The notes under the pieces are model-generated. The model did no database searches and was not told the DNA's origin. It worked only from the letters and a program-made list of their open reading frames with translations. From assembly GCA_023138735.1 (NCBI GenBank), contig JAGLOY010000013.1, positions 1 to 64,000 on the forward strand: a stretch of DNA of 64,000 bases, read 5' to 3'. This document shows positions 1-64,000 of this stretch, piece by piece; within the stretch, counting starts at the first letter, position 1, and each line of letters opens with the position of its first letter. The position numbers and the translations under genes are program-made. This stretch comes from Candidatus Aegiribacteria sp. Lineage in GTDB: Bacteria > Fermentibacterota > Fermentibacteria > Fermentibacterales > JCC-6.

Positions 1-409
1 CTGATTCGCAGAAGCATGAGGATTCCACACTGTCACAGAGATAGCCAATTATTGTGGTTCCGGAGCAGAGCCTGGTGAAGCTCCCGCTCTCGGAGAAAAC
101 ACTGTCGTACACACTTACTCCCGCCATATCGCAGGGTCTGAGCCCGAGAATAACTCTCCCGTTAGTTGTGAATTCCCGAAGAATCGGCTCTGTACCGGGA
201 TCTTCCGCGAATTCAAGAAAGTAATGGGTCTCCGGCTGGAAGTGGCTCCGTGCGGCGATATCGGTTCGCCTGCTCAGGTCGATTTCCTCACCGGGGGAGA
301 TCTGTCGAAACATCAGGCACTTCTGCTCGTCGTTGGAGGGAGCAAAAAGGGGACCCTTAAGAGCGAGAAAATCGACGAGTATCTGCAGGTCATCCACCTT
401 CCAGGTCAT
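1..409 (-). CDS. AsrA/FlxB-like 4Fe-4S electron-transfer subunit (partial, runs off the left edge)
   Basis: Reverse-strand reading from ATG at 409: MTWKVDDLQILVDFLALKGPLFAPS...VILGLRPCDMAGVSVYDSVF...GTTIIGYLCDSVESSCFCES; the GLRPCD and CFC motifs fit the AsrA/sulfhydrogenase-beta family; start overlaps the stop of the upstream gene. Confidence 0.8.
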   Translation of the reverse strand, partial: MTWKVDDLQILVDFLALKGPLFAPSNDEQKCLMFRQISPGEEIDLSRRTDIAARSHFQPETHYFLEFAEDPGTEPILREFTTNGRVILGLRPCDMAGVSVYDSVFSESGSFTRLCSGTTIIGYLCDSVESSCFCES

Positions 410-1254
410 GATCCCTCCCTTCCATGGTCGAGGCATTCGTCATCCTCCCTGAAATCGAGCATAGCAGGGGTTAGTTCGGGGTTCATACCAGGGACATACT
501 CGAAATAGTTCTCAACGATGTTCGCCAGTTTCCTGTTGATAACGCGGAGGGGGATACCCACAGGGCAGACCCTGTCGCACTCCCCGCAGTTGACGCATCG
601 ACCTGCAAGATGATAAGCCCTGATAAGGTTCCAGTATGCGTTGGAGGAGGGTTTTATACTCACTTCCACCCACTGGGGAGAGGATTTCTCGGTCACGCAC
701 TCGCGGCAGTAGCACAGAGGGCACACATCCCGGCAGGCATAGCACCTTATGCATTTGTCGAACTGATGCCTGAAGAACTTGAACCGTTCAGCGCGCGTGA
801 GCTCATTGATAGAACTGAGTTCTTCGTCCTCGATAGCCTCATCCTTTATTTCCACGCCCTCCGGGTGGATGAGCTCATCGTAATCAGGGGGCGTGTTGAC
901 TCGGCAGAACGCGCACTTCGGTAGCGGTTTGCCATCCTCTTCCAGGCCGGGGCATACGATGCCTAGTACACTGAATCTTTCTCTGTCCAGCTCGCCCTCC
1001 GCGACCAGTTGAACCATGGTCCTTCCATCGCAGCCTTTGAGAAAGATTCCGATCCTTTCGTCACCGTTCAATTTAATGAAGGACATCAGATTGTGTACGC
1101 ATCCGTCACCGAAATAGAGGTTATCCACATCGGCAGGATCTGTTATTCGAACCGGCTTGACCGACCCGTCCGATCTTTGACTATAGCCGATGAAGGAGTC
1201 AATCTTATCCGCCTCCAGCCAGCGCTTTGCAGTCTCTTCAATTTCGCTATACAT
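406..1254 (-). CDS. 4Fe-4S protein, FlxC/FrhB-like subunit
   Basis: CIRCYACRDVCPLCYC and CVNCGECDRVCP clusters plus GCDGRTMVQLVAEG; ATG chosen at MYSEIEETAK to match operon overlaps. Confidence 0.8.
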   Translation of the reverse strand: MYSEIEETAKRWLEADKIDSFIGYSQRSDGSVKPVRITDPADVDNLYFGDGCVHNLMSFIKLNGDERIGIFLKGCDGRTMVQLVAEGELDRERFSVLGIVCPGLEEDGKPLPKCAFCRVNTPPDYDELIHPEGVEIKDEAIEDEELSSINELTRAERFKFFRHQFDKCIRCYACRDVCPLCYCRECVTEKSSPQWVEVSIKPSSNAYWNLIRAYHLAGRCVNCGECDRVCPVGIPLRVINRKLANIVENYFEYVPGMNPELTPAMLDFREDDECLDHGREGS

Positions 1255-1255
1255 G

Positions 1256-1687
1256 CTAATCCTCGAGTTCTTTGCGAGAGTAAGGATTGGGTCGGCCAAG
1301 TGCCTTTACATCCTCGGTGAAGGCGGTCACTACTTCAGCGAAGCGGTCCCCTTCGGAGGCCGACACCCATTCCAGAGTGAGGCGTTCAGGTTCTACACCG
1401 ACGAAATCGAGGAAGGATTTCAGTACAGAAAATCGTCGTCTGGCATAGTAATTACCCTCGTTGTAGTGGCAGTCCGCAGGGTGGCAGCCGCCAATAAAGA
1501 CGCCATCTGCACCGCTCAGAAGCGAAGTGAGTATAAAGTGCGGGCTGACCCTGCCGGAGCAGGGGATTCTTATAGGCCTGATGTTCTGGGGGTACTTGAT
1601 CCTGGTGGTACCGGCCAGATCGGCTCCGGCGTAGGTGCACCAGTTGCATAGCAGGCCGACAATTCTTGGGTAGTACTCTTCTGTCAT
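1256..1687 (-). CDS. mvhD: Hydrogenase/heterodisulfide reductase delta subunit (MvhD/FlxD family)
   Basis: LLCNWCTYAGADLAGTTRIKYPQNIRPIRIPCSGRVSP...GCHPADCHYNEGNYYARRR is the MvhD signature. Confidence 0.92.
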   Translation of the reverse strand: MTEEYYPRIVGLLCNWCTYAGADLAGTTRIKYPQNIRPIRIPCSGRVSPHFILTSLLSGADGVFIGGCHPADCHYNEGNYYARRRFSVLKSFLDFVGVEPERLTLEWVSASEGDRFAEVVTAFTEDVKALGRPNPYSRKELED

Positions 1688-3654
1688 CTTGCTACCTCCA
1701 CCGCGAAGAGAGCCGTAATTTCGGCATGAATCTGTTCATCACTGAATGCCCTGAGCTCCATTGCACCGTCTGAGCATTGGGCTACGCAGGCGCCGCAACC
1801 CTGGCAGACGCCGGGCAGGACTTTCGCGATTTTTCGTTCCATGAACTCGTCTTCTTCCACTGCTGTAAAGAAACAGACCTCCATGCAGTCCATGCAGCCC
1901 GTGCATCTGCCCGGATCGACTTCTGCAATGATTGGCTCTCTCGCTATCTGATCCCTTGAGAGAAGGCCAAGCACTTTGGATGCGGATGCCGATGCCTGCG
2001 CCACAGATTCTGGAATATCCTTTGGACCCTGGCACATTCCGGCGAGGTAGATCCCCGCCTTGTTCGTTTCCACCGGCCGGAGCTTCGGGTGAAGCTCGTT
2101 GAAGAAGCCGTACTGATCGTAACCGATCCCGAGCATCTGGGCGAGTTCGGCAGCATCATTCTGCGCGGCGGCTCCGTTGGTCAGTATGACCATATCGGCC
2201 TCCACCTCGATCTGTCTGCCGAGAAAGGCATCCTCCGAACGCACAAGAAGCTTACCATCGGACTGTACTATTCGTGAAGGGCGCCCTTTGATGAACTGGA
2301 CATCCTCCTGTTCTATCGCTCTGCGGACGAACTCCTCGTATCCCTTACCCGCTGCCCTTATGTCAATATAGAATGAGTAGATCTTTGCATCGGGGATCTT
2401 CGATCTCGTAATCACTGCATGCTTCGCTGTAGCCATGCAGCATATCCTTGAACAGTAGGGGAATCCCTTGGATGGATCCCTTGACCCGACGCAGTGGATG
2501 AAAACTATGCTTTTCGGCTCCATTCCGTCTGAAGGCCGCCGGAGTTTCCCGCCGGTGGGGCCTGATGCGTTAGTGAGCCTCTCGAACTGAAGCCAGCTTA
2601 TCACATCTTTGTAACTGCCGTATCCGTACTCGGTGTACTTCCTTGCATCGAAGAAGTGGAAGCCTGTAGCAACGACAATGGCGCCTACCTGTACCTCAAC
2701 GATTTCATTCTCCTGCTCAAAGTCGATGGCATCCGCCGGACAGACCTTCTCACATGCCCTGCATTTACCTGTCTTGAAATAAATACAGCTCTCTCTGTCG
2801 ATAGCCGGTGCCGCAGGTACCGCCTGCGGGAAAGGCCTGTATATAGCGGTCCGGTCAGCGAGGCTGGCATCGAACTCGGAAGGTACCCTCACGGGGCAGA
2901 CCTCAAGGCAGGTACCGCACCCGTTGCACTTCTCCAGGTCGACCGATCTGGCGCGTATTCTCGCCTTCACCTTGTAAGCACCAACGAAGCCGGTGACCTC
3001 TTCCACTTCTGAGTATGTCAGCAGCGTGATATTCGGGTGGGATGCGACTTCGACCATCTTGGGTGTGAGGATACAGGAAGCGCAGTCGAGGGTCGGGAAG
3101 GTTTTGTCATACTGAGCCATGTGACCGCCCAGAGAGGGGCTTCTTTCCACAAGGGTTACATCCACACCCCCATCCGCGATATCCAGTGCCGCCTGAATGC
3201 CTGCGACTCCTCCACCTATCACAAGAGCTCTCCTTGTGACCGGAAGATGTATCTCCTCCAGAGGTCGTAGCCTTGCAACCTTCGCAACTTTCATGCGGAC
3301 CAGATCGATTGCTTTCGCTGTGGCTTCACCCCTGTTCAGCGCGACCCATGAAGTATGCTCCCTTAGGTTAGCCATTTCCATCATGTAAGGGTTAAGTCCT
3401 GCGTCACGAAGAGTTTTTCTGAAGGTAGGCTCGTGCATTCTCGGTGAGCACGCGGCAACTACCACACCGTCGAGGTTGTATTCCTTTATCGCATCCTTGA
3501 TCTGGGTCTGCCCCGGAGCGGAGCAGGTGAACTGGTAATCTACAGCGCAGGCGACATCCGGTAGACGGGTGGCGGATTCTATGACGCGGTCTATATCGAC
3601 CATAGAGGAAATGTTTGTTCCGCAATGACAGACGAATACTCCTATTTTACGCAT
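1684..3654 (-). CDS. hdrA: CoB-CoM heterodisulfide reductase-like iron-sulfur/FAD subunit A
   Basis: MRKIGVFVCHCGTNIS..., VIGGGVAGIQAALDIAD flavin fold, several 4Fe-4S motifs. Confidence 0.95.
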   Translation of the reverse strand: MRKIGVFVCHCGTNISSMVDIDRVIESATRLPDVACAVDYQFTCSAPGQTQIKDAIKEYNLDGVVVAACSPRMHEPTFRKTLRDAGLNPYMMEMANLREHTSWVALNRGEATAKAIDLVRMKVAKVARLRPLEEIHLPVTRRALVIGGGVAGIQAALDIADGGVDVTLVERSPSLGGHMAQYDKTFPTLDCASCILTPKMVEVASHPNITLLTYSEVEEVTGFVGAYKVKARIRARSVDLEKCNGCGTCLEVCPVRVPSEFDASLADRTAIYRPFPQAVPAAPAIDRESCIYFKTGKCRACEKVCPADAIDFEQENEIVEVQVGAIVVATGFHFFDARKYTEYGYGSYKDVISWLQFERLTNASGPTGGKLRRPSDGMEPKSIVFIHCVGSRDPSKGFPYCSRICCMATAKHAVITRSKIPDAKIYSFYIDIRAAGKGYEEFVRRAIEQEDVQFIKGRPSRIVQSDGKLLVRSEDAFLGRQIEVEADMVILTNGAAAQNDAAELAQMLGIGYDQYGFFNELHPKLRPVETNKAGIYLAGMCQGPKDIPESVAQASASASKVLGLLSRDQIAREPIIAEVDPGRCTGCMDCMEVCFFTAVEEDEFMERKIAKVLPGVCQGCGACVAQCSDGAMELRAFSDEQIHAEITALFAVEVAR

Positions 3655-4579
3655 TAGAGACCTCCAGCTTCTCAAGAAGTCTTTTCACAGGAGTGATGTG
3701 AGCTTCAAGACCGAGTCTGACTGGATCGATCCCCATAGCCAGACCCAGGAGCTGGTTGATATAGAGAACCGGCACTCCGTACTCCTCTATCCCCCGCTCC
3801 TCCATCTTGAACTGTCCACGATCGAGGATGGTCATGCAGTAGGGACAGACCACTATCAGGACGTCGGCCTCGATCTTCTTGAGGGAATCAAGCTTACGCT
3901 TGAGGAAAGGCAGAGACATTTCCTCTTTATGGATGATTACCTGCGTCAATCCACTGCCGCAGCAGGTCCTCGCCTCCGGGTATGTGACGTTCTCCGCTCC
4001 CGCAATCTCTATCAGTTCCTCAAGGACTGTGGGCATGTAAGGATCGTCAACGGCATCGTGCTTGAAACCGTACAGGTAATGACAGCCGTAGTGTGTTGCG
4101 ACTCGAAGACCCTTGAGCGGTCTTGTGATCAGCTCTTTTATTCTATTTTTAAGCCCTGCGACGGCCTCGAGCATATGGAGTACATGGCTTGTGCCCTTGT
4201 ACTCGCGTCCGATCATGCCCAGCATCTCGTTGACCTTGTTCGTGATGTCAGGATTATGGTCCATGAAATGACCGAACTCGGTCAGGAACATGTGACAGCC
4301 GTTGCACACGGTCAGAGCGTTTTTACCTGATTCTTCGATAATTGAAAGGTTCCGCGCTACTGCGGGAAGGGAAGCGGTCACCTCGGCCAGGGAAGTGAAG
4401 GTGATAAATCCGCCGCAGCAGCTCTGCTCGGGTGAATCCTCCAGCTCGATCCCCAGCCTTGCGAACACCTCCTCGGTGGATGTTTCGATTCCCGGATACT
4501 TGCTCGAAGAGACGCACGATCTGAACAGGAAATAGCTGTCGTTAATTGGTACCTTCTTCACAATTTCTGCTCTAGGCAT
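3647..4579 (-). CDS. hdrB: Heterodisulfide reductase subunit B-like (CCG domain)
   Basis: Two cysteine-rich CCG-type motifs (SCCGGF, TCCGSG, HYGCHYLYG); start set at MPRAEIVKKV. Confidence 0.92.
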   Translation of the reverse strand: MPRAEIVKKVPINDSYFLFRSCVSSSKYPGIETSTEEVFARLGIELEDSPEQSCCGGFITFTSLAEVTASLPAVARNLSIIEESGKNALTVCNGCHMFLTEFGHFMDHNPDITNKVNEMLGMIGREYKGTSHVLHMLEAVAGLKNRIKELITRPLKGLRVATHYGCHYLYGFKHDAVDDPYMPTVLEELIEIAGAENVTYPEARTCCGSGLTQVIIHKEEMSLPFLKRKLDSLKKIEADVLIVVCPYCMTILDRGQFKMEERGIEEYGVPVLYINQLLGLAMGIDPVRLGLEAHITPVKRLLEKLEVSNA

Positions 4580-5267
4580 TGTCATCCTCCTCAGGAAAGC
4601 CGGCGAACTTGCCATTCGGGCCGGTCACCGTCACCATCCTGTCGAGCTCCGCCCGAGTGAGGGGAGCCTTCTCCTCCTTGTGCGGCAGCTCCTTCAGTAT
4701 CCTGGTCATGCCTGAGACGTCGGATATGAACTGCACCTCGCTAAGAGCGCGATCTGAGACTTTCCTCTCCCGGGAGAGACCCATCTTCTCGCGGACATCT
4801 GCCATGCTCCCGGAGGTGTTCGAATTATTCGCTCTTCGCCGTGTGATATTCGGGTTACGCTCGTCCTGCAGCACGGTCATACCGGTCCTGTAGTAATCGA
4901 GGGCATAGGGCAGGAGTTTCTTCACATACTCCCAGCCGTATCCTGCGTAGAGGGAGGCGTACCTTAGCATGGCTACTGTGAAGGGGAAGTTAATGTCCTT
5001 AGGGCAGCTTGCGTAACAGGATGAGCAGAAGAAGCAGGACCAGAGTTCCTCCGACTTTATTACGTCTTCTACGTTTCCAAGCTTAATGGAGTGGATAATT
5101 CTACGTGAATTGTATTGTGTGACAGAGGCCGCAGGGCAGTTGCCAACACATTTGCCGCACTGCATGCACTTCTCAAGGTCCCCGATGAAACGGAAGGTCA
5201 GCTCGCTCAGATCGCTGTATAGCTCTGGACGAAGTTTCTTGTCGAACAGCCTACTCATCTTTGCCAC
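4572..5267 (-). CDS. hdrC: Heterodisulfide reductase subunit C-like
   Basis: CMQCGKCVGNCPAAS and CFFCSSCYASCPKDIN; overlaps hdrB. Confidence 0.92.
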   Translation of the reverse strand: MAKMSRLFDKKLRPELYSDLSELTFRFIGDLEKCMQCGKCVGNCPAASVTQYNSRRIIHSIKLGNVEDVIKSEELWSCFFCSSCYASCPKDINFPFTVAMLRYASLYAGYGWEYVKKLLPYALDYYRTGMTVLQDERNPNITRRRANNSNTSGSMADVREKMGLSRERKVSDRALSEVQFISDVSGMTRILKELPHKEEKAPLTRAELDRMVTVTGPNGKFAGFPEEDDNA

Positions 5268-5697
5268 CAGCCTTCTTCGGTTTGCGCATCATTCCGGGCA
5301 TCGCCTTCATGAAAGGGGGGATGAGGGTCGGGTGTCTCAGCATGAGGGGAAGCATATCAGGCATCATCCCCATTATCATTCCCGGGGTCATCCTCATACT
5401 GAAGACGCCCATCATCTCGGACATAACATTGATTATCCTCTTGCCGAGTCTGGGATTGTCGCCAAGAACTTCCGCCACATAAGGCATCATGTCCATCACC
5501 AGATCCTTGTCCATTGTAGCACCGCTGTCCTCCATCATTCCAGGCATCATTTCAAAAATCGCGGGTTTTCTATCCGGCCGCAGAGCAAGCAGCTTAAGCA
5601 TCCCGGGCATCATCCCGAGAAGCCTCTCCCTGTTCACATCCATGGACAGGGCATTCGAGTAAATCTCCATCATTCTATCAATCGTATTCATTTGCAC
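5251..5697 (-). CDS. Methionine-rich small protein with MMPGM repeats, unknown function
   Basis: 148 aa, about 31 Met; repeated MMPGM/MMPDM/AMPGM; overlaps rex and hdrC, so in the operon. Confidence 0.8.
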   Translation of the reverse strand: MQMNTIDRMMEIYSNALSMDVNRERLLGMMPGMLKLLALRPDRKPAIFEMMPGMMEDSGATMDKDLVMDMMPYVAEVLGDNPRLGKRIINVMSEMMGVFSMRMTPGMIMGMMPDMLPLMLRHPTLIPPFMKAMPGMMRKPKKAGGKDE

Positions 5698-6320
5698 CTT
5701 CCCTCATTTTTCAGGCCGTGGGACAGGAGATCAATTTCGAAAGGCATGTCCGTATACCTGAGGTCTACTCCCGAGGGAGCTTGCAATGGTTCGATATTAA
5801 AGCTGAGAATCGCGCGGCAGCCGTTCTCCACCAGGAGATCTACCGCCCGCTGGGCCAATCCCGGTGTGACACAGATCATCCCGATGAAATCGGTAATCCC
5901 ATCAAGAACTGCACTCATCTTACTTGCATGATAAACTGAGACTCCGCCGATGAGTTCTCCCGTTCTGCTGCCATCGATATCGAAGGCACCTAGGAACCTG
6001 TACTTTGTGCCTGGGATCCCGCCTTCCAGGAGAGCCCTGCCAAGACGTCCGGCTCCCATGAGGACCACTGGAGGAGGGCTTAATATCCCGAGTATCCGTT
6101 CAATCACTTCCAACAGCTCCACGGGATTGTAGCCGGAACCCTGCTTGCCGAACTCACCGTACGCTGCAAGATCTTTTCGGACAGAGGCTGGGGATATGCC
6201 GCATGGCTCCGCCAACGAGGTGGAAGTGATGATATCGATACCGTTTGCGATAGCCATCCTGAGGCAGCGAGCGTAATGGCTCAGGCGTTTTAACGTTGCT
6301 TCTGATTCGGTCTTGTTCAA
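5688..6320 (-). CDS. rex: Redox-sensing transcriptional repressor Rex (copy 1)
   Basis: RLSHYARCLR...GISPASVRKDLAAYGEFGKQGSGY, Rossmann GAGRLGRAL, C-terminal domain typical of Rex. Confidence 0.94.
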   Translation of the reverse strand: MNKTESEATLKRLSHYARCLRMAIANGIDIITSTSLAEPCGISPASVRKDLAAYGEFGKQGSGYNPVELLEVIERILGILSPPPVVLMGAGRLGRALLEGGIPGTKYRFLGAFDIDGSRTGELIGGVSVYHASKMSAVLDGITDFIGMICVTPGLAQRAVDLLVENGCRAILSFNIEPLQAPSGVDLRYTDMPFEIDLLSHGLKNEGRCK

Positions 6321-6336
6321 TTTCCCACCAAACTAG

Positions 6337-6360
6337 TAGTGAAAGTTACCACTTTCACTA
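6337..6360. promoter_or_regulatory. Candidate Rex operator upstream of rex-1
   Basis: Perfect 10-4-10 inverted repeat TAGTGAAAGT-tacc-ACTTTCACTA just upstream of rex. Confidence 0.65.
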
Positions 6361-6390
6361 TCGAATTTGAAAGGCAATGTCAAGAACACA

Positions 6391-6413
6391 AAAACCGTCC
6401 TCGGAAAGGACGG
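6391..6413 (-). terminator. Rho-independent terminator-like hairpin after the DUF3795 gene
   Basis: Minus strand CCGTCC-TTTCCGA-GGACGG followed by TTTTTG. Confidence 0.65.
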
Positions 6414-6439
6414 CTTCTGTACATTCTGTAAGGTGGTAT

Positions 6440-6787
6440 TTATTTAGAAGTGTTTATCTCATCCAGAACTTCTCTGCATGAAGGAACGAACTCAAAGAAT
6501 TTCTCGATTCTCTCGCAGGGGTATTCGCTGCAGAGCCCGCAGTTGGCTATGTGGTGCGTCTGCTGACTGCATGAACGGATATCACACTCCGCACAGTGGG
6601 TGATCTGAACACCTTCTGTAGCCTGACAACCTACGCAGTTGATATCGGATGCTCCGATCTGGGCTCCGTACATCTTCGACCAGTCCTTTGCCGTCTTCTC
6701 CCGCAGTTCCTGATCATCGGTTCTGTAGGCAATAAAAGCAGGACATTCATTACAGATGATACCGCACGATCCAACTATCCTGTTCAT
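6440..6787 (-). CDS. DUF3795 domain-containing protein
   Basis: CGIICNECPAFIAYRTDD...CVGCQA...HCAECDIRSCSQQ...NCGLCSEYPCERIEKFF. Confidence 0.85.
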   Translation of the reverse strand: MNRIVGSCGIICNECPAFIAYRTDDQELREKTAKDWSKMYGAQIGASDINCVGCQATEGVQITHCAECDIRSCSQQTHHIANCGLCSEYPCERIEKFFEFVPSCREVLDEINTSK

Positions 6788-6817
6788 GATTTCTCCTTTC
6801 AGAAAAGAATATGTAAG

Positions 6818-8131
6818 TTAACGCTCAAGGATTACTACTCTTCCGGACAAAGTACCGGATTCATCACTGCCGGCAAATGTAAAATAGACTCCAGGATCGC
6901 AGGCATCTGCAGCCCACAGGAAAACGTTTGAATTCGGATGCGTTGAGAGAACTTCATCGATCAGCCTGCCCGAGATATCGTAGATCCCGATTCTGGATAC
7001 TGCGGAGAACCCGAAAAGCTCAATTCTGACCGAGGACAAGGCCGGGTTAGGGGAAATGCTGATAGCCTGCTCCAGGGCAGGAGGATGACTTCCTTCTATA
7101 CCGACCGGTACATTCATGAACCTTACTGCATCTGCCACGATCACAGGCCCTGGAGTACAGCCCTCGCTGGAAATCTCCACCCAACCGAAAGTTCCCTCAG
7201 GGAAAGAGAAAGAACCGAGTGAATACCACTCCTCACCGCCTGTGCTCTGATCCACAATGAATTCATTTTCACCGTTTTGGTGATGTACGATGAACCTGGC
7301 ATCAGTTGCTCTGTTTGAGCCCGATACCCACCACAGAGACACATCATACAAACCGGAAACAGGTATGTACGGATTCCATCTTGCAGTATGAACAGTGCCG
7401 GATACGTTTATCCAGGCGTAATCAGGTCCGAATGGAGCACCATAGTAACCAAGATCCCATCTATTCGGACCTTCCGTTGTAAAAGAGGGGTAAGAATTGT
7501 CGACTACCCTGCTTAGATACTGGGGTGTAACCGGTGAGAGCAGATTTTCACATAACCCGGCACAGTAAGCCCATCCTTCGATTCCGGAATGGTCCTGCCA
7601 TTGAGTATAGAATCTCCAGGATTCATCCCAGCCAGTGATGTAGTCAAGGAACGAAGCTTCACCCAGAATTGATGGCATTTCTGTGTACTTAATGACATAG
7701 AACCCGGCTGTTTTAACTCCTCGATCGGTGTACCCGAATGCTTCAACTATGTAAGGGTGAGTTATGTCCCGTAAGGCGAAGGACTCCGGTGAACCATCGG
7801 TATCGCAGTACGTTTCGGTTCCCTGAACCGATCCGTTGAAAGCGTTGTGATGAATGGAGATGAATCTGTCATAACCGCCCGCATTTGCGTATTCTACCCT
7901 GTCGACAAGCGATACGTACCTATCAGAATCCCTGGTCATAGAGACAGTTTCACACTCAGGCAGCTGTTCAAGGTATGACCTGGCAAGGAATGCAACATCT
8001 AGATTTGCCTCCTTTTCCATGTAGTAAATACCAACAGCGCCAGCATCCGAGCCGCCATGCCCGGGATCGAGGCACACCGACCATGCCAATATCATCCCTG
8101 CTGTAAGCGGCAGCGGAATCAGGAATTGCAT
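6818..8131 (-). CDS. Secreted N-acetylmuramoyl-L-alanine amidase (Amidase_3) with T9SS-like C-terminal domain
   Basis: CLDPGHGGSDAGAVG, FISIHHNAF; tail SISPNPALSSVRIELFG...IGIYDISGRLIDE...VVILER. Confidence 0.88.
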   Translation of the reverse strand: MQFLIPLPLTAGMILAWSVCLDPGHGGSDAGAVGIYYMEKEANLDVAFLARSYLEQLPECETVSMTRDSDRYVSLVDRVEYANAGGYDRFISIHHNAFNGSVQGTETYCDTDGSPESFALRDITHPYIVEAFGYTDRGVKTAGFYVIKYTEMPSILGEASFLDYITGWDESWRFYTQWQDHSGIEGWAYCAGLCENLLSPVTPQYLSRVVDNSYPSFTTEGPNRWDLGYYGAPFGPDYAWINVSGTVHTARWNPYIPVSGLYDVSLWWVSGSNRATDARFIVHHQNGENEFIVDQSTGGEEWYSLGSFSFPEGTFGWVEISSEGCTPGPVIVADAVRFMNVPVGIEGSHPPALEQAISISPNPALSSVRIELFGFSAVSRIGIYDISGRLIDEVLSTHPNSNVFLWAADACDPGVYFTFAGSDESGTLSGRVVILER

Positions 8132-9033
8132 CAGCGGTCAGGAACGGTGATGAGAGAGCCCGTAATGGCATCAATCGCAAAAACAGCAACGTCCAGAGCT
8201 ATCGGATGAATTTCGTGGACACCGGAGGAAAAGGTGATCTGCTGATTTTCACCCTCGAGGGAAACCTTCCAGATCTCACCGGAAGTGATCGTATGCCCGT
8301 CATCTGATGTCACGCTGTAGAGCAGTACCCCCATTTCCTTCCACCAGAAAGGCATAGAGCCTTCCGCAAGAGATGTGCATGTCCCGTCGTCAGGAGAAAC
8401 CTTTACGATCTCACCCTCCAGCGAGGAGGTTACGATTACAACGGTTCCCCCGCTGGATACAAACAAAGGAGAGTAGAACCTGTAATCGGAGGCGAGAACC
8501 GAGGATTCCCCGCTAGAGGTATTTAGAAGGCAGATTCGATCGCTGCTGTCGCAGAATGCGATCCGGCTACCGGAATGATCAACCGCTACGGTATGTGACT
8601 CCAGCTCTATTTCGGTTGAAATACCGTTTCTGTAAAGAAATCCGTCAGCTGTGAACCAGATGTTTCCAAACCCGTCAAATGCCGCCATTCCGGCATTTGT
8701 GAATGGACCGTAGAGATCAAGGAGAGAATCGGAAGTGAAAAGAACAATGTAGTCCAAAGCGTTGCGATTAATGCAAATTGCAGCTGAATCTCCGCAGGAA
8801 GAGGGAACAGAACAGCGTGTTGACTCATCCCAATGCCAGGGGATAGATCTGGCAGCTTTCCCACCTTCAAGGTAAAGTGCGCTTCCGTAATCCCAGGGAA
8901 CGGCTAAGATGCCGATGTTGAAAGGAGTTATAAGTGCGAGACCCGGACCGTCGTATTGGAAATCACGGGGTTCAGAATCCACCGAAGGAACAGATAAGAG
9001 GACTATAACTGAAAGTGCATTCAGGATATTCAT
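8131..9033 (-). CDS. Hypothetical secreted beta-propeller-like protein
   Basis: N-terminal signal peptide and repeating propeller-like strands; adjoins the amidase gene. Confidence 0.55.
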   Translation of the reverse strand: MNILNALSVIVLLSVPSVDSEPRDFQYDGPGLALITPFNIGILAVPWDYGSALYLEGGKAARSIPWHWDESTRCSVPSSCGDSAAICINRNALDYIVLFTSDSLLDLYGPFTNAGMAAFDGFGNIWFTADGFLYRNGISTEIELESHTVAVDHSGSRIAFCDSSDRICLLNTSSGESSVLASDYRFYSPLFVSSGGTVVIVTSSLEGEIVKVSPDDGTCTSLAEGSMPFWWKEMGVLLYSVTSDDGHTITSGEIWKVSLEGENQQITFSSGVHEIHPIALDVAVFAIDAITGSLITVPDR

Positions 9034-9077
9034 AAAACCGATCCTCCTTTGAGGACAAACCAGATGCGTTATTACTC

Positions 9078-12000
9078 TTAATTATCAAGAATGATAATTT
9101 TTCTGGAATAATCCCCTGATCCCAGGCCTTCGATGCAAACCATATACATTCCCGCCGGCAGCCTTCCAGTTCCACTCTCCGCGCCGGTGAGGATACTGTT
9201 TGACCCCGAATGGAGGGTTTCTGTCCTGAGATCTGTTACGAGCCTGCCATCGATGGAATAGACTCTGACCCTTAGGCCTTGAGGAAGCGCCGAATGGAGG
9301 TTGACAGTCAGTTCAATTGATCTGGCCGGACTGGGCATTATCACCTCTGAAACACTTCCCGCCGCAGGGGCTCCCTCTACAGAAGAGACGTTGTTCAGTT
9401 CGTCGATCTCATGGTATTCATTAAAAGGGTCTGCAATTACCCTGATACTTTCATTAACATCGCTCATATAAATCAGAGGGATTCTCACCTGGTGCGATCC
9501 TTCTTCAAGCCCGATTGTCGCTGATCCGGCGAACCGATCACCCCAGAATACGGCTATTTCAACGGTTCTGCAGGAGATCACAGGCGAAGTCGTTGAAGGA
9601 ATACCTGAGCGGTCATATTGAGGTGTTCTTTCCGAATCAGGAGCTACTTCCTCGATCCCTGCGGATACTTCGGTGTCAACGGAAAGCCCGGTATAAGTCA
9701 ATTCCCGGGAAGCAGGAGCAGGCTCATCTTCTGACAGATAATTAATGCCGGATATCTCAACCTCGGCGAGCAGACAAAAACTACAGGCGTCAATGCCCCG
9801 GGCCGCAGCGATATATGGGCTGCCCGAAATTTCGATGTCCAGACCAGCAGAGGTAGTAGTGGTATTATAGAATCCGTTGCGGAAGGGATTATCCTGGTAC
9901 ATATGCCAGCCGTCATCGGTATAGTTGCCTTCACTCCAGTCGAAAAGGATTGCATAGCCTGAGTAGTCTATGTAAAGAACTTCAGGGGAACCGTCCATGT
10001 CAAGATCACAGATCGCAGGAGCAGCACATGCAATATCACGTGTCCAGGCGGGAAAGCCTTCCAGCATCGATGGACCGGCCCCCGGATCATGTCCGCAGAA
10101 GAGCGAGGAAAAACCCGAGAAGACAGCCATTCCACTGGAATTCCATGATGTTGTCAAACCGATTACAGGTTGTGATTTAATATCCGTTCCGCCACCCGGG
10201 ATGATGGGATTGAAAGGGATAGGAGAACTCTGGAATACTTCAGAACCACTGCATAATTCCCAACCAAGAACAATTCCTTCTTTGTAATACAGTCCTCCAT
10301 TCAAAGTGTAAATCACTTCAAGATCCGAGTCTCTGTCCAGATCACCAATGGAGGGGCCCGGCATGTTGCCGTAATAATCTCCGCCATTCATCCAGCCGGT
10401 CATCCAGATGAATGTCAGATCTACAGGATTGCTTTGAAGGCTGTATGCGAATACACGCTTATACATACTGCTCAATATGTTGGTCTTGGCTGAACCAGCT
10501 ATATAGTAAGTGCCGTTTTCCTCTGCAGCCGCCAGGGTCCCAAACGCTCTTGCGATCTCACCGCCTGTATCCAGTTCAGGGAGCTGGTGTACAGATATCA
10601 GAACATTACCGCTTTCCTCAAAGTCGATGATTTTAAGTGCAGTGCCCACGCCTCCTGAGCCCCAGGTTGTGACTATCAGCTCCTCGAATCCATCCTCATC
10701 GAAATCAACTGCTGCAGGAGCGCTATAGAAACTCCCTCCCAGTATAACAGGGAAATCTGTGCTGTAATTGACCCAGCTGTCATGCACAGAATCGTACCGC
10801 CATACGTAAAGATGTGGTAATTCTCCGTTGTGCCCCCTTGTTCTCAGAGCTATTTCCATGTACTTGCCGCCGTCCGCCTGAAAAAGAACGGGAGTCCCGG
10901 CAACAAGCGGCGAAGCTACCTGTTCATTCACTCCGGTTGCAGCTATCTCGCTAACCGTCCATTGTACGCCGGACATATCGTACAATAAAACTGCCACATG
11001 TTCCTGGTTTCTAACGTCAATTTTCTTCTGACATGTGACCAGTATCTCGAGCCTGTCATCGCCATCGATATCACCGACCGCACAGCCCAGGAATCTGTCG
11101 AAATCGTAGTCAGGAGGAAGGCTCACTGTCTGATAATTGCCGTTCCTGTCAATTATGTAAACTACACCGAAAGAAGTAGCGACGATAATCTCGCCCGAAC
11201 CATCACGATCCAGATCAGCAATTGCAGGGCCGCAACCGGGTGATCCCAGCAGGTGAATTGGCCAGCCGCTGACTGCCGGACAGGTAGTGCTGATTGAAAT
11301 TGATTCCGATTCGCTTTCCCTGCCGATTGAATCTATTGCGGTAATCTCAATGAGATATTGTCTTCCAGGCAGGAGGTCTTCCAATGTAATCTGCTTTACC
11401 GGAACCGGAAGAGGATAAGCTCGGTGCCGCTCTGTGCCGTCATTGTAATAGATATAGAATCCCGTTGCGCTGACCTGTCCTTCATGTTTCCAGACCAGAC
11501 TGATGTAATCCTGGCCAGCGTCATATACCTGCAATTCGGTTGGCGGGTCGATCTGCTGCTCCCCGAGCTCAGCCACCATCTCAACATCAACATGACGTGC
11601 GGTGAAATCACCGCCTTCGCTGCTAACTGTCAGATCGAACGAACACCCTCTGTATGCATCTCCTAACCAGGGTGATTCTCCGCTCATCGGGGCTACGGTC
11701 AGAACGATCTGTCCCCTCAACGCGGCTACTTTGTTGGATTCTATGCCCGGGTAAGTAAGTGTGTTGACCAGGAAGGGCGCATATGGAAAAATGCTTTCCA
11801 CAGTAATTTCCAGGTTGCTTCCCTCCCCAAGGCCGCAGTTTGCCAGAAACATATTACTGAGTGTTATTTCCGCAGTAACCCCGCTGGAGTTGTCAGCAGC
11901 GGGATCAAGTACGGTAAGTGCATAGCCCTCGGAGTAGATAGTAAGGAACAGAGATGACTCCCAGCGATAGATATTGCCGTCACCGTCAGTGTAAGAGAAC

Positions 12001-14456
12001 GTCAGATTGAACTCAGCAGTTGAATAACTCTCTACATCCGCATTGATGGAAACTGTCATTGGATCCTCCGAAATCTCAGTCTGATCCTGACCGATATCGG
12101 GAATACTCACATGATCCTCAGAGATGTTCTCAATGTACTCGCCACCTGAAACCAGGGATAGTTCCGCAGTAACATTCTGCGCAGTGCAGCCCCCGCTGTT
12201 CAGAGCGGTAATGTAGATGTCAACTGTTTCTCCCGGATTTGCTGCGCCATCGCCGCTGGCATCGACTGCAAAGCTTTCCATTGATACGATCGGAATGTTG
12301 GTGGGAAGGACATCCATTCTTACCTGAGCGGGGATGTAGCTCGCAACAGTTGTTGCGGTTGAGTTGATTTCTCTGCGGTGTTTAACTGCAGTAATAACCA
12401 GATCCTGATCGTCGCCGCCATCGGCAATGCATACATCCTCGAATATCACCCGGCCCTGTTCGTCAGTCTCCTCAACTGAGAAAATCTCACCCTTCTTCCA
12501 GAGGCAGACGGTGGCGTTTTGAACAGGGTCAGAACCATCAGTGACAATGACAGGAATATCCGTGGGTACTCCCTCTCTCAGGAATTTCCCGGGAACGATC
12601 AGAAAAAGTTCTTCAGGATCATCACGCCAGACATATATAAGTGGTGAGCCGAGGAGATTAAGCTGGAGAAATGAGATGCCGTCATTGTTTTTCGAACATC
12701 TATGAGCCTCTGCAAGGTAACTCAAAGGCCAATCGGAAGACTTAATTCCGTGCTGGTCAGCAATATATCCAGTATTGAACAGGGCATCGCAGAATGCATA
12801 GTAAGTAACATTCTGATTAAACAAACCATATCTTGCATTGGTTATCATCGCTACCAGGCCGGAACTGGATGATGTTAACAGGCCGGCCTCGGCAAAACAG
12901 AAAGCGCCGTCGAAGTGCCCGATATCGCAGCCAAGCGTCCAGAGAATTGAAGGCTTCTCAAAATTCTGCATTGTAGTGAAATCGGAATCCCACATGTACT
13001 GCCCGAGAGTATTCTTACCCGCTGTAGCGAGCTTATGTACTTCCGAATGATCCGCGTGGATAATTAAACTGTATCCCTGATCGAATTCGTTCAGCGCTGT
13101 GCTTCGGCAAAGGTCTCCTGCGGGTAGTGAATGAGGGAAATACAGCTCAGTGGGTTCATCAAGGTATTCAGGAATTGCTGACGATTCTCCCAGAAGAGCG
13201 GTCAGCCACATCATATCATCAGCCCCTGCCCCGGCAGTGTCATTGGAGCCAATCAGCAGCAGTTTCCTTGCGAAGCCTTCCGGGAAATGCTCCGGCTGTT
13301 CGTAAAGCAGAAGTTTTGCGAAGAGTGAATCCACATCATCACCGTCATTAACTGGCCATCTGCCTGCGCAGAGATCAAGATAATTGTCGTAAATCCCCGT
13401 AATCCACATGGAACTTTCGTATGACCAGTTGCCGTCTATGTCGATGTAGTAATCGTCTGAAGGCATCTGAAAGATTGGAAAAGGATAGCAGTTGTAATCC
13501 CAGCCGTAACATTCTCTGACCGGTACAACTCCATTGTCACCCCCGAGAAGAACCGCCTGGATGCCCCATTTTTCGTGAGCTTCGCGGATGAAGTTACGAA
13601 TCCGCTCAGGTGTATCGCAGCCACTGTAGAACAGATCGATCCATTCCACGGTTCGTACGACTGTGATGATGCCCTGGCATGTTCGATAGTCGGCAACCTG
13701 TTCGAAATCCTCAGCTAGGTCGCTGCTGGTGATTATCACCATATCGACCCCGTCGCCGGATAAGCCGGGAGATTGCATGATGTTGAGTGGAGACATTCTG
13801 TCTTCGAAATTCATGATAAGAGGCTGGTTGTAGAGATTAATATTTTCCGGGTTGGATACCAGGCAGAGAATGCCCCGTTCGCGCATTTGGGCGCTCCATT
13901 CGGTTTCTCGACTGGGGACGATTCGTTCCGATTCTGAAGGGCCGGTCTGGATGTCAATTTCGATTGAAGCCAGGATCATCAGGATACTGTCTGACGGGAT
14001 GTACCTGACCGGTGTTCCGCTCAGAGAGGCCACCGAATAGCCCATGGCAGATCCCTGCCGCGACACTTCGATCGGCTGTTCCGGGAAAGGGTTACTGGAA
14101 GTGTAGATAGCCGGATCGGGACAGATGAAGGCAGTATCCGTCATGAGGCCTGTCTGCACCGGGTAAAGGAAATACTTGCCCCGAAGCGTATCCCAGGTGA
14201 CGGATACGATCTCAATTTCGGCTATCCTGGTATCGGGAGGAAGGAGAAAGGTTGAAACAGAGGAAGGTAATGAAGGGTAACCCAGACTCTGAAATCCATG
14301 CATCGAGCTGGAAATACCATCTATTGAAATCAGATGGTATTCAGCCCCGTCAACCGTAACAGTATCAACTGATACATCACTGACCGAAGCAGCAGGCTCG
14401 AACACGATATCATCGGATACCGTTCCCAGAATAGCCAGAATGATAAGTACTATCAT
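9078..14456 (-). CDS. Gingipain-like C25 family cysteine peptidase, 1792 aa, with FN3, VCBS-like and T9SS-like C-terminal regions
   Basis: His and Cys catalytic regions LIIHADHSEVHK and ILWTLGCDIGHF; FN3-like PPTELQVYDAGQDYISLVWKH; DLDRDGSGEIIVATS repeats; tail MPSPARSIELTVNL...VRVYSIDGRLVTDL...KIIILDN. Confidence 0.88.
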   Translation of the reverse strand: MIVLIILAILGTVSDDIVFEPAASVSDVSVDTVTVDGAEYHLISIDGISSSMHGFQSLGYPSLPSSVSTFLLPPDTRIAEIEIVSVTWDTLRGKYFLYPVQTGLMTDTAFICPDPAIYTSSNPFPEQPIEVSRQGSAMGYSVASLSGTPVRYIPSDSILMILASIEIDIQTGPSESERIVPSRETEWSAQMRERGILCLVSNPENINLYNQPLIMNFEDRMSPLNIMQSPGLSGDGVDMVIITSSDLAEDFEQVADYRTCQGIITVVRTVEWIDLFYSGCDTPERIRNFIREAHEKWGIQAVLLGGDNGVVPVRECYGWDYNCYPFPIFQMPSDDYYIDIDGNWSYESSMWITGIYDNYLDLCAGRWPVNDGDDVDSLFAKLLLYEQPEHFPEGFARKLLLIGSNDTAGAGADDMMWLTALLGESSAIPEYLDEPTELYFPHSLPAGDLCRSTALNEFDQGYSLIIHADHSEVHKLATAGKNTLGQYMWDSDFTTMQNFEKPSILWTLGCDIGHFDGAFCFAEAGLLTSSSSGLVAMITNARYGLFNQNVTYYAFCDALFNTGYIADQHGIKSSDWPLSYLAEAHRCSKNNDGISFLQLNLLGSPLIYVWRDDPEELFLIVPGKFLREGVPTDIPVIVTDGSDPVQNATVCLWKKGEIFSVEETDEQGRVIFEDVCIADGGDDQDLVITAVKHRREINSTATTVASYIPAQVRMDVLPTNIPIVSMESFAVDASGDGAANPGETVDIYITALNSGGCTAQNVTAELSLVSGGEYIENISEDHVSIPDIGQDQTEISEDPMTVSINADVESYSTAEFNLTFSYTDGDGNIYRWESSLFLTIYSEGYALTVLDPAADNSSGVTAEITLSNMFLANCGLGEGSNLEITVESIFPYAPFLVNTLTYPGIESNKVAALRGQIVLTVAPMSGESPWLGDAYRGCSFDLTVSSEGGDFTARHVDVEMVAELGEQQIDPPTELQVYDAGQDYISLVWKHEGQVSATGFYIYYNDGTERHRAYPLPVPVKQITLEDLLPGRQYLIEITAIDSIGRESESESISISTTCPAVSGWPIHLLGSPGCGPAIADLDRDGSGEIIVATSFGVVYIIDRNGNYQTVSLPPDYDFDRFLGCAVGDIDGDDRLEILVTCQKKIDVRNQEHVAVLLYDMSGVQWTVSEIAATGVNEQVASPLVAGTPVLFQADGGKYMEIALRTRGHNGELPHLYVWRYDSVHDSWVNYSTDFPVILGGSFYSAPAAVDFDEDGFEELIVTTWGSGGVGTALKIIDFEESGNVLISVHQLPELDTGGEIARAFGTLAAAEENGTYYIAGSAKTNILSSMYKRVFAYSLQSNPVDLTFIWMTGWMNGGDYYGNMPGPSIGDLDRDSDLEVIYTLNGGLYYKEGIVLGWELCSGSEVFQSSPIPFNPIIPGGGTDIKSQPVIGLTTSWNSSGMAVFSGFSSLFCGHDPGAGPSMLEGFPAWTRDIACAAPAICDLDMDGSPEVLYIDYSGYAILFDWSEGNYTDDGWHMYQDNPFRNGFYNTTTTSAGLDIEISGSPYIAAARGIDACSFCLLAEVEISGINYLSEDEPAPASRELTYTGLSVDTEVSAGIEEVAPDSERTPQYDRSGIPSTTSPVISCRTVEIAVFWGDRFAGSATIGLEEGSHQVRIPLIYMSDVNESIRVIADPFNEYHEIDELNNVSSVEGAPAAGSVSEVIMPSPARSIELTVNLHSALPQGLRVRVYSIDGRLVTDLRTETLHSGSNSILTGAESGTGRLPAGMYMVCIEGLGSGDYSRKIIILDN

Positions 14457-14502
14457 AAAATCGTTAAACGTCTCCTTTTATACTGCAGGTTCACGCTAGA
14501 AT

Positions 14503-15024
14503 CTAAAACAGTTTTCTGGCAAGCGATAGTATAGCATCAAGACCAGAAACCCGATCCGTACGGAGGAGTTCCTTAAGGAAGTTCCCGTCATCTGCTGACA
14601 CCGCTGTTCCTTCGTCCTCCTTCTCAATAGTGCCCAGAGTAGCAGCAGCAACCGCGGGAAGCATCTTCTTGATCGTTTCGGTGTCTATTCCTGTTTTACT
14701 CGAAACAAAACCTGCAACTTCCCGGCTCACATCCTTGTTGCCGAAAATGTGGCCGAGTATGGCGTTACCGTCGGCAAGGGTTTCGCTGCTGCTGAGGGTT
14801 TCCGGATTATCCACGTATTCCCGGTGGTTACCTGATCTGACTACACTGAGGAGAGATTCGAGACCGTTACGATCGGCAGTGTTCCGGTCCAGTCCCTTTG
14901 ATAATGCAGGTACAAGGAGACTTAATGCACTGATGGCTTGATCATCACTGAGCCCGACCAGCTTTGCAAGTTCCTTGACCAATACACCCTTACCAGCACT
15001 GACCACGTCACTAAGTAAACTCAT
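14503..15024 (-). CDS. DUF937-like domain protein
   Basis: LSDDQAISALSLLVPALSKGL...NAILGHIFGNKD...IKKMLPAVAAATLGTI. Confidence 0.65.
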   Translation of the reverse strand: MSLLSDVVSAGKGVLVKELAKLVGLSDDQAISALSLLVPALSKGLDRNTADRNGLESLLSVVRSGNHREYVDNPETLSSSETLADGNAILGHIFGNKDVSREVAGFVSSKTGIDTETIKKMLPAVAAATLGTIEKEDEGTAVSADDGNFLKELLRTDRVSGLDAILSLARKLF

Positions 15025-15146
15025 TTCATCTCCCTTGACCCGCCTGTATTCTATAATCAGTCAGTTATACAAAATAAACAATACGATGATCTGCATGATC
15101 ATGTCAATTCAGTACCAGATCCCGCGCTGACACAACGGGATAATGC

Positions 15147-15176
15147 TTTACATGGACAAGTCTGTCCCGATATAAT
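15147..15176 (+). promoter_or_regulatory. Promoter with embedded inverted repeat, upstream of the MFS gene
   Basis: TTTACA-18 nt-TATAAT; spacer contains GGACA-AGTC-TGTCC (15154-15167). Confidence 0.6.
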
Positions 15177-15183
15177 CGTTCCC

Positions 15184-16437
15184 ATGATATTCACCCACCA
15201 TTGCACACCCGAAACCGGAAAATTAGATCGAGATCAGACAAGGATTTTCTGGCTTGTCTTCTCTCTTGTAATACTCAGCTGGATATCGATCAAAATCACG
15301 CTGCCGGCCCTGCCGGGTTTCCCGGAGGCTTTCGGATGCTCCTCAAGCGGAGTGAAAACGTCCGTTTCTCTCTACCTTCTATTCTTTGCCTTCTCGCAGC
15401 CTTTCTGGGGAGGAGTTGTTCAGAAGAGCGGATACAGAAGGGCAGTAGTCCTCAGTTTTATCGTGGCAATGACCGGTAGTATTGTAGCAATGCTGTCATC
15501 AAGTTTGCCCGTGTACATTGTTGGAAGAAGTCTTGAGGGGATCGGTATTGGAGCCGCCTCTCCAGTAGGCCGGACCCTTCTGGTGGATTCATTCGAACGA
15601 GCAAAACTGACCTCCAGAATTGGCCTTATCAGCGGCGTTGCAGCCGTTATGCCCGCTCTTGCACCTATCCTCGGAGTGTACTTGATGATGGTGCTGGGGT
15701 GGCGAGCCATTTTTGGCCTGCTTTTCGTTTTGACTCTGGCGTGGTTCTGTGGAGCGCTAAGATGGCTTCCCCGGTCACACACGAAATCATCGGAAGAAAT
15801 TCCAGTAATGCATAAAAGTCTACTGAAAATCAACATGAGCATACTGAAGAATACAGGCTTCTGGGGATTTGCCATCGCGTATGCTTCAATGCTCGGAGGT
15901 CTGCTAGGTTACTATTCTGCCATACCATACTGGCTTCATGCACAACTTGGAGTGTCTCCCAGTGTATATCCATATCTGGTAATTCCAACTGTGCTCCTGT
16001 TTTTAGGAGGTCTGTCTGTTTCGAGTGTTCTGACAAGGAAGCGAAGGACTGAGGATATACTGTTCGGCGGTCTGCTGAGTTCGTTATTAGCAGCTTCAGC
16101 GGCAATCGGACTTATGATCCTTGGTCTGAGAGGAGTATGGAGCATAGTTAGTATTATGAGCTTGTACGGCTTCGCGGTAGGGATAGTAACACCACAGGCA
16201 AATGCCGGAGTCCTTATCAGGTTCAAGTATGCGGCTGCCCCGGCGTCAGCTTTGCTTAGTCTGATCATATTTGGTTCGGCCTCACTCACTTCTGCAATCG
16301 CCATGAGGTTGACGGTAAGCGGTGCTCTATGGCAGCTTACTCTATACATCTGCCTTCTTTCGGTAACTGGTTTACTGGCAGGTTACTTCTGGATATGGCG
16401 CCCATCCCGGGCTTCAACCACTTCCTTAGCGCGATGA
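15184..16437 (+). CDS. MFS drug transporter (Bcr/CflA-like)
   Basis: 12-TM pattern; ITLPALPGFPEAF, FAFSQPFWGGVVQKSGYRRAV, GRSLEGIGIGAASPVGRTLLVD. Confidence 0.85.
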   Translation: MIFTHHCTPETGKLDRDQTRIFWLVFSLVILSWISIKITLPALPGFPEAFGCSSSGVKTSVSLYLLFFAFSQPFWGGVVQKSGYRRAVVLSFIVAMTGSIVAMLSSSLPVYIVGRSLEGIGIGAASPVGRTLLVDSFERAKLTSRIGLISGVAAVMPALAPILGVYLMMVLGWRAIFGLLFVLTLAWFCGALRWLPRSHTKSSEEIPVMHKSLLKINMSILKNTGFWGFAIAYASMLGGLLGYYSAIPYWLHAQLGVSPSVYPYLVIPTVLLFLGGLSVSSVLTRKRRTEDILFGGLLSSLLAASAAIGLMILGLRGVWSIVSIMSLYGFAVGIVTPQANAGVLIRFKYAAAPASALLSLIIFGSASLTSAIAMRLTVSGALWQLTLYICLLSVTGLLAGYFWIWRPSRASTTSLAR

Positions 16438-16505
16438 GCGTGTGGTTTTTATCATCACTCATTAACTGAACAGCATTCTGAATTCGTCGTCAGTATTTCA
16501 ATGAC

Positions 16506-16534
16506 TTGACACAAGTAGACGACCGGTCTATTAT
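16506..16534 (+). promoter_or_regulatory. Promoter with embedded TetR-type operator upstream of the TetR gene
   Basis: TTGACA-17 nt-TATTAT; TAGACGACCGGTCTA (16516-16530) overlaps the spacer and -10. Confidence 0.7.
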
Positions 16535-16563
16535 TAACATTGCTTTGGAAAGAGGTTTTCTGA

Positions 16564-17223
16564 ATGACGATAGACACGGAACGGTACATACTTGAAAAGG
16601 GTGCCGAGTTAATCAGACGGAACGGCTTCAATAATACGGGATTGAGTATGATCCTTAAAGCAGCAGGTGTCCCGAGAGGTTCCTTTTACTACTACTTCAA
16701 AAACAAGGTGGATTTTGGACTCAGGCTGATCGAATATCTCCATGACTCAATAAAACCGGTGCTCTACGGGTTCCTGACAGGAGAGTGTGATACCCCGCCT
16801 CTGGAAAGATTAAGAGAATTCTTCGCGTACTTCAGGCGAATCTTCACCAATGAGGAAATCATGTCCGGATGTCCAATAGGCAACATATCTCAGGAGATGG
16901 CAGCCTCGAATCCCAGATTCAGGGAGAAGCTTGCCGATGTATTCGACAACATTACGAACCCGGTTGTTATTTGCCTCAAGCATGCAGTCGAGAAGGGGGA
17001 ATTATCCGGGGAAGAGGATGTGCTCTCGCTGGCGAAGTTCATTGTAAACAGCTGGCAGGGCGCTCTTATCGCACTGAAGGTTAGCGGTACTGCTGAACCG
17101 CTGATGATCTTCGAGAGGTTTGTCTTCGATGAGCTGCTCAGATTCAGAGCGACTGGTGTTCAGGTACCGGAAACTGAAAGAACTAATCTGATGTCATGGG
17201 AGTTAACCCGTACAACACCCTAG
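16564..17223 (+). CDS. TetR/AcrR family transcriptional regulator
   Basis: N-terminal HTH ILEKGAELIRRNGFNNTGLSMILKAAGVPRGSFYYYFKNKVDF. Confidence 0.93.
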   Translation: MTIDTERYILEKGAELIRRNGFNNTGLSMILKAAGVPRGSFYYYFKNKVDFGLRLIEYLHDSIKPVLYGFLTGECDTPPLERLREFFAYFRRIFTNEEIMSGCPIGNISQEMAASNPRFREKLADVFDNITNPVVICLKHAVEKGELSGEEDVLSLAKFIVNSWQGALIALKVSGTAEPLMIFERFVFDELLRFRATGVQVPETERTNLMSWELTRTTP

Positions 17224-17273
17224 CAGGAACGAATATGCGATAGATTGTAAAAACACTATACAGGAGGTTAAAT

Positions 17274-17972
17274 GTGAAAATAACACTTATGACAATGCTG
17301 CTTGTAACGAGCTTCATGGTCAATGCCGCTGTCCTCTTCGAGGATGATTTCAGCGACGGTGATGCTGACGGCTGGCTGGAATGGACCGCTGGATATGCAG
17401 TAAATGCACAGTACAATGTGATCGCTGAGGAATACGTACTCTCGAACGGCGGGACTGGATGGATACCGGCGGCCTCACATAACGGAGACCAGAGCGGACT
17501 GATGAGCACACCGGACTACTCGATAGTTGCCCAGATCACGCCTGTGAGCTGTTTTCGGGCAGGGATACTGGCCAGGGGATACATACCTACATTTACCGGG
17601 TATCTACTTGTTATCATACCCAGCACTAACACCTTCGGTATATCAAGACTTACTTCTTCCGGACCGGAGTCGATAACCTCGCTTACTATGCCGCTCTACC
17701 ATAATCAGACCTACTGGGTGCGATTTCAGGTCGAAGGAACCACCATATCAGGCAAGATCTGGCAGGGTACCGCAGGGGACGAGCCAGCGGACTGGCAGCT
17801 GACATGTTCGAACTCGCAGTATACCACCGCAGGTAGAATGGGCTTCTTCTGCTGCAACTTCGGAACAGAGAAGGCTGTCCTGAATGTGCGATACGACAAT
17901 GTGTCGATCTCGAACCTCACTACAAATCTCGACTCGAGCACGTGGGCTTCCATCAAAAGTTCATCGATCTGA
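17274..17972 (+). CDS. Secreted protein of unknown function with C-terminal STWASIKSSSI
   Basis: GTG start after AGGAGG; signal peptide; LamG/DUF1080-like composition; ends STWASIKSSSI. Confidence 0.75.
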   Translation: MKITLMTMLLVTSFMVNAAVLFEDDFSDGDADGWLEWTAGYAVNAQYNVIAEEYVLSNGGTGWIPAASHNGDQSGLMSTPDYSIVAQITPVSCFRAGILARGYIPTFTGYLLVIIPSTNTFGISRLTSSGPESITSLTMPLYHNQTYWVRFQVEGTTISGKIWQGTAGDEPADWQLTCSNSQYTTAGRMGFFCCNFGTEKAVLNVRYDNVSISNLTTNLDSSTWASIKSSSI

Positions 17973-18038
17973 GTCGTTAACACTGGTTGATCCCGGGGGC
18001 CTGGCAGTTCTGCCCGGCCCCGACTTAAAAGGAGAACA

Positions 18039-18764
18039 ATGCGATTGCATATAGTAACTCTCATAGCTGTAACTGCTTGCCTGGCTTCCTCGGGAGGTCC
18101 TGATGGGGGAGGTTACTTCTGGTTCGACAGAGAAGAGAATCCGGATTTCTTTAACGATAACTGGATCGATATATCCTCAAGCGGAACGTATATGGGGCCT
18201 GGAGACGATACTTACTGGTTCGCCGGAACACTGAGTTTCGACTTCGTATTCTACGGTGATCTTTCGAACGATATATACATCAGCTCGAACGGTACGATCG
18301 TCTTTCGGGATGTATACCTTGGCTGGGGTTTCACTCACTTACCTTCCACCAACTCCTGCTGGGTTGATGCGCTCGCAGCGCCCTGGTGGTGCGATCTTGA
18401 TGCGTCCGAGGAGGGCGGGATCTACTTCCAGGAGTTCAGCGACCGTTTCATCGTAATGTGGGATGCCGTTCCTCCATGGGTGGAGAGTGGGGCTCCACCT
18501 TACTACGTCACATTCATGATGATTGGATGGAATTCACCAGATGGCGTATCGAATTCCGATATAGCGTTTCTGTATAACTCTTCGTGCAACGAGCCGGAGG
18601 GTTCGGGCGGCATGCAGGGTGACCCTGACAACGGGACGGAGCTTCAATACATGCCCCTGGTCTGCGAGCCGGAAGACTGGTATCTGCTGACCCCGAACCC
18701 GGACCCGTTCGGGACAAGCTCTCTGGAAATAACGACCTGGGCTTCGATAAAGAGCGTCCTGTAG
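18039..18764 (+). CDS. Secreted protein of unknown function with C-terminal TTWASIKSVL
   Basis: Signal peptide, AAGGAGAACAATG start, ends SLEITTWASIKSVL. Confidence 0.78.
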   Translation: MRLHIVTLIAVTACLASSGGPDGGGYFWFDREENPDFFNDNWIDISSSGTYMGPGDDTYWFAGTLSFDFVFYGDLSNDIYISSNGTIVFRDVYLGWGFTHLPSTNSCWVDALAAPWWCDLDASEEGGIYFQEFSDRFIVMWDAVPPWVESGAPPYYVTFMMIGWNSPDGVSNSDIAFLYNSSCNEPEGSGGMQGDPDNGTELQYMPLVCEPEDWYLLTPNPDPFGTSSLEITTWASIKSVL

Positions 18765-18796
18765 GCTGAAACTCTATCAATAAGGGGAATTTACTC

Positions 18797-19423
18797 ATGA
18801 GTAAAACCATGCTGCTGTTATGTATTATCACACCCGTACTTCTTCTTGCGCAGGAAATCAACATTCTACCTGCGCAGGATGCCTATACCTGCGACTGTGC
18901 GCCAAACAGTACGAATCCCAATGGCGGGTTCACATATCTGTATCAGGGACGGGTTGGAAACTGCTACTGCAACTATTACATCGAATGGGATCTCTCCTTC
19001 ATCGAGCCGGGAACAATTATAGATTCGGCAGAGATCTGGATATACTGCAAGAGCTTCACAGGAAGCCCGGGAGGGGGGAATCCAGTTTACTACCTGATCA
19101 GCGAGTCGTGGGATGAGAACACGATAACGTACAACACTATGCCATCCTGGATCGATAGCATCAGCGTTACGACCGACTGGCCAACCTCGTCATCATGGCA
19201 AGTCATCGACGTGACAGGATTCGTGCAGGGATGGGTGGATGGTACGTTCGAGAACCATGGGATATTCGCGCATGTGGAGGACACGCCTGGTACTTCCTGT
19301 CCTGGTTTCTTCTCATCGAATTACTCAATAGCCGATCGAAAACCCTACCTCCTGGTCACCGGCACCGGCCTCTCTTTTGAACAGATCACCTGGGGTAATG
19401 TAAAGGTCCGGGAGAAGCTATAA
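18797..19423 (+). CDS. Secreted DNRLRE/CBM-like protein with C-terminal ITWGNVKVREKL
   Basis: Signal peptide; YYIEWDLSFIEPGTIIDSAEIWIYC...WDENTITYNTMPSW...ITVDVTGFVQGWVDG pattern typical of DNRLRE domains. Confidence 0.75.
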   Translation: MSKTMLLLCIITPVLLLAQEINILPAQDAYTCDCAPNSTNPNGGFTYLYQGRVGNCYCNYYIEWDLSFIEPGTIIDSAEIWIYCKSFTGSPGGGNPVYYLISESWDENTITYNTMPSWIDSISVTTDWPTSSSWQVIDVTGFVQGWVDGTFENHGIFAHVEDTPGTSCPGFFSSNYSIADRKPYLLVTGTGLSFEQITWGNVKVREKL

Positions 19424-19852
19424 ATCCTGGTTTCTCTCCGCATCCACGCGGAAAAATATAAGTATCACTTCTGAAGAGGACTGATAAGTAAAAGGCTGCC
19501 GGTGTAAGGGCGATCCCGTCCGAATGTACATCCGGAAGAACTCCCGCGAAATTCCACGAAACTCCATCGATCTCGATGAGTGTACCCTCCGACATACAGG
19601 CGGGGTGATCATCAAGAAGTCTTCTGAACTCCCCGGAGTAGAGGTTGATTACCATAAGTGCCACCGCGTTTGAATTAGAGAATGAAAAATGGTATAACGA
19701 TACTAATAATAGACTCACTCAACTTAATTGGAATCGCCGATTATGAAACTATGTCGTGCTTTATGATAAATATTGACATATTGGTATTAATGTACTAGTT
19801 TAAGATCATAGTAAATTGAAAGAATACCCATCGAACTTACAAGGAGAGTAAA

Positions 19853-20593
19853 ATGGGCAGGATCACAAGGAAGATAATCAGGATAGATGAGGAAAAATGT
19901 GACGGTTGCGGGATCTGCGCTGACGCGTGTCACGAGGGAGCCATTCAGATAATCGATGGCAAGGCCAAACTTGTTAAGGATTCATATTGCGACGGTCTTG
20001 GAGATTGCATCGGTCCATGTCCTCAGGATGCTATAACCATTGAGGAGCGTTTCGCTGATGAGTACGATGAAGCTGCCGTACAGAAACACCTTGAGGAGCG
20101 GGATTCATCTTCTGCACCTGCGAAGCCTGTTGTATGCGCATGCCCCGGATCGGCAGTAAGAGAACTCACGCATCCTGCTGAACCTGTAGAAACAACCGTT
20201 TCAGCTGACGTACAGTCCCGTTTATCGACATGGCCGGTACAGATAACTCTTGTTCCTCCGAACGCGCCGTTCCTCAGCGATTCAGATCTTCTGATCGCTG
20301 CTGACTGTGTTCCCTTTGCCTTTCCCGACTTCCATAACCGTTTCATTAAGGGGAGGGTCGCTCTTGTGGGGTGTCCCAAACTTGATGATGCGGGATACTA
20401 CACCGATAAGTTAACGGAGATTTTCAAAATGAACACGATCAATTCCATAACGGTTGTGTATATGGAAGTCCCCTGCTGCGGTGGTCTTGTTCAGGTTGTG
20501 CACAAAGCCCTCATTCAGTCAGGGAAGCAGATCCCCCTTTCCTTCCTGAAGATTGGTATCAAAGGTGATATTCTGGACGAAATGAATCTCTAG
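19853..20593 (+). CDS. 4Fe-4S ferredoxin-type protein
   Basis: IDEEKCDGCGICADACHEGAIQI...YCDGLGDCIGPCPQDAI; SD AAGGAG. Confidence 0.9.
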   Translation: MGRITRKIIRIDEEKCDGCGICADACHEGAIQIIDGKAKLVKDSYCDGLGDCIGPCPQDAITIEERFADEYDEAAVQKHLEERDSSSAPAKPVVCACPGSAVRELTHPAEPVETTVSADVQSRLSTWPVQITLVPPNAPFLSDSDLLIAADCVPFAFPDFHNRFIKGRVALVGCPKLDDAGYYTDKLTEIFKMNTINSITVVYMEVPCCGGLVQVVHKALIQSGKQIPLSFLKIGIKGDILDEMNL

Positions 20594-20719
20594 ATAATAA
20601 TGTATATAGATACATGATAAGGATATGTACAATATTTGGGAACTATTTCCTAGTAAATTGGTATATAATTATCGGTTCCCATTTTTAATGATGGAAGTTA
20701 AAAGAATCAGGGAGGAACC

Positions 20720-21988
20720 GTGCGAATAACTGTCATAACTATCCTGCTTGTATCAGCCGCTATGGCTTTAGGCGAAGAGAGTCTTGAAGCCAGCCCGGGA
20801 GTGTTGTGGGAATACGCTCTTGCTCATTCAGACATGATGCATTCGATGGATAACCTTATCGTCAGTTCGACCATGATCCGGGAAGCTTCCGGTCGCCTGC
20901 CCGATCCATCTGCAAGGTTTGGATGGTCGCCTCTTCCACTGGAGACGAGGAACGGACCTGTGCTTTTCTCGCTCACATTCATGCAGAGGATTCCATGGCC
21001 CGGGTTTCTTTCCCGGGAACGATCTCTCGCTTCGACAGGTGTTGACCTGGCCACTTTGAACCGGGATCTGACTGCTCTTGAATTGCGATCATCAACAGCT
21101 GAACTATGGTCGGAGATGTACCTGGTGCGAAGCAGGATGGAGTTTCTGGAAGGAGAATTGGCAAGGCTCCAGATTCTTCTTGCGGCAGCATCCGCAAAAT
21201 ACGAAACAGGGGTAGTAAGTCTCTCAGATCTGCTCCGGCTGGAAAACAGGCTAGCAATGCTGGAAGCGGATCAATATCGGATGGATCTCGATATGGAATC
21301 GCTCAACAACGAAATGAACAGTCTTCTCGGCCGATCTATGGGTGAAGGTTTCCGCTGGACAGAATCGCTTCCCGGTGTTGAAAATTTCATGCAATACAAC
21401 TATTCCGCTGTCGACGTAACCGATTTCCCGCTTGCGAGGAAAAGCGCAATTGAGGTTGAGATAGCAAGGTCCGCTGAAGAACTGAGCGCAGAGCGCCTGC
21501 GTCCTTCATTTGAGGTTGGGGTTACCTGGTCGGTGATTGACAAGCCGGTGATCGAAATGGGAGCGGTTGAAGAGGGAGGCGATGGACTGATGATCTTTGC
21601 CGGCCTCAGCCTTCCGCTCGGTTACAGCGGAAATAGCTACAGACACAGAGCAGCACAATCCTCTTCATCGGCAGCCCTGCTGCTTCATTCGCAGAAGCTC
21701 GCCGACCTTGCTTCCAGGAGGGCGGACCTGATGGCAACTGTTGAGGGGCTGATAAACATGTACTCTACGTATGAGACCGATATATTGCCGAACCTTGAGA
21801 TGATCCTGTCTCTTACTGAAAGAGAATGGATGACAGGTGCAAAGAGTTTGATAGATGTGATCGAAGTACTAAGTGAATCCAGGACCGCTCATCTTGAAAT
21901 GAACAGGATCTATTCACAAATCGTTGTCTCTGCAGCAAAGTTGAAAGAACTGACAGGGGACACAACAGAGAGAGGTGAATTTCTATGA
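20720..21988 (+). CDS. TolC/CusC-like outer-membrane efflux protein
   Basis: Signal peptide and long helical repeats; first gene of an RND operon. Confidence 0.85.
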   Translation: MRITVITILLVSAAMALGEESLEASPGVLWEYALAHSDMMHSMDNLIVSSTMIREASGRLPDPSARFGWSPLPLETRNGPVLFSLTFMQRIPWPGFLSRERSLASTGVDLATLNRDLTALELRSSTAELWSEMYLVRSRMEFLEGELARLQILLAAASAKYETGVVSLSDLLRLENRLAMLEADQYRMDLDMESLNNEMNSLLGRSMGEGFRWTESLPGVENFMQYNYSAVDVTDFPLARKSAIEVEIARSAEELSAERLRPSFEVGVTWSVIDKPVIEMGAVEEGGDGLMIFAGLSLPLGYSGNSYRHRAAQSSSSAALLLHSQKLADLASRRADLMATVEGLINMYSTYETDILPNLEMILSLTEREWMTGAKSLIDVIEVLSESRTAHLEMNRIYSQIVVSAAKLKELTGDTTERGEFL

Positions 21989-22431
21989 AAAAGATAGCAA
22001 CGAAGTTCGGAACCGCCATCCTCATCGGGATTATTGCGGCGATATTCATAAGGGGTGTTGCAGGAAATGAAGCAAGCCACGAAGATGAGATTGATATCTC
22101 ACAGGCCGCAGCGGGTGTTGTTACCGCAGAGAGTCCGGAAGAGGTAGAAGAGAGTACTCCGGAAGACGTGATCGACCTGAATAATACACTCTGTCCTGTT
22201 ATGGGCGGAGAAGTAATGGATGGTCAGTATGTCGACTGGGAAGGATTCCGTGTGCATTTCTGCTGCGGTGGGTGCGATGCTCGGTTCCTCGCTGAACCGG
22301 AGAAATACCTGCCCATTCTGGCGGAGGAGGCTGCGGTTGCTGAATTGCTTGGTATCGAATGCGGGAGCTGCTACCCCGAAGACTGCAGCTGCGAACAGCC
22401 CCAATCCTCAAGCAGCGGCAGCTGTCACTAA
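21985..22431 (+). CDS. YHS domain protein with Cys-rich tail
   Basis: NNTLCPVMGGEVMDGQYVDWEGFRVHFCCGGCDARFLAEPEKYL; ends CGSCYPEDCSCEQPQSSSSGSCH. Confidence 0.85.
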   Translation: MKKIATKFGTAILIGIIAAIFIRGVAGNEASHEDEIDISQAAAGVVTAESPEEVEESTPEDVIDLNNTLCPVMGGEVMDGQYVDWEGFRVHFCCGGCDARFLAEPEKYLPILAEEAAVAELLGIECGSCYPEDCSCEQPQSSSSGSCH

Positions 22432-22459
22432 CTGCTTAGTAACAGAAAGCGGGTGAGAT

Positions 22460-23755
22460 GTGTTTTTAAATGCCGGCAGTAGGAGGATGCTATCGATCAT
22501 GATCACCGGGGTGATAATCGGTCTGCTCTTCGGATTCCTGCTGCCATGGGGGTGGCTGTTCCAGAGCCCTGAAGAAGAACATGATCACCAGGGAAGTGCA
22601 GACCTGCCGGAAAGCTGGGCCTGCCCAATGCTCTGCGTTGTCCTTGATCATCCCGGTACATGCCCGGTATGCGGCATGGAACTCGAAGCGTTCATCAGTA
22701 CCGGAGATGAAGTTGTTCTTTCAAGGCATGATCAGGCAATGCTCGATCTTACGATCGGGGTAACAACAGTCAGGGATCTCACCACCCGATTTACAGCTCC
22801 CGGACTCATAGAGTTTGACGGGACAGGACTCTACTCCGTAACAGCCTGGACAGGGGGCAGGATCGAAAACCTGTATGTGGATTCCCAGGGAGAGCATATT
22901 TCGGGCGGCGCAGTCATTGCCGGCATCTACTCTCCGGAACTCTATGCTGCCAAGCAGGAGCTGCTTGTATTATCTCAAGCCGGAAAAACATTTGAAGACT
23001 TCGGTGTGACCCTTGCAGCTGAAAAACTCCGGCTTCTTGGAGCGCCGGAATACGTGATCAGGCAGATTATCGAAAGAGGAGATGTAAGTACGGTATCTAA
23101 TGTGATCTCACCTGTTTCAGGAACTGTTACCGCAATTCATGTTCGAGAAGGAGAATATGTTTCGACAGGACACATCCTGCTGGAGCTGGCGGACATTTCA
23201 ACGGTCTGGCTCACGGTCTATCTGACCGAGGAGCAATCCGGCCTTGTCAGTACAGGGCATGAACTGGAATTCTCGATCGACTCCGAGCCTGCAAAAATCT
23301 TCTCCGCTGTAATCGATTCAGTTGATCCCTTTCTGGATCAGCCTGGCGGCGGTTTTGAAGCAAGAATCATACTGGATAACGCTTCGGGGGAATTCCTTCC
23401 CGGTCAGTCGGCAGCTGCAACTATCATTAATGGAGAGCATCCCGGGACTGTTCTCTCGGTTCCAAGAGGAAGCGTTCTCGCTCTGGGTTCGCGATCAGTT
23501 GTTTATGTGATGACTGGGCCAACCACTTACGTGGAAGGCGACAACGGATCCCTCCGTATCGAAGAGGCCAGGTTCGAACCCGTGCAAATCACAGTCGGCC
23601 CTCTCGCTGCTGACAGCACGGGGGAAGTTTTCTATCCCGTCTATGCCGGTCTTTCGGAGGGTGACGTTGTTGCTCTGAAAGGTGCTTTTCTGATCGACTC
23701 TCAGGCAGAACTGCTCGGACTCCCATCTCTATTCAACTCTGAAATGGCAGAGTAG
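22460..23755 (+). CDS. RND periplasmic adaptor (CusB-like) with heavy-metal-binding domain
   Basis: WACPMLCVVLDHPGTCPVCGMEL metal-binding motif; HlyD-type fold VISPVSGTVTAIHVREGEYV. Confidence 0.9.
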   Translation: MFLNAGSRRMLSIMITGVIIGLLFGFLLPWGWLFQSPEEEHDHQGSADLPESWACPMLCVVLDHPGTCPVCGMELEAFISTGDEVVLSRHDQAMLDLTIGVTTVRDLTTRFTAPGLIEFDGTGLYSVTAWTGGRIENLYVDSQGEHISGGAVIAGIYSPELYAAKQELLVLSQAGKTFEDFGVTLAAEKLRLLGAPEYVIRQIIERGDVSTVSNVISPVSGTVTAIHVREGEYVSTGHILLELADISTVWLTVYLTEEQSGLVSTGHELEFSIDSEPAKIFSAVIDSVDPFLDQPGGGFEARIILDNASGEFLPGQSAAATIINGEHPGTVLSVPRGSVLALGSRSVVYVMTGPTTYVEGDNGSLRIEEARFEPVQITVGPLAADSTGEVFYPVYAGLSEGDVVALKGAFLIDSQAELLGLPSLFNSEMAE

Positions 23756-23764
23756 TAGAATGTT

Positions 23765-26700
23765 ATGATAAGACGAATAGTCGAATTCTGTCTGAAGAAT
23801 CCTGCCGCAGTGATCATGATCGCAGCGCTGGCAGGCGGTACGGGCATATGGGCACTGAGGACCACTCCCGTGGACGCTTTCCCGGACATATCCGAAAATC
23901 AGGTTATCGTTTCAACACAATGGGCGGGGAGGAGCCCCGATGATGTTCAGGATCAGATAACCTACCCGCTCTCAGTCGAACTTCAGGGCATTCCCGGCGT
24001 CAAACAGGTAAGAGGTATGTCCGGGTTCGGATTCAGCCGTGTATATGTCGTTTTCGATGATAATATAGATTTCTACTGGGCACGAACCCGTGTTCTCGAG
24101 CGTCTGGGCGGCCTTGGTGATCTTCTTCCGTACGATGCTCTGCCCCAGCTGGGTCCGGATGCCACACCTCTCGGACAGATATACTGGTATACGGTTGAAG
24201 GTCCGCAGGATCTTGGTTCGCTTCGGACTCTGCAGGATTACACCATCAAGTACGCGCTCCAGAGTATCCCCGGAGTTTCCGAAGTCGCAAGCATCGGTGG
24301 ATTTGTAACGGAGTATCAGGTTGATGTCGATCCGAACCTTCTGTTCAACTACGGATTGGATATTCAGCAGGTTTCAGAGGCGATCTCCAGGTCAAACATC
24401 GATGTGGGTGCAAGAACAATTGAATCGTCCGGAATGGAGTATATCGTCAGAGGGACAGGGTTCCTGGAGGGGATAGAGGACCTTGAGCAAGTTCTCGTTG
24501 CAAGCGTTGATGGAGTTCCTGTCATGCTTGGAGACATCTCTACGATCGAAACCGGTCCTGCGTTCCGCAGAGGAGCACTTGCGGATCACAACGGTGAGAT
24601 CGCCGGGGGGATTGTCGTCATGAGAAAGGATGCCAATCCCGTGCTCGTTATAGATGCAGTGGAGGAAAGACTGGCTGAAATCGCCCCGGCTCTTCCTGAA
24701 GGTGTTTCAATCACTCCTTATTACGATCGAAGAGAACTCGTCCTTGAAACAGTCGAAACCCTATCAGGCGTCATTGCGATGGAAATGCTGATTACGCTGA
24801 TAGTTATTCTGATATTCCTGGTTCACCTCAGAAGCTCTCTTATTGTGACCGCTACCTTGCCGTACGCTGTGCTGCTCTGTTTTGCGGCAATGAAAGTTAT
24901 TGGCATCTCGGCCAATATCATGAGCTTCGCGGGGATTGCGATCGCCATCGGCACACTGGTTGATATGGGAATAGTTGTTACGGAGAATATCCATCTCTCT
25001 CTAGCACGTGATAGTTTTAAAAATACACTTGTAAGCATACGTGATGCGGTTGCAGAGGTAGCTCCCGCGATACTTACATCGCTCGGGACAACTGTAATCA
25101 GTTTCGTGCCGGTATTCTTCCTCTCAGGGCAGAGCGGCAGGCTTTTCATACCTCTTGCCTGGACCAAAACCCTTGTTCTGACTGCTGCAGGCATTGTAGC
25201 AATCACGGTTGTACCGGTCCTGTCCCTGATTTTCATCGCAAAGGAACCAGGCGAGCGTAAACGGCTCAGAACACTACTGGCAATACTCGGTGCAAGCGCC
25301 CTCGCGGCATGGACAGCGTGGTCGCTCGGTCCGCCTTCATGGCTTCCTCTCCAGAGGTGGCTTCTTTCTACACTGGTCTTCGGAGGATCGGCATTTCTCT
25401 TCTGGCACCTTGCGGGTGAGCGGTTGCATACTGGAAAGCAGGACAGAATTACCCGTCGCATAACATCGGTATACGAACCGGTACTGAGATGGTGCCTTAC
25501 TCACCGCAAAACTTTTCTTGCCATGCCCGTAATCATTATTTTTCTGGGACTTATGTCAATTACAGGAGCAAAAGTTTTTCTGAGCCCTCTTGATTCAATA
25601 GGATTCAACACCGAAGAATTCAGATTGACGGCTCTGATTTCAGATCTTTTCCCGGGTATAGGCAGCGAGTTCATGCCGCCACTGGATGAGGGAAGTTTCC
25701 TCTTCATGCCTTCACTTCTTAACCAGGCAAGTCTTGGACAAACCGTAGAGACGATGATCACTCAGAATGAAATGATGATTGGCGTCCCGGAAGTTGACAG
25801 AGTAGTCGGTAAGGCTGGCAGGGCTGATTCACCACTTGACCCAGCTCCTGCAGGCATGATAGAGACCGTTATTACCCTGCTTCCCGAGGATGAGTGGAGA
25901 GAGGGCGTTACCTCGGCGGATATACTGAACGAACTCAGGGAAGCCACATCAATGCCTGGTATTGCACCCTCCTGGCTGCAGCCGATTGAAACCAGGATAG
26001 TTATGCTCCAGTCCGGGATCAGAAGCAATATCGGATGCGAAATACATGGTTCCGATTATCTGGAAATCGAAAGAATAGCTCTTGAAATAGAAAAAATTCT
26101 GGCGGAGATACCGGGTGCCGCTGACGTTTCAGCTCTCAGAACCGGCCGCAGACCTTACATTGAATTCACTGTGGACAGGCTAGTGGCTGCAAGATACGGT
26201 GTTTCTGTCGAACGGGTCCAGAGGACATTAGCTGCCGCAATAGGCGGCACATCAGCAACAACTGTGCTCTCGGGCAGAGAAAGGACCGATGTTCGTCTTC
26301 GATACGCCAGAGATTTCAGGAACGAGATATCCGACCTTGGTAGAATATTCGTGCGTACCATGTCCGGTTCGATGATCCCGGTTTCCCTGGTTGCCTCTAT
26401 AGAAACCGTTACCGGTCCTGCTATGATCAGGTCGGTCAATGGTGAGCTGGTCGGTTATGTCATGCTGAGTGCCGATGGCAGGGACGAAGGAGGGCTTGTT
26501 GAGGAAGCGGATGAAATCCTTAGAAACATAATCACAACCGAAGCTTCACTCTCACCGGAGGAACGAACCATAAACCTTCCGGACGGTTACTACTTCAGAT
26601 GGGTGGGAAACTACCTGAACCAGATGGAAGCGAAGAGAAGGTTCTCTCTGCTTATCCCTATCTGTCTTGCGGCGATCTTCGGGATCATGTACCTGCAGTT

Positions 26701-27208
26701 CAAAACTATTGCAGTCCCGGTGATAATCTTCCTCGGAGCGGTTCCGCTTGCAATTGCCGGTGGGTTTCTCTTCATACAGGTATGGCCATTTCTTCAGAAC
26801 CTTCTTTTCGGGGTGGGATTAATGGCTTCCCCTTCGTTCGGCCCCATCTATCTAACGGTCGCGGTTGTAGTTGGCTTTATAGCTCTTCTCGGTATCTGCG
26901 TGGATGACGGTGTGCTGATGACCACATACATCAACCAGCTGATAAAGAAAGAGAAACCCTCCTCTAAACGCGAATTGAGAGAGCTTGTTCTGATCGCCGG
27001 GAAACGGCGTATCCGACCCGCGGTGATGACAACAGTAACAACACTCATAGCTCTGATCCCGGTAATCCTTGTATCCGGAAGAGGTTCGGAACTTTCCAGA
27101 CCTATGGCACTTCCGGTATTCGGAGGGATGCTGATAGAGTTCATGACAATGCTTATAGTACCGGTAGCCTACAGCTGGTGGCTCGAAAGGAAATTCCGTG
27201 GCAGCTAA
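23765..27208 (+). CDS. CusA/CzcA-family heavy-metal RND transporter
   Basis: 1147 aa; TTPVDAFPDISENQVIVSTQWAGRSPDDVQDQITYPL; full RND architecture. Confidence 0.95.
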   Translation: MIRRIVEFCLKNPAAVIMIAALAGGTGIWALRTTPVDAFPDISENQVIVSTQWAGRSPDDVQDQITYPLSVELQGIPGVKQVRGMSGFGFSRVYVVFDDNIDFYWARTRVLERLGGLGDLLPYDALPQLGPDATPLGQIYWYTVEGPQDLGSLRTLQDYTIKYALQSIPGVSEVASIGGFVTEYQVDVDPNLLFNYGLDIQQVSEAISRSNIDVGARTIESSGMEYIVRGTGFLEGIEDLEQVLVASVDGVPVMLGDISTIETGPAFRRGALADHNGEIAGGIVVMRKDANPVLVIDAVEERLAEIAPALPEGVSITPYYDRRELVLETVETLSGVIAMEMLITLIVILIFLVHLRSSLIVTATLPYAVLLCFAAMKVIGISANIMSFAGIAIAIGTLVDMGIVVTENIHLSLARDSFKNTLVSIRDAVAEVAPAILTSLGTTVISFVPVFFLSGQSGRLFIPLAWTKTLVLTAAGIVAITVVPVLSLIFIAKEPGERKRLRTLLAILGASALAAWTAWSLGPPSWLPLQRWLLSTLVFGGSAFLFWHLAGERLHTGKQDRITRRITSVYEPVLRWCLTHRKTFLAMPVIIIFLGLMSITGAKVFLSPLDSIGFNTEEFRLTALISDLFPGIGSEFMPPLDEGSFLFMPSLLNQASLGQTVETMITQNEMMIGVPEVDRVVGKAGRADSPLDPAPAGMIETVITLLPEDEWREGVTSADILNELREATSMPGIAPSWLQPIETRIVMLQSGIRSNIGCEIHGSDYLEIERIALEIEKILAEIPGAADVSALRTGRRPYIEFTVDRLVAARYGVSVERVQRTLAAAIGGTSATTVLSGRERTDVRLRYARDFRNEISDLGRIFVRTMSGSMIPVSLVASIETVTGPAMIRSVNGELVGYVMLSADGRDEGGLVEEADEILRNIITTEASLSPEERTINLPDGYYFRWVGNYLNQMEAKRRFSLLIPICLAAIFGIMYLQFKTIAVPVIIFLGAVPLAIAGGFLFIQVWPFLQNLLFGVGLMASPSFGPIYLTVAVVVGFIALLGICVDDGVLMTTYINQLIKKEKPSSKRELRELVLIAGKRRIRPAVMTTVTTLIALIPVILVSGRGSELSRPMALPVFGGMLIEFMTMLIVPVAYSWWLERKFRGS

Positions 27209-27659
27209 TAGAAATTACAGGATAACTGTAGAGACAGTGAACATTTCGATGAAAAAGGGAACGGCAAAGCATCCCGTATCTGTAATAGAACTGGACAGTG
27301 AGGGAGTGCTCGGAGATGCGCACCGAGGAACCCCGGGAAGGAATGTAAGCCTTCTGGACAGGGCTCTGGTCGATGAGCTTACGGTTTCATCCGGCAGCGA
27401 AAGAATTCCTGAAGGCGCAATGGGCGAGAACATAACCTTCAGGATAAGCGGACCTGACACTCCAAGGGTGGGCGACAGGATACAGGTAGGTGAAGTCCTG
27501 ATGCGAGTAGAAAAGATCGGCAAGGAGTGTCATGGAGATGGCTGCGAGATCTTCAGGAGAATCGGCAGATGCGTCATGCCCGCCTCAGGGATATTCTGCT
27601 CGGTGATCAGAGGCGGGATGATTCAGCCCGGCATGACCGGTGAACTTATCCGCGTTTGA
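27198..27659 (+). CDS. MOSC domain-containing protein
   Basis: GDAHRGTPGRNVSLLD...GENITFR...GDRIQVGEVLMRV...GKECH. Confidence 0.88.
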   Translation: MAANRNYRITVETVNISMKKGTAKHPVSVIELDSEGVLGDAHRGTPGRNVSLLDRALVDELTVSSGSERIPEGAMGENITFRISGPDTPRVGDRIQVGEVLMRVEKIGKECHGDGCEIFRRIGRCVMPASGIFCSVIRGGMIQPGMTGELIRV

Positions 27660-27679
27660 ACTGACTTTCAGTCAGATAT

Positions 27680-28462
27680 TTACATCTCCCGGACGATCAC
27701 AAAATCAGCCTGATCGGCTTCCCATGATTCATCCTCACCAATGACACTGACGGTCAGATACGAAACACCCGGTTCCAGCTGATCCGGTATTCCCGAGCGG
27801 TAATCGCTGTGAAAACTCCCGCATACGAATACACAGCTTATTCCTTCGATAGATGATGCCATTACTGCGTCCTTGAGGAGCTGAGCTCTGTACATGTTGA
27901 CAGGGTCCATGGGCATGGATTGCATCTGACCGCTCAGGGCTTCCATTGTAGCGAGGAATTGCTGCCGGTAGAAAACACTCGAGGAGTCTACGCTTATGTA
28001 CTCAAAGAACTCGGAACCTTCCGTATCCCCGAGACCCTCCCATCCTCTTCTTGCCACAGCAGAGGCAAAATGACGGGGTACGTTTGCGGCAATAACACTG
28101 TAGCCGTTCTGGGCGGCATACTCCACCATGGGATGGTAGTCCTCCAGATAATTGCTCCAGGGTCTTGCGGATTCGAGAAGCTCATCCAGGCTTAGGTCTC
28201 CCGAAAGGTACGAGTCAAGCAGCCCCTGCACATCGGTCTCGAACATCTCAAGGGCAAGGCACCGCTCATCGGACGCAAGGTTCGTCCAGATGTAGAGTTC
28301 CCACATATGCGCGAGCGCGTCATCATGCTTCTCCCCGATGAATACTACAGGGACTTCTTCAAGAATAGTTATCATTTCATCGGAGGTTACGGTATCTCCT
28401 CCATGATGGATTATTCCCTGGGGAAATGTAAGCACGAGCATTGCAGTAATTAGTATTCCCAA
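27680..28462 (-). CDS. ChaN family lipoprotein/haem-binding uptake protein
   Basis: VVFIGEKHDDALAHMWELYIW...LALEMFETDVQ...ARPWSNYLEDYHPMVEYAAQNGYSVIAANVPR. Confidence 0.85.
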   Translation of the reverse strand: MGILITAMLVLTFPQGIIHHGGDTVTSDEMITILEEVPVVFIGEKHDDALAHMWELYIWTNLASDERCLALEMFETDVQGLLDSYLSGDLSLDELLESARPWSNYLEDYHPMVEYAAQNGYSVIAANVPRHFASAVARRGWEGLGDTEGSEFFEYISVDSSSVFYRQQFLATMEALSGQMQSMPMDPVNMYRAQLLKDAVMASSIEGISCVFVCGSFHSDYRSGIPDQLEPGVSYLTVSVIGEDESWEADQADFVIVREM

Positions 28463-28548
28463 AGTCCACTTCCTTCTTAAGAGTATTGATCAATTTGATG
28501 AAAACATGCGCAAACCGGGCTGCTCGGGCAAGCCTGCACAGTCTCCAC

Positions 28549-28692
28549 TTCACATGTGGTTAAGGGAATGGAACCAAGGTTTTCGAGCTGGCAAGCACCA
28601 GTTCGAATCCCATTGGGGGTACCAAATAGCAGAATTTAGAACTCATTCCCATCCATTGCGACAGTTCGAAATACCTCCACCAGGGGGTACTA
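28549..28692 (+). repeat. Degenerate tRNA-like sequence followed by one 67-68-nt tRNA-end-like repeat
   Basis: GTGGTTAAGG D-loop-like and AGTTCGAATCCCATTGGGGGTACCA; then AATAGCAGAATTTAGAACTCATTCCC...AGTTCGAAATACCTCCACCAGGGGGTACTA. Confidence 0.65.
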
Positions 28693-28763
28693 GATATCAA
28701 GTTTATCGAACTTGTTGACATCTGCATAAATACTTAAGATTCTATAATTGACTAAATAGAAGG

Positions 28764-30173
28764 ATGGTAATCATGCGTTATTTATTGAGCATAATGATTC
28801 TTTTGGTACTAGATGCGTTCGCATACGTCGATGTTGTTGGCTGTTCTTCGGGAAACTTCGTGGTCTGGGACAATGGTGTGGGAGCAGTGCGTCTGGCCGA
28901 GATAGAGGGTTCCCAGGACACACTTGAGTTCGGGCTGAATAACCCATCGCTGGGTTATACTGTCATTGACGGAGAGCCTCGTCTAGTACTGACAACATAT
29001 TCCTATAATCAGTTGGTTGCTGACTCCCTTTTCCTGATAGATCCTCTTCCCCTGTTCGTTGTGGGATCAAGGAGCGTTGCTTCATCTGACCTCTGCTGGC
29101 TCAGTATGCCAAGTATCGTTGAGGGCAGTATTAAGACTGCAAGGCATCAGAACGAGGAAGATGCCTTCTACATATCTGCTGACGCCTACCTGCCCATAAG
29201 CGGAGCTGGGGAAGGCAACGTCATATCAGCCCGTTTCCAGTGCGACACTTCGGGAGAACTTTACATTACAGACACTCTGGGAGTCAGCATAGACTCTTAT
29301 TCCGGAGGGATCAACTCCTACAGCAGTCCGGTAAGCTGCAGCTCATCAAACCCGAGCCAGCTATGGAGTTACATTAACTCATACATGTTCCCTTCATACG
29401 CAGTTTATGCAGGTGTTCACCAGATCGACGGAGACCCTGTCCCGGGGGACTTCGAGCCGATGCTTCATGATTGCTTTTATAGTACTGACTACGGTGGGGA
29501 AGTAAGGGCGGTTGGTTCCTGCGCCACGGAGGTGCTGGGATTCTGGACTACGAACGGCAACACCGAACTCTGGTACTCCGTTATCCAGCCCGGAGCAGTG
29601 GAACCGGACTCCTCCGAGCCTGCTCCCTATGGAATACCTGTACAGTCTGCAATAGCTATGAGTGCGAACCCCGATGATGACGGCCTGCTTCTGGTGTGGC
29701 AGCAAGGGAACGAGTTGAGGTGTGCCCACTGGGATGGCGAGTGGAACTCCTTCAACCATGTGGTGGAGACCGGCCTACCGGGTCTTTGCAACGGTAATCT
29801 GGCGGTCTGCAGCGTTGACTCGGGCTACATCGTCGTATGGGATTCGTACCCGGTACCTGAGACAAGGTTCATAGCCAGGGACATGGTGACCTCCATCGTC
29901 GGATCCCAGGGAGATCCCTTACAGGATGATATCCAGGTGTCACCCAATCCGGTCCTATCGGGACAGACTGCCATGATCAGTTTGGGTTCCGCCTCGAACG
30001 TTGGCTCAATAGAAGTCTACGACCTTAACGGAAGGCTGATAAGGGAACTGGAACCGGATGAGTCTGGAAATGCTTCTTTCGATACATCCGGCATTCCTCA
30101 GGGAACCTACTTCGTAAGAAGTATGACTGCCGGAGACGCGAGCACCCGAAAGATCCTTCTCCTTAGCGAATGA
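28764..30173 (+). CDS. Secreted protein of unknown function with T9SS-like C-terminal domain
   Basis: Signal peptide; tail SPNPVLSGQTAMISLG...IEVYDLNGRLIREL...RKILLLSE. Confidence 0.82.
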   Translation: MVIMRYLLSIMILLVLDAFAYVDVVGCSSGNFVVWDNGVGAVRLAEIEGSQDTLEFGLNNPSLGYTVIDGEPRLVLTTYSYNQLVADSLFLIDPLPLFVVGSRSVASSDLCWLSMPSIVEGSIKTARHQNEEDAFYISADAYLPISGAGEGNVISARFQCDTSGELYITDTLGVSIDSYSGGINSYSSPVSCSSSNPSQLWSYINSYMFPSYAVYAGVHQIDGDPVPGDFEPMLHDCFYSTDYGGEVRAVGSCATEVLGFWTTNGNTELWYSVIQPGAVEPDSSEPAPYGIPVQSAIAMSANPDDDGLLLVWQQGNELRCAHWDGEWNSFNHVVETGLPGLCNGNLAVCSVDSGYIVVWDSYPVPETRFIARDMVTSIVGSQGDPLQDDIQVSPNPVLSGQTAMISLGSASNVGSIEVYDLNGRLIRELEPDESGNASFDTSGIPQGTYFVRSMTAGDASTRKILLLSE

Positions 30174-30524
30174 AGCAGTCCAGTGAATTGAGAGTCTGAG
30201 GAAATCAGGAAGTATCGAGATCCAACCGAAAGGAGCAAGCTCTTCTGCAAAACGGTGGTGAACAATAGGAATCTTGATTTCAAACCGCTCCGGGAGTCTT
30301 TCCCGAGACAGCATATTTTCACAATAAACCACGGATTCCTGCTTGAAACTCGCATACTGTACTGAACCATCTACCGTCAAAGAAATGACCAACCTACAAT
30401 CCCTCGATACACCACATAAGGACACAACTGTTCCCTGAAGGCGGATCACGGAGATTTTAACCGACTTATATCTCGGGCACGTTATCTTGCCACGGAACGT
30501 AGTCGGCGCAGACTTCGCAAACAG

Positions 30525-30600
30525 ATTCAAGAGGTTCAGCTGGATAGATCATCGGCTTTGGTAGCCGGAAGCATGGATTCGAATCCCGTTGGGAGTACCA
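30525..30600 (+). pseudogene. Degenerate tRNA (76 nt with CCA; anticodon-loop reading TGG)
   Basis: ATTCAAG AG GTTC AGCTGGATA GATC A TCGGC TTTGGTA GCCGG AAGC ATGGA TTCGAAT CCCGT TGGGAGT A CCA; cloverleaf with several stem mismatches. Confidence 0.55.
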
Positions 30601-30734
30601 GATATCAGAATTTAGAACTCACTCCCAACAGTGATATAGTTCGAAATGCGTCCAGCACGGGGTACCAGTTTTCAGAATTTAGAATCCATTTCCAACCATG
30701 ACAGGAGTTCGAAATACCTCTACCAGGGGGTACC
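30601..30734 (+). repeat. Two tandem 67-nt tRNA-end-like repeats
   Basis: GATATCAGAATTTAGAACTCACTCCCAACAGTGATATAGTTCGAAATGCGTCCAGCACGGGGTACCA and GTTTTCAGAATTTAGAATCCATTTCCAACCATGACAGGAGTTCGAAATACCTCTACCAGGGGGTACC align throughout. Confidence 0.8.
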
Positions 30735-30766
30735 GCCCGGGACTCATACGGTTTGTTCACAGCAAA

Positions 30767-31534
30767 TTATTTACCGTTTCCAAGGACGACTATCCTGGTA
30801 GAAGAATTGACCACATCCGATCTACAGGTGTAAAGACCTGGAGTGAGACCGTTAATGCTTCCATCTCCACTGGAGACCACCACAAGTCTGCCTTGCATGT
30901 CATAGACCCTTATCTCTGTTCCCTCAGCCCATTGAGGCAGCGAAACGGCGAAGGAACCGTTTGACGGATTCGGAAAGACACTGAGGTTATCCTGCGTAAC
31001 GGAAGGGTCTTCCTCGTGGATCGAGCCTGGATGATTAGCTTCAATGGTCAGCTCTTCAAGAACGGGAGTTGAATCAGGGTTCGAAGTCAAAAAGACAACC
31101 TTATACTGCAGGTAGTCCACATTATCCGGCATTGAGTCAGAAATATCCGTGTACGAAACCGTAAAGGGGCCGTACCATTCACCCATCTGGCGGTGATCCA
31201 GGGAAGCTCTCACATAAAATTCCAGAGCCGTTTCCGATGGAGTGCTTGCATCCCAATAAATCAACCCCCACATTACAGCATCAGTTGGCTGGGGAATGGT
31301 CAGTATTGATGAAACAAGTACTCCGTACGTGCGGTAGCCTGATGAACCATCCTCCAGCGTAAGCTGATAAGGAGTCTGCCAGTTAACGGAATCTGAAATC
31401 AGAAAGTGATCGTCAAAATTCCAGACGGGATCCCTAACAATTGGACCTCCACTCCAGTCATACTGTGTGTTTGGAATCTGTGCTGTGGATTGCCCGGCTA
31501 AACTAAGAACAAAAACTGTGAATAGAATTCTCAT
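30767..31534 (-). CDS. Secreted protein of unknown function with N-terminal YDWSGG motif and T9SS-like tail
   Basis: Signal peptide, QYDWSGGPIVRDPVWNF; tail VFPNPSNGSFAVSLP...IRVYDMQGRLVVV. Confidence 0.85.
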   Translation of the reverse strand: MRILFTVFVLSLAGQSTAQIPNTQYDWSGGPIVRDPVWNFDDHFLISDSVNWQTPYQLTLEDGSSGYRTYGVLVSSILTIPQPTDAVMWGLIYWDASTPSETALEFYVRASLDHRQMGEWYGPFTVSYTDISDSMPDNVDYLQYKVVFLTSNPDSTPVLEELTIEANHPGSIHEEDPSVTQDNLSVFPNPSNGSFAVSLPQWAEGTEIRVYDMQGRLVVVSSGDGSINGLTPGLYTCRSDVVNSSTRIVVLGNGK

Positions 31535-31763
31535 GAGACCTCCAATAGAATAGCATCCAGCACATGGTTATAACTTGTATTACATCAATCAGCTATCTAA
31601 TTAATAATAACGTCTTTAATTCACTCAGGTCAATCCCATGGAATGAGTTAGCCGATTCCTTATTGAGCAGTGGGGAGTGAGTACGAATAGAATTGAATTC
31701 TAGACCGGTTTACGGGGATTCGCTCGGAAGCAGGGTTGACTGTAAAAATGATGATTTATAGAT

Positions 31764-31787
31764 TTGTGAAAGTTCGAACTATCACAA
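31764..31787. promoter_or_regulatory. Candidate Rex operator upstream of rex-2
   Basis: TTGTGAAAGTTCGAACTATCACAA, 24-bp near-perfect palindrome, just downstream of a TTGACT...TAGATT promoter-like pair. Confidence 0.75.
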
Positions 31788-31803
31788 TATGTACGGAGAT
31801 GAA

Positions 31804-32439
31804 ATGCCCGGAAGGAAAGTGTCCGAAAAAACTATAAGAAGGCTCAGCCACTATGCAAGGTGCCTCAGGAGAGCCAGAACCGACGGAGTACCGCTGGTTA
31901 CTTCCAAACATCTCTCTGAAAGATGCGGCATCTCATCCGCAGCCGTAAGGAAAGACCTTGCGTTTTTCGGAGAATTCGGGAAGCAGGGATCCGGGTATGG
32001 TGTATCGGACCTTCTTGAGAATATTGAAAGAATACTTGGTACCTGTGAACCTCCGGCTGTGATTGTGGTCGGAGCTGGGAACATCGGCAGTGTTCTACTG
32101 GAATCGGTACTTGATGGAACCGGCGGATACAGTTATTCCGCGCTTTTTGACAGCGATCCGAATATTATCGGCACAACGATTGCGGGAGTCACCGTTCAGC
32201 CACTTGCTGAACTCAGGGAGGCTTTGGGCGAGCATGGTGATGTTATTGCCATATTGGCAGTCCCTCCCGGAGAGGGACAGAATGCCGTCGATAATCTGGT
32301 AAGCACCGGATGCATCTCCATACTCAGCTTTACGCTCGAACCCCTCGAAGTTCCAGACGGAGTTGTTCTGCGATATGTCGAGGTGTCTACAGAGCTTGAT
32401 ATTCTTACACATTCGATGAAATGCAGGGATCGTTCATGA
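31804..32439 (+). CDS. rex: Redox-sensing transcriptional repressor Rex (copy 2)
   Basis: IRRLSHYARCLRRA...GISSAAVRKDLAFFGEFGKQGSGYGV...VGAGNIGSVL; ATG after CGGAGATGAA chosen. Confidence 0.93.
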   Translation: MPGRKVSEKTIRRLSHYARCLRRARTDGVPLVTSKHLSERCGISSAAVRKDLAFFGEFGKQGSGYGVSDLLENIERILGTCEPPAVIVVGAGNIGSVLLESVLDGTGGYSYSALFDSDPNIIGTTIAGVTVQPLAELREALGEHGDVIAILAVPPGEGQNAVDNLVSTGCISILSFTLEPLEVPDGVVLRYVEVSTELDILTHSMKCRDRS

Positions 32440-32485
32440 TGAGCACCAGTATACCGGAGTGATGAATATTTGCGCCGGAGGGTAT

Positions 32486-33415
32486 TTAATCTTCCTGAAA
32501 TCTTCTCACTCTTGTATGGCACGAGGTCCCGATTCCGTTCTTATCATAATAGTTCTGGTGGTACTCCTCCGCAGACCAGAAATCACCTGCAGGGACCAGC
32601 TCTGTGACAACTTCATATCCCCGGTTTCTGAGAATCTGAACCAGCTCTTCCAGCACAGCGAGCTGTTCGTCTGTTGTATAGAATACTGCTGATCTGTATT
32701 GGGTTCCCGTATCTACGCCCTGGCGATTGACCTGGGTCGGGTCATGAATCTCGAAGAAGATCATAGCCAGTTCATTGAATGAAACAATCGAAGTATCGTA
32801 GATCACCCTAACTGTTTCAGCGTGTCCTGTGGCTCCCGAACACACTTCACTGTAGGAGGGATTATCGGTTGTTCCTCCCATATACCCGGACCGGGCTTCA
32901 AGAACTCCCGATGTCTGTTCGAAAGCACTTTCCATTCCCCAGAAACAACCGCCTGCAAAGAAGATCGTCTCTATTCTGTCAGCAGAGATAAAATCCATGG
33001 AAATGGAGTTAACACAGTGCCGCGTGTCTGTTTCCGTGTAACCCTCACCTGTAAATACATGCCCTAGATGACCGCCGCATGAAGCGCAGAGTATCTCGGT
33101 TCTCTCGCCGTCCTGATCTACCCTGACTTCAACAGCCCCTTCTATGGCCAGATCGAAGGCGGGCCAACCGCAGTGTGCAGGGAATTTAGTTTCGGACATG
33201 AAAAGGGGGCTTCCACATCTTTTGCAGGTGTATACACCATCTTCATACGTGTCTAGATATTCACCGCTGAAGGGGATTTCCGTGCCTCCGTGAACTATAA
33301 CGTACTCCTCCTCTGAAGTGAGATTTCTGTATTCCATATCATCTCCATCCACTCGGGAACCGGTCACACTTATCACTCCGGTCACAATCAGTAGATATGA
33401 TGCAATTTTCCACAT
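32486..33415 (-). CDS. msrAB: Exported bifunctional methionine sulfoxide reductase (MsrB-MsrA fusion)
   Basis: MsrB part CKRCGSPLF...CGWPAF...CASCGGHLGHVF...RHCVNSISMDF; MsrA part FFAGGCFWGMESAFEQTSGV...YSEVCSGATGHAE...YHQNYYDK; signal-like N-terminus. Confidence 0.93.
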   Translation of the reverse strand: MWKIASYLLIVTGVISVTGSRVDGDDMEYRNLTSEEEYVIVHGGTEIPFSGEYLDTYEDGVYTCKRCGSPLFMSETKFPAHCGWPAFDLAIEGAVEVRVDQDGERTEILCASCGGHLGHVFTGEGYTETDTRHCVNSISMDFISADRIETIFFAGGCFWGMESAFEQTSGVLEARSGYMGGTTDNPSYSEVCSGATGHAETVRVIYDTSIVSFNELAMIFFEIHDPTQVNRQGVDTGTQYRSAVFYTTDEQLAVLEELVQILRNRGYEVVTELVPAGDFWSAEEYHQNYYDKNGIGTSCHTRVRRFQED

Positions 33416-33529
33416 TTTGCTACCTCCATTTCCTATACAACACGAATGAGAAGCAGAGGTTCCGCGTGTCATATTTGCTGGAACAGCTTGATTGTTTGCC
33501 AATTATGGGACTATTGCTATAATTAATAA

Positions 33530-33780
33530 ATGAGTACGAAAAGAAGTATCAATTCCGTATTTTTGCAGTGTATGGTTTCCTTCTCGGTCCTGTTGTTTTT
33601 CTCTTCATACGGAGATGGGTCCACTGCTCCCGATGAGGGTTACGAAGTACTACCGGCCCAATCTCCGCAGCCTTCGAGTGAGCGGTTGGTCGGCATCGGA
33701 ATCACGGCAAGTGAAGATGGTTTCACGAGTTCTTTACCGACTGGCTCCAGCTGCTTGAGGAAACCGGGGTAAGGGGCTGG
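33530..33780 (+). pseudogene. Truncated, apparently frameshifted remnant of a secreted protein
   Basis: Signal-like start then GIGITASEDGF; +1 frame continues WFHEFFTDWLQLLEETGVRGW before a stop. Confidence 0.45.
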
Positions 33781-33823
33781 TAGATTATTGATCTCATTTA
33801 ACGTTATCAGATCGGGGAAAATA

Positions 33824-35083
33824 ATGAAAACATTATCGAATCTGTCAGTGACGGCTGTCATCCTTCTCGCAACGGCCATTTCCTGTTCAGCCCAGGAAAA
33901 CCTGTCCGTACCTGAAGATTACTCTGTACCGGATACAGATGTTGTTGGGGCGCTTGTTCTGGGCAACAATGAGTTTGCTCTGGATCTCTATGAAAAAGTC
34001 TGCGACAAACAGGAATCGGACAACATCTTCTTTTCTCCTTACAGTATTTCTTCAGCCCTTGGTATGACCTACGTCGGAGCCAGAGGACAGACAGCAACAG
34101 AAATGGCGGGTGTGCTGCATTTTACACTCCCGGTTGCAGCAACCAACAGTGCTTTCCATTCATTGACTGAACTTCTCAGCTCAGGTGATCTATCCAGTGC
34201 CGGGTCCGGAGACTCCTTCACACTTTCAATATCAAACGGCCTCTGGGTCCAGGATGGTTTCCACCTGCTGGATGAATACGTATCGGAAGTTACCAGATAC
34301 TACAGCGCCGCTGTGAGAAATCTTGATTTCATCGATGATTCCGAAGGTTCGCGGGAAACCATCAACGAATGGGTTGCCCAAAGTACTCTTAACAGAATAC
34401 TGGATCTGATACCCCCGGGTTCGCTGGACGAAGATACAAGAGTTGTGTTGACGAATGCGGTTTACTTCAAAGCATCCTGGAGAAAACCATTCGATGAACG
34501 ATCCACAGAGGATGCGCCGTTCGCTCTTGTCGGGGGCTCAACAATAGACGTCCCGATGATGAACCAGACAGATTTCTTCAATTACGTTGCCACTGAAGGA
34601 TGTGAAGCTGTTGAGCTTGATTATGCCGCGGGTAATGCCAGTATGCTCATACTGCTACCCGATGGTGACATGGCCGAATTCCAGCAGGGATTCAACGCTG
34701 ACATGCTGGAGACGATAAGAAGAAGGCTTTCCTCCTGTAATGTCTCTCTGTCCATGCCGAAGTTCGAATTCTCGCGAAGTATGCAGCTGAGCGATTTACT
34801 CCAGGATCTTGGAATGGAATCTGCCTTCGGAAGTGCCGCCGACTTCAGCGGGTTTACAGGCAGCCCTGATCTTTTCATATCGAAGGTTCTGCATAAGGCG
34901 TTCGTTAAGGTTGATGAAGCCGGTACGGAAGCTGCTGCAGCTACCGCAGTTATAATGGGACTTACAGCAATACCGGATCAACCTGTTCAGATGAACATTG
35001 ACTCCCCGTTCATGTTCTTCATACTGGATAGGGCATCCGGTTCAATAGTGTTCATGGGAAGGGTTATGGATCCTTCATCCTGA
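33824..35083 (+). CDS. Secreted serpin (serine protease inhibitor)
   Basis: NIFFSPYSISSALGMTYVGARGQTATEM...NAVYFKASW...HKAFVKVDEAGTEAAAATAVIMG...DSPFMFFILDRASGSIVFMGRV. Confidence 0.95.
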   Translation: MKTLSNLSVTAVILLATAISCSAQENLSVPEDYSVPDTDVVGALVLGNNEFALDLYEKVCDKQESDNIFFSPYSISSALGMTYVGARGQTATEMAGVLHFTLPVAATNSAFHSLTELLSSGDLSSAGSGDSFTLSISNGLWVQDGFHLLDEYVSEVTRYYSAAVRNLDFIDDSEGSRETINEWVAQSTLNRILDLIPPGSLDEDTRVVLTNAVYFKASWRKPFDERSTEDAPFALVGGSTIDVPMMNQTDFFNYVATEGCEAVELDYAAGNASMLILLPDGDMAEFQQGFNADMLETIRRRLSSCNVSLSMPKFEFSRSMQLSDLLQDLGMESAFGSAADFSGFTGSPDLFISKVLHKAFVKVDEAGTEAAAATAVIMGLTAIPDQPVQMNIDSPFMFFILDRASGSIVFMGRVMDPSS

Positions 35084-35123
35084 GTAAGATATCCAGCGAG
35101 CCAGACTCAGGCTTCCTCTGTCT

Positions 35124-35834
35124 TTATCTGCCTTCCTGCGGTGCGTGGTGTTCGGGGCTCGGGTGGCTTAGCATGTACTCCACAATCTGCTCTGCATGGG
35201 CAAGCTGCTCGGAGGAAAGCATATCATGGATCTCGCTCATTGCGTCTGCTAAGAGATCATGCAAATCGCTCTGATACCAGTTTCTCTCCTCCCATAAGAA
35301 ATAAGTACCGACCGGCATGTAGAAATCCTCAACGAACCCTTCGAAGAAAGAGCAGCGGATATCGTCAATTTCATGGTAATCCTGCAGCTGATTCACTTCA
35401 TATTCCACCCAGAGTGAAAGGGCATCAAGATATGTTATCTGCATCATTGACAGTTCTATCTGTTTCAGCATCCATGTAAAACCACTGATGTCCGGGATCT
35501 CATCTTCCCACAGGTAGATTCTCCTGACCCAGTCATCGTAACTGCTGCTGGAGGGATACAGGACACTGGACTGCAATTCAGGGTCATCAGAGTAGTAACT
35601 GCCGTAATCATTCATGTAATCCGTGAAGTCCGAGAAAGACATTCCCCCCGATGCAATGAAGGCTTCATGAACATCATCCAGAGGGGATTCATACTCTTCT
35701 TCACAAGCTGATTCATCTGACCAGCCTTCCCAGTCCGGCATCGTGTTTTCCGAGTCCTTGAATCCGTGATCCCATTTCTGCGCGTGAGAAGGGATAGCAG
35801 CAACCGTCAGAAGCAGAACGATCATGTATTTCAA
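35124..35834 (-). CDS. Hypothetical secreted protein
   Basis: Signal peptide KYMIVLLLTVAAIPSHAQ; TTG start after AAAGGAG. Confidence 0.6.
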   Translation of the reverse strand: MKYMIVLLLTVAAIPSHAQKWDHGFKDSENTMPDWEGWSDESACEEEYESPLDDVHEAFIASGGMSFSDFTDYMNDYGSYYSDDPELQSSVLYPSSSSYDDWVRRIYLWEDEIPDISGFTWMLKQIELSMMQITYLDALSLWVEYEVNQLQDYHEIDDIRCSFFEGFVEDFYMPVGTYFLWEERNWYQSDLHDLLADAMSEIHDMLSSEQLAHAEQIVEYMLSHPSPEHHAPQEGR

Positions 35835-36079
35835 ATCAGATCTCCTTTCTTTATAACCGATAAGAGTTCTGACTTCTTTACCTCGATACGGCATGACTGT
35901 TCCACTGTATACCCGGAGACCCGATTGAGTAACTTGATGAGACGCTCTTTGCGTGACAGAATTTTGCATAACAAATTAATATACATAATTACTTCAAGTT
36001 GTCAAGATCAATTTGACATACTATAGAATTGATCTTATATCTTGTTTTTAGAGAGCAATTTCTTTGAAAGGAGTCAGTC

Positions 36080-36862
36080 ATGAAATGTAGTCTGTACTGT
36101 TTGAGTGTCTGTCTTGTTCTGGTTTCCGGTGTTTATGCCGGAGAAGTTATAACAGAGGAGATTATTACAATAGGAGTTTCATCTGGAGACCCGGTTGAGA
36201 TGTTTTCTATAAACGGAGATGTCATTGTTTCTGAATGGTCTTCCGATCAGGTGGAGGTTGTCTACATAATCACCTGTGACAGTGAAGAAGAGCTGGATTT
36301 CATTACCGTCGAGTGCAACACTTCAAGCGGTATCATCTGCCAAGTTGAGTACGATGAGGACTGGGAAGAATCGCACAGCGGCATCGTGGATTTCGAAGTT
36401 CAAATACCTTCGGGTATCTACCTTGAGATTGAGCTTGCTTCTGTCAATGGAAACGTATCCATTGATGGAGGAGAAGGTAATGCACTCCTTGAGGTTGTAA
36501 ATGGAAATATTGAGGCAGAAGGCTTCAATGGTGAACTTGTTGTTCATTCCGTTAATGGTAACATAGATATCAGTGAATCCCCGGGAATCACGGTCGCTGA
36601 GCTTGTAAACGGAAATATCGAGTGCGTTGTTAATGCTCTTGATGACGATCTGGAACTGGCATCTGTGAACGGGTGCATAACACTTTATCTGGGTGTTGAT
36701 GCAGAAGTCGAAGTTGAAACAATCACAGGAATAATAGAAATTGCGAATACTTTTAACGCTCACATTACTGAAAATATCGTTGGCAGCTCATCGGATTTCG
36801 GCGAGGGTGAATTCTCTATCGAGATCAGTACCGTATCAGGAAATATTATCATAGATAATTGA
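36080..36862 (+). CDS. Secreted DUF4097-like beta-helix/propeller protein
   Basis: Repeats VNGNVSIDGG, VVNGNIEAEG, VNGNIDISES, VNGNIECVV, VSGNIIIDN. Confidence 0.75.
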   Translation: MKCSLYCLSVCLVLVSGVYAGEVITEEIITIGVSSGDPVEMFSINGDVIVSEWSSDQVEVVYIITCDSEEELDFITVECNTSSGIICQVEYDEDWEESHSGIVDFEVQIPSGIYLEIELASVNGNVSIDGGEGNALLEVVNGNIEAEGFNGELVVHSVNGNIDISESPGITVAELVNGNIECVVNALDDDLELASVNGCITLYLGVDAEVEVETITGIIEIANTFNAHITENIVGSSSDFGEGEFSIEISTVSGNIIIDN

Positions 36863-37019
36863 TTCGTAACTTCCCCTTTGGGATCGGTGCACAGATAGGT
36901 TCGCACGGTAAACATTAACATCCTCTGCGAGTATTCCTGTATGTTTGATGACTTAGTACTCATTAATGTCATCTTTCACATACAGCTGCTGTCAGCACTA
37001 TTCCATAAGGCGGATTCAG

Positions 37020-38405
37020 ATGGCTGAGCGTTCTCCTGATTCCTACAGGGAAATAATAGCAATCTCCTTTCCCATAATTGCAGCTATGGCAGGCAGAACG
37101 ATAATGATGTTCTGCGATAGACTGTTCCTCGCCCAGCACAGCCAGCTTGAGCTTCAGGCCGCTCTTCCTGCCGGTATTCTGAGCTTCACACTGCTCTGTA
37201 TCTTTTATGGTACAGTTTCATACTCAGGTACATTTATCGCTCAATATTTTGGTGCAGACGATAAGGAGGGATGTTCAAGATCCCTGGCACAGGGTCTGTT
37301 CCTCACAATGCTGTCCGCTCCGATTCTTGCTGCTCTCGCAGTCCCGGGAAGCCTTCTTTTCGATCTTTCCGGCCATGCTTCTGAAATAGTCGCGCTTGAG
37401 AAGATATACTTTCAGATTCTCATGTTTTCCGCGGCAGGACCTGTTTTCACTGCAGCGGCATCATCCTTCTGGAACGGTCGCGGGAAAACAGTTCCTACAA
37501 TGCTTGCTGTCATAACTGGAGCGGGGATCAATATTCTTCTTGATTACCTGATGATCTTCGGGAAATTTGGTTTTCCAGAAATGGGTATAAAGGGCGCGGC
37601 CATTGCAACAGCCATCTCATCATTTATCCCTGGTACTATACTGACAATCGCTGCCTTCACAGGGAAAACCGCTGTTGAATACAGGACCAGGGAGAACTTC
37701 AGATTCTCGAAAAGGCTTACCGGAAGAATAATCAGATTCGGGTTCCCGGCAGGTCTTCAGATATTCATGGATGTCGCAAGTTTTACAATTTTCATATTCC
37801 TCGCAGGAAGGCTTGGAGCCATCGATTTTACAGCGAATAACCTCGCTTTCAGCGTAAACAATCTGGCATTCAATCCTCTGCTGGGGTTCGGCTTCGCTAC
37901 AACGGTAATCGTTGGCAGGTGTATAGGAATGGGAAGAAATGATATGGCTGTGAAAGTCGTCCGGCGGACCCTGCTGCTTGCCATATGCTACTTTGTCCCT
38001 CTGGCCGCTACTTTTGTTCTTTTTCCCGGCTTTTATACGCGGCTGTTTTTCAGTCCGGATTCCGCATGTACAATTGAAGAGCTGATATCCACTTCAGGTA
38101 AACTTCTTGCGATCATAGCCGCCTGGGGTATTTTCGATGCTGTCACCCTCATGTATAGCGGAGCCCTCAGAGGAGCTGGAGACACGAAGTTCGTTATGTG
38201 GGTTTCCGGCCTGCTTGCGTGGCTCTTCTGGATACCCGGAGTTATATACCTTTACGCCGTTCAGAACGCGGGGATAGTTACCCTCTGGCTTTTCACCAGT
38301 TTTTACGTGGCCATCTTCGCCCTGGCGTTCTTCCTCCGGTTCAGAACCGGCAAATGGAAACGCATTGATCTCCTCGGGAGAACGGAGAAGAGATGTATCG
38401 AGTAG
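37020..38405 (+). CDS. MATE family efflux transporter
   Basis: 12-TM pattern; ITGAGINILLDYLMIFGKFGFPEMGIKGAAIATAISSF; GALRGAGDTKFVMW. Confidence 0.93.
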   Translation: MAERSPDSYREIIAISFPIIAAMAGRTIMMFCDRLFLAQHSQLELQAALPAGILSFTLLCIFYGTVSYSGTFIAQYFGADDKEGCSRSLAQGLFLTMLSAPILAALAVPGSLLFDLSGHASEIVALEKIYFQILMFSAAGPVFTAAASSFWNGRGKTVPTMLAVITGAGINILLDYLMIFGKFGFPEMGIKGAAIATAISSFIPGTILTIAAFTGKTAVEYRTRENFRFSKRLTGRIIRFGFPAGLQIFMDVASFTIFIFLAGRLGAIDFTANNLAFSVNNLAFNPLLGFGFATTVIVGRCIGMGRNDMAVKVVRRTLLLAICYFVPLAATFVLFPGFYTRLFFSPDSACTIEELISTSGKLLAIIAAWGIFDAVTLMYSGALRGAGDTKFVMWVSGLLAWLFWIPGVIYLYAVQNAGIVTLWLFTSFYVAIFALAFFLRFRTGKWKRIDLLGRTEKRCIE

Positions 38406-38992
38406 TTGTCTCTATATCAATGTTTCTCATTCTTGCCTGCTCTGACCCTACCGGCCCATCATTCCTTCAGTATTCACTGGTCTCTGTAATCGAGACATCC
38501 ACCGGTTCAATTATCGCAAACATCGAATTGTCTCCCGCTTTCTCTGAAACGGGGAACGAGCTCTATATCTCTGACTATACACAGCTTATCTGTCTTGATC
38601 CGGACACCGATAAGGAAATCGCTTCTGCAGACCTTGGCAAAATGATTACTGATATATGTATAGTACCCGGGTCTAACACAATGTATGTATCGTGGGAAAC
38701 CCTTTGGGTTGAGGGAGGAGTAATAGCACTGGACAGGACTACTCTGGCAGTCACGAATTCTATCGATCTGGCCTTCGAAGTAGACAACCTCTGTTATGTA
38801 CCAGTGCTGGATATCCTGTATGTCGGGTATAGAGCAGACTTCCACGATGATAGGATTATGGTGGTAGACCTGCCGGGTCTCGATCCGCTTGATGATATCC
38901 AGATAAACCCGAATCTCGTGAATATGGTTTCGGATCCATCAGGTGATCACGTTTACTGTAACATTTACATGGACAACCGAACCGGTTCATAG
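38393..38992 (+). CDS. YVTN-like beta-propeller lipoprotein, short paralog
   Basis: Lipobox FLILACSDPTGPS; homologous to 41399-42394 but shorter internally. Confidence 0.75.
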   Translation: MYRVVVSISMFLILACSDPTGPSFLQYSLVSVIETSTGSIIANIELSPAFSETGNELYISDYTQLICLDPDTDKEIASADLGKMITDICIVPGSNTMYVSWETLWVEGGVIALDRTTLAVTNSIDLAFEVDNLCYVPVLDILYVGYRADFHDDRIMVVDLPGLDPLDDIQINPNLVNMVSDPSGDHVYCNIYMDNRTGS

Positions 38993-39002
38993 TGGAGGAC
39001 TT

Positions 39003-40151
39003 ATGAGAGCAGCCAACGTATCTGACAGCAATACTTACCGTTTACTTCAGAAGCATCTTGACAAGCAGGCGGTTGGTTTTCCTGCAACCAGATCAGGAGC
39101 GGAGATTCGCTTTCTGAATAGAATGTTCACTCCTGAGGAAGCGGGGCTCGCATTGCATCTTTCCTACCGTCCCTCGTCTCTTGGGACGATCATGCTGACC
39201 GCTTCTGGTGAATTCGAAGAAGAAAGAGCTCTCAAATTGCTTGACAGCATGTCGATGAAGGGTGCGATAGGATTCAAGGAAAGGGAGAACGAGGATAACT
39301 GGTTTGTCATTCCGATGGTGATAGGAATGTTCGAAGCACAGGACGGTTGTCCGACAGAGGATTTCCTGAAAGATGCTGGTGAGTACATGAAGACCATCGC
39401 TTTCAGTAAATCCATCCTTGCTACTGAACCCTCCCAGATGAGAACAATTCCAATAAACGTCAGCATCTCTCCAGAGCATACCGTAGCTACTTACAATCAG
39501 ATCAATCTGCTTATCGAGAGTTCTGACGGACCATTCGTGGTACTCCCCTGTATCTGCCGGGAAAGCCGGGCAATTCAGGGAGAGGTATGCGAAGTGACAT
39601 CCCGAACTGAAACCTGCTTTGGAATGGGGAGTATGGCAGCAATGGTTCTCCGTCGTGGTCATGGGCGGGAGGTGAGCCGGGAAGAGGCTCTCAGCATGCT
39701 GCAGCAGAACCAGGATGACGGTCTGGTTCTGCAGCCTTCAAATGCGCAGCAGGCCGAATTCGTCTGCTCATGCTGCGGCTGCTGCTGTGGTATGCTGAGG
39801 ATGCAGAAGATGCTGCCTCATCCGGTAGATTTCTGGGTAACCAGCTTTCAAGCGGAAATTAACAGCGATATCTGTACAGGGTGCGGTATCTGCGTGAAGA
39901 GATGCCAGGTGAACGCTGTCGTCCTGAAGGGCTCTCCCGCAAAAGCGGTAATCGGCAGGACCCGATGCATCGGATGCGGTCTCTGCGTTCCAACCTGCCC
40001 GGCGGATGCGATACGTCTCATTTCCACAGAACTGGAGACCGTGCCACCGATGAACGAGGAGGAACTCAACGATACGATCATGTCGAACAAGAAAGGTGCG
40101 ATGGGCAGGTTCCTCATGTTCCTGAAAATCATACTCAGGATGAGGAAATAA
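39003..40151 (+). CDS. 4Fe-4S dicluster protein
   Basis: CTGCGICVKRCQVNAV and CIGCGLCVPTCPADAI; CSCCGCCCGML. Confidence 0.88.
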   Translation: MRAANVSDSNTYRLLQKHLDKQAVGFPATRSGAEIRFLNRMFTPEEAGLALHLSYRPSSLGTIMLTASGEFEEERALKLLDSMSMKGAIGFKERENEDNWFVIPMVIGMFEAQDGCPTEDFLKDAGEYMKTIAFSKSILATEPSQMRTIPINVSISPEHTVATYNQINLLIESSDGPFVVLPCICRESRAIQGEVCEVTSRTETCFGMGSMAAMVLRRGHGREVSREEALSMLQQNQDDGLVLQPSNAQQAEFVCSCCGCCCGMLRMQKMLPHPVDFWVTSFQAEINSDICTGCGICVKRCQVNAVVLKGSPAKAVIGRTRCIGCGLCVPTCPADAIRLISTELETVPPMNEEELNDTIMSNKKGAMGRFLMFLKIILRMRK

Positions 40152-40152
40152 A

Positions 40153-41193
40153 CTAAATCATTCGGTATTTGTAGATAATTCCATCATCGTACGCAACGGT
40201 GTAGATATCATCACCATCAACGTTGATGAACATATTTCTTTCAGCTTCCGAAGGGGTCCGGGTGTAGAAGTAACCAGCCGGTTCGCCGTCATCGGTACTG
40301 AACACATCAACCCTGTACCCTCTTTCGTCTCCCCCCTGGGCCCAGAGCACATATACTCGATCACCTTCAACATCCAGATCCCAGATAACCGGAGTAATCG
40401 TTGAGCCTTCATTACTGTCGGTGAAGTAGGCTTCGAAGGGGCAGGGACCGTCAACCGACCACACGAACACCCCGGTAGAATCGTATTTATTTACCCTGTA
40501 GTCTCCAGCACTTGAGTAATACAAAGCGAGATCGTCGTCCGTGTCAATAACGCATGACATTAGCACCATCTTCTCTCCATAGCTCATATTTTTCATATCA
40601 GCATCAAAATGCCCGATCTCCCTTATAACTTCACCATTCACATCTATCAAAGTTACAGCCGGAGATTCAGTAGAGTTAATCAAGCCCACTCCCCATGGAA
40701 ATCCATTGATGTAAATCCGATTTGTGTCGACGGCTGCTATATCGAAAATCTGTCCCATATCCGTGGTTATTCCTGCGAAGTAACTGCCATCGTTATGAAA
40801 TATCTCGATCCGGTCAGGGTGGTTTATTGTGTAAACATGCCCGGATTCATCGATATCGAAGTTGAAATACAGCATATGGAATTCACCAGGGCCCTCGCCT
40901 GGTCTCCCGAACTCGTAAAGGAAATCACCTTCTGAGCTGAAAACAAGGATCTTCATACTGACAAAGTCCAGTACGAAGAGCTTTCCCTCGCTGTCAACAG
41001 ACAGATTAATCGGGGTGAAGCAATGATTGAGATCGGCGTTCCCGTCGATTACCATGGTCTGTTCAAGGGTTATAATTGTCTCAACAGGATCGGAGCCTCC
41101 GCATGATATGCTTGAGATCGTTATAGCTGCCACAGCACAATTGCGAATGGCTATATATCCATCGGGAAGAGGTTTTCTCAATTTACTGAACAT
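40153..41193 (-). CDS. 6-bladed beta-propeller (NHL-like) lipoprotein
   Basis: SSISCGGSDP lipobox; LFVLDFVSMKILVFSSEGDFLYEFGRPGEGPGEF. Confidence 0.8.
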   Translation of the reverse strand: MFSKLRKPLPDGYIAIRNCAVAAITISSISCGGSDPVETIITLEQTMVIDGNADLNHCFTPINLSVDSEGKLFVLDFVSMKILVFSSEGDFLYEFGRPGEGPGEFHMLYFNFDIDESGHVYTINHPDRIEIFHNDGSYFAGITTDMGQIFDIAAVDTNRIYINGFPWGVGLINSTESPAVTLIDVNGEVIREIGHFDADMKNMSYGEKMVLMSCVIDTDDDLALYYSSAGDYRVNKYDSTGVFVWSVDGPCPFEAYFTDSNEGSTITPVIWDLDVEGDRVYVLWAQGGDERGYRVDVFSTDDGEPAGYFYTRTPSEAERNMFINVDGDDIYTVAYDDGIIYKYRMI

Positions 41194-41398
41194 CAAACCC
41201 CCATTTCAACTAAAAACACGATAAGAAACTCTTTGCTACCTACCTTCAATCTGTATAATCAGACAGGTATAGTCAAACGACATCCCGGACCTGATACTGC
41301 GTTATAACTCAGCTTGCTTGCAATGATTTAAATATGTAGAATATAATCGGTTGTGAGTATGCTTCTGAAGTTTATGCGTATTTACGAGGGGAGATAAT

Positions 41399-42394
41399 AT
41401 GCTGCGTGTCAGCTTGATTTCTATAGTTGTATTTATGCTCGCATGTTCAGATTCAACTGGACCATCACACATCGAATATTCCATGATATCCATTATCGAT
41501 ACCAGTAGCGGAGCCATATCCGATGAAATAGTTATGGACGGTAGCTCAAGGATGTGCATTTCCCCAGATGGCAGTTACCTGTACATCGCTCAGTATTGGG
41601 GGGATGATATAGTACAGGTAGACTGTCTTACACATTCCGTGAGTGGAAGCCTGAATTTTTTAGAACCATACGATTTTTGCAGTGATCTCTGTCTGAATGA
41701 TCAGGGAAATGAACTCTATGCCCGTTGCGGCAGTAGGATATTCATTATTGATGTGCAATCACTAACTGTCAGAGATTCCATTTATTCTGATATTCCGGGC
41801 ATTGGCAGAATCACACACAGGCCCGGAACAGACCTGATTTACGCATCCTTTTACATCTCAAATAGCCTTACAGGGATTTATGTAATCGACGTTGTTCAAT
41901 GCGAGGTTGTTGATACATTTGATTACTGGACATCGAATCTAGCTTTTTCTGAAACCGGAAACGATCTCTATATTTCCGATGGACAAACAATCAAACGTCT
42001 GGATCCAGACCTCGGCACCCAGCTTGCATCTTACAATGTGAATGAAAATGTCAGCGGGATATGTCTCGATCCCGTTTCAAATACCGTATATGCTTCCTGG
42101 CATGGCTTCAACAGTATAGGAGGGGGTGTAGTCTCCATGGATGGGAATTCCCTGTCATTACAGGATTCAGTGACTATCGATTATGGTGCAAGTTTCTTGT
42201 GCCATCTTCCGGTGAAGGATAACCTATACCTTGGAATCCGAAGTACCTTGAACGGCGATAAGGTAATGGTGCTTGACCTGCCCGGTCTGGATATAGTCAA
42301 TGAGATCAGTATTCCGGAAGGTCTGCAGCATATGGTAGCTGATCCGTCGGGCGATTACGTTTACTGCAGCATTGAGTACGCAGTGGATCGTTAA
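41399..42394 (+). CDS. YVTN-like beta-propeller lipoprotein, long paralog
   Basis: Lipobox FMLACSDSTGPS; CISPDGSYLYIAQYWGDDIVQVDC; propeller repeats. Confidence 0.85.
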   Translation: MLRVSLISIVVFMLACSDSTGPSHIEYSMISIIDTSSGAISDEIVMDGSSRMCISPDGSYLYIAQYWGDDIVQVDCLTHSVSGSLNFLEPYDFCSDLCLNDQGNELYARCGSRIFIIDVQSLTVRDSIYSDIPGIGRITHRPGTDLIYASFYISNSLTGIYVIDVVQCEVVDTFDYWTSNLAFSETGNDLYISDGQTIKRLDPDLGTQLASYNVNENVSGICLDPVSNTVYASWHGFNSIGGGVVSMDGNSLSLQDSVTIDYGASFLCHLPVKDNLYLGIRSTLNGDKVMVLDLPGLDIVNEISIPEGLQHMVADPSGDYVYCSIEYAVDR

Positions 42395-42558
42395 CTGAAA
42401 TCTATCAGTCCTGTACTAGCAATGTATGAACCACTCACCATTGCATATGTTGGCTGAAGAGAAGCGTTTGTCATATCTTCATTGAGATAAGAACTTCAGT
42501 ACTGATTGGAAAGGCTCGGTGTGCTGGTCGATCATATCTGGAGCTGAGAGGAGTAGAA

Positions 42559-42774
42559 ATGGCAATGGTAAAGTGTGCCTGGTGTGACGGAAAGGGAATT
42601 GACGACTTTCGGCTCACCTCCCCCTGTAATGTATGCGACGGTGATGGTTACGTTAACGTTCCCGATCCTCCAACAGAGTGCGGACGATGCAGTGGTACAG
42701 GGAAGATAAGGGACAGTTTCAATAATGAATTCGTAAAATGCTCCGGATGCAGAGGATCCGGTTGGGCCAGATGA
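42559..42774 (+). CDS. DnaJ-type zinc-finger small protein
   Basis: CAWCDGKG, CNVCDGDG, CGRCSGTG, CSGCRGSG. Confidence 0.85.
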   Translation: MAMVKCAWCDGKGIDDFRLTSPCNVCDGDGYVNVPDPPTECGRCSGTGKIRDSFNNEFVKCSGCRGSGWAR

Positions 42775-42781
42775 GAGGGAT

Positions 42782-43177
42782 TTGATGAATCACAGAAGAT
42801 TACTGATGCTGATAGTCGCTTGTGTGGCAGCAGGCTTCATGGCCTGCGGGGGAGAAGAACCCCAGGCTGAACAGCAGGTCGAGGAACAGGTTGCAGAAGA
42901 GGTCGAAGAACAGGTTGAGGTAATTGAGCCGGAAATGACCGAAGAAGAGATGGTAGCCTGGGTAATGGAGAACTGCATCTGCCCTCAGTGCCCCAGCTGG
43001 ATTCCCGAAGCCGCTGAGAAAGGCGAGGGTGGCTACTGTGCTGTTGGTATAAGCGCCTGTATCGTCGAAGAGGCTGGCTGTATCTGCCCTGAATGCCCTG
43101 TAACCCTTGAGAAGGATTTATTGTGGGGTTACTACTGCACTCGTGGTTCTGCTGAGGAGATGATGGCACAGGACTAG
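42782..43177 (+). CDS. DUF2769-like Cys-rich lipoprotein
   Basis: AAGFMACGGEEP lipobox; CICPQCPSWIPE...GYCAVGIS...CICPECPVT...GYYCTRG. Confidence 0.8.
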   Translation: MMNHRRLLMLIVACVAAGFMACGGEEPQAEQQVEEQVAEEVEEQVEVIEPEMTEEEMVAWVMENCICPQCPSWIPEAAEKGEGGYCAVGISACIVEEAGCICPECPVTLEKDLLWGYYCTRGSAEEMMAQD

Positions 43178-43400
43178 TAAGTACCGATTCGACTAACTAT
43201 ACTGCTCCGATACACAATTTGAGAAGAAATGGCTGACCTTCTGATTTCGTTCTAAACCCGCATACCGAATAGCCTGAAGGTTATGATTTCTCTCTCAATC
43301 GCTGGGAAACCTCCAGAAACCTTTAGTCTTTTTACTCGGGTGCCGTTGGAGAGCGTCGCATACCCTGGCTGTTAGCATACCACAGATAAAGGAGCGAATC

Positions 43401-43703
43401 ATGATTCTACTGAGGAAGCTGCATCGTTACACCGGCATCACTATCGCCCCTCTGGTGCTAGTGCAGGTGGTGACCGGGTTCCTGCTGCAGATGGACAGCC
43501 TTAACCGTAATGCGCGCCTGCTGCACAACTGGTCGCAGGTCAGCAAATTCGTCGCATTCGCGCTTGCAATCGGGCTCGCATTCATGGTGGTCACTGGCAG
43601 CATCATCTTCATTCAAATGTGGCTCCAGCGTCGAAAGCGCGCCGCCCGTAAGCGGCGGGCAGTGATGACCAGTAACCCTTCAAGCAGAGAAGACACTGAG
43701 TAA
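43401..43703 (+). CDS. Small PepSY-associated-TM-like membrane protein
   Basis: LLRKLHRYTGITIAPLVLVQVVTGFLLQ and second TM; local GC-rich codons. Confidence 0.65.
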   Translation: MILLRKLHRYTGITIAPLVLVQVVTGFLLQMDSLNRNARLLHNWSQVSKFVAFALAIGLAFMVVTGSIIFIQMWLQRRKRAARKRRAVMTSNPSSREDTE

Positions 43704-44605
43704 ACCAGACGATCCTCCCTTTCTCCTTTTCATTCGGAGGAGGAAAGCGCTTCACAATACTCTATTTCCTATGGATAGTTAAGCATCCAGGGATCAGATA
43801 ATAATTAATTTTCAGGTGGAACCTCCACCTGTGTTCTGCTCTATCAACTGTCAGATCCGCAGAATCCTTCTGAATCGGCTACAGCAACCCGAACGGTAGG
43901 GCATGTCGCTTTGCTCATATTTCCAGGATCACAAGTAAAACAGAATCCTGTGAAGTCTTCCTCCCTGTTTTCCGCTTTATCACTCCGGGAATCCCGTTCA
44001 TCAGCTTTTTTCTGAGGGAACCTTCCCTTTCCTCGCATCATCGCCATTCAACCGCCCATCATTCCCATGGGCATCTTAACCTGCATTATATCTCCTTCTC
44101 TTCGGGCCGGTCCCCGGCCTCCTTAAGTCCTCCTCAACCACCACCGGGAGCTGTTGGATCACACTTCCCGGGGCATTCAGTTTCCTCCAGTGCCTGCTCA
44201 ACCAAATTGTCCACCAAAGAACCAATCTCATCCGCTATTTCAGCGTATTCCTCTTCAAATCCTATCTCCAGGAAGAGCTTGATCATCTTTCCTGAAAAGG
44301 AGATTCTTTCTCTCCGGGAAACTCCCGGAAGTATCTTGGTTATTCAACATGGAAGCATTGACAGCATTCGATCAAAGCAAATATCCATTGGGATCTCCAT
44401 TACTATACCTCCTACATTGGATTAATATGCTGATTTCCATCATCGGATGCTAATGATGAGATTCACCTCAATGCACATGAGAGGATTCCAGGATTCTCTC
44501 ACTGCGATGGAGCGGGTGAATAGTGACTCTAGCTCTTAGATCAAAAGTCCGAATCGTGGATTCATCAAAAGAGCAAAAACCCCCTTGAAGGGGGCATTCA
44601 CGATT

Positions 44606-44650
44606 TGGCTGGATGCTTGTCTGAGAGATGGAACACTTCCAGCACCTGAT
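44606..44650. repeat. Type-B TGGCTGGC repeat, diverged copy
   Basis: TGGCTGGATGCTTGTCTGAGAGATGGAACACTTCC after hairpin CCCCCTTGAAGGGGG. Confidence 0.55.
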
Positions 44651-44954
44651 TAGATAATACGGTGCTAAAAAGTAGTGACAGGTCAATCCGTACCTGCCCC
44701 GCCACCGGCCGCGAGCACAACATCATAGGTGCTCTGATACACGCCTGAATTACTGTTGACCCGTCGAAACAGGCGGAGTATGATGTAAATGATTGCTGAC
44801 AATGAGGATTTGGGTCACATAATAGTTTTCAATGAGGTTCCAGGCGATGATGTGTATTCCAGTATCCCATAGCCAGATCTGTGAATCTGTAAGCAGGAAG
44901 AGAATCATACTGGGTTACAGATCATCCGAACACAAACCGGGAGGGATTGAACAG

Positions 44955-45422
44955 ATGAGGAAGTCTACTTTAGTATTCGTGGCAGCCTTCGTACTTGCGA
45001 TCGCCTGTGGTGGTGCTTCCACTCCTGACACCGTAGTGAGACAAGCAATAGACGCCGTGGTGAGCGGTGATGGAGAAGCGCTTGTCGGCTACCTTTCCTC
45101 TGATGGCATTGAGGCTCTCAATGGTCAGGTCGAAGAATTGAAAGCCAATCCGGAGGAAAGTGCCTCTTTCCTGGCAATGATGGGCATCGATGTCACTGCC
45201 GAAGAGGTCGAGAATATGGATGCCGGTGACATGATCACATGGATGCTCCAGAGTGAACTCATGCAGGCTGAATTGCCTGACTTCAGCACCATCGAGATCG
45301 GAGAGCCTGTAATCGAGGGCGAAGATGCCCTTGTTCCCATTGTTCTTGAAGGGGAAAGCGAAGAGGTCGAACTCGTTCTTGAGGACGGAGAATGGAAACT
45401 CAGCGAAATGATGGGAATGTAG
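44955..45422 (+). CDS. Lipoprotein with DUF4878-like fold
   Basis: FVLAIACGGASTPDTVVRQAIDAVVSGDGEALVGYLS...VELVLEDGEWKLSEMMGM. Confidence 0.7.
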   Translation: MRKSTLVFVAAFVLAIACGGASTPDTVVRQAIDAVVSGDGEALVGYLSSDGIEALNGQVEELKANPEESASFLAMMGIDVTAEEVENMDAGDMITWMLQSELMQAELPDFSTIEIGEPVIEGEDALVPIVLEGESEEVELVLEDGEWKLSEMMGM

Positions 45423-45433
45423 GAATTGTCATA

Positions 45434-45460
45434 AAGGGCGCCTAATAAGCGCCCTTCTTT
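45434..45460 (+). terminator. Rho-independent terminator
   Basis: AAGGGCGC-CTAATAA-GCGCCCTT-CTTT right after the CDS. Confidence 0.85.
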
Positions 45461-45467
45461 ATATCCA

Positions 45468-45515
45468 TGGCTGGCCATCTGTATGAGAGTTGGAACACTT
45501 TTGCTATTTGGTTAC
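45468..45515. repeat. Type-B TGGCTGGC repeat
   Basis: TGGCTGGCCATCTGTATGAGAGTTGGAACACTTTTGCTATTTGGTTA. Confidence 0.75.
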
Positions 45516-45938
45516 AGGGAATGGCTCAATAAAAGACCGTAGAGAAAGGAATTGTATTCCGAGCACTGCGCCATTGCCACTAATCCTGATTACGCGAGTC
45601 ATGAACCTCAATGCGAATACCATAGATCTAGCGACGCTCCTTTGCATGCCTGTACGTATTTGGCAAAAAATAATCATATATATGAAATCGAACTCTTACA
45701 GAGGTGAAGGGACTGATCAAGACAGAGTCTTCGGGATTCTACTATGTGGGCTGATCACGCAAACCTGGGCAGAAATGCTTGGAATGTGATGGTTACATCT
45801 TTATCCTGGAGGGCAACTGGAGGGGTCTGAGTCATTGACAAGAGTACTGCGCTACAGCACATTATGCTAGGTTGTGTTGTGGATAGACACCAACTATTCA
45901 TTCACAGAAACAGTAACCGTTTATCGAAGGAGGGGAAG

Positions 45939-47249
45939 ATGAAGAGAGTACAGTCAATTCCATCCATCCTGATGGCTGCATTTTTGATAGCCGTTACAGG
46001 AGGCTTCATAGCCTGCGGTGGGTCACAAGAAGAAGAGATTTTACACCAACCGATTACACCACAGGAAGAGACCACACACCAACCGATAACTTTGCAGCTG
46101 AAAACTTTAATCGAAAACAATCCTGAAATCGGGGAGTTATTGGAAGAGTCCATCGCGAAGGCAAAAGAAGCCAATCCCGATCCTGCAACAAATCCGGTTC
46201 AGAGTTTGGATGACTACTACGCGTACATAGACAGGGCTTCGCAGAGCCTGCCATTTAATATGTGGGACATTTCGACGGAATTATCGATGCGTGATCAGAT
46301 GCTGCAGGGTATCTGTTACCACTATTTCCTGGTAAGCCACCCTTTGCCTGAGCTGGAGAACAAGGGAATGTTCTCCAATTCCCTGCAGTACTACGAACCC
46401 TTTGCTTCCTGGATGCGGGATTTCACCGTAGTCCAGGGGCAGTACATGGATACCGAGGATTCCTGGAGTGAAGAGATCTACCAGAAGATATATGCCGATG
46501 CTGATTTCGGTCTGCAGACAGACTGGTACGAAGATCCGTCCAACTGGAACACCTTCAACAGGTTCTTCTCCAAGTACCTGTCGTCCCCTGACGTACGCCC
46601 CCTTGCATTCCCTGACGATGCATCTGTAGTCGTATCACCGGCGGACTGTGTTCCCCAGGGTGTCTGGAGCATAAGTGCCGATTCCGATATCGAGGTCGAA
46701 GAAGGCCTTGAGGTCAAGCTGTTGACTTATTACAGTATCCACGATCTTCTGAAGTCCGACAGCGAATACAGGGATGCCTTTGTAGGCGGCGTACTCACTC
46801 ATGTATTCCTGAACGTCTACGACTACCATCGCTACCACTTCGCAGTAGGAGGGGAGATCGTAGAGAAAGCGAGCCTTACAAGGAACGTAGCTCTGGAGGT
46901 GTCGTGGGATGAAGAGCAGGATAAATACATCCCTCTCGATACCACCGGATGGCAGTTCTCTCAGACTCTGGGTTACGTAATTGTAGATACCGGGGAATAC
47001 GGACTTGTTGCACTGATTCCTATGGGCATGGCCATGGTATCATCGGTCAATTTCGAGGATGATGTCACCGTGGGCAGTACCCTGGAAAAGGGTGACATGC
47101 TAGGTACCTTCATGTTCGGAGGGTCCGACTTCATAATCCTCTTCCAGGAAGAAGCCGGCTTCGAGATCACTGCGCCTATGTCAAACGATACTGTGTATAC
47201 GCATATCCATATGGGTGAGGAATACGGTCGAATGGGTGGTGCGGAATAG
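45939..47249 (+). CDS. PSD/PsiD-family decarboxylase-like lipoprotein
   Basis: Lipobox GGFIACGGS; WNTFNRFFSKYL; FLNVYDYHRYHFAVGGEIVE; KGDMLGTFMFGGSDFIILF (candidate GGS self-cleavage, Ser codon at 47124). Confidence 0.78.
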   Translation: MKRVQSIPSILMAAFLIAVTGGFIACGGSQEEEILHQPITPQEETTHQPITLQLKTLIENNPEIGELLEESIAKAKEANPDPATNPVQSLDDYYAYIDRASQSLPFNMWDISTELSMRDQMLQGICYHYFLVSHPLPELENKGMFSNSLQYYEPFASWMRDFTVVQGQYMDTEDSWSEEIYQKIYADADFGLQTDWYEDPSNWNTFNRFFSKYLSSPDVRPLAFPDDASVVVSPADCVPQGVWSISADSDIEVEEGLEVKLLTYYSIHDLLKSDSEYRDAFVGGVLTHVFLNVYDYHRYHFAVGGEIVEKASLTRNVALEVSWDEEQDKYIPLDTTGWQFSQTLGYVIVDTGEYGLVALIPMGMAMVSSVNFEDDVTVGSTLEKGDMLGTFMFGGSDFIILFQEEAGFEITAPMSNDTVYTHIHMGEEYGRMGGAE

Positions 47250-47437
47250 TCTAAGACTCTTCACGAGAATTTGCCCGAGCAGTGCCGGGTCTGATAATCT
47301 GACATCCTCGGTTCCAGTATGTCCAGAATTGTGGGTAAACGGCGATCTGGAGGGCAAACGGCGACTCCAACAGGCGCTGTTTCCAGAGGATTTGAAGTAC
47401 TCTCCCGAGAAGGGATATTAGAATCCTGTAAAGCAAA

Positions 47438-47640
47438 AACCTTCAACATCTTAGAGACATCAAAGGCTTCACCATCAAATATGGCTGGCCACCTGTCTGA
47501 GAGTTGGAACACTTTTTGTGCTTGGTTATGCGAAATAGTGAAATAAATATGCCATATTTACAGATGTATGATCTTCTGTGATGTTTCTGAGGAATTCCCC
47601 AGCTTGAGCGATTATGATGAAAAAGCCTGAATAGCTGAAG
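47438..47640. repeat. Module C (CCTTCAACATC...) plus type-B TGGCTGGC repeat, long version
   Basis: CCTTCAACATCTTAGAGAC...TGGCTGGCCACCTGTCTGAGAGTTGGAACACTTTTTGTGCTTGGTTATGCGAAATAGTG...GAGGAATTCCCCAGCTTGAGCGATTATGATGAAAAAGCC, shared with 58264-58411. Confidence 0.8.
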
Positions 47641-47783
47641 AAGTATACGTCATTCATTCTTTCAATACCGAGTAGTATTTAGAACTACATATGATTCATC
47701 TCAGATAATATTGACCTGCTATATGGGAAATAGTATAAACTTACCAGTAAGATTGTTGATCTGTACATGATTGGATTGAAGAA

Positions 47784-48056
47784 ATGAATACTGTAGCCAC
47801 AACAAAAATGTCATCCAAAGGGCAAATTGTTATCCCTGAAGAGATCCGAAAAGCTCTCCATTTGAAGGCCGGGACAAGATTTGTTGTACTGGGTGAGGGA
47901 GATGTAGTTGTTCTTAAAACAATAACTCCACCCTCTTCCGATGAGTTTAAAGAAATAATACTGCGTGCCAGGCAGGCTGCGTATGAATCAGAAATGAAAC
48001 CTGAGAATATACTCGAAACCATTAAAGAAACACGATCCGATAAATACGAGTCGTAG
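47784..48056 (+). CDS. AbrB/MazE-type antitoxin
   Basis: TTKMSSKGQIVIPEEIRKALHLKAGTRFVVLGEGDVVVLK. Confidence 0.9.
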   Translation: MNTVATTKMSSKGQIVIPEEIRKALHLKAGTRFVVLGEGDVVVLKTITPPSSDEFKEIILRARQAAYESEMKPENILETIKETRSDKYES

Positions 48057-48451
48057 TTGACACAAATGTCTTAATATCTGCCATGTTCTTCGGATGTAAA
48101 CCAGGGCAAATTCTTGATGCATGGCAAAAGAAGAAAATAGAATTGGTGATCTCGACGGAAATACTCGCTGAGTATGTCGATGTTCTACATCGAATTGCAG
48201 CGAAGTATTCAAAGGTTGATGTTTCCCAGATAATCACTTTGATTACAAGCTTCGGACTCATTATAGAAGCTCGTGATCTTGAAGAACAAGTCTGTGCGGA
48301 TCCTGATGATGACAAATTCATTGCTGCGGCCCTTGAAAGCTCATCAAAGGTAATATTAACAGGAGACAGTCATTTGCTGGATGTTTCGGGTTATTCAGGT
48401 ATTGAAATGATTCAACCAGCGGAATTTATTGAGAAATATTTGAGTGAATAA
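48044..48451 (+). CDS. PIN-domain toxin (start codon unclear)
   Basis: In-frame RVVVDTNVLISAMFFGCKPGQIL...VISTEILAEYVDVL...DPDDDKFIAAALE...ILTGDSHLLDV; first ATG is 48083 but conserved N-terminus lies upstream after ATA at 48044. Confidence 0.82.
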   Translation: MRVVVDTNVLISAMFFGCKPGQILDAWQKKKIELVISTEILAEYVDVLHRIAAKYSKVDVSQIITLITSFGLIIEARDLEEQVCADPDDDKFIAAALESSSKVILTGDSHLLDVSGYSGIEMIQPAEFIEKYLSE

Positions 48452-48496
48452 ACAAAATTCAGCAGAACGGTGACCAAGGATCTGAAGGAGAAATCT

Positions 48497-49933
48497 CTAG
48501 AGTTTCACGCACCTTCTGACAATTCGATCTTCACTGGTATTTAGTACTACTATATAGCAACCTTCAGGAATCGATTCTTCTGGAGTCCATGTGGTTGTAT
48601 GAGTTCCAGCAGTCTTCCAGCAGCTTTCAACTAATCCCATGCACCTCCCTGAGAGGTCATAGATACTCAACTCAACATGACCGGATTCAGGAAGGCTGTA
48701 TGTGATGCCCAAACTAGAAGAAAAAGGAGAGGGTGAAGCGAAGAGTCCTATGGAGTTGACAGTTTCCTCCGAACCCTCAATCCCCTGCGGGTTCAGCTTG
48801 TTTAGATGGACATGGATATAAAAGTTCGGCACATTTCCACTTACATAAGCGAAGTCGAAATCACCATCGTTGTCGAAGTCAGCTACTGCGCCCTGTCGTG
48901 ATGATGGTATAGCCCCAATAACGAACTCCAGAGGGTCATCAATCAGTAATCCGTTTCCTGAATTGAGCATGGTTATAAGTAACCCCTCACTTCCACAAAA
49001 AAACGCATCGTTGTAACCATCAAGGTCGAAATCCACGGATATGACATGATTAAATGCACAACCACCAATCCATCCTGAACCTGTGATATCAAAGCTACCG
49101 TCACCGTTGCCGAGGAAAGTCCAGACAGTGTTCGATCCCATTCCTTCACCAGCAGTCAATGCTACATCAAGGAACTCATCGTTATCAAGATGAGCTAATG
49201 TGATGTGTCCTCCTGGAATACCGGGACCTGAATAGTAGCCATAGTACCCTCCCCAGGTGACAGTTCCGTCTCCATCGTTGAATAGAACAGACAAGCGTTC
49301 CCAGGCGAGAAGCACGATGTCCAGGTCACCATCAGAATCAAGGTCGGCAATATCAAGAGCACAGGCTCCACAAATCTCCTCATAGATTTTCTCGGCTTCC
49401 TCGAATGTTCCATCACCGTTACCATGGGAATAGTAAACATTCCCCGGACCATTTCCAAGCACGATATCAGGTAAAGTGTCAGCATCGAATAATGCGACAA
49501 CGAAGTTCTCTCCACCGGCATCAATGTTGCTGGTAATTGGTGTTGAAAGATTACCTATTCCATCATTCAACAGTGTATAAATAGAGAGAGAATTCTCACG
49601 CATTACAACAACATCTTGATCTCCATCCAGATCAACATCGCTGGTTTCAAGCCATATTGGGTTAGTTAGCGGTATGGATTGGAACAGATCGAAGGACCCG
49701 TCTCCGTTACCGATGAAGGTTTGTATCTGGTCTTTTGAGAGATCTCCCAGTACCATATCTGGAATAGAATCAGTATTGAAGTTTGCCGAAATCAAGTTAC
49801 ACCACCAGCTTGCGGACAGCTTATACACCCAGTCTGGATCCTGGTCGAACAACCCTGAGGCAAAGACTGAGTGGGATGACAGGATAAGCGGGAGCAGTAT
49901 TACCACTGCTCCCGCTATCGTTGATCGCTTCAT
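48497..49933 (-). CDS. FG-GAP/VCBS repeat secreted protein with T9SS-like C-terminal domain
   Basis: DLDSDGDLDIVLLAW, DFDNDGDFDFAYVSG repeats; tail ASPSPFSSSLGITYSLPESGHVELSIYDLSGRCMG. Confidence 0.88.
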   Translation of the reverse strand: MKRSTIAGAVVILLPLILSSHSVFASGLFDQDPDWVYKLSASWWCNLISANFNTDSIPDMVLGDLSKDQIQTFIGNGDGSFDLFQSIPLTNPIWLETSDVDLDGDQDVVVMRENSLSIYTLLNDGIGNLSTPITSNIDAGGENFVVALFDADTLPDIVLGNGPGNVYYSHGNGDGTFEEAEKIYEEICGACALDIADLDSDGDLDIVLLAWERLSVLFNDGDGTVTWGGYYGYYSGPGIPGGHITLAHLDNDEFLDVALTAGEGMGSNTVWTFLGNGDGSFDITGSGWIGGCAFNHVISVDFDLDGYNDAFFCGSEGLLITMLNSGNGLLIDDPLEFVIGAIPSSRQGAVADFDNDGDFDFAYVSGNVPNFYIHVHLNKLNPQGIEGSEETVNSIGLFASPSPFSSSLGITYSLPESGHVELSIYDLSGRCMGLVESCWKTAGTHTTTWTPEESIPEGCYIVVLNTSEDRIVRRCVKL

Positions 49934-50059
49934 CGGAGCACCAGCACCTTCCGAGTCATGTACATATCATCTCCATCATTATAGTAAGTATATGATATCC
50001 GGAGAGTGATCGAAAGACAAATGAAAATTGTTTGGTGTTGGTAAGCAGGATTTTTGTAT

Positions 50060-50340
50060 TTATAACCGAGCTTTCTCTCTCTTATGCACACTATAAAGCA
50101 AAACGACCCTCAAAGGACCGTTTTAACTAAAAAGTGGCTGGCAGGTAGGGATTCCCTTCGACTCACTGTGCTTGCTCAGGGTAAACTCACCATCTCGGTC
50201 TTTGACCGAGGGTCCGGATCATGAACTTCAGTATAAAAGCAAAATCCCCTTGAAGGGGGCATTCACTTTTATGGCTGGCCACCTGTCTGAGAGTTGGAAC
50301 ACTTTTCGTGCTTGGTTATGCGAAATAGTGCAATAAATAG
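50060..50340. repeat. Mosaic: hairpin module + type-A + hairpin + type-B repeats
   Basis: TTTATAACCGAGCTTTCTCTCTCTTATGCACACTATAAAGCAAAACGACCCTCAAAGGACCGTTTT; TGGCTGGCAGGTAGGGATTCCCTTCGACTC (50135); CCCCTTGAAGGGGG; TGGCTGGCCACCTGTCTGAGAGTTGGAAC (50272). Confidence 0.85.
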
Positions 50341-50502
50341 TCTATATTTTGAATATGAGACATTCAGTAGAGTTTTTGCGAGAATCTAACATTTGGATTG
50401 AACCCACTGAAATGACCACGAATGGGTGAAAATCCAGTATCCTATTTGTTATAGATACGACCCGAGTATGACCTCAGTCAGGGCACTACCGTTAATTCAG
50501 GG

Positions 50503-51129
50503 TCAGTAAGAAGATCCGGTGAGTTCATAGATAATATTGAACTTCGTGCTGTCGGACCACGGAAAAGCATCCAGTTCACACTTCTCGATCATACCGGTAC
50601 CTGGACTGTAGAAATAATGGGTATAACAGTTGTGTTGTTCGCTATATGTGGAGATATGGGCACAACCCTCAAACAGTCCTGCCGGAGTAACCACATCGGT
50701 ATCCATGTCCACAACTGTCCAGTCATCCCAGGTTTTACCCAATTCAAGGGGAAAATCCAGGTACTTATGACTGACGGTGTCAGGCGACAAAATTGCCACA
50801 GAGTCGGTGTTGACCAGGTAAGTCAGCGTACTCACCATCACCAACGTATCCACCTGCACCTGACCGAAGGCTACCCACAGGGATGAGGTTTTCTCAACAA
50901 TGCACGTATCACCTGATATGGAGATCACTTCATTGTGCTCTGAACCCTCCTCCCACAGGATTGAATCAGGCTCAATCTGCATGGCTGAGTGGGCATATTC
51001 CCACCAGTCTCCAAGGGCCATGGGGAAGTAGTCACCCGGAGGTGGCGTGATGGTAACGGGGTTATTCCCGCAACTCACTAACACCAGTGTCAGAACCAGA
51101 CAGCAACCCGCACTTACTTTGCTTAGCAT
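50503..51129 (-). CDS. Hypothetical lipoprotein
   Basis: Lipobox LTLVLVSCGNNP; FPMALGDWWEY. Confidence 0.7.
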   Translation of the reverse strand: MLSKVSAGCCLVLTLVLVSCGNNPVTITPPPGDYFPMALGDWWEYAHSAMQIEPDSILWEEGSEHNEVISISGDTCIVEKTSSLWVAFGQVQVDTLVMVSTLTYLVNTDSVAILSPDTVSHKYLDFPLELGKTWDDWTVVDMDTDVVTPAGLFEGCAHISTYSEQHNCYTHYFYSPGTGMIEKCELDAFPWSDSTKFNIIYELTGSSY

Positions 51130-51273
51130 AATGTTATCCCCTCAGACTCAATTGTGATACATCTATTATTTATTCTATTTTGTTAGATAAGTTCCAATAT
51201 GCAACTTAGTGTTAAATATTCCAGCGAGTATTGGGAGCTTCAAGCTGGAGATCACCGCACTGGAATAATTAAG

Positions 51274-51420
51274 AAAAAACGACCCTCAAAGGGCCGTTTT
51301 AACAAAACTGGCTGGCCTACTGTCTGAGAGTTGGAACACTTTTCGTGCTTGGTTATGCGATATTGTGCAATAAATATGCTATATTTGCAGATGTTTGGTC
51401 TTCTGTGATGTCTCAGAGAT
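51274..51420. repeat. Hairpin + type-B TGGCTGGC repeat
   Basis: AAAAAACGACCCTCAAAGGGCCGTTTT then TGGCTGGCCTACTGTCTGAGAGTTGGAACACTTTTCGTGCTTGGTTATGCGA (51309). Confidence 0.82.
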
Positions 51421-51598
51421 CATTTCCAACTTTGGGCTAATCCCTGAAAGTACTCAAGTGAAGGAAGAAGCTCTCTGTGCCCTTTGTAGTAATGCCGAGT
51501 AGTAGTTGGAACTTTAGTAAGCTGGACATACAGATTGATTCTTTTTGAGTCTTACAAGCCGAACAAACTATCAATCAGGCTTGCTGTTTCGGAAGAAA

Positions 51599-53431
51599 CT
51601 ACTCAATAACCACGAAGCTTTGTACGGATTCAGAATCAGCAGTCTGCATGCGTACGAAGTATATACCCGATCCATAATTTTCAAGTGCCATACTGTGATG
51701 ACCTTCCATATATTCGCTTCCAGTAGAATACATTATCCTGCCAGACAGATCGTAGACAGTAAGAGATACGAAGGACGGTTCGGGAATAGCGAATTGCAGG
51801 ACCGGTGAAGCGGTTGTCGGGTTTGGGGCAACTGCATACAGGAGATATGTATCGATTCCACCTTCCAATTCAATCCCTGTTGGATCCCACGACACAATTA
51901 CATCTTCAAGAACAGGAGTAGTATATAGATTGTAAGTAGTTAGCCAAGTACGGTACTGCAGCAAGTAATCGCCATCAGATACAATATCTGAGATACAACA
52001 AGGATCTGTTAGGATTTCAGACCATTCACCCATGTCGCCTGGATCACTTGAGGTTCTTACTTGGAATAGAAGATAAGCCCCAGATGGTTCATTACAGTTC
52101 CAATTGATATCAAGCCACTCCGGGTGTTCCTGAAGATCAAGAATACTCGATTCCAGATTTCCTGTTGCTTGATAACGGTTGACGTCCCACCAGGCTATTT
52201 GGTCACTATTGAGAGCTGCTCCCAGCACATCTACATAACCGTCGCCATTCATATCTTCAGCATAGACGGACATGGGAGCGCTGACATAGCCATCAACAAG
52301 ATGCTCAGCCCAGGTGGTCCCTGCCCCGTCAATGTTCTCCCACCAGTCGATCTTGTAGGCATCCTTACCCGCACCCACTACATCGATGTCGCCGTCACCG
52401 TCAATATCAGTAGCATATACCGTGCAAGCCCAATCCATATTGTTATCAATTGTATGTTCGGTCCATGTGGTTCCAGAACCACCTTCGTTCTCCCACCAGG
52501 TGATCTCGTCGTCATACCTAGCCGCTCCCAGCACATCGATATCTCCATCACCGTCAACATCAGCGGCATGGACCGAACAGGCACCGTTGAAGTGGTCATT
52601 AATGGTATGTTCCATCCAACTGGTACCGGAGCCGTTATAGTTCTCCCACCAGGCGATCTCGTCGGCCACGGACGCCGCACCAAGTACATCGATATCCCCA
52701 TCACCGTCAACATCCTTTGCGAAGACGGATCTAGCAGTATTGAAATTACCATCAATAGTGCGCTCTATCCAGCTAGTACCGATCCCATTCAAATTTTCCC
52801 ACCAGGTGATGTCATCAGTGAGATAAGCCGCTGCCAGCACATCTACATCCCCATCACTGTCAACATCAGCGGCATAAACAGAATTAACCGAATAAAAATT
52901 GTTGTCAACCACATGCGCTGTCCATGAGGTTCCTGATCCGTCATTGTTCTCCCACCACGTAATCTCTTCCATCGCATCAATGCTGCCAGAACACGATCCC
53001 AGAACATCGATATCGCCATCTCCGTCAATATCCTCAGCGTAGACAGAGTTTGCAAAGTAGAAGAAAGTATAAATGGTATGCTGAGTCCAGAGAGTGCCGG
53101 ACCCATCCAAGTTTTCCCACCAAATGATATCGTCATCATAATGTGCCGCACTCAGTAGATCCATATCATCGTCACCGTCGATGTCAGCGGCGTGCACTGA
53201 GCAAGGACCATTAGAATTGTCATCAACTATATACTTGATCGGATCATATTCCAGTTGTAAAGAACCTGGATAACTGGAGAATTGAATATCGGAATAAGAG
53301 AAGAATTTATTTAGCCAGTTGGTGACTGGACCGGGGACACCATCACCACCAGACCAGTCAGTCTGGTAGGCTGTGCCTGCAAGGGAAAGAGAAGAAAGAG
53401 TAAGAACTGAAACAACTTTTAATAAATTCAT
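51599..53431 (-). CDS. FG-GAP/VCBS repeat secreted protein with N-terminal TDWSGG motif and T9SS-like tail
   Basis: QTDWSGGDGVPGPVTNW; seven ~49-aa repeats of VYAxDxDGDGDIDVLGAA...ITWWEN..GSGTSW; tail APNPTTASPVLQFAIPEPSFVSLTVYDLSGRIM. Confidence 0.9.
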   Translation of the reverse strand: MNLLKVVSVLTLSSLSLAGTAYQTDWSGGDGVPGPVTNWLNKFFSYSDIQFSSYPGSLQLEYDPIKYIVDDNSNGPCSVHAADIDGDDDMDLLSAAHYDDDIIWWENLDGSGTLWTQHTIYTFFYFANSVYAEDIDGDGDIDVLGSCSGSIDAMEEITWWENNDGSGTSWTAHVVDNNFYSVNSVYAADVDSDGDVDVLAAAYLTDDITWWENLNGIGTSWIERTIDGNFNTARSVFAKDVDGDGDIDVLGAASVADEIAWWENYNGSGTSWMEHTINDHFNGACSVHAADVDGDGDIDVLGAARYDDEITWWENEGGSGTTWTEHTIDNNMDWACTVYATDIDGDGDIDVVGAGKDAYKIDWWENIDGAGTTWAEHLVDGYVSAPMSVYAEDMNGDGYVDVLGAALNSDQIAWWDVNRYQATGNLESSILDLQEHPEWLDINWNCNEPSGAYLLFQVRTSSDPGDMGEWSEILTDPCCISDIVSDGDYLLQYRTWLTTYNLYTTPVLEDVIVSWDPTGIELEGGIDTYLLYAVAPNPTTASPVLQFAIPEPSFVSLTVYDLSGRIMYSTGSEYMEGHHSMALENYGSGIYFVRMQTADSESVQSFVVIE

Positions 53432-53579
53432 TAGTATTCTTTCTTTCTCTGAAAGGAAACCTATCATCATAGGTTCAAGTGGTCGAAGATTCTCTTCTAC
53501 GGGCTCCTTTCGAAAAATATCCTATATACTCTATAATGAGAGAAGTTAACCTCTGTCAATATCAATGTAAAAGCATAAG

Positions 53580-53799
53580 CTCCCTCAAGGGGGGCATTCA
53601 CTTTTGTGGCTGGCAGGTAGGGATTCCCTTCGACTCGCAAAGCTCGCTCAGTGTAAACTCACTATCTCGATTTATAACTGAGCTTTCTCTCTCTTATGCA
53701 CACTATACAGCAAAACGACCCTCAAGGGGCCGTTTTAGCTAAAATGGCTGGCCATCTGTCTGAGAGTTGGAACACTTTTGCCGTTTGGTTATGCCGTAT
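53580..53799. repeat. Mosaic: hairpin + type-A + hairpin module + type-B repeats
   Basis: TCCCTCAAGGGGGGC; TGGCTGGCAGGTAGGGATTCCC (53607); TTTATAACTGAGCTTTCTCTCTCTTATGCACACTATACAGC; ACGACCCTCAAGGGGCCGTTTT; TGGCTGGCCATCTGTCTGAGAGTTGGAAC (53745). Confidence 0.85.
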
Positions 53800-54181
53800 T
53801 ACTAATTAAAGTGAGGGATTCCCAGAGTTCTTTGTAATAACTCCCAACATACGTTTTCAGGTATTCATCCCATACATCAGGAGGCAGGAGAGTTTCCAGG
53901 TTCCTGCCTTTGGGTCCTGGGGATCTCTCCCATCCGGTGCGAAACCCAATCTCCCATCCGAACATCATCAGTACGGTCTCCCGAAGCCAGCACTCAATGT
54001 AGAACTTGAGCAGGGGCATCTGCTTTCGCCAGAGCGGTTTTGGAATGTGAGAACCAAGTGCGAAGTAGAAGCTGGTGCAGCACCTATAGTAGAGATCGGC
54101 CGTAGGTCGAGAGGGGATGTAGCCGCTTTCATTGGCGGGAGGGAGGTAAGGAACACGATCATCCTTATGTAATGCCTCCAT
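53789..54181 (-). pseudogene. C-terminal fragment of an aminoglycoside 6-adenylyltransferase (ANT(6)/AadE-like)
   Basis: RPTADLYYRCCTSFYFALGSHIPKPLWRKQMPLLKFYIECWLRETVLMMFGWEIGFRTGW...LPPDVWDEYLKTYVGSYYKELWESL; nucleotidyltransferase domain missing. Confidence 0.7.
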
Positions 54182-55145
54182 GCCCCAGAGTTATCACCAC
54201 TTTTCCCTTGGCATTCCCTTCTGCAAAATGCTGGAACGCCTCTTGAAAGTCACTGAGCGGATACACTCTGTCAATTGCAGGGACGATATCGCCTGCTTCA
54301 CAAAATTCCGTAATGGATATCAGGTCCTTTCGGTTCTGTGGGACCATCAGTATTCGAAGGTTCCTGTTCGTTGTCCATCTTATCAATGGCCCCATTAGCA
54401 GTATCTGGAACATCACGGTCATGGAACCCCCGACGAAGAAGTAAGTGCCATTGGGGCGAAGGGTCTTTCTGCATGCAATAACCGAATGACGGGCGATGAG
54501 ATCAAGGATTAAATCATACTTCTCTCCGCTGTTTGTGAATTCTTCCCGGCTGTAGTCGATCACTTTATCTGCACCTAGCGAGCGCATGAAGTCTAACTTG
54601 CCTGTGTTATCCACTCCGGTAACTTCCGCTCCGCACAGCTTTGCCAGCTGTATTGCATAAGATCCTGCACTGCCCCCGGCACCATTGATCAGCACCTTCT
54701 GCCCCGGCTTTGCCTTTCCCTTATCGAGGATCCCCCGCAGGGCGATCGAACCGGCCTGAGGTATTGCTGCTGCCTGCTCGAAAGTCAGACCTGCCGGTTT
54801 CAGCGTCAGTGTTTTCCCATGAGTGGTTACATACTCGGCAAGACCGCCATTGTAGCCTGGCATTTCTCCGAACACCTCATCTCCCGGTTTGAATTCCTTA
54901 TGGCTCTCTCCAACCGACTCCACCTGTCCAGCGATGTCGGATCCCGGTATCGTCTGCCCCGGCTTCAGAAGCCCACCAATGCGGGCATATAGCGGTTTTC
55001 CGCTCAATAATTCCCTATCCGAGCCATTCAGAGATACCGCATGAATCCTGATCAGGACTTCATCATCCTCAGGCTCTGGTCTTGCCATCTTAATCATTTC
55101 AAGCACATCAGGTGGTCCATACTTTTCGAATACGATTGCTTTCAT
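54165..55145 (-). CDS. NAD(P)-dependent alcohol dehydrogenase / quinone oxidoreductase-like MDR
   Basis: MKAIVFEKYGPPDVLEMIKMARPEPEDDEVLIRIHAVSLNGSDRELLSG...PGSDIAGQVESVG...VLINGAGGSAGSYAIQLAKLCGAEVTGVDN. Confidence 0.92.
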   Translation of the reverse strand: MKAIVFEKYGPPDVLEMIKMARPEPEDDEVLIRIHAVSLNGSDRELLSGKPLYARIGGLLKPGQTIPGSDIAGQVESVGESHKEFKPGDEVFGEMPGYNGGLAEYVTTHGKTLTLKPAGLTFEQAAAIPQAGSIALRGILDKGKAKPGQKVLINGAGGSAGSYAIQLAKLCGAEVTGVDNTGKLDFMRSLGADKVIDYSREEFTNSGEKYDLILDLIARHSVIACRKTLRPNGTYFFVGGSMTVMFQILLMGPLIRWTTNRNLRILMVPQNRKDLISITEFCEAGDIVPAIDRVYPLSDFQEAFQHFAEGNAKGKVVITLGHGGIT

Positions 55146-55252
55146 GGGCTCCCCTCTCAGATTACTCCGATCAAGTCTTCTGCGAAGCAAAATGTTCCAA
55201 TTTTTCTGGAGATATACATAACAGTGCATCCGTTGAATTCTACATACTCATG

Positions 55253-56458
55253 CTATTCCTCAGCCGATAGGGGCAGATCACCTATGAATACCTGTGGATA
55301 GTATTCAGGATCTTCGTCGTATGCGAGGAACTGATCATCCTTGATTACCACCACCCAGTTTTCAGCCCGTTCTCCGGTATCCAGCGCAACGGTATAGAGG
55401 AAATTACCGTCAAGGTCATAGACGTTGAAGGTGCCTAATCTGATGGTACCTTTTCTTACCCAGATTCTGCCGTGACCATCTATCGCGAGCCCAGCGATTG
55501 CGGGTCTGTATGGGTTGGGTTCCCAGTTTGCCATCTCGGGATCCATCCCCACCTGTCTCAAATTGATATTGACCACTTCTGTCTCGATATCGATCTCCTC
55601 CTGAGTCTTGAGAACTCGCTCGAAATCATCGTCGATGACTGTGAATATCTCTTCCCCATCAGGTGTCAATGCGGAGAAAGTATAGATGTCAGTTGCCACG
55701 GGAGCTGTAAGTACCATCCCATCAGGTGAGGCAGCGAAAGAGAGTGTGTTGTCCTCCTGCATAGAGCTTAGGTCAGAGGGATCGAAAGGCGACATGCTCT
55801 TGAAATAGACGGTGGAGGGCTCAACATCTCCGAGGGGCCATCTAGAAATGGAAGTTCCCATGAACATGCCTTCTTCACTCTGTTCGTACTCGAGTTTCAT
55901 CCCTACGATTGCGCCACCGTTCACAGCGGTTACACGTACGGGTGGAGAGGGGATAAAACCCTGAAGATCCATCATGTATTCCAGGTTCCTGTCGAAATAG
56001 ATAAGTTTCCCACCCATTGCGTCTGCTACGACAAGTCCGGGCTGAACCGAATCCGGTTCTGCGGATTCCTCTCCCTCGGGAAAGCATGCCATAGCTACCG
56101 GAGACAGGAACTCTCCCGGTCCACTTCCATGCCTTCCTAAACTCATTAGGAATTCGCATTCTGGTGAATAGAGTTTGATGGAGCTGCTCTGCGGGTCCAG
56201 CACGGCTATACTGCCGTCCGGGAGTATATCAGCACCAGCCACCTGGCCTAACACGTAGTTGCTGTCCCCAAATTCAATGCCGATCGAGTCAGTGACCGTC
56301 ATATAGAAATCGGCTTCTGGAAGATCGTATTCCTCTGTCTCATATGTCTCAAGTGCTTGATCGTTTTCGTCAGCTATCACGTCCTCCGCAGGCTGATCTC
56401 CTCCGCAGGCTAATGGAATGAGAAGCACCCCGAACATTACAATTAGAAACACTTTCAT
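55253..56458 (-). CDS. 6-bladed beta-propeller lipoprotein
   Basis: LLIPLACGGDQPAED lipobox; GQVAGADILPDGSIAVLDPQSSSIKLYSPECEFLMSLGRHGSGPGEF. Confidence 0.82.
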   Translation of the reverse strand: MKVFLIVMFGVLLIPLACGGDQPAEDVIADENDQALETYETEEYDLPEADFYMTVTDSIGIEFGDSNYVLGQVAGADILPDGSIAVLDPQSSSIKLYSPECEFLMSLGRHGSGPGEFLSPVAMACFPEGEESAEPDSVQPGLVVADAMGGKLIYFDRNLEYMMDLQGFIPSPPVRVTAVNGGAIVGMKLEYEQSEEGMFMGTSISRWPLGDVEPSTVYFKSMSPFDPSDLSSMQEDNTLSFAASPDGMVLTAPVATDIYTFSALTPDGEEIFTVIDDDFERVLKTQEEIDIETEVVNINLRQVGMDPEMANWEPNPYRPAIAGLAIDGHGRIWVRKGTIRLGTFNVYDLDGNFLYTVALDTGERAENWVVVIKDDQFLAYDEDPEYYPQVFIGDLPLSAEE

Positions 56459-56494
56459 CTTTACTCCTTTCCAAGAGACTGTCAGTTGAAGGGA

Positions 56495-57064
56495 TTAGTA
56501 TCCGAGGACATTTACAAGCAATGATACCCCGATATCCGACGCCCCTTCTTGAGGAGACTTGTAGTGCAGTGAGATCTCCGCTGACAAATGCCTGATCGGT
56601 TCATAACCCACGGTTCCCAGTATGCCGATACCTTTGAGTGCTTCTCTTGAGTAGTTGCTCGTTCCGTCGTGGAAGAAATAACCAATACCCGCGCCAAGAC
56701 CTAAATAAAGGGAAGGAGCCCTTTCCTCGAGGTAGTACTGCACTTCCAGGCTTTCTATGCAGGTGGTTATCGTAACGTCATCGTTTTCTTCATTCTTTAC
56801 TGAGAAAATAAACGGATGACGACTGTAGAAGAAACTCAGCCTGTTGTTGCATGCATACCCGATCCTTGGGGACGCGGCGAATGCAACTGAAGAATTGTCT
56901 TCTTCCTCAGGCCCGATCTCATCGTATTGCACTCCCGAATAGCTGTCATATCCGATTCCGAGCCCCAGTCCCAGCAGAAACCCCTTTCTCTCCCCATCCC
57001 AGGCTCGAGCCGAACCGGCCGTCAGGAGCATCAGGGTGATTATTATGACAAGTCTTGCCTTCAC
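56495..57064 (-). CDS. Outer-membrane beta-barrel-like protein
   Basis: Signal peptide; GFLLGLGLGIGYDSYSG; alternating aromatic strands. Confidence 0.65.
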   Translation of the reverse strand: MKARLVIIITLMLLTAGSARAWDGERKGFLLGLGLGIGYDSYSGVQYDEIGPEEEDNSSVAFAASPRIGYACNNRLSFFYSRHPFIFSVKNEENDDVTITTCIESLEVQYYLEERAPSLYLGLGAGIGYFFHDGTSNYSREALKGIGILGTVGYEPIRHLSAEISLHYKSPQEGASDIGVSLLVNVLGY

Positions 57065-57220
57065 TTAGTACCTCTTTCTGTGAGATTTCCATGCAGTTGA
57101 TCTACACGGTGTTCCGCGCATACTGCTGCTTCGCGGCAATGAATGCTTTCAAACAGGTCAAAATCACTCCTTCTTTTCAGTTTGACAACTTGAATCTGTT
57201 GCATTACCTTTGAAACATGG

Positions 57221-57254
57221 CTTACGCTGTAAGCTAGTATAGTTTACACTGTAA
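57221..57254. promoter_or_regulatory. Two adjacent TetR-type palindromes upstream of the TetR gene
   Basis: CTTACGCTGTAAG (57221-57233) and TTTACACTGTAA (57243-57254). Confidence 0.6.
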
Positions 57255-57278
57255 GCCTGTCAAGCCCTAAGCAGGACA

Positions 57279-58085
57279 ATGGGCTTCAAGAGATGGATGC
57301 AGGCGAGAACAGCAGATGGAGAGAAAATGGCAGTAACGGCAAACAACGGGGAATCCCGACAGCCACTGAGCAGAGACCGGATTCTTAATGCGGCAGTGCT
57401 TCTTGCCGACCGGCAGGGGGTTGAAGTTCTGTCCATGCGGAGACTGGGGCGTGAGCTGGGTGTCAGGGCAATGTCGCTCTACAAACATGTGGCCAACAAG
57501 GACGATGTCCTGGACGGGATCGTCGACATAGTGGTAAGCCAGATCGATCTGCCGCCGTATGGGACCGAGTGGCGCAAGGCAATGGGTGACCGCGCTCGAT
57601 CAGCACGTCAGGTATTCCTCCAGCATCCGTGGATAGCTGCGCTATTCGAATCACGACTTACGCGACCCCAACAGACGCCCGTTCGCCTGCGATATGTGAA
57701 TACCCTCCTCGGTCTATTGCGACAGAATGGATTCTCTGTCTCAAACGCTTACCGCGCATTATTAATGATCGACAGCTACCTCTATGGATTCACACTGCAG
57801 GAAGTGAACTGGCGGCTGGAGGATGGCAATGCTTCGCGCAGCGAAGAGGAAACGGTGCATCAGGTGCCGATGGAGACGTATCAATACCTTTTCGAGATAT
57901 ACACTCATTTAAGTTCACAAAATGCTGGGATCTCCACACGTCTGAATACCGAGTTCGCTCTTGGTCTGGAGCTTATCTTCGATGCGCTTGAGAGACTTCG
58001 AGAAAACGGGACAAAATTCGATTCACCAGATGCACCAACGCCTCTGCCGGATTCAGACGGAGAAGACTGTAAACTTCAGGATTGA
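57279..58085 (+). CDS. TetR family regulator (TetR_C-like C-terminus)
   Basis: LSRDRILNAAVLLADRQGVEVLSMRRLGRELGVRAMSLYKHVANKDDVLDGIVD; alternative ATG at 57327. Confidence 0.92.
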   Translation: MGFKRWMQARTADGEKMAVTANNGESRQPLSRDRILNAAVLLADRQGVEVLSMRRLGRELGVRAMSLYKHVANKDDVLDGIVDIVVSQIDLPPYGTEWRKAMGDRARSARQVFLQHPWIAALFESRLTRPQQTPVRLRYVNTLLGLLRQNGFSVSNAYRALLMIDSYLYGFTLQEVNWRLEDGNASRSEEETVHQVPMETYQYLFEIYTHLSSQNAGISTRLNTEFALGLELIFDALERLRENGTKFDSPDAPTPLPDSDGEDCKLQD

Positions 58086-58139
58086 TCGAAAACTCTCAGG
58101 TGAGTTCATGCGAAATCCAGTTTTCTATTGTTTCAAAGA

Positions 58140-58411
58140 TGGCTGGCGGGTAGGGATTCCCTTCGACTCGCTATGCTCGCTCAGGGTAAACTCACCCATG
58201 GGTTCTCATCCCTGCAAAATACTCAAAACAGAAACAGCCCCGAGGGGCTGTATCTATTTTGAGTGGCTGGCCACCTGTCTGAGAGTTGGAACACTTTTCG
58301 TGCTTGGTTATGCGAAATAGTGCAATAAATAAGCTATATTTGCAGATGTTTGATCTTCTTTGATGTTTCAGAGGAATTCCCCAGCTTGAGCGATTAAGAT
58401 GAAAAAGCCCA
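58140..58411. repeat. Mosaic: type-A + hairpin + type-B repeats
   Basis: TGGCTGGCGGGTAGGGATTCCCTTCGACTCGCTATGCTCGCTCAGGGTAAACTC; CAGCCCCGAGGGGCTG; TGGCTGGCCACCTGTCTGAGAGTTGGAAC (58264). Confidence 0.85.
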
Positions 58412-58528
58412 AAAAGTGCTATGTCCTGATAGTTGACACAATCCACAGTTAAATCTATTTTATCTAATAGGTCCAACTTAGAACCAGACTCAATAGTTAT
58501 TGCTCGGTAGGCATTGTATGGGAGTAAT

Positions 58529-60133
58529 ATGAGACTCATTAAGATAATTGCTTACTTGATTCCGATTGTACTCTTTGTAGGAGAAGCTTCATCTGATAAT
58601 CCAGTGGAGGAATGGATTGTGTACTACTCTGGCTTAATGGGTTTTAGTTGTGATGTTCCGATTTCTATCGCACTCGATAAGGATGGGAATATCTATATAG
58701 CCGGAAAAAGCAATCATGGCAGTAATCAAGATTTCACAATCATAAAATACGACACAAGTGGAACAGAGGAGTGGGTTGCGATATACGACGGGTCGGGATT
58801 TGATTATCCGTATTCCACGATTCTGGATTCAGACGGAAATGTTTCTATTACCGGAATGAGTGAAGGTAGCGATTCCGGATGGGATTACGCAACCGTCAAG
58901 TATAACAGCGAAGGTTTGGAACAGTGGGTTGCCCGTTACCAGGGAGTGGATGATAACTGGGATATTTCAAACTCTATCACTTCAGATGAAAATGGAAACA
59001 TTTACGTTACCGGAGAAAGTGATCGATATCCATACAGCGGCGGGGATACTGACTACGATTACTGTACCATTAAATACAACTCTAGTGGTGAAGAACAGTG
59101 GGTTCGACTCTATGATACTGGCCAGGAAACCGATGATCTAGGCAAATCCATTTTCGTGGGTGAAGATGGAAATGTGTATGTAACAGGCGGATCATATATA
59201 GATGCTGTTCATCATTTTAATTTCACTACGATCAAGTATGACAGCACCGGATCTGTTCAGTGGACTGCGGATTACGACAGCAAGGGGAATGGGCTTGACA
59301 TAGCTTACTCGATTATAGGGACTGCAGATGGGTACCTATACGTGGGCGGAACCTGCTCCTTTAACGCAGGAGGAGATAAGGATTATGCTGTGGTTAAATA
59401 TGATGATGATGGTAACGAGCAATGGGTGGCATACTGGAGCGCAAGTTATTCGAGTTTTAATTCAATGGTAGTGGACAACAGTGGGAACGTGTACGTAATA
59501 TGTTCGACCACTGCCTATCTTGATATTCAGAAATACAGCTCTGAAGGAAATATAGAATGGGCCGCCGCTTTTGATGGACACCCTCTCGATATTTGTTGTG
59601 ATGAAGCAGGTGATGTTTATGTAACCGGGTCCCGTTATAATGGAGATAATTACGATATAGTCACCTCGAAATACTGCTCTAGTGATGGTATAGAACAATG
59701 GACGGTCTATTTCAATGGCCCAGACAATTTGGATGACAGAGGTTTTGCGCTTGCCTTGGATGATAGCGGGAATATCTTCGTTACTGGATCCAGCAGGAGT
59801 AATGCATCGTGGGATGATTTCGTCACAATCAAGTACTCGCAGACAACCGGTATAGAGGGAATTCAAGAGGATCTACAACCCAGCATTTATGTTTATCCAA
59901 GCCCAGCAAATACTTACGTTTCGATTGGCATCATAGCACTTTCTGATTCGGAAGTTACACTCTCCATTTACGGACTGGATGGAAGACTGGTGGATACTAT
60001 ACTCGCAGGTCACCTGCAAGAGGGTGAGAATACCTTCAAATGGCAGACTTCCGGTATTCCGGAAGGAATCTATCTTCTTAGATTTCAAGCAGATTCATTC
60101 GAGAGTACTACCCGGGTTGTGGTGGTACACTGA
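58529..60133 (+). CDS. SBBP/beta-propeller secreted protein with T9SS-like C-terminal domain
   Basis: Repeats of DxDGNIYVTGxS...TIKYDxxGxEQWVA; tail VYPSPANTYVSIGIIALSDSEVTLSIYGLDGRLVDT. Confidence 0.9.
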   Translation: MRLIKIIAYLIPIVLFVGEASSDNPVEEWIVYYSGLMGFSCDVPISIALDKDGNIYIAGKSNHGSNQDFTIIKYDTSGTEEWVAIYDGSGFDYPYSTILDSDGNVSITGMSEGSDSGWDYATVKYNSEGLEQWVARYQGVDDNWDISNSITSDENGNIYVTGESDRYPYSGGDTDYDYCTIKYNSSGEEQWVRLYDTGQETDDLGKSIFVGEDGNVYVTGGSYIDAVHHFNFTTIKYDSTGSVQWTADYDSKGNGLDIAYSIIGTADGYLYVGGTCSFNAGGDKDYAVVKYDDDGNEQWVAYWSASYSSFNSMVVDNSGNVYVICSTTAYLDIQKYSSEGNIEWAAAFDGHPLDICCDEAGDVYVTGSRYNGDNYDIVTSKYCSSDGIEQWTVYFNGPDNLDDRGFALALDDSGNIFVTGSSRSNASWDDFVTIKYSQTTGIEGIQEDLQPSIYVYPSPANTYVSIGIIALSDSEVTLSIYGLDGRLVDTILAGHLQEGENTFKWQTSGIPEGIYLLRFQADSFESTTRVVVVH

Positions 60134-60264
60134 TGCTGGAATACTTCCGGCTCTACAGAATTGTAACGACAGAGAAGATACTCTCGTAATTTTGTATTCT
60201 CAATATACATACATATTGTTTATTACTAGCAACAGGTTACTGCGCTCAAAGCATTGAACCCCGG

Positions 60265-60420
60265 TATAGCGAAGGCCTTCAACATCATGGAGACGCTGAA
60301 GGCTGACTTATCAAAAGTGGCTGGCGGGCAGGGATTCACTTCGACTCGTTCTACTCGCTCAGTGTAAACTCACCATTTTGATCTTCGATCAAAGGTCCGA
60401 ATCGTGAACTTCAACTACAA
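60265..60420. repeat. Module C + type-A repeat directly adjoining the tRNA-Gln terminator
   Basis: CCTTCAACATCATGGAGACGCTGAAGGCT; TGGCTGGCGGGCAGGGATTCACTTCGACTCG (60318). Confidence 0.8.
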
Positions 60421-60445
60421 AAGTAAAAGCCCCCTTGAAGGGGGC
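60421..60445 (-). terminator. Terminator of tRNA-Gln
   Basis: Minus strand GCCCCC-TTGA/TTCAA-GGGGGC followed by TTTTACTT, immediately after the tRNA CCA end. Confidence 0.75.
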
Positions 60446-60456
60446 ATTCACTTTTT

Positions 60457-60530
60457 TGGCTGGCAGGCAGGGATTCGAACCCCGATTGGCGGATCCAGAG
60501 ACCGCAGTCCTACCCTTGGACGACCCGCCA
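60457..60530 (-). tRNA. tRNA-Gln (anticodon CTG), CCA encoded
   Basis: TGGCGGG TC GTCC AAGGGTA GGAC T GCGGT CTCTGGA TCCGC ...GGGGTTCGAATCCC... CCTGCCA G CCA; acceptor, D and T arms pair; U33 present, anticodon CTG. Confidence 0.92.
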
Positions 60531-60582
60531 GCAGAGCCGGATTATAGGCATTCAATGTCTGTTGTGTCAAGAAGTAAAGCAG

Positions 60583-62094
60583 TTATCTGATAATGACCAC
60601 ATTCTCAGTGAAAACCGTGTCATCGATCTGAACCGATACTCGATAAATTCCTTCCGGCAGCGATGAAAGATCAAAACTAAAGCAATACTCTCCGGATTCA
60701 CAGATATCTGCTTCAACTCTCCTGCCTGCTGTATCGTAAACCGATATGTCCTGAACACTACCTTGATATGATAGCGTTACAATCCCAGATGAAGGATTCG
60801 GGCTTACCAGGATTATCTGTTCTGTACTGATTGCACTTTCAATACCCTGCGGCGCATGGTTTGGAAAGATATCCGTCCATTCGATCCATTCGGGAACCTG
60901 ATCGTACGAAGGAGTGGAAGCGGTTGCGAAAGCGAGACCCATTTTCAGATGTTCGGGCATGAATACCAGTGTCTGGATGGTTCCGCCGGATCCGGGAGTT
61001 GCAGGCCATCCGACCGCTCCCATGAAATTCCACAGTCTTTCAAGAGTAACGTCCGGATTCGTAGAAAGCGAATCTATAAGATAAGCATAGCGGTAACATC
61101 CTACCGGGGGTCTGAGTACCCTGTGGTGATTCGAGAGAATCATTCTGCAGGGGGCAATATCAGGCTCATCTACAGCATATCTGAATGCGTAGCCGTCTCG
61201 ATTGTTGACCTCAACTACCACTGATGACGAGTCCACCCCGGCAAGTGCTCTGGATGCCACAACATGTATATCAAAGGAATTCAGCCTGTTCCAGTCTGTA
61301 AGAGCTGTCTTCATGTCATCAATGTCACAAGTGCCGCTTCCGTTGAAATCCGGATCGGACAGTCCTAATGCAAGTACCATGCAGATTGGAACGAACGGGC
61401 TGGTGTGCTGAATTGTTTCCTGATAGTTACCCTTATTCAAACAGGCGCTGATTCCCGATTCGTTCATGCCGGACAGACAACCCGAGAACCCGGGGAATCC
61501 CACCGATATCCAGTCCTGGCCCGTTTCGGGATCGAAGGCTATAAGAATATTATTATCAAGGATGGAATTGCCGGTGTCCACATAGTAATCAAGATTCCTG
61601 GATATCGCGGATGCGCCGTTCAGTTCCGGATCATCTATGGTTGCACTGTCCCAGGCACTGACACTGGTACAGAGAAATTGTTTAACTCCCCTCAATCCAG
61701 ACAGATCAGGTGTAGCTGAAACAACACAAATATCGATGAAGTCTATGTTTCTTCCAAGAGTATCCGAATAAATACTTACAGTATCTGAAATACCGCTGAC
61801 AATCCCCTGGGTGTAATCCACAAATTCGGAAGGAATATCAAAATACCTCAGGAAATATGTTCTGACGCTCTCGTAATTTGAGACTCCCCCCACCATCTCT
61901 AAAAAGTAATCCTGGAAAACATCATCAATATCCGGACCCAGAAGGTATCAGTGGGCATAACCCATCTCGGACCAGGTTCCCCAGAGGTTCAGTATTCTGA
62001 TACTACCGATGTATTCTATGGAACCGTTCACGTCTTCTGAAAAAAGTGGGCAGACGATTAACAGGCAGAGAGAAATCAGTAAAGCATGTTTCAT
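60583..62094 (-). pseudogene. C45/Ntn acyltransferase-like secreted protein with T9SS-like tail, interrupted by an in-frame TGA
   Basis: ATG at 62094: MKHALLISLCLLIVCPLFSEDVNGSIEYIGSIRILNLWGTWSEMGYAH*YLLGPDIDDVFQDYFLEMVGG..., TGA at 61948-61950; FLCTSVSAWDSATIDDPELNGASAISRNLDYYVD nucleophile region; tail VSPNPSSGIVTLSYQG...ISVYDTAGRRVEA. Confidence 0.78.
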
Positions 62095-62128
62095 ACAGCA
62101 GACTCCAATCGAATTAAACTGATTTCTA

Positions 62129-63133
62129 TCAGGGTCGAGGGATTATGGCGTATTCGGCCTCGGTAAGATCAATAACAGTTGTCGAATCGGTCGAGATTAC
62201 TATATCCTTAAGCCATTCGCCTATTATCTCACCCCTGCTGGAAAATTGAACTCTTAACAGGAATTCTCCAGAACCAAGTTCGGTGAAGATACTATCATAG
62301 GGATCGATATAAACGTTATCGATCACTGTTGAGTCGTCACCGGATGGCAATAGCAGTTCAATACTCCAGCCCTCTTCGATGTAATCCACCAGCGGATTTG
62401 TTAGGAGGGTTCCAGTGTTCCTGTAGTCTCCTGTGATGTTATTCAGTGACGGATGCTCGATAGCAACTTTGACATATTCAAGCGGCGGCATTCCGCCCGA
62501 AAGGCTATACCATTCATCCCCGGTCCAGATATCGAACCACAGGTAGAGATTTCGATCAACTCCCGGAAACCATCCTTTTACAGGTCGGACAGGAATCCCG
62601 AATGTTCTTAGGGATGCTCCGAGAAGGATCCATCTTCCCTCTCTGGAAGCCCGTCCAGAAGGTATAATCTGGGTAGGAGTCAGAACTGAGCCATTGGCAG
62701 CATATCCAGTTATAGTGATCGCGTGAGTGATCACACTAATTATTTCTTCTGCCATTGCGACCACTGTCTCCCCGGGTTGTACCCGTCGGCCAAGCCAGGC
62801 TCCCAGAGTAGACCTGTAGGATGAAAGCGGTTCTGCGTCAATTCTGAAAGGAAGCAAGTGAAGTATGAAGATCGAATCCGGCAGATCGTCGTACCATAAA
62901 TTTCTTGCACCCATGGCGTTCAGGACATGATCCTCCAGGATTGCAGTAGTCATTACTCCCCTGTCCTCTGGTGACATTGAAAGGAAAAGAGTTTCAATAT
63001 AGATGAGAGTATCCCCAGAATACTGACTGAGTGCTCCCTCCCAGAAGCCCGCGTTGATCGGTATTTCGGCAAGGAGAGAATCGCGTTCTGCAGGTGAAAG
63101 AAGAAGAAGAATTGAAATGAACATACTTACCAT
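62129..63133 (-). CDS. Transglutaminase-like fold secreted protein, catalytic residues apparently lost
   Basis: SGRASREGRWILLGASLRTFGIPVRPVKGWFPGVDRNLYLWFDIWTGDEWYSL resembles the transglutaminase core without Cys/His. Confidence 0.55.
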   Translation of the reverse strand: MVSMFISILLLLSPAERDSLLAEIPINAGFWEGALSQYSGDTLIYIETLFLSMSPEDRGVMTTAILEDHVLNAMGARNLWYDDLPDSIFILHLLPFRIDAEPLSSYRSTLGAWLGRRVQPGETVVAMAEEIISVITHAITITGYAANGSVLTPTQIIPSGRASREGRWILLGASLRTFGIPVRPVKGWFPGVDRNLYLWFDIWTGDEWYSLSGGMPPLEYVKVAIEHPSLNNITGDYRNTGTLLTNPLVDYIEEGWSIELLLPSGDDSTVIDNVYIDPYDSIFTELGSGEFLLRVQFSSRGEIIGEWLKDIVISTDSTTVIDLTEAEYAIIPRP

Positions 63134-63191
63134 AGTACTACCCCTTTTCTCATTGTTTATATACTATGGTATTCGAGAGTAAGGAGAAAGG

Positions 63192-63545
63192 GTGAAAAAA
63201 CTGATAGGTGCATGGATTGTTGCAGGTGTCTCTCTCTGGCTGACATCAATGGTATTGGGTGCCCGTATGGAATTTGCCGGCTTCTGGTCAATTGTTTGGA
63301 CTGCAGCAGTTATTGGCCTGCTGAACTTCATTCTGGCGCCGATTCTGAACATAATGACATGCCCCATATATCTGCTGACGCTGGGTCTGTCACGCTTCCT
63401 TGTGAGCGGTCTTGTTCTTGTCGTAGCCCGGGAGTGGGTAGGGGGATTCTACGTTGCCAGTTACTGGTGGGCCGTACTGGCCGCAGTAATAATATCCCTG
63501 CTGACAAGTGCTATTGATAGCATGACCGGAAGAAAACAACCGTAA
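63192..63545 (+). CDS. Phage holin family (4-TM superfamily IV) membrane protein
   Basis: 117 aa, four TM segments; ALLNFILAPILNIMTCPIYLLTLGLSRFLV-type motif. Confidence 0.78.
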   Translation: MKKLIGAWIVAGVSLWLTSMVLGARMEFAGFWSIVWTAAVIGLLNFILAPILNIMTCPIYLLTLGLSRFLVSGLVLVVAREWVGGFYVASYWWAVLAAVIISLLTSAIDSMTGRKQP

Positions 63546-63557
63546 GTACGCTGAATC

Positions 63558-64000
63558 TTATCGGATAGGGTGGTTGCCTAGTCTGAAAAGTATTTCTGAC
63601 TCGGCGCCATCCTGTACGAAGTAATCAAGATAGAGGTTCTTTTCTTCAGCAAGATGGATGCACGCAAGGAGGCCCATTCCGCCTCCTCCCGTAAATGACG
63701 GCATATGATAGATGCCTTCTTTATCTTCAAAAGGTTTTCTCTCTTCCCGGATCCGTCTGGAAGTTTCATCGGTGGACTCAAAACGGCAACGTATCGCTTC
63801 TATATCCCCCTTCAATGGTGGAAACGCCGAAACAACAGAAATACAGAAACTTTTCCGCTGCACATCAATCCTTACGCTTATCTGCACCCAGTTGCTTGCG
63901 GGAGTTAATCCAAGGAAAATAATTCGATCTTTCACTTGCCTGGACAGCCACTCAGGAATGCTGATGCGAAGAAATTGTTCAATACGGATGACAGATTCCT
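63558..64000 (-). CDS. ATP-binding (GHKL/RsbW-like) protein, partial, runs off the right edge
   Basis: ORF stays open to 64000 upstream of the listed start (ESVIRIEQFLRISIPEWLSRQVKDRIIFLG...); GGGGMGLLACIHLAEEKNLYLDYF...EILFRLG. Confidence 0.6.
   Translation of the reverse strand, partial: ESVIRIEQFLRISIPEWLSRQVKDRIIFLGLTPASNWVQISVRIDVQRKSFCISVVSAFPPLKGDIEAIRCRFESTDETSRRIREERKPFEDKEGIYHMPSFTGGGGMGLLACIHLAEEKNLYLDYFVQDGAESEILFRLGNHPIR

What the first reader, a model, noticed from the sequence alone, without database searches (positions are those of the whole stretch)
28549..30734. Single-gene segment flanked by degenerate tRNAs with 67-nt tRNA-end-like tandem repeats
Both flanks of the 28764-30173 gene begin with a tRNA-like 76-mer ending TTCGAATCCCrTTGGGrGTACCA, followed by one (left) or two (right) 67-68-nt repeats CAGAATTTAGAAYYCAYTYCCA...AGTTCGAAATRCSTCYASCASGGGGTACCA. 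Each repeat itself ends with a T-loop-like TTCGAAAT and GTACCA, as if the tRNA 3' half had been duplicated serially. The direct-repeat arrangement around one secreted-protein gene resembles a cassette or a recombination pair.
Basis: partly seen in the sequence, partly recalled or inferred. Interest (0 to 1): 0.7.

Follow-up and report, generated by a model that had tools for sequence, protein, structure and literature searches.

The report
tRNA-headed serine-integrase gene-cassette arrays
The odd repeats are recombination sites of a gene-collecting system: genes sit in rows like beads, each row starting with the tail end of a tRNA gene, which looks like an integron but appears to use an unrelated enzyme (a serine integrase) and, as far as could be searched, has not been described.

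Summary
The same sites recur at dozens of loci in this genome and in 29 of 42 genomes of its order (taxon: Candidatus Aegiribacteria and two related genera). They come in two forms that differ by exactly 5 nt: a B-type, equal to the tRNA-Arg 3' end (GTTCGAA-9-GGGTACCA), and a P-type (GTTCNAA-14-GGGTACCA). All 36 arrays that hold both forms start with a B-type; P-types then separate small cassettes with one gene or none. The 67-nt units are gene-less mini-cassettes. Large serine integrases in these genomes sit antisense against tRNA 3' ends or B-type array heads, and all five integrase/tRNA elements whose far end was found show the same +5 spacing there, the known attP/attB difference of serine integrases. 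The ChaN-Rex interval (this window) holds different cargo in six species. Best reading: cassette arrays made by tRNA-Arg-targeting serine integrases. Recombination itself, and which integrase does it, remain inferred. Canonical integrons (IntI plus attC) exist in the same genomes, almost always on other contigs.

The parts
27680..28462 (-). left chromosomal flank: ChaN-like haem-binding protein gene, conserved next to this hotspot in G003, G015, G006, G002, G016
   Evidence: PF04187 162 bits; synteny
28600..28624 (+). B-type head site, 25-nt copy of the tRNA-Arg(CCG) 3' end (AGTTCGAATCCCATTGGGGGTACCA); attI-like start of the array
   Evidence: the same kind of junction at the same locus in G015, G002, G006
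28625..28692 (+). 68-nt gene-less mini-cassette (unit) ending in a P-type site at 28664-28692
28764..30173 (+). cargo gene, 469 aa, signal-peptide-like start and Por_Secre_tail C-terminal sorting domain; a distant homologue (26% over 488 aa) is the gene of a P-site-bounded cassette at G000:C101:43639-45084
   Evidence: PF18962 34.6 bits
30525..30600 (+). decayed full-length tRNA-Arg(CCG) copy (anticodon now TGG), whose 3' end is a second B-type site at 30577-30600
   Evidence: Rfam RF00005 26 bits
30601..30667 (+). 67-nt mini-cassette, P-type site at 30639-30667
30668..30735 (+). 68-nt mini-cassette, P-type site at 30707-30735
30767..31534 (-). probable further cargo: 255-aa Por_Secre_tail protein of a family found on many array contigs (TQxDWSGG proteins)
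   Evidence: PF18962 30 bits; homologues on array contigs of g1 and g5; not in this interval in relatives
31789..32439 (+). right chromosomal flank: Rex-like redox repressor gene (named from knowledge of the family, not scanned)
   Evidence: conserved partner of the hotspot

Best explanation
The segment is part of a gene-cassette array built by site-specific recombination at a tRNA-Arg 3' end. A large serine integrase recognises the T-arm-to-CCA end of tRNA-Arg (attB-like: GTTC motif near the crossover, left half 'B') and an element-borne site with the same motif 5 bp farther out (attP-like, left half 'P'); both share the right half GGGGTACCA, so insertion restores the tRNA 3' end. Repeated insertion behind the same head gives rows: one B-type head, then cassettes each closed by a P-type site. 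A cassette runs from GGGGTACCA through a gene (or nothing: the 67-nt units) to GTTCNAANNNN. Copies of the 25-nt tRNA end at other loci, as here between ChaN and Rex, are heads of displaced arrays. Shown by sequence: the two site forms, the 5-nt shift, head-first order, variable cargo at a fixed locus, integrases abutting heads and tRNAs. Inferred: that the serine integrase moves the cassettes (mostly in trans), that new cassettes enter at the head, and the exact crossover dinucleotide.
For: Spacing of GTTCNAA to GGGTACCA is 9 in 32 and 14 in 59 of 127 sites over 1.40 Mb, no other spacing more than once; in 20 shuffles 743 sites gave these spacings 1 and 3 times. 36 of 36 arrays with both forms start with B; under random order P is about 1e-18. 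Serine integrases (Resolvase + Recombinase + zinc ribbon) abut tRNA-Ser, Glu, Asn, Arg 3' ends or B-type heads, antisense, with the C-terminus read through the site (9 of 9 array-type with the head on the contig). Five of five integrase/tRNA elements with a found far end show left spacing 11 against 6 in the tRNA, the attP/attB shift of the LI integrase (PMC3783163). Nine of ten array integrases fall in one clade with a tRNA-Arg(TCT) integrase, support 97/95. Cross-species homology breaks at GGGGTACCA on the left of cassettes A-C and, in A, inside the P-site on the right. The locus has different cargo in G000, G015, G002, G006, G003, G016.
Against: Most array-bearing genomes have no detected integrase (PF07508 in 10 of 19 and 5 of 13), though all are fragmented and contigs often break at these repeats. 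The integrase at G000:C177 abuts a tRNA-Arg-type head but groups with tRNA-Glu integrases. In standard serine-integrase chemistry a B/P' hybrid is not a good attB, so how insertion at the head is repeated is unexplained. Cassette G013:C307/G017:C28 (98% identical) begins at a place without GGGGTACCA, and in case B the right P-site is shared in full. Cassette ORFs are sense in 50 and antisense in 32. In the window the gene is bounded on the right by a pseudo-tRNA head, not a P-site. No recombination was observed.
Confidence: 0.72

Rival explanations
1. The arrays are divergent or decayed classical integrons: the units are attC sites and IntI moves the cassettes.
For: True integron integrases (TIGR02249, up to 476 bits) occur over cut-off in 10 of 19 and 9 of 13 genomes; cassettes are small, hold toxin-antitoxin and unknown genes, and the P-site begins with GTT; the long unit has a short inverted repeat TTTAGAAC/GTTCGAAA.
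Against: The 14 IntI loci of g1 that were fetched carry no P-sites nearby, and the one examined closely has its own canonical attC sites (G000:C127); IntI and P-sites are on different contigs except G016:C108; most P-sites have no R''/L'' partner upstream; conservation extends 29-37 nt downstream of GTT; homology breaks at GGGGTACCA, not at G^TT.
Confidence: 0.08
2. A tyrosine recombinase (Xer-like or an unseen integrase) works on a 29-bp core site, like tRNA islands or p-dif modules.
For: tRNA 3' ends are classic tyrosine-integrase targets (PMC4383910); an XerA-like protein (G000:C101:9429-10349) is present.
Against: Relatives of that protein occur in nearly all genomes of the genus including those without sites; the +5 shift at five tRNAs occurs where serine integrases sit; no tyrosine integrase abuts a head in the loci examined.
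Confidence: 0.1
3. Old islands accreted at tRNA-Arg and fell apart: the rows are passive relics of several serine-integrase elements, shuffled by homologous recombination between repeats, with no present cassette exchange. (Shares the serine-integrase origin of the sites with the best explanation; differs on whether a cassette system operates.)
For: Many sites are degenerate; most genomes lack an integrase; mini-units could be deletion remnants.
Against: Near-identical cassettes (96-98.5%) lie in different contexts in different species; regular one-gene spacing in g5 arrays; 48 mini-intervals cluster at 31 and 57-69 nt.
Confidence: 0.25
4. Serial slippage duplication of a tRNA 3' half.
For: Units resemble the tRNA end and lie in tandem.
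Against: Units contain about 37 nt with no tRNA counterpart and a fixed 5-nt longer arm, and recur next to unrelated genes in many genomes.
Confidence: 0.02

Closest known systems
Integrons (IntI, attI, attC; incl. integrase-less CALIN arrays)
   Same: Rows of small cassettes with mostly one gene, a special head site, one site per cassette, recombinase gene at the head facing it (where present), toxin-antitoxin and unknown cargo
   Different: No IntI at the arrays, no folded attC, sites with a 5-bp B/P difference, tRNA-derived head, cargo in both orientations, serine instead of tyrosine recombinase
Serine-integrase integrative elements / composite SCC islands (Ccr)
   Same: Serine recombinase with Resolvase, Recombinase and zinc-ribbon domains; integrase beside the att site; target 3' end restored; tandem elements
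   Different: Target is a tRNA 3' end instead of rlmH; cassettes of 31 nt to 3 kb in long rows, mostly without their own recombinase
tRNA-gene genomic islands (Islander type)
   Same: tRNA 3' end restored, displaced fragment at the far end
   Different: Those use tyrosine integrases; [quoted passage not shown]
p-dif (Xer) modules
   Same: Gene modules bounded by about 28-bp sites (from memory, not tested)
   Different: Site sequence unrelated; head/tail polarity and tRNA end absent there (from memory)

Membership tests
Integron | IntI (TIGR02249) gene at the array | tested here: not met
   No P-type site at 14 fetched IntI loci; contigs disjoint except G016:C108
Integron | attC with R''/L''/L'/R' and GTTRRRY crossover | tested here: not met
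   Sites read GTTCNAA; no upstream partner at most sites; breaks at GGGGTACCA; one cassette starts at GTTGAAC
Integron | head site plus one site per single-gene cassette | tested here: met
   36/36 arrays head-first; 86 gene-bearing intervals, median 1055 nt
Integron | cassette genes nearly all in the same orientation | tested here: not met
   50 sense, 32 antisense
Large serine integrase element | Resolvase + Recombinase (+ zinc ribbon) protein at one end | tested here: met
   for the loci that carry one; most arrays, including the window's, show none
Large serine integrase element | zinc-ribbon motif 5 bp farther out in attP than attB | tested here: met
   rule from PMC3783163. Only the left arms show it clearly
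Large serine integrase element | attP x attB recombination by that protein | not testable with these tools
   needs an assay
SCC (Ccr) element | CcrA/B/C over the curated cut-off, rlmH target | tested here: not met
   CcrB 98-110 bits against a cut-off of 900; targets are tRNA ends
tRNA gene (left and right 76-mers) | tRNA covariance score over gathering | tested here: not met
   right 26 bits < 29, left no match
tRNA island of tyrosine-integrase type | tyrosine integrase at the island end | tested here: not met
   none at the heads examined

The most novel reading that the evidence does not exclude
An independent, serine-recombinase-based counterpart of the integron: tRNA-Arg 3' end as attI, P-type half-sites as attC, a tRNA-Arg-lineage large serine integrase as the platform enzyme, collecting single genes in trans across a bacterial family.
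Probability: 0.5. Interest if true: 0.92.

Novelty: new variant of a known kind. Interest (0 to 1): 0.82.

Why it matters
Integrons are the textbook cassette collectors, all built on one tyrosine recombinase. A second, unrelated solution would show that cassette capture evolved more than once and would give a new source of compact serine-integrase sites. Separately, serine integrases that use tRNA 3' ends contradict the stated rule that only tyrosine integrases do (PMC4383910, 2014), and the attP/attB 5-bp rule becomes readable from natural genome sequence at many sites.

Tried and rejected
Rfam: nothing meaningful apart from the sub-threshold tRNA. attC reading of the 67-nt unit: RNA folds of single units are no better than shuffles (z -0.05 to -1.8; the 145-nt left stretch gives z -3.3, mostly a hairpin with upstream sequence), and R'' is missing at most sites. 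XerA-like recombinase as the enzyme: present also in genomes without sites. Literature searches found no serine-integrase cassette arrays and nothing on such sites in Aegiribacteria, in an open-access library only. A genome-contig scan with the Glu-type integrase found only the window's own genus. Searches failed for technical reasons.

Full report
What is in the window. The right 76-mer is a decayed tRNA-Arg copy: its relative at G000:C63:11633-11708 is an intact tRNA-Arg(CCG) (65 bits) directly followed by one 68-nt unit, the same order as in the window. On the left only 25 nt, from the T-loop to CCA, are tRNA-like. The gene between (469 aa) has a Por_Secre_tail sorting domain.

The sites are widespread. 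BLAST with the left flank finds 23 places in the genome, the weakest of them chance level. A 40-nt sequence model (R1) built from 32 copies finds 27 matches in this genome at E<=0.1 and matches in 17 of 19 genomes of the genus; at E<=0.001 in 29 of 42 genomes of the order, in three genera of one family (16 of 19 in g1, the single g2 genome, 12 of 13 in g5) and none in the other families. A near-identical integrase contig is titled Candidatus Aegiribacteria sp., so g1 is taken to be that genus.

Two forms, five bases apart. In 1.40 Mb of fetched DNA there are 127 GGGTACCA sites; 91 have a GTTCNAA-like motif upstream at a fixed distance, either 9 nt (32 sites) or 14 nt (59 sites), 27 have none and the rest are scattered singly. 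The 9-nt form is the tRNA-Arg(CCG) gene itself or a 25-nt copy of its end; the 14-nt form is the end of the 67-nt units and of gene cassettes. The fetched DNA was chosen for such sites, so the numbers describe the sites, not their genome-wide density; the shuffles show that the spacing is not chance.

Order. In 36 of 36 same-strand clusters that contain both forms, the tRNA-like form comes first. On the long contigs of sister genus g5 this reads as full arrays: G035:C1 head at 252114 then P-sites to 261044, mostly one gene per interval; G022:C52 head 177453 then P-sites to 187148 including a run of 60-70-nt empty intervals; G029:C92 with HipBA-like and VapBC-like cassettes (these gene names from sequence appearance). 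Of 146 intervals, 48 are under 80 nt (mostly 31 and 57-69 nt) and 86 are 300-3000 nt, median 1055.

Cassette ends. Four cassettes shared between species at 96-98.5% identity show where exchange happens. Cassettes A (HicAB), B (Fic domain) and C begin to match at GGGGTACCA, preceded by different left halves: in case C a P-site in one genome and a tRNA-end in the other. A ends at GTTCTAAAAGC, inside the next P-site. So exchange most simply lies between the left motif and GGGGTACCA. The fourth (G017:C28/G013:C307, 98%) starts elsewhere and does not fit cleanly; in B the right P-site is shared in full.

The window locus is a hotspot. Between the ChaN and Rex genes, G000 has the 469-aa and 255-aa genes, G015 an NYN-domain gene, G002 three segments bounded by P-sites, and G006, G003 and G016 other genes. 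G015, G002 and G006 share the left junction ...CTAGTTCGAATCCC. Homologues of both window genes occur in other arrays.

The enzyme. Integron integrases are present but away from these sites. Large serine integrases are the alternative. They abut 3' ends of tRNA-Ser, Glu, Asn and Arg, or B-type heads that are no longer tRNAs, antisense, and in those read in full the last codons run through the site; G018:C169 ends ARQDSNLWPAD, the antisense of the tRNA end. For integrases at real tRNAs the far end should be P-half plus the tRNA 3' end. It was found for five elements (Asn G006:C3; Glu G013:C262, G000:C14, G001:C12; Arg(ACG) G035:C5, one mismatch), and in all five the motif is 11 instead of 6 nt from the shared tail. 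The last three were searched after the rule had been seen in the first two; for four other elements no far end was found on the DNA held. Rutherford et al. report the same 5-bp displacement of the zinc-ribbon motif between attP and attB of the LI integrase (PMC3783163). Nine of ten array integrases fall, with the tRNA-Arg(TCT) integrase of G011:C88, in one clade (97/95); the C177 integrase does not.

Mechanism and its gaps. I infer attB = tRNA-Arg 3' end, P-site = element half-site, rows by repeated insertion at the head. The unsolved step is chemistry: after one insertion the head is B/P', which textbook serine integrases do not use as attB. The right arms of B' and P' look alike near the centre, which may relax this, or homologous recombination may do the shuffling (rival 3). 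The scarcity of integrases in array-bearing genomes may be assembly loss (contigs end in these repeats, e.g. G007:C38, G017:C82) or action in trans. No serine integrase was found in the window itself.

Comparison. It works like an integron but fails the integron's defining tests; it belongs to serine-integrase elements by domains and site geometry but not to SCC. [quoted passage not shown] later databases were not searched. I file it as a new variant of serine-integrase element arrays and keep the stronger claim (an independent integron counterpart) as the novel case.

Noticed in passing
G000:C127:14927-18700 (L121): Canonical integron in the same genome: 396-aa IntI (352 bits, about 87-aa extra N-terminus) divergent from cassettes with CAGCAG...CTGCTG attC sites; a second IntI at C169:12618-13838 and a degraded one at C101:12295-13103.
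   Followed up: partly
L190 (G015:C33) 3241 onward; also G011:C54, G002:C107, G016:C108, G006:C33: A palindromic stretch AAAGGGACGGAGGTAATTA...TAATTACCTCCGTCCCTTT starts directly after CCA of tRNA-Arg or of a P-site in many genomes; terminator, mini-element or part of a right half-site.
   Followed up: no
L137 (G017:C128) 37796-37840, minus strand: Hybrid head: 3' half of tRNA-Arg(TCT) joined to the TTTGGGGTACCA end instead of its own CGGGCGTACCA, as expected of a B/P' junction.
   Followed up: partly
L173 (G006:C156) about 16780; L024 (G000:C101) 39270; L107 (G016:C59) 5740: A third left half, CCAACTNGAAATCATYA, also precedes GGGGTACCA; possibly a second integrase specificity.
   Followed up: no
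L128 (G006:C105) 24872-25107: Probable empty site: tRNA next to the HemW-like gene directly followed by the ADH-like gene, where G016:C60 has an array with HipBA.
   Followed up: partly
L154 (G018:C169) 45650-47230: Integrase C-terminus (ARQDSNLWPAD) is encoded by the antisense strand of the tRNA 3' end.
   Followed up: partly
window 60457-60530: The only tRNA gene ARAGORN calls in the window, tRNA-Gln(CTG).
   Followed up: no
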